Shown one piece after another: positions 1 through 33,995 of a stretch of 33,995 bases of DNA. Location: contig JAGYKD010000006.1 of assembly GCA_018401695.1 (NCBI GenBank), positions 1-33,995 of the forward strand, in the 5' to 3' direction. The position numbers and the translations under genes are program-made. Origin of the DNA: Flavobacteriales bacterium (GTDB lineage: Bacteria; Bacteroidota; Bacteroidia; CAIKAF01). The notes beneath the pieces are model-generated. The model ran no database searches. It saw only the letters and a program-made list of their open reading frames with translations, and was not told the origin of the DNA. Positions within the stretch are counted from its first letter, which is position 1. Each line of letters begins with the position of its first letter.

Positions 1-60
1 CTTGAACCAGCGACCCTCTGATTATGAGTCAGATGCTCTAACCAGCTGAGCTAAGAGCCC
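1..60 (-). tRNA. tRNA-Met (CAT anticodon), 3' part cut by window edge
   Basis: Read on the minus strand, the gene starts at 60 with GGGCTCTTAGCTCAGC, a normal acceptor arm and D-arm start. It continues through a seven-base anticodon loop CTCATAA at 28-22, with anticodon CAT at 26-24, and reaches the T-arm consensus GGTTCAAG at the window edge. About 14 bases of the 3' side (rest of the T arm and acceptor strand) lie outside. CAT can be elongator Met, initiator Met or a lysidine-modified Ile2. The D-arm and GGG/acceptor start look like elongator Met, but the missing 3' half prevents a firm choice. Confidence 0.93.
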
Positions 61-73
61 TCCCAAGGGGCTA

Positions 74-81
74 CAAATGTA
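74..81 (-). promoter_or_regulatory. -7 box TACATTTG of the tRNA-Met gene
   Basis: On the minus strand TACATTTG matches the Bacteroidota TAnnTTTG consensus exactly and lies 13 nt before the tRNA 5' end. That places transcription start a few bases upstream of the mature tRNA. No clear TTTG -33 element is seen at the expected distance. The box also forms part of a small inverted repeat GCTACA-AA-TGTAGC (70-83). Confidence 0.45.
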
Positions 82-102
82 GCATTTTTCGGGTTTTTTT
101 GT

Positions 103-1335
103 TTAACGCACGTAAATTTCTCCGTGGTTGGAGCAGCTGGGAGCGGTGGCCGTGGTGTAGCTGCTTTGGTTTCTCCACTGCATACGTACCGGGGTGCCGT
201 TGCAATCGCTATGACCGGTGCACCAAGGGCTTACGTTGCTGCAGCCATTGTAAAACCATGGGCCGTGCAAGCCAACGCTCGGGTTTTGCTCTACCGTGCA
301 AGAACTGCCGCCTGTGCTGCTGCTGGTCGCCTGCAAATAGGCATTATTGTGGTAGTCAATATTGGGAATGCCGCCCTGAAGGGGGGTGTAGCCGCTAAAG
401 CTTATGCGTTCGCTGTTGCTATACACATTAAAGGTATTGCGCACCATGTCTTGAATGGATCCGGAGCTGCTGCCCACCCGCCAAAGCATTTGGCCTTGAG
501 AACCCAATTGGTTCCAAAAGGTGGTTCCTGTCCATTGGTCAAAACCGTCCAAATTGGTGCTCACTTGACCTCCATGGGCACTTATGAGCGTATTTTTGGC
601 CACCGTAAGACCGACGTTGGGATGGCCGGATACGTTCCCGTTGGTGAGTACGATCAAAGTCCAGCCGCCCCCATCGGTGGTCATGTCGCAGTAAAATTGT
701 TCGGCATTTACACCTCCCTGCCCATCGGGATCCAACAGGTACAAACCGCTAGGGGAGTTGGGGTTATTTTGTTTGATGTGGTAACAGCTCTGGGGAGAAA
801 CCGCATTGATGGTAATTTGCTGTTGGCTGGTGTCTGCGCAACCGTTGCCGTCGGTTACGATGAGCTGCACTTGGTAGCTACCGGCTTGGGTCCAACTGAC
901 CGATGGGTTAGCGCTGACGCTGGAAGCCGGAGTACCGCTTTGAAAGGTCCAATTGTAGGTCACGCCAGAGTTATTGTTGGCGGTAAAGGAAAGGTTTTGG
1001 TTTAGGCCGCCTGCCGCAGGGCCGGTAAAACTTGGATCCGGAAAGCTGTTGCACTGGCAACGGATGTCAAACCAGGTATTGGTGGTATGCAATTGCAGGC
1101 ATTGGTTGGTGGTATTGAAAATGATGAGGCCGTCGGCCGGATTTTGGATGTTGTTGCGTTGGCTTTGGGTCATCCGAGGGGGTAAAAAGCCTTTGTCGGT
1201 GGCGTCGGCATCCAAAATGGCCGAAGGGTCCGGGTTGCCGGGGCTGTTGGCAATGCGCACGCCTTGTGCTTCTAGCAGGGGAAATGGGAAGCTTAGCAAA
1301 AGGGCAAGCAGGAGTATGTTGGACAGGTTTTTCAT
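103..1335 (-). CDS. Secreted surface protein with PKD and fibrinogen-like domains
   Basis: The product has 410 aa with an N-terminal Sec signal (MKNLSNILLLALLLSF..., probable cleavage after LEAQ). Next comes the GFLPPRM..QRN.I..PADGLIIFNTT segment that begins many Bacteroidota surface proteins. A PKD-like domain follows at about residues 95-180 (YNWTFQSGTP, GSYQVQLIVTDGNGC). The C-terminal half begins SCYHIKQNNP and contains YCDMTTDGGGWTLI, the hallmark of fibrinogen-related domains, and it is rich in Cys and Gly. It is probably an exported adhesion or carbohydrate-recognition protein. No T9SS or lipobox sorting signal is seen, so its final location is unclear. The gene starts 18 nt after the endonuclease-family gene and could be cotranscribed with it. 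Confidence 0.8.
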   Translation of the reverse strand: MKNLSNILLLALLLSFPFPLLEAQGVRIANSPGNPDPSAILDADATDKGFLPPRMTQSQRNNIQNPADGLIIFNTTNQCLQLHTTNTWFDIRCQCNSFPDPSFTGPAAGGLNQNLSFTANNNSGVTYNWTFQSGTPASSVSANPSVSWTQAGSYQVQLIVTDGNGCADTSQQQITINAVSPQSCYHIKQNNPNSPSGLYLLDPDGQGGVNAEQFYCDMTTDGGGWTLIVLTNGNVSGHPNVGLTVAKNTLISAHGGQVSTNLDGFDQWTGTTFWNQLGSQGQMLWRVGSSSGSIQDMVRNTFNVYSNSERISFSGYTPLQGGIPNIDYHNNAYLQATSSSTGGSSCTVEQNPSVGLHGPWFYNGCSNVSPWCTGHSDCNGTPVRMQWRNQSSYTTATAPSCSNHGEIYVR

Positions 1336-1353
1336 AAGAAAAGTTTTAGAGGT

Positions 1354-2451
1354 TTAATTGCGGCGAATTAAATCGATGTAGACCGGAAAGTGGTCGCTGT
1401 AGCCGCCGAGATAGTTAGGGCCGGCATAGGTGCGAAAGGGTTTGGTGCCTAGGTATTTTTCGTCTTTTTCTACCAACCATGGGGCATTGAAAATGCGGGC
1501 TTGGCCTCCATCAATTACCAGTCCTTCTTGGCGAAGGAATAAGGGTTGAGAAACAATCCATTGGTCGAGTAATCCCCAATGGGCTTGGTATTTTTCGGTA
1601 CCAATGCCTTTTTCGAAAGCCGGGTACATGAGGTTTATAAAATCTCCCGGGCGGAGTTTGTCTTCGGGTTTTTTGGCTTTAAGGGTTTCGACCAGGGATT
1701 TATCGCCGGGTTCGTCGTTGAAGTCGCCGGTAATAAGGATGTTGGCTTGAGGATTTAGGGAAAAAATGGAATCGCTTAAATGGCGGATAACGGAGGCTAC
1801 AAAAACCCGTTTGGGTTCGGAGGCTTGTTGACCTCCCCAACGGCTGGGCCAGTGGTTAAAAAATACATGAATGGTGTCTTGGTCAAAAAGTTTGGCTTCG
1901 AGGTATAAAATATCTCTAGTCCGAAGGCCCGGGTCTGCCGGATAATGGATTCTATGGTACTTGTGTCGGATGATTTGTACCTGATCGGCTCGGTAAATCA
2001 ATCCAACGTCAATGCCTCTTCGGTCGGGGGAGTCTTCGTGAATGATTTGGTAGTCGACCCGTTCTAGTCCGGTTTGTTCGAGTAGCTTTTCCAAAACGAA
2101 CTTGTTTTCTACTTCGCAAAAGCCAAGGATGGTAGGAGCGTCCCATCCTCCCAAACCAATGATGGTTTTGCCCAGGTTGGCAATTTTTTCGTTGAACCGC
2201 CATTCGCTCCAGCCTTTCATGCCGGTGGGGGTGAATTCATCGTCTCGGGTTAAACTATCGTCTTTGGTATCAAAGAGGTTTTCCAGGTTGTAGAAGCCAA
2301 GTCTAAGGGCACCTCTCGATAGTCTTTCATGCGCTTGAAGCAAGCCTCTTCGGTTGTCCTGTGCGGATTCCAAAAAAAGGCTGTCTTGTGCATGGGTTTG
2401 GAGGCACCAGCCGCTGAGCAATAAAAAGGCAAAGCCAAAAAGTCGTAACAT
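1354..2451 (-). CDS. Secreted endonuclease/exonuclease/phosphatase family protein
   Basis: The product has 365 aa from ATG at 2451. A TTG three codons upstream is possible but less likely. A signal peptide (MLRLFGFAFLLLSG..., cleavage near THAQ) indicates export. The body is an EEP-fold metal-dependent hydrolase: LRLGFYNLENLFDT at the start of the domain, FCEVENK supplying the metal-binding Glu, HVFFNHWPSRWGG, ITGDFNDEP, and the terminal YSDHFPV with the catalytic Asp-His. Relatives include secreted nucleases and sphingomyelinase-like phosphodiesterases, and the substrate cannot be read from sequence. The catalytic set looks complete. It lies upstream of the fibrinogen-like gene on the same strand, so the two secreted proteins may be made together. 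Confidence 0.88.
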   Translation of the reverse strand: MLRLFGFAFLLLSGWCLQTHAQDSLFLESAQDNRRGLLQAHERLSRGALRLGFYNLENLFDTKDDSLTRDDEFTPTGMKGWSEWRFNEKIANLGKTIIGLGGWDAPTILGFCEVENKFVLEKLLEQTGLERVDYQIIHEDSPDRRGIDVGLIYRADQVQIIRHKYHRIHYPADPGLRTRDILYLEAKLFDQDTIHVFFNHWPSRWGGQQASEPKRVFVASVIRHLSDSIFSLNPQANILITGDFNDEPGDKSLVETLKAKKPEDKLRPGDFINLMYPAFEKGIGTEKYQAHWGLLDQWIVSQPLFLRQEGLVIDGGQARIFNAPWLVEKDEKYLGTKPFRTYAGPNYLGGYSDHFPVYIDLIRRN

Positions 2452-2591
2452 ACGAGGCAATTAAAAAGGGAAGTTACGGGCAAATTTAACAAAAGACCAA
2501 GGCCTGTAAGGCTTTGACATTTTTTGGTGTTTAATAATGGGTCAAAAGCCTTTGGAAGACTTGTTCAGGGAGGGATTAAGAAATCCTTAAA

Positions 2592-3818
2592 TTAGTTTTC
2601 GGTGTCTTGAGTCGGTAACTTACGGCTGCCTGAATACAATTGAAAGCCTCTAAACCAAACGGGCAAGGTGCCACTGACAAACTGGTGTTGGCTGTGGTGT
2701 TTAAAGCCGATGCGCTTTAGGGCTTCTTTATGAGCGCTCAGTACCCAAACGTCCCAATCGGGGTAGTGGTTCTTGAGTTGCCTGCCCCAATCGCCGTATA
2801 ATGCTTCCAAATCTTCAATAGCTATTCGTTCGCCGTAGGGTGGGTTGGTAAGTATTGTTCCTGCGGGGCAATGGGCGGGAACGAGCATTCGGGCATCGGC
2901 CTTAACCCATTCGATGTGGTGGTCCAGGCCTGCTTCTTGTGCATGGGCTTGCCCCAAACTGAGCGCGGTGCCGGATATATCTGAACCGATTACTCGCGTG
3001 TTTAATTCTTTTTCTTTGGCATGCGCCTGCTGTTTTACCTCATCCCAGGCTTCTTTGGAAAAGTTGGGCCAGTGAAAAACACAAAAGGGAGGTGCCAAGG
3101 CCGCGGATGGAATGTTTTTAGCTGCGCGAATGGCTTCGATGAGCAATGTACCTCCTCCACAAAAGGGGTCGAGTAATGGTTTTTCGCCGGACCAGCCGGA
3201 GATTTTTACCAATACTGCGGCCAAGATTTCGGAAATGGGTGCGGGGCCACCGGCTTTTCGGTAGCCTCTTCTTTGTAAGGAAAAACCGGAAACATCAAGG
3301 GCAATGGTGTAAGCGCCTTGTTCGTCTATGCGGAGGTGGATTTTGAGGTGTGGTTGGTTCTTATCTACGTTGGGTCGCTTTCCGGTTTTGTCTCGTAGCC
3401 TGTCTACCAGAGCGTCCTTCACTACAAGGGCCGGGTAAAGGTTTTGTTTGAACCAAGGAGAGTTGATATTGGCATCTACGGCGAAGCTTTGGTTGCTGAG
3501 CAGCCATCGTTCCCAAGGAATGGCCGCTGCCTTTTTATACAAATCCTGGGGCTTTCTTAATCGACCTTCTGCCAAGGGGACCAAAAACCTAACGGTCAGG
3601 CGGCTTTCATAGAGCATGGTCAACAGGTCGCTGAAGCGTCCTTCGACTCTAAGGTGTCGGTGCCCTTCCAGAATGCTTTTTGCGCCTAAGGATTGTAGCT
3701 CATCGGCAACCAAAGATTCGGTTCCTGCTAAGCAAGTGGCAATCCATTGTATGGATGCGTCCAATCCAAAAGGAGCTAAAGGCTCCAGCTTGGGAATGGG
3801 AATGTGTTGATATGCCAT
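2592..3818 (-). CDS. THUMP-domain class I SAM RNA methyltransferase, RlmL/YpsC-type
   Basis: The product has 408 aa. The N-terminal part (about residues 25-170, IQWIATCLAGTESLVADEL) is the ferredoxin-like plus THUMP RNA-binding region. The C-terminal Rossmann domain has the SAM-binding LLDPFCGGGTLLIEAI (about 217-232) and the catalytic TNPPYGER near residue 327, the NPPY motif of N-directed nucleic-acid methyltransferases. The family modifies guanine N2 in 23S rRNA (position 2445 in E. coli RlmL). The protein is half the length of E. coli RlmKL, as in most Bacteroidota and Firmicutes. The ATG shares one base with the rocD stop codon (TAATG), so translation is probably coupled. Confidence 0.88.
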   Translation of the reverse strand: MAYQHIPIPKLEPLAPFGLDASIQWIATCLAGTESLVADELQSLGAKSILEGHRHLRVEGRFSDLLTMLYESRLTVRFLVPLAEGRLRKPQDLYKKAAAIPWERWLLSNQSFAVDANINSPWFKQNLYPALVVKDALVDRLRDKTGKRPNVDKNQPHLKIHLRIDEQGAYTIALDVSGFSLQRRGYRKAGGPAPISEILAAVLVKISGWSGEKPLLDPFCGGGTLLIEAIRAAKNIPSAALAPPFCVFHWPNFSKEAWDEVKQQAHAKEKELNTRVIGSDISGTALSLGQAHAQEAGLDHHIEWVKADARMLVPAHCPAGTILTNPPYGERIAIEDLEALYGDWGRQLKNHYPDWDVWVLSAHKEALKRIGFKHHSQHQFVSGTLPVWFRGFQLYSGSRKLPTQDTEN

Positions 3819-5053
3819 TAGAGGGCTTTAGGGTCTGTGTCTGCTACACGAAAGGTGTCTCGGATGGCGTCGAGGGCCTGATTGATTTGGGCTTTGTTGA
3901 TTACCAAAGGAGGGGCAAGTCGGATAATATGTCCATGGGTTGGTTTGGCCAAAAGGCCGCGGTGTTTGAAACCGTAGCAAATTTGTGCAGCAGTAACCTG
4001 GGCATTTTCTTCAATGACAATGGCATTGAGTAATCCTTTTCCCCGGATGATTTGGATGAGGGGCGAATCAATTTTGCGGAGTTCGCTGCGGAGGTAATTC
4101 CCCATTTCTTCGGCGTTTTCTGCCAGCTTTTCTTCTTTTAGCACCTGGAGGGAAGCCATGGCTACAGCACAACCCAATGGGTTTCCTCCAAAAGTGGATC
4201 CATGTTCCCCAGGTCCGATGGTGAGCATAATTTCATCGTCGGCCAAGACCGCAGAAACGGGAAGCACACCTCCGGATAAGGCTTTTCCAAGGATAAGAAT
4301 ATCGGGTCTAACCTCTTCATGGTCGCAGGCCAAGCGTTTGCCGGTACGTCCCAGGCCGGTTTGCACTTCGTCGGCCATCATGAGCACCCGGTGTTTGGTA
4401 CAGATTTCTCGTACGGCGTTTAGGTAACCCTCTTGAGGAACTACTACGCCGGCCTCTCCCTGAATTGGTTCAAACATAAAGCCGGCCACATCAGGAGCCG
4501 CCAGGGCTTTTTCTAAAGCGGGGATATCGTCGTAGGCTATAATGTCAAAGCCGGGCATAAAGGGCCCAAAATCTTGAAATGAACTGGGGTCTGTAGAGGA
4601 GGAGATAGCGCTGGTGGTTCTACCCCAAAAATTGCCTTCTACAAATACAATACGCGCTTTGTTTTCTGGAATGCCTTTTACGCGATATCCCCAGCGGCGC
4701 GCCAGTTTTACAGCCGTTTCGCCGGCTTCAACCCCGGTATTCATGGGCAAAACCCGGTCGTAACCGAAAAAGGAGGTAATGTATTGTTCGTAGGGGCCCA
4801 GTTGGTCGTTGTAAAAGGCCCTGGAGGTTAAGGTAACGCGTTGGGCTTGTTGCACCAAAGCGTCTATGATTTTGGGGTGTCTGTGCCCTTGGTTTACAGC
4901 GGAGTATGCGGATAGAAAGTCCATGTATTTAATACCTTCCGGATCTTCTACATAAACCCCCTCGGCTTGTGCAATAACTACCTCTAAAGGAGCATAATTT
5001 GTGGCACCAAATTTTTTTTCTAATGCTATAGCTTCTGTCGAACTGATTTTCAT
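3818..5053 (-). CDS. rocD: Ornithine--oxo-acid aminotransferase
   Basis: This PLP enzyme transfers the delta-amino group of ornithine to 2-oxoglutarate, linking arginine catabolism to glutamate semialdehyde and proline. The 411 aa begin [27 protein letters not shown], the usual family start. The frame stays open to 5149, but 5053 is preferred because an exact -7 box lies inside the extension (5132-5139) and because of length. Visible landmarks are [19 protein letters not shown], the PLP-contacting Asp in [14 protein letters not shown], and the Schiff-base lysine K257 in [10 protein letters not shown]. The stop overlaps the methyltransferase start by one base. Confidence in family is high. The related acetylornithine aminotransferase is disfavoured by the N-terminal sequence. 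Confidence 0.93.
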
Positions 5054-5131
5054 TCCTTTTTTTTGCTTTTCCAGTCCATTACTGAAATTTTGATTTCTGA
5101 TGGGACTCAAAGAGGCCCACACCGAAGCTCC

Positions 5132-5139
5132 CAAAGGTA
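5132..5139 (-). promoter_or_regulatory. -7 box TACCTTTG upstream of rocD
   Basis: Exact match to TAnnTTTG on the minus strand. It predicts transcription start near 5127 and a leader of about 74 nt before the ATG at 5053. No convincing -33 element is visible. Its position argues against the longer rocD reading frame that would start at 5149. Confidence 0.4.
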
Positions 5140-5182
5140 GGCAAAGCACCTTGGAAATTAAAAGAGGAATAGGGAAAATAGA

Positions 5183-5389
5183 TTACTTGAAAATGCGTAT
5201 AAAATGACTTAGCCAATTGTCCTTGCTGGAAGGATAGTACCTTTTCTGTTTGATAAGGTATTGGATGCGACGCTCGGAAACTCTTTCTGCGTCTATTTTT
5301 CGGTCAAAACCGCAAGAATGACAACTTACGGCATCTGTTTTAAAACCTGTAAAGCAAACCGGACATGTATATTTGGGACTGTCGTTCAT
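5183..5389 (-). CDS. Small zinc-ribbon protein
   Basis: This is a 68-aa basic protein with two CxxC knuckles, CPVC at residues 9-12 and CHSC at 23-26, spaced as in a treble-clef or zinc-ribbon fold. The C-terminal half is Lys/Arg/Tyr-rich (RRIQYLIKQKRYYP) and ends in an aromatic stretch, SHFIRIF. No enzyme motif or signal peptide is visible. It lies 129 nt upstream of rocD on the same strand and is probably transcribed separately, given the box at 5132. The function is unknown; similar short ribbons bind nucleic acids or partner proteins. Confidence 0.7.
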   Translation of the reverse strand: MNDSPKYTCPVCFTGFKTDAVSCHSCGFDRKIDAERVSERRIQYLIKQKRYYPSSKDNWLSHFIRIFK

Positions 5390-5516
5390 TACGACTTTGA
5401 ACTCTAATTTGGGTTATAAACTGAATACAAAATAAAAACACTCCAGGTAATATTTCAAGCATTCACCGGCTTTTCCATATTTTGGAAACATGCCTTGTTC
5501 TGCTTCGAATAATTAA

Positions 5517-5543
5517 ATAGTTAAAAATCAAATAATTAACTAT
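5517..5543. repeat. AT-rich inverted repeat ATAGTTAA-N11-TTAACTAT
   Basis: Two perfect 8-base arms, ATAGTTAA at 5517-5524 and TTAACTAT at 5536-5543, are separated by 11 nt inside the divergent intergenic region. The layout suits a dimeric regulator site, but in sequence this A/T-rich such a repeat can occur by chance. Confidence 0.4.
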
Positions 5544-5783
5544 ATTTTTTACTTTGGATTCTGATGGCTACTGTTGAAAAGTTTTAGCAAGCGTTTTACA
5601 GGCATGTAGTCTTTCGCTTTAAATATCAGCAAGTTTAGCATATGGTTATTCTAGAACGATGGCCATGGGTAATAGGAGCAATAGCCGCTCGATGGCTTTG
5701 GCCAATTAGGCTTAACAGGCCTTGTGTATCGGATTCAAAGGGGCATTTTTAGGGGGCGTCGGTGAATTCATAAAATAACTTAG

Positions 5784-5813
5784 TTTGGAATAGGCCCGGC
5801 TTGTATAGATTTG
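5784..5813 (+). promoter_or_regulatory. rlmD promoter, TTTG-N18-TAGATTTG
   Basis: A -33-like TTTG (5784-5787) and an exact -7 box TAGATTTG (5806-5813) are separated by 18 nt, close to the spacing reported for Bacteroidota housekeeping promoters. The GTG start codon follows after only four bases, so the transcript is predicted to be leaderless or nearly so. Confidence 0.55.
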
Positions 5814-5817
5814 CAAG

Positions 5818-7212
5818 GTGAAAAAAGGAACAGAAGTAGAGCTAAGTATAGAATCCTTAGCCGCCGAAGGGAAAGCCCTTGCAAAAGTGGATGGAAAAGT
5901 GATTTTTGTGCCCTTTGCTATGCCCGGCGATCGGGTAAAGGTGCGAATCCTGCGTTCAAAGAAGCAATTTGCTGAGGCTCAACTCTTAGAAATTATGGAG
6001 CCCTCCCCGGATCGAATAGAACCAAAGTGCCGCCATTTTGGTCATTGTGGTGGTTGCAAATGGCAGCATGTGCCCTATGCTATGCAATTGGAGGCTAAGC
6101 AAGCCCATGTTCAGGACCAATTGGAGCGCATTGGCGGTTTGAATCTTCCTGAACCCTTGCCAGGCTGTGGGGCTCCTTCCCCCTGGTTTTACAGGAACAA
6201 GCTTGATTTTTCTTTTTCCCAATTTCGTTGGCTTACTGCCGAAGAAATTTCCTCCGGGGAAGAGTTTGAAACGAGAAATGCCTGTGGTTTTCATGTGCCG
6301 GGGCGGTTTGATAAGGTTTTAGAAGTGCAGGAGTGTTTTTTGATGGATCCTAAAGCCAATCTTTACCGCAATGGTATTGCCTCTTTAGCCAGAGCCAAAA
6401 AGTTGGACTTTTACCACCCTTACCAACACACCGGTATCATGCGAAACTTGGTTTTGCGTAACAACAGAAACGGAGATTGGATGGTGTGGGTGGTGTTTAG
6501 CAATCAAGACCAAGCCGCATGCTTGGATTTAATGGAGGAGATTTGCCAAGCGTATCCCGAAATACACAGTTTGCTCTATAGCTTTAACCCCAAAAAGAAC
6601 GATGCCCTGCATGATTTAGAAGTAAAAACTTATGCGGGCGCCTCTTTTTTGACCGAAACTCTAGGAAGAACCCAATTCAAAATTGCGCCCCAGTCTTTTT
6701 TTCAAACCAATCCGGAGCAAGCATTAGTGCTTTATAATCGGGTTAAAGCACTGGCCGGCTTGCAAGGCAATGAAATAGTTTACGATTTATATTGTGGAAC
6801 CGGAACCATAGGCTGCTTTGTGGCCGACCAAGCAAAATTTGTTTTGGGCTTGGAGTATGTGCCGGAGGCTGTCGAAAATGCTTTTGAAAATGCTGCCCTC
6901 AATGGCTTTACCAACATGCATTTTTTGGCAGGTGACCTCAAAGATTTGTTGACCACAGCGCTTTCGGAGACGTATGGAATGCCCGATGTGGTTATTACAG
7001 ACCCTCCCCGCTCCGGCATGCACCCTGCCGTAATTGCACAACTGCTGAAACTTGCGCCCAAGCAAATCATTTATGTGAGCTGCAACCCGGCTACCCAAGC
7101 CAGAGATTTAGCTTTATTGGGCGAAAAATACCGGGTAACTGCTTGGCAAACGGTAGATTTGTTTCCGCATACCCACCATATTGAAAATATTGCTGTATTG
7201 GAATGGATATAA
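5818..7212 (+). CDS. rlmD: 23S rRNA (uracil-C5)-methyltransferase RlmD (RumA/TrmA family)
   Basis: The enzyme methylates C5 of a uracil in 23S rRNA (U1939 in E. coli RlmD) using SAM. It has 464 aa from a GTG start that gives the usual MKKGTEVELSIESLA beginning of the TRAM domain. Three [4Fe-4S] cysteines are clustered (C71, C77, C80 in CRHFGHCGGC) and the fourth is C173 (VQECF). The SAM site is VYDLYCGTGTIGCF, and the catalytic nucleophile is C422 in YVSCNPAT. ITDPPRSGMHP is the family's conserved active-site loop. The paralogue RlmC/RumB or a TrmA-like tRNA enzyme is less likely given the Fe-S pattern. The gene overlaps dapD by 10 nt, forming the head of an rlmD-dapD-aroK operon. Confidence 0.92.
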   Translation: MKKGTEVELSIESLAAEGKALAKVDGKVIFVPFAMPGDRVKVRILRSKKQFAEAQLLEIMEPSPDRIEPKCRHFGHCGGCKWQHVPYAMQLEAKQAHVQDQLERIGGLNLPEPLPGCGAPSPWFYRNKLDFSFSQFRWLTAEEISSGEEFETRNACGFHVPGRFDKVLEVQECFLMDPKANLYRNGIASLARAKKLDFYHPYQHTGIMRNLVLRNNRNGDWMVWVVFSNQDQAACLDLMEEICQAYPEIHSLLYSFNPKKNDALHDLEVKTYAGASFLTETLGRTQFKIAPQSFFQTNPEQALVLYNRVKALAGLQGNEIVYDLYCGTGTIGCFVADQAKFVLGLEYVPEAVENAFENAALNGFTNMHFLAGDLKDLLTTALSETYGMPDVVITDPPRSGMHPAVIAQLLKLAPKQIIYVSCNPATQARDLALLGEKYRVTAWQTVDLFPHTHHIENIAVLEWI

Positions 7213-8024
7213 TTGAATTACAAGAAAAAATTGAAGCTGCCTGGGATAATCGCGAACTGTTGCAGCAATCTTCCCACCTAAATGCAATACACGAAGTGGT
7301 GCGAGCTTTAGATGAAGGCAAGCTTAGGGTGGCAAGTCCGGATTGCAAGGGATGGACCGTACATACTTGGATTAAAAAGGCGGTAATATTGTTTTTCCCT
7401 ACCCAAAGCATGGAACTAAGCCATGCGGGAGATTTGGAGTTTTTTGATAAAATGCCGCTGAAAAGAAACTATCCGGCTTTGGGAGTTCGGGTTGTCCCTC
7501 ATGCCGTGGCACGTTATGGTGCTTTTTTGGAGCGGGGGGTAATTTTAATGCCTTCTTACGTAAATATTGGTGCCTATGTGGGCGCTAATACTATGGTTGA
7601 TACCTGGGCCACCGTAGGAAGTTGCGCACAAATTGGAAGCGATGTGCATCTCTCAGGCGGAGTTGGCATTGGCGGTGTTTTGGAACCGGTTCAAGCAGCT
7701 CCGGTAATTGTTGAGGACGGCGCTTTTATCGGTTCCCGATGTATTGTGGTTGAGGGGGTGCGCATTGGAAAGGAAGCGGTGCTTGGAGCAAATGTTGTTT
7801 TAACGGCTTCTACCCAAATATGGGATGTCACCGGCCCTGAACCCATAGAATATAAGGGAGAAGTCCCTCCACGCTCTGTGGTTATTCCGGGGACACGACA
7901 AAAGGAATTCCCGGCCGGAAGTTTTGGTGTGCCCTGTGCGCTAATCATTGGGAAACGAAAAGAAAGTACCGACCGAAAAACTTCCCTAAATGAGGCACTC
8001 CGAACACACCAAGTGGCTGTATAA
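7203..8024 (+). CDS. dapD: Tetrahydrodipicolinate N-succinyltransferase
   Basis: The enzyme succinylates 2,3,4,5-tetrahydropyridine-2,6-dicarboxylate in the succinylase branch of diaminopimelate/lysine synthesis, which supplies cell-wall precursor and lysine. The 273 aa match the family length. An N-terminal helical region (MDIIELQEKIEAAWDNRE) precedes a left-handed beta-helix of hexapeptide repeats (ILMPSYVNIGAYVGAN, WATVGSCAQIGSDVHL, GAFIGSRCIVVEGVRI). The PPRSVVIPGT and AGSFGVPCALIIGKR segments are typical of DapD. The start lies inside the end of rlmD, and the stop TAA shares its last base with the aroK ATG (TAATG), so ribosomes probably pass directly from gene to gene. Confidence 0.95.
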   Translation: MDIIELQEKIEAAWDNRELLQQSSHLNAIHEVVRALDEGKLRVASPDCKGWTVHTWIKKAVILFFPTQSMELSHAGDLEFFDKMPLKRNYPALGVRVVPHAVARYGAFLERGVILMPSYVNIGAYVGANTMVDTWATVGSCAQIGSDVHLSGGVGIGGVLEPVQAAPVIVEDGAFIGSRCIVVEGVRIGKEAVLGANVVLTASTQIWDVTGPEPIEYKGEVPPRSVVIPGTRQKEFPAGSFGVPCALIIGKRKESTDRKTSLNEALRTHQVAV

Positions 8025-8500
8025 TGAGCGTTTCTCAAAATATTGACGTTAGACCTCGCATCTACTTAATGGGGTTTATGGGAAGTGGCAAAAGCTCCGA
8101 AGGCAAAAAAATGGCCCGCCGCCTAGGGTATCAATTCGTGGAAACCGATCGTTTAATCGAAGAACGATTGGCTAAAACGATTCCTCAAATTTTTGAAACT
8201 CTGGGAGAATCGGAATTTAGAAAGTTGGAACTGGACGTACTTAAAGAATCTCAAATGTTTACCCGCACCGTTATTGCTCTGGGCGGAGGAACTCCCTGCT
8301 CGGAGGAAGCTTGGAAATACTTGGGAAGCCCTGCCTTTACTTTATGGCTAAAAGTGCCGCCGGGGCATTTGATTCAAAGGCTTCGGCAAAAACCCGCAAA
8401 CCGACCTTTGGTTCAACAGCTTTCCGATGAGGAACTTATGGAATTGTACAACCAAAGAGAACCTTTTTACCGTCGGGCTCAGCAGTGGTTTGTCGGTTAG
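8024..8500 (+). CDS. aroK: Shikimate kinase
   Basis: The enzyme phosphorylates shikimate at the 3-hydroxyl with ATP in aromatic amino acid synthesis. The 158 aa are slightly shorter than the common 165-175. The Walker A motif is GFMGSGKS (17-24), followed by FVETDRLIEERL (substrate-binding Asp kept, though the usual DTD is ETD), FRKLE with the shikimate-binding Arg, the LGGGTPC Walker-B/shikimate loop and the lid arginine in NRPLV. The ATG overlaps the dapD stop by one base. The 3' end overlaps the convergent barrel gene by four nt (8497-8500), so there is no room for a terminator. The gene is the last of the three-gene operon. Confidence 0.9.
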   Translation: MSVSQNIDVRPRIYLMGFMGSGKSSEGKKMARRLGYQFVETDRLIEERLAKTIPQIFETLGESEFRKLELDVLKESQMFTRTVIALGGGTPCSEEAWKYLGSPAFTLWLKVPPGHLIQRLRQKPANRPLVQQLSDEELMELYNQREPFYRRAQQWFVG

Positions 8501-9582
8501 TTATTTATGGAGAAATCATGAGCAATTTGCCAAGCAAAGAAAAGACTCCAGACTTCGGCAAGACCTGGCTGATGATGCACTAATGACCAGCGGTTGCGTA
8601 ACTCTATGCGCCACATCTGTTGCCTATTGCTCAGAAAATCCAATCCTGCAGAAAAACCAAGCACATGAAAAGCTTCGTTGGAGGCACGAACCACTATATG
8701 GTTTTCGTCCAAAAACCACTCCCCGCGTAAGTGACTTCGCCATTTGGGATGCCAATGCATTTGCCATATGGCAACTGCTCCTCCCCACATCTGCCAAGTG
8801 GTGTTTTGCAGTGAGGCTTGCTGCATGCCTATATCTAATCCCATCCAAAAGTGCTGGTTTTTGGATAAAGGGCCTTTGAGGTAAAGATTCTGAAATACCC
8901 GCCACCTCCGACTACTGTCCGGATCCTCTGTTCCTGCCAGCCAAGCTGCATGAAACGCTACCTGTTTGGGCAAAGAAAGGTCCACTTGAGCGCCAAAAGT
9001 TGGTAAGCTATTGCTTTGCACAGGGACTATGCGTTGCCAGCCGGTGGCAGCTACCAAACCTAAACTTAGTCTTGTGCTCGCTTTATACCTGAGCAATCCG
9101 CCGGTTAGAAAATAAGGAGACATTTCAGCAACCAGGGAGCGACTTAAACTAGGGTTTTCTTTTGATCTGGCCGATTCAAATCCTACGGTAGAAGGCATCA
9201 GGCCGCCGCTAAGGCTCCACCTTTGGTCTTTCCCAAAGGCATAACTAATTTGGGCTTGCTCAATCCACCTAAGCCCAAGCGGTTCCGCAGCATAATTGTC
9301 GCTAGGGTAAGTGCCTATGTGTACACTGAGGTCAACCGAAAGTCCGGATTTAGCATAGGCCACTTTTGCCGCCCATTGGTTGAACTGGGGGAATCCTTGC
9401 CGGTTGTGGTTAAACGCAAAAGGGCTTCGCTCAACATGGGTGGGTTGAGGAAAATCCCAGGCGCTGTATACATCGGCATAAAATCCAAACTGCCAAGCTG
9501 AAGTACTATCGCTTTGAGCTACTAAGCCCCTAGGAATAGTGGTAAAAGTAAGCCATAGAAGGAGTATGCACAAGAGGTTCAT
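8497..9582 (-). CDS. Putative outer-membrane beta-barrel protein, OmpL-like porin-2 type
   Basis: The product has 361 aa with a Sec signal (MNLLCILLLWLTFTT..., cleavage near LVAQS) and then alternating hydrophobic/aromatic strands. The start of the mature protein (FGFYADVYSAWDF ... PFAFNHNRQGFPQFN) matches the BBP2 family pattern of a short strand followed by 'FxYNHNR'. Further features are repeated Trp/Tyr-ended strands, an SGGLMPSTVGFES turn, and an aromatic C-terminal strand (SLFFAWQIAHDFSINN). Transport substrate and function are unknown. It is unlikely to be TonB-dependent because there is no plug or TonB box. It is convergent with aroK and 99 nt from the divergently transcribed P450 gene. 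Confidence 0.75.
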   Translation of the reverse strand: MNLLCILLLWLTFTTIPRGLVAQSDSTSAWQFGFYADVYSAWDFPQPTHVERSPFAFNHNRQGFPQFNQWAAKVAYAKSGLSVDLSVHIGTYPSDNYAAEPLGLRWIEQAQISYAFGKDQRWSLSGGLMPSTVGFESARSKENPSLSRSLVAEMSPYFLTGGLLRYKASTRLSLGLVAATGWQRIVPVQSNSLPTFGAQVDLSLPKQVAFHAAWLAGTEDPDSSRRWRVFQNLYLKGPLSKNQHFWMGLDIGMQQASLQNTTWQMWGGAVAIWQMHWHPKWRSHLRGEWFLDENHIVVRASNEAFHVLGFSAGLDFLSNRQQMWRIELRNRWSLVHHQPGLAEVWSLFFAWQIAHDFSINN

Positions 9583-9663
9583 GGACGAAAAATATCACCT
9601 ATCCGGCTTTATTCCAACCAAACTCCTAAATTGTACAAGAGGCCAACGCGAACCAAATGGCCT

Positions 9664-9671
9664 TAGTTTTG
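9664..9671 (+). promoter_or_regulatory. -7 box TAGTTTTG of the P450 gene
   Basis: Exact TAnnTTTG match ending 10 nt before the ATG at 9682, so any 5' leader would be about 5-6 nt. No -33 TTTG at normal spacing was found. Confidence 0.45.
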
Positions 9672-9681
9672 TAACTATACT

Positions 9682-11010
9682 ATGACTACACAAGCTGTTT
9701 TGCCCGCCCCGGGAGCGCTTCCCCTTCTTGGCCATATGCCGGTATTTGCAGGCAATCCTCTACGTTTTTTCCGTAAAAACGAAAAGCTGAATGCGCCTGC
9801 CTACCGTTTGGTTTCGCCTGTGCGCCCTATTGTGGTGGTGAACCACCCGCAGTTGGTCGGTGAGGTTTTGCAAGAACAGCACCGAAAGTTCGAAAAGAGC
9901 TTTGGCTATGACGCGCTAAAGCCTCTGCTGGGCAATGGCTTATTAACTTCGGACGGAGCGTATTGGCTAAGGCACAGAAGGCAAGTTCAGCCTGCATTTC
10001 ACAAACAAAAGCTGGAGGCTCTGGGGCAGGCCATGATTGAAACCATCGATCGAGAATTGGAAACCTGGCCCAAGGAAATTCCGGACTTGTACTTCTTGAT
10101 GAATCGCTTGGCTTTAAAAATTGTATCCGTGGCCTTGTTTGGTTCCGACGTTACCGAACGTCAGGTCACCGAAATAAATGAGGCACTTGGCATTGCTGTG
10201 GAACGTGGAGCCGACCGTATACGCAAACCTTGGATGGCTCCTCGCTGGATTCCCACGCTGGGTAATGTAAAGGAGCAACGAGCGCTTGATACCCTTTTCG
10301 CCAATATAAACGGTTTAATCCGTCAAAGAAAAAATTCCGGCGAACGACGCGATGATTTGCTCGATATGCTTTTGTATGCCGGAGGAGAGGCTTCCGAAAG
10401 CAGCGGATGGACCGAGGAAGAAATTCGAGAAGAGGTAATGACTATTTTTATTGCAGGGCATGAAACTACCGCAAATACCTTAAGTTTTGCTCTTGCAGAA
10501 TTGGCCAAGCAGCCGGAATGGGTCAACCGATTGGCAGAGGAAGCCCAAATTTGGGAACAAGCTGAAACTCCCATGCAACGTTTTAGGCAATTGGAAGCCG
10601 CAGGGCAAGTTATTGATGAGTCCCTGCGCTTATATCCCCCCGCCTGGGTTTTGGGCCGTGCCGCTCAGGAAGACGTTCAAACCGAGTTAGCTACCATTCC
10701 CAAAGGCTATACCGTTGTGCTGCCCATAGTAGCGCTGCAACGAAGCGCTAAATATTGGAACAACCCTTTGGACTTTGATCCGCATCGCTTCGCTGCCGAA
10801 AATGCCTTTGAAAAATGGGCCTATTTGCCTTTTGGCGGTGGGCCTCGCTTATGCATTGGCCAGCAGTTTGCCCTTATGGAAGCTCGGTTTGCATTAAGTA
10901 AAATGATGCAAGGACGCCGATTAAGCATTCATTTGCCCAAAGGCTTTCACATGCAACCCCTAATTTCTTTGCGACCGGGAGGCGAACTTTCCGGGCAATG
11001 GAAAGGCTAA
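9682..11010 (+). CDS. Cytochrome P450
   Basis: This is a 442-aa heme-thiolate monooxygenase with no signal peptide or membrane anchor, so it is soluble. Motifs in order are WLRHRRQVQPAFH (C-helix, heme propionate contact), the oxygen-activating AGHETT at 258-263, ESLR (ExxR) at 313-316, and heme-binding FGGGPRLCIG at 384-393 with the axial ligand C391. The fold resembles CYP102/CYP4-like fatty-acid or terpene hydroxylases more than camphor-type enzymes, but the substrate cannot be predicted. No ferredoxin or ferredoxin reductase gene is nearby, so electrons must come from partners elsewhere. It has its own promoter and lies 116 nt before hmuS on the same strand. No sign of co-regulation is seen apart from shared use of heme. 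Confidence 0.93.
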   Translation: MTTQAVLPAPGALPLLGHMPVFAGNPLRFFRKNEKLNAPAYRLVSPVRPIVVVNHPQLVGEVLQEQHRKFEKSFGYDALKPLLGNGLLTSDGAYWLRHRRQVQPAFHKQKLEALGQAMIETIDRELETWPKEIPDLYFLMNRLALKIVSVALFGSDVTERQVTEINEALGIAVERGADRIRKPWMAPRWIPTLGNVKEQRALDTLFANINGLIRQRKNSGERRDDLLDMLLYAGGEASESSGWTEEEIREEVMTIFIAGHETTANTLSFALAELAKQPEWVNRLAEEAQIWEQAETPMQRFRQLEAAGQVIDESLRLYPPAWVLGRAAQEDVQTELATIPKGYTVVLPIVALQRSAKYWNNPLDFDPHRFAAENAFEKWAYLPFGGGPRLCIGQQFALMEARFALSKMMQGRRLSIHLPKGFHMQPLISLRPGGELSGQWKG

Positions 11011-11091
11011 GATGGGACACCTTCTTTTAAAAAAAATCCCCTGTTCAGGGTATGGAACATTGGCTTGGAATTGTTTTTCTTTGCCCATCAT

Positions 11092-11110
11092 GTTTAGAAT
11101 CGTTCTAAAC
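11092..11110. promoter_or_regulatory. Fur/Irr-type operator palindrome GTTTAGAA-TCG-TTCTAAAC
   Basis: Two perfect 8-base arms (11092-11099 and 11103-11110) are separated by three bases. The core TTTAGAA-N3-TTCTAAA is the form of the iron-control element bound by Irr and of some Fur-family sites. It covers the -33 region of the hmuS promoter and ends 4 nt before the -7 box, the place where a repressor would block RNA polymerase. The downstream gene degrades heme, which fits iron- or heme-responsive control. Confidence 0.72.
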
Positions 11111-11114
11111 AATA

Positions 11115-11122
11115 TATTTTTG
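11115..11122 (+). promoter_or_regulatory. -7 box TATTTTTG of hmuS
   Basis: Exact TAnnTTTG match beginning just after the palindromic operator. The ATG follows after exactly four bases, so the transcript should start at or within a base or two of the start codon. Confidence 0.55.
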
Positions 11123-11126
11123 CGCT

Positions 11127-12176
11127 ATGGAATCTGCAACACAAAGCTTAGCGGCCCGCTGGAATGAGCTCTTGGCCGTACAACCCGAACTACGTATCCG
11201 CAATGCCGCCCAAATGTTAGGGGTATCCGAAGCCGATCTTTTGGCTACGCGTTTGGGGGATGACGTTCGCTTGCTCGAGGGCGACTGGAAAGCATTTTTG
11301 AAAGAAGTTCAACGCCTGGGAAGGGTTATGGCCCTTACCCGCAACGATTATGTAGTGCACGAGCGTAAGGGCGTGTACAACAATGTTTCCTTCGAAGGAC
11401 ATGTTGGTTTGGTATTGGATCCCGACATTGACCTGCGTCTCTTTATGAGCCAATGGCACCTGGCCTTTTATGTGCAAGAGCCCGGACGGGGAAACGCTAT
11501 GCGTCGATCTTTCCAGTTTTTTGACAAAACAGGAAACGCCGTGCATAAAATATATATGCTGGAAGAAGAGCAAGCCGCAGAAGCTGAAAAACTTTGCTCC
11601 GAATTTATGGCCCAAAACCAAGCCGCACCCACCTTTGAACCTGCCAAAACCGTAGAGCGACCCGAACCAAAAGTTCTGGATGCGGAAACCAAACAAAGCT
11701 TTGGTGAGGCTTGGAAAGCGCTCCAGGATACCCATGATTTTTATGGTTTGATCCGCAAATTCGGTTTGGATCGTATTAGCGCCCTCGAAATGGCTCCCGA
11801 AGGCTATGCCGAAAAACTTCCGGCCAACATTTCTGAACCTTTGTTGAAAAAAGTAGCCGAGGCTGAAGTACCCATTATGGCGTTTGTGGGTAACCCCGGA
11901 TGTATTCAAATTCATACCGGCCCGGTAAAAAAAGTGATGCCTCACGGTCCCTGGTATAATGTTATGGATCCGGCCTTTAACCTGCATATTAATCAAGAAG
12001 CTGCGGTCGAAGCTTGGCTGGTCCGTAAACCAACAGCCGACGGTATTGTTACCTCCGTAGAAGTATTTGCCGAAGACGGAACCCTCATGGTTCAGTTCTT
12101 CGGAAAAAGAAAACCCGGTATTCCCGAAGACAAACATTGGACGGTGTTGGCCGATAGCCTTCCCTCCCTTTCTTGA
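11127..12176 (+). CDS. hmuS: Hemin-degrading factor, HemS/HmuS/ChuS family
   Basis: This cytoplasmic protein binds imported heme and, in characterised relatives, traffics it or opens it to release iron. The 349 aa match the duplicated family architecture. The first repeat contains ALTRNDYVVHERKGVY and FFDKTGNAVHKIYM. The second holds DTHDFYGLIRKFGLDR (the region of the axial His in HemS/PhuS, assigned by family resemblance), WLVRKPTADGIVTS and the closing MVQFFGKRKPG. Transcription appears controlled by the palindrome at 11092-11110. Heme receptor and ABC importer genes are absent from the window, so it is separated from the usual uptake operon. The next gene, a pseudo-receiver regulator, begins 5 nt after its stop. 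Confidence 0.92.
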   Translation: MESATQSLAARWNELLAVQPELRIRNAAQMLGVSEADLLATRLGDDVRLLEGDWKAFLKEVQRLGRVMALTRNDYVVHERKGVYNNVSFEGHVGLVLDPDIDLRLFMSQWHLAFYVQEPGRGNAMRRSFQFFDKTGNAVHKIYMLEEEQAAEAEKLCSEFMAQNQAAPTFEPAKTVERPEPKVLDAETKQSFGEAWKALQDTHDFYGLIRKFGLDRISALEMAPEGYAEKLPANISEPLLKKVAEAEVPIMAFVGNPGCIQIHTGPVKKVMPHGPWYNVMDPAFNLHINQEAAVEAWLVRKPTADGIVTSVEVFAEDGTLMVQFFGKRKPGIPEDKHWTVLADSLPSLS

Positions 12177-12181
12177 AATCT

Positions 12182-12826
12182 ATGACAACCAAACTCCTTA
12201 TTGCCGACTCCCACTACTTGGTACGCCAAGGCTTGCATGCCATTTTTGATGCTCACCAAGGCTTTGAAGTTGTGGGAGAAACCGAGCATTTGGAGCGCTT
12301 GGTAGACCTAATCGGCGATAAGCAACCCGACGTGGTGATCATTGGCTTGAATATTCAAGGCATTTCTGCCGTTGAGGTTATTGAAGAAATCCGAAACCAA
12401 TTTCCCGACAAACGGATTTTGGTGCTCGATACCAATGAGGACACTTCCGAAATTATTCAGATTCTAAGACTGGGCGTACACTCCTATATTCTAAAACAGT
12501 GCGACCACCAAGAAATCCTAGATGCCGTACAATCCATTATGGCCGGCAAAAATTTCTTTTGCTCCAACGTTATAAAACTCAACAAAAACCAGTTTCGTAG
12601 GGACGATACCGGCGCAGAGTCTGCCACCATTCGACTCTCGGAAAGGGAACTGCAGATTTTGGAGTTGATTTCCCAAGGGTTAACCAACAAAGAAATTGCC
12701 GACCGAACCTTTATCTCTACCCACACCGTGGCTTCGCACCGAAAAAACCTTATGAAAAAGTTTGGGGCAAAGAATAATGTAGACTTGGTCATCAGCGCCA
12801 TTAAGGAAAACTTTATCGCATTTTAG
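12182..12826 (+). CDS. LuxR/NarL-type regulator with degenerate receiver domain
   Basis: The product has 214 aa. The N-terminal receiver fold (residues 1-120) lacks key phosphorylation residues: the phospho-acceptor Asp is G55 (VVIIGLN, codon GGC at 12344-12346), the second acidic residue of the DD pair is S10 (IADSH), and the switch Ser/Thr position is D83. The conserved lysine remains (K105 in YILK). The C-terminal LuxR helix-turn-helix is intact (LSERELQILELISQGLTNKEIADRTFISTHTVASHR). It should therefore act without phosphorylation, perhaps sensing a ligand or a partner protein. No histidine kinase is nearby. The ATG at 12182, 5 nt after the hmuS stop, is chosen over an upstream TTG that overlaps hmuS. 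Shared transcription with hmuS suggests a role in heme or iron control (inference). Confidence 0.88.
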   Translation: MTTKLLIADSHYLVRQGLHAIFDAHQGFEVVGETEHLERLVDLIGDKQPDVVIIGLNIQGISAVEVIEEIRNQFPDKRILVLDTNEDTSEIIQILRLGVHSYILKQCDHQEILDAVQSIMAGKNFFCSNVIKLNKNQFRRDDTGAESATIRLSERELQILELISQGLTNKEIADRTFISTHTVASHRKNLMKKFGAKNNVDLVISAIKENFIAF

Positions 12827-12833
12827 CACCACA

Positions 12834-12865
12834 GGCCATGCCTTAAGTTTGGCATAGGCCCTTTT
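12834..12865 (+). terminator. Possible terminator after the hmuS-regulator operon
   Basis: GGCCATGCC pairs with GGCAT-A-GGCC (one bulged A) around an 8-nt loop and is followed by CTTTT. The hairpin starts 8 nt after the stop codon at 12826. The T tract is short, so termination may be weak. Confidence 0.42.
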
Positions 12866-12892
12866 GGAACGCAAATAGTAGAAAATGGCCCC

Positions 12893-13020
12893 CCGGCCGG
12901 GCATAGGAGCGGCAAAGCCAAAGGCCGCAGCGCCTGCTTGAGGAGGCGGAGCGCATGCAAGCCCCCGCAAAGCTTGGCGATGCGCGACTTTGGCAAAGCC
13001 GAACCGGAGCCAAGGGCCGG
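12893..13020. repeat. GC-rich long-hairpin intergenic element 1
   Basis: It lies in the convergent gap between the regulator and the FTR1 permease genes. Nested complementary arms, from outside inward: CCGGCC (12893-12898) with GGCCGG (13015-13020); GGC with GCC; CGGCAAAGCCAAAG (12910-12923) with CTTTGGCAAAGCCG (12988-13001, 10 of 14 paired); and an apical hairpin GCGCATGCAAGC/GCTTGGCGATGCGC (12951-12985). It has no reading frame with coding character. It is one of four such elements in the window. Its shared sequence with the others is limited, so membership in one family is tentative. Confidence 0.55.
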
Positions 13021-13066
13021 CTAGTTTAAAGAAACTTCTAGAGTAGAGGGCGCATATCCCTAAAGT

Positions 13067-13915
13067 TTATTTTTTGGACCATTTGGCCCAAAGTCCAAAC
13101 CCTATAATAAGGTAGCCAAGCCAAATCAGAAACTCCAATAGGTCGGGGTTTCCGTTGTAACCGAAAATGGCTTTCAATACCCCACCAAACCAGCCTTTTT
13201 CGTGAAGGGCAGGGTAGCTCCCATCGATGCCAACAGCCGGGTTGATGTTCCATATTTCGGCTTGTAGTGCCGGTAGCCAACCCGCTTCAATGAGCTCGTG
13301 GGTGCCATAAGCGGCCATGCCCGCGGCCATAAACAGCAGCAAGGCGGTGGTGGTGCCGAAAAAAGCTTTATAATTGAGTTTGATGAGCCCTCGAAACAAA
13401 GCCCAGCTGAGCCCAAAAGCGGTGCCCAGCCCCAACAGCCCACCGCCTAAGCCGGCCATAAACTGCGGTTCTCCCTCTTTGGGCAATAAAAACAACACCG
13501 TTTCGGCGCCTTCCCGAAAAATGGAGAAAAAAACCAGCAAGGCAAGACCCCATCCGCGGTTTTGATCGGCCAGCCGAGCGGTTTCTTCCTTCATGGCCGA
13601 TACATTTACCTGAAAACGAATGAGCCATAGAATCATGCCTCCAAGCAAAATGGCGGTGATCCACATGGTAATGCCTTCGAATATTTTTCCGGTTTGGCCT
13701 TCGAGTGAGCTGTGAAAACCATACAAAACCAAGGCAAGGAGTAAACTTAGCCCTACCGCCAATCCGGCGCCCAAAAACACGCTTTTGCGGAATTGGCTGC
13801 GGCCGGTTTTGCTTAAAAAGCCTAAAATGATGAACAATACCAAAAAAGCTTCAAAGCCTTCGCGGAGCAAAACAATAAAGTGCTTGGAAAATAAGCCGGC
13901 GTCTAATAATACCAT
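13067..13915 (-). CDS. FTR1-family iron permease
   Basis: This integral membrane protein of 282 aa has about seven hydrophobic helices and both iron-binding REGxE signatures of the FTR1/EfeU family, REGFE at residues 18-22 and REGAE at 134-138. It should move iron across the inner membrane after oxidation of ferrous iron. ATG 13915 is preferred over an upstream ATG at 13948 because the latter lies inside the preceding gene and 13915 falls 4 nt after that gene's stop. No EfeO or EfeB is present. The partner instead appears to be the membrane-tethered cytochrome encoded just upstream, in line with known cytochrome c-FTR1 fusions in other bacteria. The C-terminus ends in a membrane helix and a short Lys tail. 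Confidence 0.9.
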   Translation of the reverse strand: MVLLDAGLFSKHFIVLLREGFEAFLVLFIILGFLSKTGRSQFRKSVFLGAGLAVGLSLLLALVLYGFHSSLEGQTGKIFEGITMWITAILLGGMILWLIRFQVNVSAMKEETARLADQNRGWGLALLVFFSIFREGAETVLFLLPKEGEPQFMAGLGGGLLGLGTAFGLSWALFRGLIKLNYKAFFGTTTALLLFMAAGMAAYGTHELIEAGWLPALQAEIWNINPAVGIDGSYPALHEKGWFGGVLKAIFGYNGNPDLLEFLIWLGYLIIGFGLWAKWSKK

Positions 13916-13919
13916 TGGT

Positions 13920-14456
13920 TTAATTTTGGGTATACCATTGGTTGTCAAAGGCGGGTGTTTCGGGGCGCTTTATACGCACCCAAGAGTAGCCGCAGGTAAC
14001 GTGGCAACCGTTGCATGAAGATACTAAGGCATCGTAGCTTTGCTCAAAGGCTTGTTTGTCGCCGGTGGCAGTGGCCTCTTCCAACTTTTCTAAAGGCTCC
14101 AGGCCCCAAATTTTAATTTGCTCCGTAATGGATTGCCCGTTTTCTGTAAGATTTTGCTCGGCAACTTCTTCCATGGCCTCTTCCAACTCGTGGGCATAGA
14201 AATCGGCGAGTTCGGTGTTTCCTGCCATTCCACTAAACCAAAGCTTGTTGGCATACAGTTGAAACCGACCCATGACAACCGCCAGCTCGTAGTGCTCTTC
14301 TCCTTCTTGGTGGTCCTCGTTTTCTTCTTTTTGCAAAGACTGGAGCTTTTGCTCGGTAGTTTTAAGGCTGTATTGCAAATGGCTAACCGCCCAAAGCAAG
14401 TATACACTTAGCACAGCAAGCAGCGCCAAGGACACATACATTAACTTTTGTTTCAT
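13920..14456 (-). CDS. Membrane-anchored monoheme c-type cytochrome, FTR1 partner
   Basis: The product has 178 aa. Residues 1-25 form an uncleaved-looking signal anchor (MKQKLMYVSLALLAVLSVYLLWA), then comes an acidic coiled segment (EENEDHQEGEEHYE). The following helical domain reads ELAVVMGRFQLYANKLWFSG ... ELADFYAHELEEAMEEV and ends in the heme attachment site CNGCH at 148-152, followed by KRPETPAFDNQ. The pattern fits small helical monoheme cytochromes with a C-terminal CxxCH. It probably sits on the periplasmic face and handles electrons for Fe(II) oxidation or delivery to the permease whose gene starts 4 nt downstream (inference from operon structure). A paralogue occurs at 30381-30842. 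Confidence 0.82.
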   Translation of the reverse strand: MKQKLMYVSLALLAVLSVYLLWAVSHLQYSLKTTEQKLQSLQKEENEDHQEGEEHYELAVVMGRFQLYANKLWFSGMAGNTELADFYAHELEEAMEEVAEQNLTENGQSITEQIKIWGLEPLEKLEEATATGDKQAFEQSYDALVSSCNGCHVTCGYSWVRIKRPETPAFDNQWYTQN

Positions 14457-14590
14457 AGATTAGGAATAAAATCTTGACTAAAGTACAATGCAGGGGTATA
14501 AATGGTTTAACCCGGCATGCAAAATACTAGAAACAGGGGATATATCGTATTGCATAGATTTCATGTATTTTTATCCAAAATTAGGCTTGC

Positions 14591-15298
14591 ATGGGAAGAA
14601 TGTTCGAAAAGCGTAAGCACAAGATTTTTGCGCGTAACGCCAAGGTATCCAAAATGTTTACCAAGTATGGGAAAGAGATTTCCATTGCTGTAAAAGCCGG
14701 AGGGCCTGACCCGGACAACAATACCAGGTTGAGGTCTATCATTCAAAACGCCAAGAGCGACAACATGCCCAAGGACCGCATTGAGGCGGCCATTCAGCGG
14801 GCTTCCAATAAGCAAGATGCCGATTTTCAGGAGATTTCCTACGACGGCTACGGTCCCCACGGCGTGGCCTTAGTGGTCGAAACCGCCACCGACAACCCCA
14901 CCCGCACGGTGGCCAACATCCGCATGTATTTTAACCGCTCGGGCGGAAATATGGGAACCTCCGGAAGCTTGGACTTTATGTTTCAACGCAAAGGAGTGTT
15001 CAAAATTAAGGCCGAGGGACAAGACCTGGAAGCTTTGGAATTGGAACTCATAGACCACGGCGCCGAAGACATTGGCGAAGACGAAGGGGTGATTTATGTG
15101 TATACCGAATTCGAAGACTTTGGACGCATGCAACAGGCCCTTGAAACCATGGATGTGGAGGTCCTTAACTCCAGCTTGGAGCGCATCCCCACCACCACCA
15201 CCGAGCTGAGCGACGAGCAGCAGGAGGACATTGTAAAATTGATAGAGCGTTTTGAGGACGACGACGACGTAACCGCCGTCTTTCACAACATGGCTTAA
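14591..15298 (+). CDS. yebC: YebC/PmpR/TACO1-family protein
   Basis: The product has 235 aa with the Bacteroidota form of the family start, MGRMFEKRKHKIFARNAKVSKMF, then ISIAVKAGGPDPDNNTRLR, NAKSDNMPKDRIEAAIQRA and YDGYGPHGVALVVETATDN. All three domains (helical N-terminus and two alpha/beta domains) are present. The family was first described as DNA-binding regulators. More recent work on mitochondrial TACO1 and bacterial YebC supports a translational role at difficult peptide sequences. Weak -7-like boxes (TAGATTTC at 14555 and TATTTTTA at 14566) precede the ATG. It is divergent from the cytochrome/FTR1 operon and followed by a terminator hairpin. Confidence 0.93.
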   Translation: MGRMFEKRKHKIFARNAKVSKMFTKYGKEISIAVKAGGPDPDNNTRLRSIIQNAKSDNMPKDRIEAAIQRASNKQDADFQEISYDGYGPHGVALVVETATDNPTRTVANIRMYFNRSGGNMGTSGSLDFMFQRKGVFKIKAEGQDLEALELELIDHGAEDIGEDEGVIYVYTEFEDFGRMQQALETMDVEVLNSSLERIPTTTTELSDEQQEDIVKLIERFEDDDDVTAVFHNMA

Positions 15299-15302
15299 GG
15301 GG

Positions 15303-15323
15303 CCCCTGCATTCTAGGGGTTTT
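15303..15323 (+). terminator. Rho-independent terminator of yebC
   Basis: CCCCT (15303-15307) pairs with AGGGG (15315-15319) around a 7-nt loop and is followed directly by TTTT. It begins 5 nt after the yebC stop. The stem is short but very GC-rich. Confidence 0.55.
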
Positions 15324-15334
15324 ACGCTCCGGTT

Positions 15335-15466
15335 GGGCCTCCTTCCTGCTCCGGTGCCGCCCTGCGGCTTCGGCCATACAGCTCCGGGGAGTTCCGCAAA
15401 GCTACACTCCCGGCGCTGTTGCCTCAGGCGCAGCCCGGCATCCGGGGCATTCCCTCCGGCCTGGGG
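15335..15466. repeat. GC-rich long-hairpin intergenic element 2
   Basis: Located in the gap between yebC and the convergent NdpA-like gene. Arms CCGGTGCCGCCCTGCG (15351-15366) and CGCAGCCCGGCATCCGG (15429-15445) give 14 of 16 pairs plus one bulge, and enclose an apical hairpin GGGAGT (15387-15392)/ACTCCC (15406-15411). Three blocks, at 15335-15350, 15381-15389 and 15442-15466, recur in the same order and nearly the same spacing in the element at 33841-33970. No coding potential is visible. Confidence 0.7.
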
Positions 15467-15496
15467 GGCTCAAATAAGAAGGTTTTCTGCCCTGTG

Positions 15497-15522
15497 CATC
15501 GGCGGATTCAAATCCGCCGATG
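15497..15522. repeat. Perfect 12-bp inverted repeat, CATCGGCGGATT arms
   Basis: CATCGGCGGATT (15497-15508) and AATCCGCCGATG (15511-15522) are exact complements separated by two bases. No T tract follows on either strand, so it is not a standard terminator. It could still block transcription from either convergent gene. Confidence 0.6.
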
Positions 15523-15528
15523 GAGTTG

Positions 15529-15564
15529 GGATTGAACTCCACATAAACCCTCGGATTGAACTCC
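15529..15564. repeat. Two direct copies of GGATTGAACTCC
   Basis: Identical 12-mers lie at 15529-15540 and 15553-15564, 12 nt apart, directly after the perfect hairpin. The first copy also pairs with GGAGTT at 15522-15527 to make a second small hairpin. Confidence 0.55.
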
Positions 15565-15571
15565 TCAGGAA

Positions 15572-16603
15572 TTAATGCTCCTCTTTGAAAAACAGTTTAT
15601 AATAATGTTTGCCGGAATCCTCGTCGTAACCCCGTTCAATCATGTCCCGATTGCCATGCACATATACATGAAAATTCTTGTCGAGTTTTATTACCGAGCG
15701 CACAAATTTTGAATGCTCTTTTTCCACGGCCTCCGGTGCTAAATTCAATTGATCGGGAATGGATAGGCCTTTGGCTTCGGCATAGCCTTCGCGGTAGGCG
15801 TCAAAATCCTGAATCAATTGGTCGGATTGCAATACCTCTTTTCCAAAATCCTCTATGGCGAAGGCTTCTCTGTTTTTTAAAAAATTCGAGGAGCGATCCA
15901 AAAAGTCAAGTTGCTCCTCCCGCTCGTGTTCGTTTTCAATAGACAGCACATCTTCGGAAAAGCCTTTGATAAGTTCCATGACTTTTTTGGTGGCTTGCAC
16001 CGGATTGGAAGTGGGGTTTAGGCCCAAAAAGCCTTCGAGCCAGTACCGAATTTCGGCGTGTCTATCGGCTACTAAAGCTTTCCAACCGGAGGGGTTTTCG
16101 GTATCCGGCACAAAAACTGCCGCTTTGTCGAGTTTTTTAAAGGGTAAGCCTTTTTGTAAATGCAGGCCCCAGTGCTGTTGGTTTTTTTGTGCGTTGTAAA
16201 ACCACTCTTGGGTTTCGGCCTTAAAAATACCTATGCCCGGTAATCCTTCCTTAACTTGGTCAAAGAACACCACCAGAAGCCAGCCGGATTTCGCTTGGTG
16301 CCGATTGGCTGCCTGGGCCAACAGCTGGGCCATGGCCTTGGCCTGTTCATGCAAGGCATCAGGCTCTTCGATTATGATTTGCAAGTGCTCCAGAAGGGCT
16401 GGTTCTTGCTGATCATCACACTTGGGGTAATACCAGTGTTGTGCAGGAATATCTTTTAACAAATACTGTTTGAATTCTCTGCTTTCTTCCCCTTCGGGCA
16501 GAGGGCTTAATTCTTCTGAAAGCTCGGGAGCTCTTTCTTCGTCTGCGCCGGGCAGGTGATGCATGGAAAGGGCGCGTATTCTTGCCAGGTCAAACCAACT
16601 CAT
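15572..16603 (-). CDS. Nucleoid-associated protein, NdpA/YejK-like
   Basis: The product has 343 aa and no signal peptide. It resembles the NA37/YejK (PF04245) family: LLEHLQIIIEEPDALHEQAKAMAQLLAQAAN, then GWLLVVFFDQ ... GIGIFKAETQEWF, a central RHAEIRYWLEGFLGLNP (conserved xYWxxxFL region), and a C-terminal KFVRSVIKLDKNFHVYVHG. Bacterial YejK associates with the nucleoid; its exact function is unsettled. ATG 16603 is chosen over an upstream in-frame TTG at 16621 because AAAGGA lies about 9 nt before it. The gene is convergent with yebC across a hairpin-rich gap. The assignment rests on remembered family pattern, not on an alignment. Confidence 0.68.
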   Translation of the reverse strand: MSWFDLARIRALSMHHLPGADEERAPELSEELSPLPEGEESREFKQYLLKDIPAQHWYYPKCDDQQEPALLEHLQIIIEEPDALHEQAKAMAQLLAQAANRHQAKSGWLLVVFFDQVKEGLPGIGIFKAETQEWFYNAQKNQQHWGLHLQKGLPFKKLDKAAVFVPDTENPSGWKALVADRHAEIRYWLEGFLGLNPTSNPVQATKKVMELIKGFSEDVLSIENEHEREEQLDFLDRSSNFLKNREAFAIEDFGKEVLQSDQLIQDFDAYREGYAEAKGLSIPDQLNLAPEAVEKEHSKFVRSVIKLDKNFHVYVHGNRDMIERGYDEDSGKHYYKLFFKEEH

Positions 16604-16685
16604 AGTAATCCTTTGCTGCAAAGAACGGAATTAATGTTCAGTTCATACACCCCTTTTTTTGATGTAAGAAAATTATTCGTTTTGC

Positions 16686-16716
16686 TTTGTTTGTTAACAG
16701 CAGAGTGTTAATTTAG
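16686..16716 (+). promoter_or_regulatory. Possible promoter TTTG-N19-TAATTTAG
   Basis: TTTG at 16686-16689 and TAATTTAG at 16709-16716 (7 of 8 to TAnnTTTG) are separated by 19 nt. They lie 24 nt before the ATG at 16741. The same variant box TAATTTAG occurs at 17184-17191 before the TPR gene. Confidence 0.4.
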
Positions 16717-16740
16717 TGCTTGTATCAAACACACTCCCCT

Positions 16741-17109
16741 ATGAAAAAGCTATTCTACATGGCTGGTTTGGTGCTTATTTCCTCTATGGCTGCGCATGCA
16801 CAAAGTGCACAAGGCCATCCGGGGCAAGAAGCCTATGAATCAGAGAAAGAGCTAAACAAGCTTTACCACTACATTCAGGAAACCTGCCTGCATGCAGCCG
16901 AGGTAGGGCAGGCCTTGGCCGACAATCAAACCTTATGGCTTCAGTACCGTGAAACGCAATTGGATTTGAGGTTTTATGGAGTTTATGACCCCTTGGAAAA
17001 AGCCAAGTTCATGGCCAAACTCAATCGGCAGCGCATGGAAGAATTAGATGCCATGCTGGCCGACATGGAGCGCAACGGGCAGTGCCCTTCCGGTACTGCA
17101 TTACGGTAA
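16741..17109 (+). CDS. Small periplasmic protein resembling LprI/DUF1311
   Basis: The product has 122 aa from ATG 16741; the frame also allows an upstream TTG that would only add residues before the signal peptide. The Sec signal is MKKLFYMAGLVLISSMAAHA with cleavage before QSAQ. The mature helical part contains EKELNKLYHYIQETC and ALADNQTLWLQYRETQLDL, which recalls the 'LNxxYxxL ... AQxxWLxYRDxxC' pattern of the LprI lysozyme-inhibitor/DUF1311 family. The Cys after YRE is replaced and the N-terminal Cys is missing, so the disulfide arrangement differs. The function is unproven; a periplasmic structural or inhibitor role is possible. It precedes the TPR gene by 105 nt on the same strand. Confidence 0.6.
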   Translation: MKKLFYMAGLVLISSMAAHAQSAQGHPGQEAYESEKELNKLYHYIQETCLHAAEVGQALADNQTLWLQYRETQLDLRFYGVYDPLEKAKFMAKLNRQRMEELDAMLADMERNGQCPSGTALR

Positions 17110-17214
17110 TATTAGCTGTAAGGCTTTATCCGTTTTTGGATTCAATTGTCTTTTTGGGACACGCATGGCTAAGGTGCTTTCATTAATTTAGGGTCATCCA
17201 AGCCCCTAGACTAA

Positions 17215-18393
17215 ATGAAACGCATCTTAGGTTTTTTACTTCTGTTTGTCTCGCCTTTATTTTCCTCTGCGCAAAGCCCGGAAATGGTGGCTCTTTTCGA
17301 AAAGTCTGACTATTCAGGCATTGTTGACTATTGCCAATCCAACACTTTGTCATCGTCCAAAGATTTGGTAATGGCCGGTTATGCCCATTATGTGCTAAAC
17401 ATGGAACAAAAAGGCTTAGACTATTTGGATTTGGCAAAAGTAAAGGGCTACGATGGCAAAGACCTTGATTTGTATCGTGGACTGTGTTTGCGTTATTTGA
17501 ACCGCTTCGACGAGGCTGAGCGAGCCCTAAATACCTTTTTGACCAAAGAACCCGGGCATGTGGTAGCTCAATACGAGTTGGGTATGATCGCTTATTTTCG
17601 CCAAGATTTGCCCAAAGCCGCTTCTATTTTTAAGAAGCTGGCCTCCATGTCACCGCCTCATCCCGGCGCCTTATACATGCGTGGTCATGTGGCCCATGTC
17701 CGCGGAAACTTCGAAGAGGCCCTAGTGCTTTTGTATGCTGCCGGCAAAGTATTGCCCGAAGCACATCCTTTCCATTCCCGAGCTTGGTTGGATGTGGGAA
17801 GCATTGAATTGGGACTCATGGATCGAGCTGAAAAAGCCGCCGACGCCTTTGAAAAGGCCAAGCCCGCCATATCTGACATACAGCATGTGCACAAGGCCTT
17901 AAGGGCCAATTTTGGGGCAGACCGCGATCATAGAGGCGCCGATTTCTTTCGCCAATTGCAGGAACTAAAAGCCGAAAACCGTGTGCAAAGCGAATTGTTT
18001 GACAAGGAGTACCTCGAAATTGCTCGGTTTAACGACTTTCCCGAATCAGGTATGTGTGTTTTGGTGCATCAGTATTGGAAAACCCCGGTGGATTTAACCG
18101 ATAAATGGTTTAGAATTGAAGCGCTACGCCCTGAATCCGGTGAGCTCCTCCGGGTGTTTTGCATAGAAAAAAACATGGCCTTGTTTGATTCCAGTCCGGA
18201 CTTTTTGATTTTTGAACGGCCCTTGGAAGGCGGAGCCATTCCCTACGGACGCGGTTGGAAAGCCAAGGATGTAAGCATGTTTGAGCTGCGTCAAGCTATT
18301 TCGGACATTTGGGAAGGGCGCCTTGGGGTGACTACCGTGGCAGGTGCGCGAAACCTTAAAGCGCATAATCCGGCGGATTCGGCGGCTCCTTAG
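17215..18393 (+). CDS. Secreted/periplasmic TPR-repeat protein
   Basis: The product has 392 aa with a signal peptide (MKRILGFLLLFVSPLFSSA|QS). Residues about 20-220 are tetratricopeptide-like helical pairs: LVMAGYAHYVLNMEQKGLDYLDLA, LYRGLCLRYLNRFDEAERALNTFL, AQYELGMIAYFRQDLPKAASIFKKL, GHVAHVRGNFEEALVLLYAAGKVLP. The C-terminal 170 residues form a separate domain with mixed strands (MCVLVHQYWKTPVDLTDKWFRIEAL, DFLIFERPLEGGAIPYGRGWKA) that I do not recognise. TPRs point to a scaffold in the periplasm or at the outer membrane. A TAATTTAG box at 17184-17191 may be its -7 element. Confidence 0.75.
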   Translation: MKRILGFLLLFVSPLFSSAQSPEMVALFEKSDYSGIVDYCQSNTLSSSKDLVMAGYAHYVLNMEQKGLDYLDLAKVKGYDGKDLDLYRGLCLRYLNRFDEAERALNTFLTKEPGHVVAQYELGMIAYFRQDLPKAASIFKKLASMSPPHPGALYMRGHVAHVRGNFEEALVLLYAAGKVLPEAHPFHSRAWLDVGSIELGLMDRAEKAADAFEKAKPAISDIQHVHKALRANFGADRDHRGADFFRQLQELKAENRVQSELFDKEYLEIARFNDFPESGMCVLVHQYWKTPVDLTDKWFRIEALRPESGELLRVFCIEKNMALFDSSPDFLIFERPLEGGAIPYGRGWKAKDVSMFELRQAISDIWEGRLGVTTVAGARNLKAHNPADSAAP

Positions 18394-18474
18394 GGGGCGT
18401 ACAGGTCTTTTAGACCGGATGCATGCATTATGGATTCATTTTCGGTGCCGGCTTGGGGTTTTTCAGGGAGAATC

Positions 18475-18500
18475 TTGATGCCTTACTATTCCGGTGCGGC
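18475..18500 (+). repeat. Dispersed repeat copy A (partial, weakest)
   Basis: TTGATGCCTTACTATTC followed by CGGTGCGGC matches the 3' two thirds of the ~32-nt repeat at 20157 and 21879 (15 of 17 to copy B in the first part). The 5' GAGACCG portion is not preserved. It lies in the 237-nt gap after the TPR gene. That gap also has a GGTCT-TTT-AGACC hairpin at 18404-18416 and is otherwise empty. Confidence 0.4.
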
Positions 18501-18630
18501 GGTCAAGTATAAGCGCAGTAGCGGATATCAAGACAATTAGCTGTACGCCACCACCAAATTTTGTTAAATGCACAGACCTTTGATTTACCACTTTGCCTGC
18601 TATTGCTTTTTTACAAGGTATGGTATAGGT

Positions 18631-19071
18631 TTAATTTTCCTTTTTTGCAATGATTTCAAATTTTGGGGTCGATAGTGTTTGTTTAAACCGGTTTTCTTCC
18701 ACCACTTTTTGCTTTTGATTTTTTACTACAAACACAACGGAATATATTCCGGGCGAGTCAATTACAAATTCGACAATCCCTGCTTCAGCATAAGCATATT
18801 CCATCAATAGGTAATCATACGAAGGCTGAGGACCTCTAGAAAGAAGCGAATCTGAATGACAGATAATACTGTAAACTGCACCACCTCCGCCACCTCCAAA
18901 ATTTGAATAGAGTATCTCAAGGCTGTCTAAGTCATAGCTAATTCTAACGGTATCGTTTGTACGGTAGGTCTTAAGTGCACTTTCGAACATGAACTGATCA
19001 CCATCTTTAGCCTGTCCATAAGTTATTAAGTTCAGAGAGAAACTTGTCAAGACCCAAAAGAGTATTTTCAT
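18631..19071 (-). CDS. Small secreted protein of unknown function
   Basis: The product has 146 aa with a Sec signal (MKILFWVLTSFSLNLITYG|QA). The mature part looks like one all-beta domain: TYRTNDTVRISYDLDSLEILYSN, a run of six glycines (FGGGGGGAVYS), then AEAGIVEFVIDSPGIYSVVFVVKN, which recalls an immunoglobulin-like or carbohydrate-binding sandwich, and a Lys-rich end. I do not recognise a family. The gene is AT-richer than the flanking operons and lies at the left side of the unusual 18.4-22.3 kb block. No lipobox, T9SS domain or catalytic motif is visible. Confidence 0.6.
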   Translation of the reverse strand: MKILFWVLTSFSLNLITYGQAKDGDQFMFESALKTYRTNDTVRISYDLDSLEILYSNFGGGGGGAVYSIICHSDSLLSRGPQPSYDYLLMEYAYAEAGIVEFVIDSPGIYSVVFVVKNQKQKVVEENRFKQTLSTPKFEIIAKKEN

Positions 19072-19255
19072 TCTATGTGCAATTTACAGTCCAATATTAA
19101 AACAATTTAATTAGGACTAAAGGTTTGGCTAAGAAAGGTAGGGCTTTCAAAACGCACAATTAATGATGTTGAAGACCAAGCCCCGCAGAGCACACCTGGC
19201 GTTTACCACAGTGGGCCCCATGTTTTTTAGGTGCTGTTATGCCTTCGTTGTTCTT

Positions 19256-19981
19256 TCATTCTGACGGTAAATACAGTTTCATTGTTCCTTTTTTAAACAA
19301 TACTTCGTCCAAATGCCCCATTTTCTGCTTGTCCGATGTCATTAAATGCATGTGTAAAAATGTGTCGTGGTGCGTAAAGATTGCTTTATGCTCTGTGGAG
19401 AAGAAGCCTAAAATGTCCACTTGTTCGTTTTGAAGTTTGTAATTTATTTGCCCTTTATGCGCTTCGTCTGGCGAACTTACTTTTGCCCCCTTCGGTACAT
19501 GCATAATATGAATTGTCGCTTTTTCGACCGTCCCTGCTAGTTTAAACATAAAAGGTCGAGGCGCATTTTTAGTGACTTTGTTGATATACATTTCAAGCTG
19601 TTGCATGTTCTGAATGCTGTCTGGCAACGTTTTTTCTGTCCACTTTGAAATGTTTGCGTAACCAAAAAATGGGGCTTTAATGTTGTACGTTTCCTCAACT
19701 TTTATTGTTGAGTCAGCAGTCACGGTTGATTTGTATGATTTGCCGTCAATGATTAAGATTTCACCTGTTAAATATTCCACAGGTCCAAGTCCATACAAAT
19801 GTGTCTTGTTGGCAATAGTTCGAAGGTCTATGTTTCCAAAAAGTTGTCCTTTCCACATTACGTTCTTCATTTCACCTACAATTTTCACTTCGTTGGTTGT
19901 CTGCTGTGCCCGGGTCGTGTAACTTGTTAAGGTCAGAATGGTTAGTCCCACAAGTGTTGTTCTAACATTCATTGTTATCAT
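19256..19981 (-). CDS. Secreted alpha-acetolactate decarboxylase-like protein
   Basis: The product has 241 aa with a signal peptide (MNVRTTLVGLTILTLTS..., cleavage near TRAQQ); the ATG at 19981 and another at 19972 are equally plausible. The body matches acetolactate decarboxylase: LYGLGPVEYLTGEILIIDGKSY corresponds to the family's 'LxALGxxxxLxGExxxxDG' strand, and FLHMHLMTSDKQKMGH supplies three potential zinc ligands, H210, H212 and H223. The spacing (+2, +11) is that of the Brevibacillus enzyme's H194/H196/H207. That enzyme converts acetolactate to acetoin. A role here is unproven, because no butanediol-pathway gene is adjacent and the gene sits in an AT-rich, probably transferred block. 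Confidence 0.7.
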   Translation of the reverse strand: MITMNVRTTLVGLTILTLTSYTTRAQQTTNEVKIVGEMKNVMWKGQLFGNIDLRTIANKTHLYGLGPVEYLTGEILIIDGKSYKSTVTADSTIKVEETYNIKAPFFGYANISKWTEKTLPDSIQNMQQLEMYINKVTKNAPRPFMFKLAGTVEKATIHIMHVPKGAKVSSPDEAHKGQINYKLQNEQVDILGFFSTEHKAIFTHHDTFLHMHLMTSDKQKMGHLDEVLFKKGTMKLYLPSE

Positions 19982-20285
19982 TTAATGCTGTTGTTTTGGT
20001 GTTGTACTCCAATGAGGTATAAAGTTTTGGTTATCCGTAGTGCTGGATTTCAAGGCGCTTGTCTTTCGGTTTAGCGGTTGGTTTATTTCATGTAATTACT
20101 TTCATTTCAGTCCTTTTCGCGCATTACCTATAGGCCGTATTTGGGGTAGTGTATGCTGAGGCCGTTGATGCCTTGCTCTTCTGGCGGCAATCCTGCTCTG
20201 AACGAGGCGTCAGGGTTTGCGTTAGGGCCAAATCTCAAGCATTTTGTCCTGACTCAAAGCTTGAAAACATAATGCGTCAGCGGTT
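19982..20285. other. 304-nt gap between the decarboxylase-like and dihydroorotase genes
   Basis: The gap is gene-free. It contains dispersed repeat copy B (20157-20188). Further along, GTCAGG at 20209-20214 has a complementary CCTGAC about 35 nt on. TCAAGC and GCTTGA also form a short inverted repeat nearby. No promoter or reading frame stands out. Confidence 0.5.
20157..20188 (+). repeat. Dispersed ~32-nt repeat copy B
   Basis: TGAGGCCGTTGATGCC then TTGCTCTTCTGGCGGC. It matches copy C (21879-21910) at 27 of 32 positions without gaps. Both copies are followed further downstream by the words GTCAGGGTT and CTTGAAAA, suggesting a longer, more diverged unit. Confidence 0.6.
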
Positions 20286-21641
20286 TCAATCTTTGTTTCT
20301 TATCCCAAATTCTATTTCTTTTCCTTTTACTTGCTCGAAAAATATTCCGTTATCATAAACCAAATTTCCGTTCACAAAGGTTTGTTTTATTTCCGTTTGA
20401 AAAGTGGTTCCTTCCAATGGTGACCAACCACATTTATAGAGAAGGTTCTCTTTAGAAACTGTCCATTTACTGTTCAAGTCAACCAAAGTCAAGTCGGCAT
20501 AACATCCTTCTCTTATAAACCCTCTTTTGGTCATCTTGTAAAGTATTGCTGGATTATGACACATTTTCTCTACTATTTTTTCTAATGAAATGAGGTTTTG
20601 TTTGTAAAATTCCAACATACAATTCAGAGCATGTTGAATCATTGGTGCTCCTGACATTGACCGAAAGTAAGGTTGTTCTTTTTCTTCCAAGGTGTGTGGT
20701 GCATGGTCAGTTGTAACGATATCAATTCTGTCGTCAAGTAGGGCGGTCAACAACCCTTGTTGGTCTTGTTCGGTTTTAATGGCAGGATTCCATTTAATGC
20801 GCATTCCCAATCGGTCATAATCCTTGTCAGAAAACCATAGGTGGTGAACCGAAACTTCTGTCGTGATTTTTTTCTCTGTTAAGGGAATATCATTTTGAAA
20901 CAAGTGTGTTTCAGCTGCTGTGGTCAAGTGCAGAATATGTAATCTGGCATGGTGTTTTTTGGCCAATTCAATGGCTTGCTTTGTGGCTTCATAACAGGCT
21001 TGGGTACTTCTAATTTCGGGGTGATATTTAGCCGGTATGTTTGCTCCAAACTTCTCTTTAAAACTTCTTTCGTTTTCTTCTACAATTTCTTCTTTTTCTG
21101 AATGAATGGCGATTATGGATTTGCAGTTCGCAAATAGCTTTTCCATTGTCTCCGGATTATCGGCAAGTAGATTCCCTTTTTTCGTAAAGTACAAACCGTC
21201 ATCAGATACCCCAATATATTGACTTGTGTCGGTCTTACTTACCTCGTCAATGTTATCACCGTTTACACCAAGAAAAAACGAGTAATTCGCTAAAGATTTT
21301 TTGGAAGCAATCTCAAATTTTTCATTCAGATGCTCAACAGTCAATATATTTGGAACGGTATTGGGCATATCAATAAACGAAGTAACTCCACCAGCAATAG
21401 CGGCTTTGCTTTCGGTCAAAAAATCTCCTTTATGCGTCAGTCCCGGGTCTCTGAAATGCACCTGTCCGTCAATGATTCCCGGGAACAAGTGTTTTCCTGT
21501 TCCGTCAATTACTTTTTGGTTCGGTTTAGGTTTTATGGTTCCAACTTTTTGAATAAGTCCACCCGAAATGAGTACATCGGCCATAAAAGCTTTTCCTTCA
21601 TTTACTACGGTGGAATTCATAATTAAGGTACTCTGATTCAT
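20286..21641 (-). CDS. pyrC: Dihydroorotase
   Basis: The enzyme closes carbamoyl-aspartate to dihydroorotate in de novo pyrimidine synthesis. The 451 aa have the amidohydrolase fold: KHLFPGIIDGQVHFRDPGLTHKGD (the Bacteroidota type, with Q where many have the first metal His), GGVTSFIDMPNT, AIHSEKEEI, RLHILHLTTAAE, and IVTTDHAPHTLEEK with the catalytic Asp/His. The coding sequence is strikingly AT-rich: hand counts of two 60-base rows gave about 31% GC, against 57% in one row of neighbouring ptrB. That suggests recent acquisition or displacement of a native copy. The ATG overlaps the stop of an 8-codon upstream reading frame (ATGA). The allantoinase alternative is less likely given the DHOase-type FRDPG/DMPNT set. 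Confidence 0.9.
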   Translation of the reverse strand: MNQSTLIMNSTVVNEGKAFMADVLISGGLIQKVGTIKPKPNQKVIDGTGKHLFPGIIDGQVHFRDPGLTHKGDFLTESKAAIAGGVTSFIDMPNTVPNILTVEHLNEKFEIASKKSLANYSFFLGVNGDNIDEVSKTDTSQYIGVSDDGLYFTKKGNLLADNPETMEKLFANCKSIIAIHSEKEEIVEENERSFKEKFGANIPAKYHPEIRSTQACYEATKQAIELAKKHHARLHILHLTTAAETHLFQNDIPLTEKKITTEVSVHHLWFSDKDYDRLGMRIKWNPAIKTEQDQQGLLTALLDDRIDIVTTDHAPHTLEEKEQPYFRSMSGAPMIQHALNCMLEFYKQNLISLEKIVEKMCHNPAILYKMTKRGFIREGCYADLTLVDLNSKWTVSKENLLYKCGWSPLEGTTFQTEIKQTFVNGNLVYDNGIFFEQVKGKEIEFGIRNKD

Positions 21642-21664
21642 TGCTCAATCTCTGATTTGTGCAT
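21638..21664 (-). CDS. Possible 8-codon leader ORF overlapping the pyrC start
   Basis: On the minus strand ATG at 21664 opens MHKSEIEQ and stops with TGA at 21640-21638. The pyrC ATG (21641-21639) sits inside that junction as ATGA. A strong AAAGGAGAGA lies 9 nt upstream of the small ORF (GGAG at 21677-21674), whereas pyrC itself has no nearby ribosome-binding sequence. Translation of pyrC may therefore depend on reinitiation from the leader. It could equally be the tail of a lost upstream gene, since the frame is open nine further codons upstream. Confidence 0.35.
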   Translation of the reverse strand: MHKSEIEQ

Positions 21665-21878
21665 TCGGTTTCTCTCCTTTACTGCTAACAATTAAATATC
21701 CGCAACTCTTGCGCATATTTCCTAAATTATCCAATGGACTTAATGCTTGCAAAGGAATGCTATGGACATGCTTAGAGGGATGGTTCATGTTGATGGACTA
21801 AAATACTCCCTAAGCAATAAATTTCCAAATCAAATAGAGGAGAGCGGATTTTTCGCAAATTAATAGGTGGATAGACTT

Positions 21879-21910
21879 TGAGACCGTTGAGGCATTGCTA
21901 TTCGGGCGGC
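21879..21910 (+). repeat. Dispersed ~32-nt repeat copy C
   Basis: TGAGACCGTTGAGGCA then TTGCTATTCGGGCGGC; 27 of 32 positions match copy B. It is followed 55 nt later by the CCTGAC/GTCAGG hairpin at 21965-21982. Confidence 0.6.
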
Positions 21911-22042
21911 TACCTTTTCCTAAGGCTGCGTATTGATCAGCATCTTCCAGTCGGTGCTTTTTTTCCTGACGCTTCGGTCAGGGTTATAAACTTGAAAAAG
22001 GAATACGGCAATGGTCTTCATAATGCCCAAACGGAGCTTAAT

Positions 22043-22186
22043 GCGCCCCGGCGGAGGCCAATTAGCCTGCCGAAGTGGGGTGCACAGCCGCTGCCCGACT
22101 AAGAGCGACCGGAGGAAGCTCCTTAGTTGGGCTTAGCGGAGTAGCTACCCCGCAAGGCAGCTAATGGCCGGAGACGGATAAGGCGC
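22043..22186. repeat. GC-rich long-hairpin intergenic element 3 (144 nt)
   Basis: This is the most complete nested hairpin in the window. GCGCC (22043-22047) pairs with GGCGC (22182-22186). GGCCAATTAGCCTGCC (22056-22071) pairs with GGCAGCTAATGGCC (22156-22169) with two single-base bulges. GGGGT (22077-22081) pairs with ACCCC (22147-22151). CCGCTGCCCGACTAAG (22088-22103) pairs with CTTAGTTGGGC-TT-AGCGG (22122-22139, one G-U pair and a 2-nt bulge). The loop is 18 nt. All pairs nest in order. No coding frame or T tract is present. Confidence 0.72.
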
Positions 22187-22280
22187 CCAAATAAACCGAA
22201 GGGAATTTCCTTGTTCCGGTCAATTAAAGGCTTGCATTCCACTTCTTTGGGTTGGGATTTTTCATTGAAAACACAGCGCA

Positions 22281-24332
22281 TTACCGGGCGCAGGCCAACA
22301 AAAAGGCATATTCTAAGGCCACTTCTTTCAATCGGGCATAGCGGCCGGTTTTGCCCCCGTGTCCGCTGCTTAAATCGGTGTGCAAAAGCAATTTTTTGTC
22401 GGAAGGAAGCCGCAAATCCCTTAGTTTGGCCACCCATTTTGCCGGTTCCCAATACTGTACTTGGGAATCATGAAGTCCGGAAGTGACCAAAAGGTTGGGG
22501 TGATTTTTGGCCGCTACATTATCGTAAGGGGAGTATTTGGCTATCCAGGCATAAGCTTCTGCATCCGCAGGGTTTCCCCATTCATTAAACTCGCCGGTAG
22601 TTAGGGGGATGCTCGTATCCAACATGGTGGTAAGCACATCCACAAAGGGTACTTGGGCTACTATGGATCGAAACAGCTGAGGTTCTAAATTCATTACGGC
22701 TCCCATGAGCAGACCTCCGGCGCTTCCACCCATCGCATGCACTTGGTCCTTTGCTACATAGCCATGATCTATGAGCCAATGTGCGCAGTCTATGAAATCT
22801 GTAAACGAATTCATTTTGTGTTCTAGCCGGCCCTGTTCGTACCAAGTACGCCCCATTTCTTGTCCGCCGCGGATGTGCGCTATGGCAAAGGTCCAGCCGC
22901 GGTTTAGGAGACTTAGGCGGGCGGAACTAAATCCACTATCCATACTGGCCCCGTAGCTGCCATAACCGTAAAGAAGCAAAGGCCCCTTTGGAGGTTTATG
23001 CCCCGGTATTTTTTTATATACCAGACTAATAGGAATTTTAGTGCCGTCTTTTGCCTGAGCCCAGCAGCGCTCGCTTTGGTAAGCATCCTCTTCAAAGCCG
23101 CCAAGAACTTCTTGTTTTTTGAGCAGGCGTTCTTCTCCGGTGGCCAGGTTCCATTCTTTGATGGATTGAGGACAAGTGAAGGAAGTAAATCCAAACCGAA
23201 ACCAAACTTGATTGGCGTCCGGGTTGGTACCTGCCCAGCAGGTTCCTGTGGGGTCTTCCATAGGAAGTTGCCCTAGGAGGTTTCCATTGAAGTCGAGAAG
23301 TTTTAGGTGGCCGTGGGCCTCCTTTCGTTCTTCCACTACTATGCCATGCGTATTGAGGTGCATTCCCTCTAAAAGGCTTTGGTCTTGTTCGGGCAATAAT
23401 GTATCCCAGTCGTTTGGATTTTCTTGACCCGGCAGGCAGCGGGCTATTTTGAAGTTTTTGGCGTTCCAATTAGACAACAAGTAAAAGGAGCCTTGAAAAT
23501 GGTCGGCGTAGTACAAATGCTCTCCTTGGCGAGGACATAAAAGCTTTGGCGCATCGGCCGGTTGCGTAGCCGAAATATACCACACTTCGGTTTGAAGGGT
23601 ACTTATGGAGCTCAGCAGGATATAGGCATCGTCTTGGCTTTTGCTCAAATCTATCTGAAAGGCCTCGTCTTTTTCCTCAACCACCAATTCGGCTTGGGAG
23701 GAGTTAAAAGGCCTGCAACGCCAAATTTGATGGGTTCTTAGGGTTTCTTCGTCTTTACGGTTAAAAAAAAGGGTTTGGTTGTCGGCGGCCCAAGCGTAGG
23801 AGCCGTCGGTATTGGCTTCTTCAAAGTCCAACCAGGCTCCGGTGCTTAGGTTTTTCACTTTTAGGGTGTATTGTCTTCTACCTAAGCGGTCTATGCCTAA
23901 GGCCAACCATTGATTGTTGGGACTAACGGTGAGTCCTATTTCATGGAAATAATCATGTCCTTTGGCTTCTTGGTTTACGTCAAGAATGATTTCTTCTTCG
24001 CTGCTATCTAAATGCGTTTTTCGGCAGTAGATGGGATATTCTTTTCCCGCCTCATACCGCACATAGTACCAATACCCGCGCAGGGCGTAGGGTACCGATA
24101 AATCGGTAGGTTTAAGGCGCCCTTTCGTTTCCTCAAACAACTCCTGTTGCAGGGGGGCATAGGGTTCCATTAGCTTTTGCAGGTAGTCGTTTTCGGCTTT
24201 CAGGTAATTTAATACTTCGGGGTTTTCCTTTTCCCTGAGCCAATAGTAATCGTCGCTTCGGGTAATTCCATGAATGGTGTGGTGGTATGTTTTTTTTGGA
24301 GCCAAGGGCGCTCCGTCGGGATACTGATCCAT
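22281..24332 (-). CDS. ptrB: Oligopeptidase B (S9A prolyl oligopeptidase family)
   Basis: This cytoplasmic serine peptidase cleaves short peptides after basic residues. The 683 aa match the family length. The N-terminal part begins YHHTIHGITRSDDYYWLREKENPEVL, followed by a seven-bladed propeller region (about 75-400). The catalytic alpha/beta-hydrolase domain has the nucleophile S537 in MGGSAGGLLMG and the terminal His in TDLSSGHGGKTGR. LLYGYGSYGASMDSGFS and NRGWTFAIAHIRGGQEMG are typical of the S9A group. There is no signal peptide. An exact -7 box (TACTTTTG, 24343-24350) lies 10 nt before the ATG. It is divergent from the esterase operon. Confidence 0.93.
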   Translation of the reverse strand: MDQYPDGAPLAPKKTYHHTIHGITRSDDYYWLREKENPEVLNYLKAENDYLQKLMEPYAPLQQELFEETKGRLKPTDLSVPYALRGYWYYVRYEAGKEYPIYCRKTHLDSSEEEIILDVNQEAKGHDYFHEIGLTVSPNNQWLALGIDRLGRRQYTLKVKNLSTGAWLDFEEANTDGSYAWAADNQTLFFNRKDEETLRTHQIWRCRPFNSSQAELVVEEKDEAFQIDLSKSQDDAYILLSSISTLQTEVWYISATQPADAPKLLCPRQGEHLYYADHFQGSFYLLSNWNAKNFKIARCLPGQENPNDWDTLLPEQDQSLLEGMHLNTHGIVVEERKEAHGHLKLLDFNGNLLGQLPMEDPTGTCWAGTNPDANQVWFRFGFTSFTCPQSIKEWNLATGEERLLKKQEVLGGFEEDAYQSERCWAQAKDGTKIPISLVYKKIPGHKPPKGPLLLYGYGSYGASMDSGFSSARLSLLNRGWTFAIAHIRGGQEMGRTWYEQGRLEHKMNSFTDFIDCAHWLIDHGYVAKDQVHAMGGSAGGLLMGAVMNLEPQLFRSIVAQVPFVDVLTTMLDTSIPLTTGEFNEWGNPADAEAYAWIAKYSPYDNVAAKNHPNLLVTSGLHDSQVQYWEPAKWVAKLRDLRLPSDKKLLLHTDLSSGHGGKTGRYARLKEVALEYAFLLACAR

Positions 24333-24342
24333 TGTTTTTTTT

Positions 24343-24350
24343 CAAAAGTA
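24343..24350 (-). promoter_or_regulatory. -7 box TACTTTTG of ptrB
   Basis: Exact TAnnTTTG match on the minus strand, 10 nt from the start codon, which predicts a leader of only about 5-6 nt. No -33 TTTG at the right distance. Confidence 0.42.
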
Positions 24351-24407
24351 ATGGAATCCGGGTTAAGAGGAGCTTTTGAAAGGCTTGGCTTTGGCTGCGG
24401 CAGCTCG

Positions 24408-24415
24408 TATCTTTA
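24408..24415 (+). promoter_or_regulatory. Possible -7 box TATCTTTA of the esterase operon
   Basis: Seven of eight bases match TAnnTTTG. TTG at 24385-24387 lies 20 nt upstream as a possible -33 element. The ATG at 24421 follows after five bases, again implying a nearly leaderless transcript. Confidence 0.33.
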
Positions 24416-24420
24416 AGGCC

Positions 24421-25074
24421 ATGGAGGCCAACGAAATGCGGATTACAGTCAGTCGACAGGCGCGGTTTTTTACCTTGGGTGGAACGGGCGGCCGGGCAGC
24501 TGTATTTTGGATAGTATTGCATGGCTATGGACAACTGGCCGAGTTTTTTATTGAAAAATTTAAGCCTGTGGCCACCGATTCTCGCATGATTATTGCTCCT
24601 GAAGGCCTTAGTCGTTTTTATACACAAGGCTTTAGCGGAAGGGTAGGGGCCTCGTGGATGACCCGCGAAATGCGGTCCGAGGAAATCGAAGATTACCTGG
24701 CTTATTTGGATCGGGTGTACGATGAAATCCCCCCGGAGGCGCAGGTTTATTTGTTGGGTTTTTCTCAGGGGGCAGCTGCGGCCGCGCGTTGGTTCTATTC
24801 CGGCCGCCGAAAACTTAAGGGTTTGGTATTGTGGTGCGGAGTTTTTCCCCCGGATTTGCCCGAACCGCAGGAGCCGCAGACTTCCGATTTGCCCTTAATG
24901 GTAGTTCGGGCTACGGACGATCCCTTTGACAGTCCGGAAGTGGAAGCGGAAATGAAGCGAAATTTACAGAAAGTAAAATCATCACCAAGGGGGTATACCT
25001 TTAGTGGAGGTCATGAGGTTTTGGATAAACCCTTGGTAGAGGTAGTTCAAGAAATGGAAAACAAAGGGTTATGA
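24421..25074 (+). CDS. Alpha/beta hydrolase, phospholipase/carboxylesterase type
   Basis: The product has about 217 aa from ATG 24421; the frame is open to a TTG at 24376, and ATG 24436 is also possible. FWIVLHGYGQLAEFF gives the oxyanion-hole region, YLLGFSQGAAAAARW the nucleophile Ser, VVRATDDPF the Asp and FSGGHEVLDK the His, a complete triad in the order of the phospholipase/carboxylesterase (PF02230) family. The protein is cytoplasmic, with no signal peptide. Natural substrates are probably acyl esters, unspecified. Its stop overlaps the start of the AI-2E transporter gene by four nt (ATGA), so the two are translated together. Confidence 0.85.
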   Translation: MEANEMRITVSRQARFFTLGGTGGRAAVFWIVLHGYGQLAEFFIEKFKPVATDSRMIIAPEGLSRFYTQGFSGRVGASWMTREMRSEEIEDYLAYLDRVYDEIPPEAQVYLLGFSQGAAAAARWFYSGRRKLKGLVLWCGVFPPDLPEPQEPQTSDLPLMVVRATDDPFDSPEVEAEMKRNLQKVKSSPRGYTFSGGHEVLDKPLVEVVQEMENKGL

Positions 25075-26276
25075 GCACAAGCCAAAAAGATCCATTGATA
25101 AGGTGGTTGCGGCAGCCTTCTCTTTGGCTGCCCATTATTTTGTTTGCCTCTTTTCTCATTGGCTTTACTATACTTTTTCCCCATGTGTTGGCTTATCTCA
25201 TTTTGGGCTCCGTTTTTGCTTTGATTGGAAGTCCGGTGTTTCTTGCGTTGGCTAAGGTTTCAATAGCCCAACGAGGCCTTGGAAAGGATTTAAGAGCCTT
25301 GCTTTCGGTATTGGCTATTTTGGTTGGAATGGCAGCGGTAGGCTTGGGACTTGCTCCTTTGGTGTGGCAGCATGCTACGGTGCTTGGCGACATTGAGACC
25401 GAACAGGTGCTTCAAAACCTGGAGGGCCCCATCGAAGAAGTTGCCGCAGAGTTAGAGCACAGCCCCCTGGGGAAATACCTGCAGGACTCATTGTTTCCGA
25501 ACTCGTCCTCTTCTGCGGCTGAAGCCAATGGAGAGGATACTTCTGAAGGCTTAAAACCCAAATTAATTACTTTTTTGAATAGGTTTTTGGATTTCGCTAG
25601 TGTGGGTAATATTCTAGGTTCAGTGGTGGGTGTGTTTTCTAATCTTTTGCTTACCCTGGCATCTTCTTTGTTCATTTGCTTTTTTCTAATAAGAGATAGA
25701 GATAAATTATTGCCTTTTCTGTTGGGCTTGGTGCCCAAGAATATTCGACCCACCATACAGGAAACCTTATCCTTAAGCCGCAAATTACTCACCCGCTACT
25801 TTTTAGGGATTTTGCTTCAGCTTTCCATTGTTATTCTATTAGAAATGTTTGGCCTAATGTTGGTGGGCGTTGGTCCGGGATTGGCGCTTACCATCGCTGT
25901 TTTTGCGGGGCTGTTCAACATCATTCCTTATGTAGGCCCTATAATTGGTGGCGCCATTGGAGTAGGACTTGGACTTTCGGCCAACCTTCATTTGGATGCT
26001 TACCAGGAGCTGATTCCTCTTTTGCTTCGCATGGGGCTTGTATTCTTTATTGTACAACAAATCGATGGTTTTTTACTGCAGCCCTTAATTTTTTCGAAGC
26101 GGGTGAATGCCCACCCTTTAGAGATTTTTTTGATTGTGTTTATAGGTGGCAGTTTGGCAGGTATCGCCGGAATGATATTTGCGGTGCCGGTGTATACGGT
26201 TGCCCGCGTGCTTGTAAAGGAGTCTTGGAAGTCGCTTACCGAGGCATACGCAAACGAAGAACAAAAATCCGCGTAG
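25071..26276 (+). CDS. AI-2E family transporter (PF01594)
   Basis: This is a 401-aa integral membrane protein with about seven to eight predicted helices. A helix pair lies at the N-terminus (LPIILFASFLIGFTILFPHVLAYLILG). A long extracytoplasmic loop rich in Glu/Ser follows at about 115-165. The C-terminal bundle includes LALTIAVFAGLFNIIPYVGPIIGG and VNAHPLEIFLIVFIGGSLAGIAGMIFAVPVYT, the family's signature end. Despite the family name, members include autoinducer-2 exporters and Na+/H+ antiporters; the substrate here is unknown. The start ATGA overlaps the esterase stop, and the glycosyltransferase gene begins one nt after the stop codon, so this is the middle gene of a three-gene operon. Confidence 0.9.
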   Translation: MSTSQKDPLIRWLRQPSLWLPIILFASFLIGFTILFPHVLAYLILGSVFALIGSPVFLALAKVSIAQRGLGKDLRALLSVLAILVGMAAVGLGLAPLVWQHATVLGDIETEQVLQNLEGPIEEVAAELEHSPLGKYLQDSLFPNSSSSAAEANGEDTSEGLKPKLITFLNRFLDFASVGNILGSVVGVFSNLLLTLASSLFICFFLIRDRDKLLPFLLGLVPKNIRPTIQETLSLSRKLLTRYFLGILLQLSIVILLEMFGLMLVGVGPGLALTIAVFAGLFNIIPYVGPIIGGAIGVGLGLSANLHLDAYQELIPLLLRMGLVFFIVQQIDGFLLQPLIFSKRVNAHPLEIFLIVFIGGSLAGIAGMIFAVPVYTVARVLVKESWKSLTEAYANEEQKSA

Positions 26277-26277
26277 G

Positions 26278-27294
26278 GTGGCCCCAAAACGTATTTATTA
26301 TGGGGTCTTAGATTGGGGACTTGGACATGCCACCCGGTCTAGTCCAATAATTGAAGGACTTCTTGCTCAAGGTTGCGAAGTGCACTTGTTTGGCAACGGC
26401 CTTTCCGGTCAATGGTTGCAGCGCAGATTTCCCCAATGTACCTTTCATGAACTGCCCGGCCCTCAGATTCGTTACCCTGCTCGAGGAAATAGGTTTTGGT
26501 GGTCTATGGCTCAACAAGCTCCAGCCTTAAGAAGCTGGATTCGAAGGGACGAGGCCTATCTTGCCTCTTTACCTAAACCGGACGCTACGATTTCAGACCA
26601 TCGTCCGGGCTTCAAAATCCGAAACGTAGCTTCTGTATTGGTGGCGCATCAGCTCAGTCTGCCCTTTCCCGGGGTGCTTAGGCCGTTTCAGCGCATTTAC
26701 CACCGCCTTATGAGTGGTTTTAAATACTATTGGGTTCCTGATTTGCCTCAAGAGCAGCTTGCCGGTAAGCTAAGTAAAGGGCCTTTCCCCGCGGTTTGTA
26801 TAGGCTATTTATCGGCATGCAAACCAATAGCTACGGATAGCTTAGGTCCGCCTTTATGGTTGATGTCCGGCCCTGAACCTCAGCGAAGCATTTGGGAAAC
26901 CGAGGGTATAGAACTCTTGGCAGCCCATTTCCCCAAGCTGAGGTGGGTTAGAGGTACCAACCTGCCAAAACCCAAAGGAGTTCCGGGATCCTGGGAAGTG
27001 GTTGACTTAGCATTGCCTAAGCTGTTGAACCCTTGGCTGCAAGAGGCTCCTTGGGTCTGGTGCCGATCCGGATATTCCAGCCTAATGGACTTACGGGTAC
27101 TTGGTAAAAGGGCTTTTTTAAAACCAACCCCCGGCCAAGCCGAGCAGGAGCTTTTGGGCCGAAGGCATCATGGCCAATTTGGTTGGCTTTGCCAAGACCC
27201 CAATCCGGCATTACTTGGACCAAGTCCCAATCCGGCAATCGGTTCGGAACTGCTTCTAAACCAAGCGCTACAAAACCTTCTTAACGCAATTTAA
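26278..27294 (+). CDS. Glycosyltransferase, MurG/GT28-like
   Basis: The product has 338 aa from a GTG start one nt after the AI-2E gene's stop. The N-terminus RIYYGVLDWGLGHATRSSPIIEGLLAQGCEVHLFG is the Gly-rich acceptor-side loop of GT-B enzymes of the MurG/MGDG-synthase type. The C-terminal WCRSGYSSLMDLRVLGKRAFLKPTPGQAEQELLGRR corresponds to the nucleotide-sugar side with its 'PTPGQAEQ' donor motif. Such genes are common in Bacteroidota and are annotated only as glycosyltransferases; donor and acceptor are unknown. No transmembrane segment is present. Near the end, CCCAATCCGGCA is repeated twice (PNPALLGPSPNPAIG), probably a local duplication. Confidence 0.82.
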   Translation: MAPKRIYYGVLDWGLGHATRSSPIIEGLLAQGCEVHLFGNGLSGQWLQRRFPQCTFHELPGPQIRYPARGNRFWWSMAQQAPALRSWIRRDEAYLASLPKPDATISDHRPGFKIRNVASVLVAHQLSLPFPGVLRPFQRIYHRLMSGFKYYWVPDLPQEQLAGKLSKGPFPAVCIGYLSACKPIATDSLGPPLWLMSGPEPQRSIWETEGIELLAAHFPKLRWVRGTNLPKPKGVPGSWEVVDLALPKLLNPWLQEAPWVWCRSGYSSLMDLRVLGKRAFLKPTPGQAEQELLGRRHHGQFGWLCQDPNPALLGPSPNPAIGSELLLNQALQNLLNAI

Positions 27295-27424
27295 GGACGA
27301 ATAGAGAACCAGAACCACTTCAAAAGCCTTTCTTTGTTAGTTATGCTCAAAACATGCCAAAGGTTGTATACTTGTTGTGCAGTGCACTCCCCAAAGGCAA
27401 AGCGGCATCTTTTTGAGTCTAACG

Positions 27425-27432
27425 TATCTTTG
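27425..27432 (+). promoter_or_regulatory. -7 box TATCTTTG of the ctp gene
   Basis: Exact TAnnTTTG match, ending 17 nt before the ATG at 27450, which gives a leader of about 12 nt. No -33 TTTG at normal spacing. Confidence 0.48.
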
Positions 27433-27449
27433 ACCAATAAAATAAACTT

Positions 27450-29069
27450 ATGAAGAAGAGCGGTGTTTGGATTATTCTTCCTCTACTCATGGCCATTTCC
27501 ATTATTCTGGGCGTTTTTCTGGGACAAGCCATTGGAGGGCAACTCCAAACAGAAGAAGGTAAAGTCTTTGGTTTCAAAACTCAAGACGACCACAAAATTC
27601 AACGTCTTCTAAGTCTTATTAGAGATAATTACGTAGACACCATCGATACGGATGCCCTAACCGACCAAGCCATAGAGTCGCTAATGGCCGGACTTGATCC
27701 GCATTCTGCGTATTGGCCTCCCATAGACAATGCGGCTATGGAAGAAGAAATGGATGGCTCTTTTCAAGGCATTGGAATCCAATTTGATGTGGTTTCGGAC
27801 ACCATTGTGGTGGTGGCTCCTATTCCCGGAGGTCCCTCCGAACGCATGGGCATTCGCGCCGGAGACAGAATTGTAGAAATCGAAAACGAAAACGTGGCCG
27901 GAATAAGTATTGACCGCGATAAAGTGGTCAAAAGCCTTAGAGGTAAAAAAGGAACCAAAGTTAAAGTAGGCATTTTAAGGCGTGGGCTTACCAAACCTTT
28001 TGAGGTAACCCTCGTACGTGACGATATTCCTTTATATACCGTAGATGCAAGCTACCTGATTACCCCTACAACAGGATACATTCGCTTAAGCCGTTTTGCC
28101 GAAACCAGCCATAAGGAAGTCCAAATGGCCCTAGATAGCCTTAAGAAAACCGGTATGTCCAATTTAATTTTTGACCTGAGAGGAAACCCGGGTGGGGTTC
28201 TCGATGGTGCGGTGGAGATAGCCGATGAGTTTTTGCCCAACCGACAAATGATTGTGTATACCGAAGGCCGAATGCGCCGCCGTGAAGTGTATCGCGCTAC
28301 CCAAGGCGGCAGCTTTGAACGTGGAGACTTGGCTATTCTTATTGACGAAGGCAGTGCCAGCGCTTCAGAAATTGTGGCAGGTGCCATTCAAGACCACGAC
28401 CGGGGGGTCATTATTGGTCGAAGAAGCTTTGGAAAAGGTTTGGTGCAAGAGCATATTTCGCTGAACGATGCCTCTGCCATTACGCTAACCGTTGCACGGT
28501 ACTATACTCCATCAGGTCGTTCCATTCAACGTTCCTACCACGAAGGCGCCGAAGCCTATTACCAAGAGGCCATGGCGCATATTGGAATACTCGATACCCT
28601 AAAAGGCTCCGACTCGCTCAAGTTTAAAACAGATAATGGACGTTCCGTCTATGGAGGTGGAGGTATTTATCCGGACGTATACATGCCCATGGATACTTCC
28701 TTTTTCTCCGACATGCTGCTTGAGGTTTCCGCTCGCGGGTTGGTGTTTGATTTTGGATTTGCCTTTGCCGATACTTACCGCGAAGCCATGCTGGAGGAGT
28801 TCCCAAATGCCGATGACTTTTTAAGCGGACGGGTGGGACAAGCCGGGCCCTGGATTACCAAACTCCAGAATGAGCTGAAAAGCTATCTCTCCAATAACCT
28901 GAGCAGTTTTTCTGGCAAAGACTGGGAAAAGTCAGCATCACAAATACGCCTTAGGGCCCTAGCTACCGTTGCCCGAAATGTGTGGGGCGATCAAGCTTGG
29001 TACAAGGTTACCAATCAAGAAGACCCCATCATTAGGCGTGCCCTTCAGGAGCTTAAAGCAGCTTCTTAA
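27450..29069 (+). CDS. S41 C-terminal processing peptidase (Ctp/Tsp family)
   Basis: This 539-aa periplasmic protease is anchored by an N-terminal helix (VWIILPLLMAISIILGVFLGQAI). After a helical segment (LLSLIRDNYVDTI, LMAGLDPHSAYWPP) comes a PDZ domain at about 95-185 (FQGIGIQFDVVSDTIVV, GIRAGDRIVEIENENV). The protease core follows: MSNLIFDLRGNPGGVLDGAV, the nucleophile S304 in EGSASASEIV and the general base K329 in RRSFGKGLVQ. The Ser-Lys distance of 25 equals that of plant D1 protease. The C-terminal ~170 residues are a helical extension. It trims or degrades periplasmic proteins. Promoter and terminator flank it, so it is monocistronic. Confidence 0.93.
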   Translation: MKKSGVWIILPLLMAISIILGVFLGQAIGGQLQTEEGKVFGFKTQDDHKIQRLLSLIRDNYVDTIDTDALTDQAIESLMAGLDPHSAYWPPIDNAAMEEEMDGSFQGIGIQFDVVSDTIVVVAPIPGGPSERMGIRAGDRIVEIENENVAGISIDRDKVVKSLRGKKGTKVKVGILRRGLTKPFEVTLVRDDIPLYTVDASYLITPTTGYIRLSRFAETSHKEVQMALDSLKKTGMSNLIFDLRGNPGGVLDGAVEIADEFLPNRQMIVYTEGRMRRREVYRATQGGSFERGDLAILIDEGSASASEIVAGAIQDHDRGVIIGRRSFGKGLVQEHISLNDASAITLTVARYYTPSGRSIQRSYHEGAEAYYQEAMAHIGILDTLKGSDSLKFKTDNGRSVYGGGGIYPDVYMPMDTSFFSDMLLEVSARGLVFDFGFAFADTYREAMLEEFPNADDFLSGRVGQAGPWITKLQNELKSYLSNNLSSFSGKDWEKSASQIRLRALATVARNVWGDQAWYKVTNQEDPIIRRALQELKAAS

Positions 29070-29080
29070 GGCTTTTTTTT
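29050..29080 (+). terminator. Terminator of the ctp gene
   Basis: AGCTTAA (29050-29056) pairs with TTAAG-GCT (29066-29073, one bulged G) around a 9-nt loop and runs into eight T's (29073-29080). The stem begins inside the last codons of the gene, and the stop codon TAA (29067-29069) lies in the 3' arm. Confidence 0.55.
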
Positions 29081-29154
29081 CCGGTCCGTTTTGGCTAAAT
29101 TGAACGCTGTTAACAGGTTGTTAGCTCGCTGTTATTGAATATTTAATTTCTATT

Positions 29155-30384
29155 ATGAAGATTATTAGTACGCTTGTCATTTTTTTTGCCGCCTTTCTCT
29201 CGGTACAAGCCCAATCCGAATGCGATGGCGGACGGTACCAGTCTCCTATTTTTCAGCAAATAAATGTTAGTTCCGATATTTCTTACGGGCAAGCCGTAAA
29301 CAGCGACAATTTTCCACTAGACCTGCTGTGCGATATTTACGAACCCGTTGGTGACAATTCCATCAACCGCCCCGTGGTAATTATGGCTCATGGGGGCAGC
29401 TTTTATACAGGTAGCAAAACAGCCGATACCTCTGTAACTTACTTTTGCCACGAGCTGGCAAAGCATGGCTACCTCACCGTTTCCATGAATTATAGATTAG
29501 AAAACCCCCTGAACATCTTCACCAGCTCCGACATCGAAAAAACCTTCCTCGAAGCGGTTTTTCGCGCCGTCCAAGACCAAAAGGCGCTTATTCGGTTCCT
29601 TCGCAAATCCGTGGCAGAACAAAACAACCCCTACGGTATCGACCCAAACCGCATTATTGTAGGAGGGAATTCTGCAGGGGCCATCCTGTCCTTACACAAC
29701 GCGTATTTAGACGATGCAGCAAAAATACCCTCCAAAATCGATACCGCAGCCTTGGGTGACCTGGAGGGAAACTCAGGAAATCCCGGCTACTCTTCCATTC
29801 CGCAGGCAGTGGTAAATGTTTGCGGTGCATTGGGTGACTCGGTTTGGCTCGAAAGCGGAGACCAACCTTTTGTGTCCATTCATGGCGATCAAGACGATGT
29901 GGTGCCGCACAATACCGGTGTGGCCGATCCGGGAATTCCAATTATGACCGTCGATGGATCCGCTTCCCTTAAACTCAGGGCAGACCACCAAGGAGTTAAC
30001 AATGCATTTTATTTGCTTTTAGGGGCCGGACACTCACCCCAAAACGGCAGCAATGCCTACATGGACACGGTATTTACCTTTGCTCGAGATTTCCTTGCCG
30101 ATTTGGTCTGCAACGGAAGCCTAAACATGAATCCCATATCGGAAACTGCGGCCGCTGTTCCTTTTCCAAACCCCAGTTCAAGTGGATCTTTCTTGGCCAT
30201 TGATCAAGGGTGGAAGGGCCATTTAGCGCTTTTCGACGCCTTGGGACGCCTCTGTTTAGAACGTAAGCTTGATCAACCGGTGCCCTCAGTAAGTCTACCT
30301 CAACACCTTAAGCCCGGCGTTTATTGGTTGAAACATACCCAAGCCAACGGGGCCGTAAAGCACCATAAGTTACTGATTCAATGA
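29155..30384 (+). CDS. Secreted alpha/beta hydrolase with T9SS type A sorting domain
   Basis: The product has 409 aa with a signal peptide (MKIISTLVIFFAAFLSVQA|QS). The esterase/lipase-like domain (about 30-320) has the oxyanion motif MAHGGSFYTGSK, the nucleophile in VGGNSAGAILS, and a late GAGHSPQNG that supplies the His. VSIHGDQDDVVPHNTG probably supplies the Asp. The last ~75 residues (PFPNPSSSGSFLAIDQ ... LFDALGRLCLERK ... LKPGVYWLKH ... KHHKLLIQ) form a type A Por sorting domain, which directs export through the type IX system and cell-surface attachment or release. It resembles poly(hydroxyalkanoate)- or carboxylester-degrading enzymes, but the substrate is unknown. The stop overlaps the next start as ATGA. 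Confidence 0.88.
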   Translation: MKIISTLVIFFAAFLSVQAQSECDGGRYQSPIFQQINVSSDISYGQAVNSDNFPLDLLCDIYEPVGDNSINRPVVIMAHGGSFYTGSKTADTSVTYFCHELAKHGYLTVSMNYRLENPLNIFTSSDIEKTFLEAVFRAVQDQKALIRFLRKSVAEQNNPYGIDPNRIIVGGNSAGAILSLHNAYLDDAAKIPSKIDTAALGDLEGNSGNPGYSSIPQAVVNVCGALGDSVWLESGDQPFVSIHGDQDDVVPHNTGVADPGIPIMTVDGSASLKLRADHQGVNNAFYLLLGAGHSPQNGSNAYMDTVFTFARDFLADLVCNGSLNMNPISETAAAVPFPNPSSSGSFLAIDQGWKGHLALFDALGRLCLERKLDQPVPSVSLPQHLKPGVYWLKHTQANGAVKHHKLLIQ

Positions 30385-30842
30385 CCCGAATTTGGTTTTT
30401 TCCATTCTTTTTCATAGCTCTTGCCTGTGGAAATCCATCGATTCCTAGCGCGAGCCTACCTAGTAATGAGGAGTCCAAACAAACCTCCGGCTTAAATCCA
30501 AACGGAGATTCCGAGCTGGCTTTGCTTATGCGTCAAATGACCGATTTTATGCGCCAAAGCCTGGATAGCCTTCAAAAGGAATCGCCCCTACCCAAAGTTC
30601 CGGACAATCTTCAAGGCCTAACAACAGCCGAGGCTACCGAAGGAATGATTCAAGATCGAAACCACTTCAATGGCTTCGCAAGCCTATGGTTGAACAAATC
30701 GAAAACCTTAGACACGGCTCAATCTCTTTTCACTCGGCGCGAAGCCTACCATAGCTTACAACAAAGCTGCTTAAGCTGCCACAGCCAATACTGTCAAGGC
30801 CCAATTCCCATGATTCAAGGCCTTAGCCTCCCTGAAAACTAA
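30381..30842 (+). CDS. Lipoprotein monoheme c-type cytochrome
   Basis: The product has 153 aa. The signal MTRIWFFPFFFIALAC has a lipobox (ALAC) with lipidated C16. The following residues GNPSIPSAS lack the acidic export signal that sends Bacteroidota lipoproteins to the cell surface, so it probably faces the periplasm. A low-complexity Ser/Asn linker leads into helices (ELALLMRQMTDFMRQSLDSL) and a C-terminal heme site CLSCH at 130-134. The layout parallels the FTR1-linked cytochrome at 13920-14456, but the KLWFSG segment is not kept. It is translationally coupled to the secreted hydrolase, an unusual pairing. The gene is convergent with accC, with a 5-nt gap. Confidence 0.78.
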   Translation: MTRIWFFPFFFIALACGNPSIPSASLPSNEESKQTSGLNPNGDSELALLMRQMTDFMRQSLDSLQKESPLPKVPDNLQGLTTAEATEGMIQDRNHFNGFASLWLNKSKTLDTAQSLFTRREAYHSLQQSCLSCHSQYCQGPIPMIQGLSLPEN

Positions 30843-30847
30843 TGGAA

Positions 30848-32326
30848 TTAACTCCTTTTGATTTGCCAAACAGAGGCATGTTGCTTTTGTGGCCGGTGGC
30901 CTGAGGCCTCCTCCTTAGCATAAACCAAAGAAACACCCAAGGCAGCGGCCAAACTTTCTTTTAATGTACCTACCTGATCGCGCATTTTTTCCGGACTAAA
31001 GTGCTCCTCAACAAACCGGGTGGTAAAACTACCGTCCCGAAACACCGGATGGTCCATCACAAACAAGCAAAACTCCAAAGTGGTGGCTATGCCGTCTATT
31101 TCGTAATGAGCAATCGCTTCTTTCATGGCCTCAATGGCCTCTGCGCGATTCGACCCATGTACAATAAGTTTGGCCAACATAGGGTCATAAAAGATGGGCA
31201 CATCCATGCCTTCCAAGAATCCACTGTCTACTCGTATGCCCGGACCCAAGGGCTCTCTATACCTGCGCAGCCGGCCTATATCCGGTAAGAAATTGTTTAC
31301 GGGATCTTCGGCATATACACGCACCTCAATGGCGTGTCCTTGAATCTGCAAATCCTCTTGGCGCATGCTCAGCGCTTCGCCTCGCGCTACCCGAATTTGC
31401 CACTCCACCAAGTCTAAGCCGGTAATCATTTCCGTTACCGGATGCTCTACCTGCAAACGGGTGTTCATTTCTAGAAAGTAGTAAGCACCGTCTTGAAAAA
31501 TAAATTCAACGGTTCCCGCCCCTTCGTATTGGCAGGCTTTGGCAACCTCTACCGCACTTTGCCCCATGGCTTTGCGTAATTCCGGCGTTAATACCGCCGA
31601 AGGGGCTTCTTCTATTACTTTTTGGTGGCGTCTTTGCACCGAACACTCCCGTTCAAAAAGATGGAGTACATTTCCATGGCTGTCGGCCAAAATTTGAATT
31701 TCAATATGCTTGGCTTTGCCTAAATATTTTTCTATGAACACACTGCCGTCTCCAAAGGAGTTTTCGGCTTCTGAAACGGCACGCTGCAAGTGTTCTTCAA
31801 AGTCAGCGGCTTGCTCTACCACCCGCATACCCTTGCCTCCACCGCCGGCCGAGGCTTTAATAAGTACCGGGAATCCAATTTCTGCGGCAATTTTTTTGGC
31901 TTCTTCTTTATCGCTTATGGCTTCTTCGGTGCCAGGTACCATGGGCACATTATACGATTTAACAGCCGCCTTGGCTCCCAGCTTTGAACCCATTACTTTC
32001 ATGGCTTCCGGCGAAGGGCCAATAAAGCAAATGCCTGCCTCTGTTACCTTATGAGCAAACACCGGGTTTTCCGATAAAAAACCGTAACCCGGGTGAATTC
32101 CATCCACTCCCAGTTTTTGGGCCGCTTCCAGTATCTTGTCCATAACCAAATAGGATTGGTTGGAAGGAGCCGGACCCAAGCAGACCGATGCGTCGGCATA
32201 CGTTACGTGGGGTGCGTTTTTGTCGGCTTCAGAATAAACGGCTACCGTTGATATTCCCATCTTTCGACAGGTTTTCATAATACGCAAAGCAATCTCTCCG
32301 CGGTTGGCAATTAGAATTTTTTGCAT
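30848..32326 (-). CDS. accC: Acetyl/propionyl-CoA carboxylase, biotin carboxylase subunit
   Basis: This ATP-grasp enzyme carboxylates biotin on a carrier protein, the first half-reaction of acyl-CoA carboxylation. The 492 aa start MQKILIANRGEIALRI at ATG 32326; an in-frame extension to 32374 is rejected because the gltA terminator lies in it. Motifs: IHPGYGFLSENPVF, the ATP loop ASAGGGGKGMRVV, FERECSVQRRHQKVIEEAPS, EMNTRLQVEHPVTEMI, and the C-domain RVYAEDPVNNFLP. There is no carrier or BCCP domain, so it is a stand-alone subunit. Carrier and carboxyltransferase genes are not in the window. The ~45-residue tail beyond the usual AccC end fits the Bacteroidota acyl-CoA (possibly propionyl-CoA) type; exact specificity is uncertain. 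Confidence 0.9.
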   Translation of the reverse strand: MQKILIANRGEIALRIMKTCRKMGISTVAVYSEADKNAPHVTYADASVCLGPAPSNQSYLVMDKILEAAQKLGVDGIHPGYGFLSENPVFAHKVTEAGICFIGPSPEAMKVMGSKLGAKAAVKSYNVPMVPGTEEAISDKEEAKKIAAEIGFPVLIKASAGGGGKGMRVVEQAADFEEHLQRAVSEAENSFGDGSVFIEKYLGKAKHIEIQILADSHGNVLHLFERECSVQRRHQKVIEEAPSAVLTPELRKAMGQSAVEVAKACQYEGAGTVEFIFQDGAYYFLEMNTRLQVEHPVTEMITGLDLVEWQIRVARGEALSMRQEDLQIQGHAIEVRVYAEDPVNNFLPDIGRLRRYREPLGPGIRVDSGFLEGMDVPIFYDPMLAKLIVHGSNRAEAIEAMKEAIAHYEIDGIATTLEFCLFVMDHPVFRDGSFTTRFVEEHFSPEKMRDQVGTLKESLAAALGVSLVYAKEEASGHRPQKQHASVWQIKRS

Positions 32327-32330
32327 AGGA

Positions 32331-32338
32331 CGAAAGTA
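32331..32338 (-). promoter_or_regulatory. -7 box TACTTTCG of accC
   Basis: Seven of eight bases match TAnnTTTG. It lies exactly four nt before the accC ATG, the same distance as in rlmD and hmuS, and just downstream of the gltA terminator. An identical TACTTTCG precedes gltA. Confidence 0.4.
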
Positions 32339-32342
32339 ACAC

Positions 32343-32370
32343 AAAAAAAGGGGCAGTTTCCCGCCCCTTT
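32343..32370 (-). terminator. Rho-independent terminator of gltA
   Basis: On the minus strand AAAGGGGC (32370-32363) pairs with GCCCCTTT (32354-32347) around an 8-nt loop and continues into a run of seven T's (32349-32343). It begins 18 nt after the gltA stop and separates it from accC. Confidence 0.85.
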
Positions 32371-32388
32371 CCATAAGGATTTATAGCT

Positions 32389-33675
32389 TTAGCGATCGGC
32401 AATGTTAACGTAATTACGTTCATTAGGGCCAATGTACACTTGACGTGGTCTTCCAATTGGCTCCTTGTTGGCTACCATTTCTTTCCACTGTGCAATCCAG
32501 CCGGGCAAACGGCCCAAGGCAAACATTACGGTGAACATATCTTGTGGAATACCCATGGCGCGATACATAATGCCACTGTAGAAATCTACGTTCGGATAAA
32601 GTTTACGCTCCACAAAATAGGGATCGTTTAGGGCAACTTCTTCCAGTTTTTTGGCGATATCCAATACCGGATCTTTCATGCCCAATTTGTTCAACAAGTC
32701 GTCACAGGCTTTCTTAATAATCTTCGCTCTTGGGTCAAAGTTTTTATATACCCTGTGCCCAAAGCCCATCAAACGGAAGGGGTCGTTTTTGTCCTTGGCC
32801 CGCTCAATCCATTTGTCGATAGAGCCACCGTCTTCGCGGATTCGGTCGAGCATTTCAATGACCGCCTGATTGGCGCCTCCATGCAAGGGGCCCCACAAAG
32901 CCACAATGCCAGCGGAAATAGAAGCATAAAGGTTGGCTTGAGAAGAACCTGCCAAGCGTACCGTTGAAGTAGAGCAGTTTTGCTCATGGTCGGCATGCAA
33001 AATCAACAGTTTATCCATGGCATTGACCACCACCGGATCGATTTCGTAATCGTCGGTAGGAAGAGCAAACATCATGTGTAGGAAATTCTCTACATAGCCC
33101 AGTTTGTTTTTGGGATATACGGCAGGGTGCCCGATGCTGTTTTTGAAAGCCCAAGCAGCCATGGTTGGAAACTTGGCAATCAAGCGCTTAATGGTTAAAT
33201 TTATTTTGTCTTCGCTACGGTGTGGATTTAGCGATTCTGGGTAAAAAGTAGAGAGTGAAGTGGTTACCGAAGCCACTACGCCCATGGGGTGGGCATAGGT
33301 AGGAAACGAGTTATAGAAGCCTTTCATGTCCTCGTGAATAAGGGTATGCTCCGAAATTTCATGCGAAAAACGGTCCATAGCTTCTTTGGTAGGCAATTCT
33401 CCATAAATAAGAAGATGGGCCACTTCCAAAAAGTTCGATTTTTCTGCCAATTGCTCAATCGGATAGCCGCGGTAACGCAAAATACCGGCCTCCCCATCCA
33501 AATAGGTAATGGCGCTTGTGGTTGCCCCTGTATTTTTGTAGCCGGAGTCTAAGGTAATATGCCCTGTAGCACTCCGCAGGTTGGTTATGTCTATAGCACG
33601 CTCCTGCTCGGTTCCTACTACCACAGGGAGTTCGTAGCTTGCATCGCCCAAACGCAATTCAGCATGATCTGGCAT
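32389..33675 (-). CDS. gltA: Citrate synthase, type II
   Basis: The enzyme condenses oxaloacetate and acetyl-CoA, the entry step of the TCA cycle. The 428 aa match the long (type II, hexameric) form: the N-terminal beta domain GHITLDSGYKNTGATTSAITYLDGEAGILRYRGYPIEQLAE, LHADHEQNCSTSTVRLAGSS, the catalytic His in ALWGPLHGGANQAV, the oxaloacetate-binding MGFGHRVYKNFDPRA and the catalytic Asp region in PNVDFYSGIMYRAMGIP. It is monocistronic with a clear terminator. A TACTTTCG box at 33728-33735 may be its -7 element, giving a leader of about 47 nt. Confidence 0.96.
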   Translation of the reverse strand: MPDHAELRLGDASYELPVVVGTEQERAIDITNLRSATGHITLDSGYKNTGATTSAITYLDGEAGILRYRGYPIEQLAEKSNFLEVAHLLIYGELPTKEAMDRFSHEISEHTLIHEDMKGFYNSFPTYAHPMGVVASVTTSLSTFYPESLNPHRSEDKINLTIKRLIAKFPTMAAWAFKNSIGHPAVYPKNKLGYVENFLHMMFALPTDDYEIDPVVVNAMDKLLILHADHEQNCSTSTVRLAGSSQANLYASISAGIVALWGPLHGGANQAVIEMLDRIREDGGSIDKWIERAKDKNDPFRLMGFGHRVYKNFDPRAKIIKKACDDLLNKLGMKDPVLDIAKKLEEVALNDPYFVERKLYPNVDFYSGIMYRAMGIPQDMFTVMFALGRLPGWIAQWKEMVANKEPIGRPRQVYIGPNERNYVNIADR

Positions 33676-33727
33676 GGATTCTTTAAGGTGTTAATTGGTG
33701 AATTATTATGAGAACATTCGTCGGTGC

Positions 33728-33735
33728 CGAAAGTA
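33728..33735 (-). promoter_or_regulatory. Possible -7 box TACTTTCG of gltA
   Basis: Seven of eight bases match TAnnTTTG, and it is identical to the box in front of accC. It lies 52 nt before the gltA ATG. Confidence 0.35.
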
Positions 33736-33840
33736 ATAAAATAAGGTGAATTTTATGGCTTGTAGCACACCATATTAAATGATGTTTTTCCGATTATGTT
33801 CACAGGCCTGTTTTTTTAATTGGTTAATGGGGCCTGAACC

Positions 33841-33970
33841 GGGTCCTCCCTGCTGGTCCTCAGCGGCAAGCAAAGGCGGGCTATGGCTCCGGGGTCCCCG
33901 AAGCAACGGGGCCTCCTCGCTTCATGCCCGCCTATGCTTGCCGCTTCCGGGCCATTCGTTCGGCCCCTGG
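33841..33970. repeat. GC-rich long-hairpin intergenic element 4
   Basis: Arms GCGGCAAGCAAAGGCGGGC (33863-33881) and GCCCGCCTATGCTTGCCGC (33926-33944) are complementary at 18 of 19 positions and enclose an apical hairpin CCCCG-AAGCAA-CGGGG (33896-33911). Blocks at 33841-33854, 33886-33894 and 33947-33970 correspond in order and spacing to those of the element at 15335-15466. No coding potential. Confidence 0.72.
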
Positions 33971-33977
33971 CCCAAAT

Positions 33978-33995
33978 CGAGACTGTTGATGCGAT
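33978..33995 (+). repeat. Dispersed ~32-nt repeat copy D, truncated by window end
   Basis: CGAGACTGTTGATGCGAT resembles the first 18 positions of copies B and C (TGAGACCGTTGATGCC...), with a few mismatches. The rest lies beyond the window. It directly follows long-hairpin element 4. Confidence 0.4.

Follow-up and report, generated by a model that had tools for sequence, protein, structure and literature searches.

A previously unlisted family of high-copy intergenic hairpins with covarying arms in an uncultured lineage of Bacteroidia

The analysis of a 33,995-nt stretch of DNA from a Flavobacteriales bacterium (contig JAGYKD010000006.1; below, the window) revealed that two long hairpins present in it are members of a previously unlisted, high-copy family of intergenic hairpins from an uncultured lineage of Bacteroidia. 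Covariation across this family is unequivocal. A scan of the window at Rfam gathering scores returned only a tRNA, neither hairpin matching any family, and no prior description of these hairpins was found in the openly accessible literature covered. We give a probability of about one half to the explanation that the elements once spread through the genome and now serve a host role through the hairpin formed by the strand opposite to the one in which they are written here.

The first-pass annotation of the window had described both hairpins, reporting common block order and spacing and arms which each pair with their own partner. The three blocks were recovered where it had placed them, starting at 15335, 15381 and 15442 in the first hairpin (spacing 46 and 61 nt) and at 33841, 33886 and 33947 in the second (45 and 61 nt). 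Own-partner pairing was confirmed by folding, with -80.7 kcal/mol (z -3.7) for the first and -90.4 kcal/mol (z -5.9) for the second; 0 of 200 dinucleotide shuffles folded as well in either case. The hairpins are not chance structures. A covariance model made from two other copies recovered both (E 9e-6 and 0.004). The 31-copy model R2 scores them at 88 and 80 bits, values which are not independent since both hairpins are in its training set. The coordinates in the annotation were correct but its account was incomplete: the element runs past the ends assigned to it, and the window contains four copies rather than two, the additional pair being weak by R2 score.

Member 1 occupies positions 15300..15473 of the + strand (model core 15324-15469), has type III ends and apex A1 (GGAGTTCCGCAAAGCTACACTCC), and starts 2 nt past the stop of a yebC-like gene (14591-15298). 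Along the + strand it consists of a 5′ conserved block (15335..15355; P2, internal loop and P3 strand, GGGCCTCCTTCCTGCTCC), a left variable arm (15356..15380), the apical module A1 (15381..15411), a right variable arm complementary to the left one (15412..15441) and a 3′ conserved block (15442..15462; CCGGGGCATTCCCTCCGGCC). Its ortholog in G002, a sister species with approximately 88% DNA identity to the window's genome (G000), is 95.2% identical. The presence of the yebC-downstream copy in G001, G004 and G005 was considered and rejected: there the hairpin sits upstream of the gene, and no hairpin is present in the spacer downstream. Member 2 (33828..33973, + strand) has type I ends and apex A2 (CTCCGGGGTCCCCGAAGCAACGGGGCCTCCTCG) and lies near the contig end. 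The two copies absent from the first-pass annotation are both on the - strand. Member 3 (12882..13033; type III ends, apex A4; 25.9 bits, E 0.008) is located in the spacer of two convergent genes, and member 4 (22040..22195), despite its low score of 17.9 bits (E 0.2), is a long hairpin with the same GGGCGCC...GGCGC ends.

DNA searches with each of the two window hairpins gave more than 40 partial matches in the genome to which the window belongs (2.99 Mb, 99.8% completeness; 47% G+C in a 200-kb stretch). A covariance model that started from two sequences was extended to 31 copies and then rebuilt as R2, which located the element in at least 140 places, from 150 scored of 615 candidates. Approximately 20 copies are present in a fully searched 200 kb, and a figure of about 300 copies per genome is therefore likely; the genome copy number rests on the searches together with the fully searched stretches. 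All five same-genus genomes carry copies, with at least 73-75 R2 matches each, and in four genomes from two other genera of the family 1-25 matches were obtained, the copies being recognisably the same elements. R2 had no matches in the 30 remaining genomes. Among the named genomes of the GTDB set one apical pattern was found only in MAG JAUHWY01 ('Bacteroidia bacterium'), which is the same-genus genome G002. Virus-borne elements were rejected, as both apex patterns searched for were without a match in viral contigs.

A copy consists of one hairpin some 145 nt long (about 146 nt in the 119-copy consensus), and for most copies the G+C content is 60-75%. The paired ends, mostly GGGCGCC...GGCGC, are followed by a short second helix and by an internal loop flanked by the conserved strands CTCCCTGC and TCCGTNC. 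In the helix beyond this loop TCC/GGG is conserved and its neighbours covary; next come the arms, two in number and of near-constant length, and the apical module closes the hairpin. By position-wise consensus, the conserved positions are those of the ends, loops and apex, and the sequence information of the arms is near nil. The ends fall into three or more kinds and the apices into several, and these are mixed in varied combinations. In type III copies (L004, L014, L015, L017 and L066) some 30 nt are added on the 5′ side, GGGCCC...TCCATAGG...TATTCTAACCGGCC, and two of these copies, L014 and L066, are without the usual 3′ half. Several elements (L027, L028, L044, L067) have next to or inside them another dispersed sequence, CGCCGCCAGAATAGCAACGCGTCAACGGTCTC, or relatives of it.

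The first-pass annotation had further claimed, from the two window hairpins, that arms change while pairing is preserved. This proved true genome-wide and was borne out by compensatory changes between orthologs. The check that it had proposed, collection of the genome copies, structural alignment and a covariation test, was carried out, and none of 500 shuffles matched the observed covariation score. Changes on both sides were seen at 49 of 53 pairs in the 31-copy alignment and at 52 of 53 in one of 121 rows, two of which are reverse-strand reads of a palindromic copy. In the 121 rows 86.8% of pair cells were paired; shuffling lowered this to 53.3% and sliding to about 50% or less; covariation beyond shuffled and slid controls, as looked for in a structured-RNA class, is thus present. 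Both alignments were fitted to the structure, the covariance-model route having been taken because sequence-only multiple alignment misplaces the arms. An arm-swap test, which uses no alignment, agreed with them: of the 119 elements, 96 had their own right arm as the best partner among all 119 and 111 had it among the top three, with a mean duplex energy of -43.3 kcal/mol for own and -23.6 kcal/mol for swapped arms.

The copies are held in place between species. Among those that could be anchored, 49 of 51 are at the orthologous position in G002 (16 of 16 in one 200-kb stretch); of the other two, one has an internal deletion between GGGCT repeats in G002 and one is in a non-aligning spacer. 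No clean empty site was found among these 51 loci, and two element-less sites in comparisons of G001, G003 and G005 had no recognisable target duplication. Over 48 pairs of orthologs from G000 and G002, stems were 93.8% identical and unpaired positions 94.7%, compared with 79.8% for the 60-nt flanks. Double changes in stems left 44 Watson-Crick and 18 non-pairing combinations, with 11.4 doubles of all kinds expected under independence. Same-place elements with conserved ends also persist between G001 and G003 (72% mean identity) and between G001 and G005 (83%), and in one G001/G003 element the end blocks are almost unchanged while the arms are altered. The ortholog of L102:1190 in G002 is reduced to its two ends, the whole inner hairpin being deleted between short direct repeats, GGGCT, that belong to the 5′ and 3′ blocks, and that of L160:1560 carries a MITE-like insert of about 120 nt with inverted ends TTGAGTTTGTTAACGG and CCGTTAACAAACTCAA inside one arm.

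Some of the compensatory changes are adjacent multi-base clusters on both arms (e.g. L148, L134 and L128), and for this reason part of the pairing may stem from template switching, a documented maker of such paired changes (PMC8794818, PMC7202029), which may well act together with selection. The conservation of the unpaired blocks relative to flanks shows that more than a hairpin-copying mutation bias is involved. Ectopic gene conversion of blocks between copies could mimic part of this conservation.

The family is divided into related subfamilies that are dispersed over the genome. As with MITE-like elements, near-identical copies occur in unrelated flanks, the match being limited to the hairpin (94.7% for L139/L153 and 90% for L130(2669)/L163). 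Two very similar inverted copies lie 1.35 kb apart in G005 (C4, 41264 and 42618), G001 having only one of them and other sequence in the place of the second; this suggests a recent copying event. The REP/RAYT link for which the first-pass annotation had recommended a search was not borne out. Y1_Tnp genes were counted in 16 genomes, with four in the window's genome and none in G001, G005, G009 or G014, yet G001 and G005 are of the same genus and have at least 74 hairpin copies each. Copies do not systematically flank the Y1_Tnp loci in the genome of the window: one of the four has a copy within 1.5 kb, a proportion not above that expected from copy density. At L071:748-1346 an IS200-like Y1_Tnp gene adjoins tandem repeats that read as a repeated peptide, RSYGAGRGFAPTELQRF. 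Reverse transcriptase (RVT_1) is missing from five of eight genomes (G001, G003, G004, G005 and G014), and retro-transposition of A-tailed RNA was rejected on this ground; integron sites were likewise rejected, as none of the eight genomes has an integron integrase (TIGR02249) above the family cut-off. The copies are tracked by none of these three kinds of enzyme.

The first-pass annotation had spoken of a selected structure, which does not mean the strand as written: accepted mismatches in one species pair point to the opposite strand. These were scored in the written orientation, at pairs that one species keeps and the other has lost through a single change. Between G000 and G002 orthologs A·C mismatches outnumbered G·T by 76 to 27 (p 1.4e-6), 47 against 19 arising from G-C pairs and 29 against 8 from A-T pairs. 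A mutational strand bias was ruled out as the cause by the excess on both paths and by the flank spectra, in which A/G (272) and C/T (268) changes show no strand bias. At stem-internal pairs the ratio was 34 to 4, and pyrimidine-pyrimidine mismatches exceeded purine-purine ones by 36 to 9. The A·C excess pointed the same way whatever the gene context, reaching significance in three of the four contexts, and between paralogs the counts were 19 and 6. Read on the opposite strand, the accepted mismatches are G·U and purine-purine, the stable ones, which suggests that the selected hairpin is that of the opposite strand, whether in RNA or in single-stranded DNA form. Among six ortholog pairs from G001, G003, G004 and G005 the pyrimidine-pyrimidine asymmetry was reproduced (16:5) and the A·C excess was absent (8:10), so that the claim for the opposite strand needs more data. 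RNA is our preferred reading; single-stranded DNA is a possible form beside it because, after normalisation to the flank spectrum, G·A and G·G are tolerated on the favoured strand about as well as G·U.

The spacers that contain 113 of the copies are convergent in 43 cases, tandem in 56 and divergent in 14, compared with 30, 104 and 43 background spacers in a rough gene call of two 200-kb stretches and the window. Convergent spacers are thus enriched and divergent ones depleted. Orientation relative to tandem neighbours is random (26 sense, 30 antisense). On the written strand the element is preceded by a T-tract and often starts within 30 nt of a stop codon; on the opposite strand an A-tract follows its 3′ end. 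The Bacteroidota-type promoter TAnnTTTG was not enriched on either side of the elements. Copies had no strand bias along contigs, and replication-strand targeting was rejected accordingly.

Several known systems resemble this family in part. ERIC, too, is one long imperfect palindrome. ERIC/IRU (127 bp) and other MITE-like intergenic repeat units (PMC2759123) have in common with the hairpins a length of about 130-150 bp, intergenic location and dispersal. ERIC is, however, described as a family of repeated sequence; in the hairpins only modules and pairing are kept from copy to copy, and the arms are unrelated. REP, BIME and REPIN sequences with their RAYT (PMC3733652, PMC6006769) are also high-copy intergenic palindromes with several subfamilies per genome and enrichment at gene 3′ ends. 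The hairpins are much longer, have conserved internal loops and free arms, are stable between species and occur without any Y1 transposase; neither a 20-40 nt palindrome with a GTAG/GTGG foot nor a cognate RAYT flanked by copies was found. The attC sites of integrons (57-142 nt) keep fold over sequence, with unpaired spacers and one favoured strand (PMC2727003). The hairpins likewise combine structure, unpaired parts and a putative favoured strand with little sequence conservation, but there is no integron integrase, they do not lie in cassette arrays, both orientations occur, and position-wise consensus of the ends contains no R''/R' boxes (RYYYAAC / GTTRRRY). Candidate structured RNAs such as Flavo-1, Bacteroidales-1 and 6S-flavo (PMC2864571, Rfam) are covarying intergenic structures of Bacteroidetes as well; the present family differs by its hundreds of copies per genome and by window hairpins below every Rfam gathering score. 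The family is somewhat REP/ERIC-like in location and copy number and somewhat attC-like in keeping fold over sequence.

In the explanation that we prefer, the elements would once have multiplied by copying, and every copy would now be kept for a host role that needs both the fold and the loop sequences. The active strand would be the one opposite to that written, most likely as a transcript, whose purine-rich loops may be bound by a putative dedicated protein; the arms, free in sequence as long as they pair, would serve as a spacer of fixed length. Against this explanation are the random gene orientation, the lack of promoter enrichment, the 8:10 ratio in the second lineage and a mismatch tolerance that fits DNA hairpin stability equally. 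The last point would also suit strand-specific single-stranded DNA hairpins serving as recombination or transposition sites, like attC or IS200/IS605 ends, mobilised in trans by a putative enzyme. We consider this unlikely. A kept fold with varying arms and one favoured strand is indeed known from attC bottom strands (PMC2727003), and such sites could explain equal tolerance of G·T, G·A and G·G, copied subfamilies in unrelated flanks and the near-identical extra copy in G005; however, the distribution of integron integrases, Y1 transposases and reverse transcriptases, the lack of strand bias on contigs, the 49 of 51 copies unmoved since the split from G002 and the failure to find a clean empty site or target duplication all speak against it. 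Mobilisation of REP/BIME-type palindromes by RAYT (TnpA_REP) is largely refuted for now and retains very little probability: intergenic location, enrichment between convergent genes, palindromy, high copy number and four Y1_Tnp genes in the window's genome agree with it, but a length of about 145 nt instead of 20-40 nt, the footless consensus, RAYT-less genomes rich in copies and the density-level proximity to Y1_Tnp loci do not.

Selection would be dispensable if the hairpins were functionless mobile elements and replication kept their arms complementary through template switching (quasipalindrome correction). The documented mechanism and the multi-base compensatory clusters within single elements are as this predicts, but it leaves unexplained the conservation of unpaired loops, the retention in G002 and a strand asymmetry that is independent of context, and we regard it as improbable. 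A slightly lower standing is given to a role as transcript-end elements, in which mRNAs arriving from either side would be stabilised or terminated by generic 3′ hairpins. The enrichment in convergent and depletion in divergent spacers would follow from such a role, as would the position shortly after stop codons and a T-tract. Gene orientation is random, however, the strand asymmetry is seen also where no neighbour reads the favoured strand, neither strand has a strong U-tract after the hairpin, and conserved internal loops would be needless.

The hairpin elements probably do something useful for the cell. Only tentatively can they be proposed as a new class, in which hundreds of copies per genome, each individually maintained, would present fixed loop modules on freely evolving, strand-specific arms to a putative dedicated host protein reading the loops genome-wide in RNA or single-stranded DNA form. 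Repeats between bacterial genes are usually seen as mobile debris. In contrast, hundreds of copies held between species, evolving more slowly than their flanks and with compensated stems, point to a genome-wide function of a repeat. The family also provides hundreds of independent replicates of how stems stay paired, whether by stepwise compensation, by template switching or by both.
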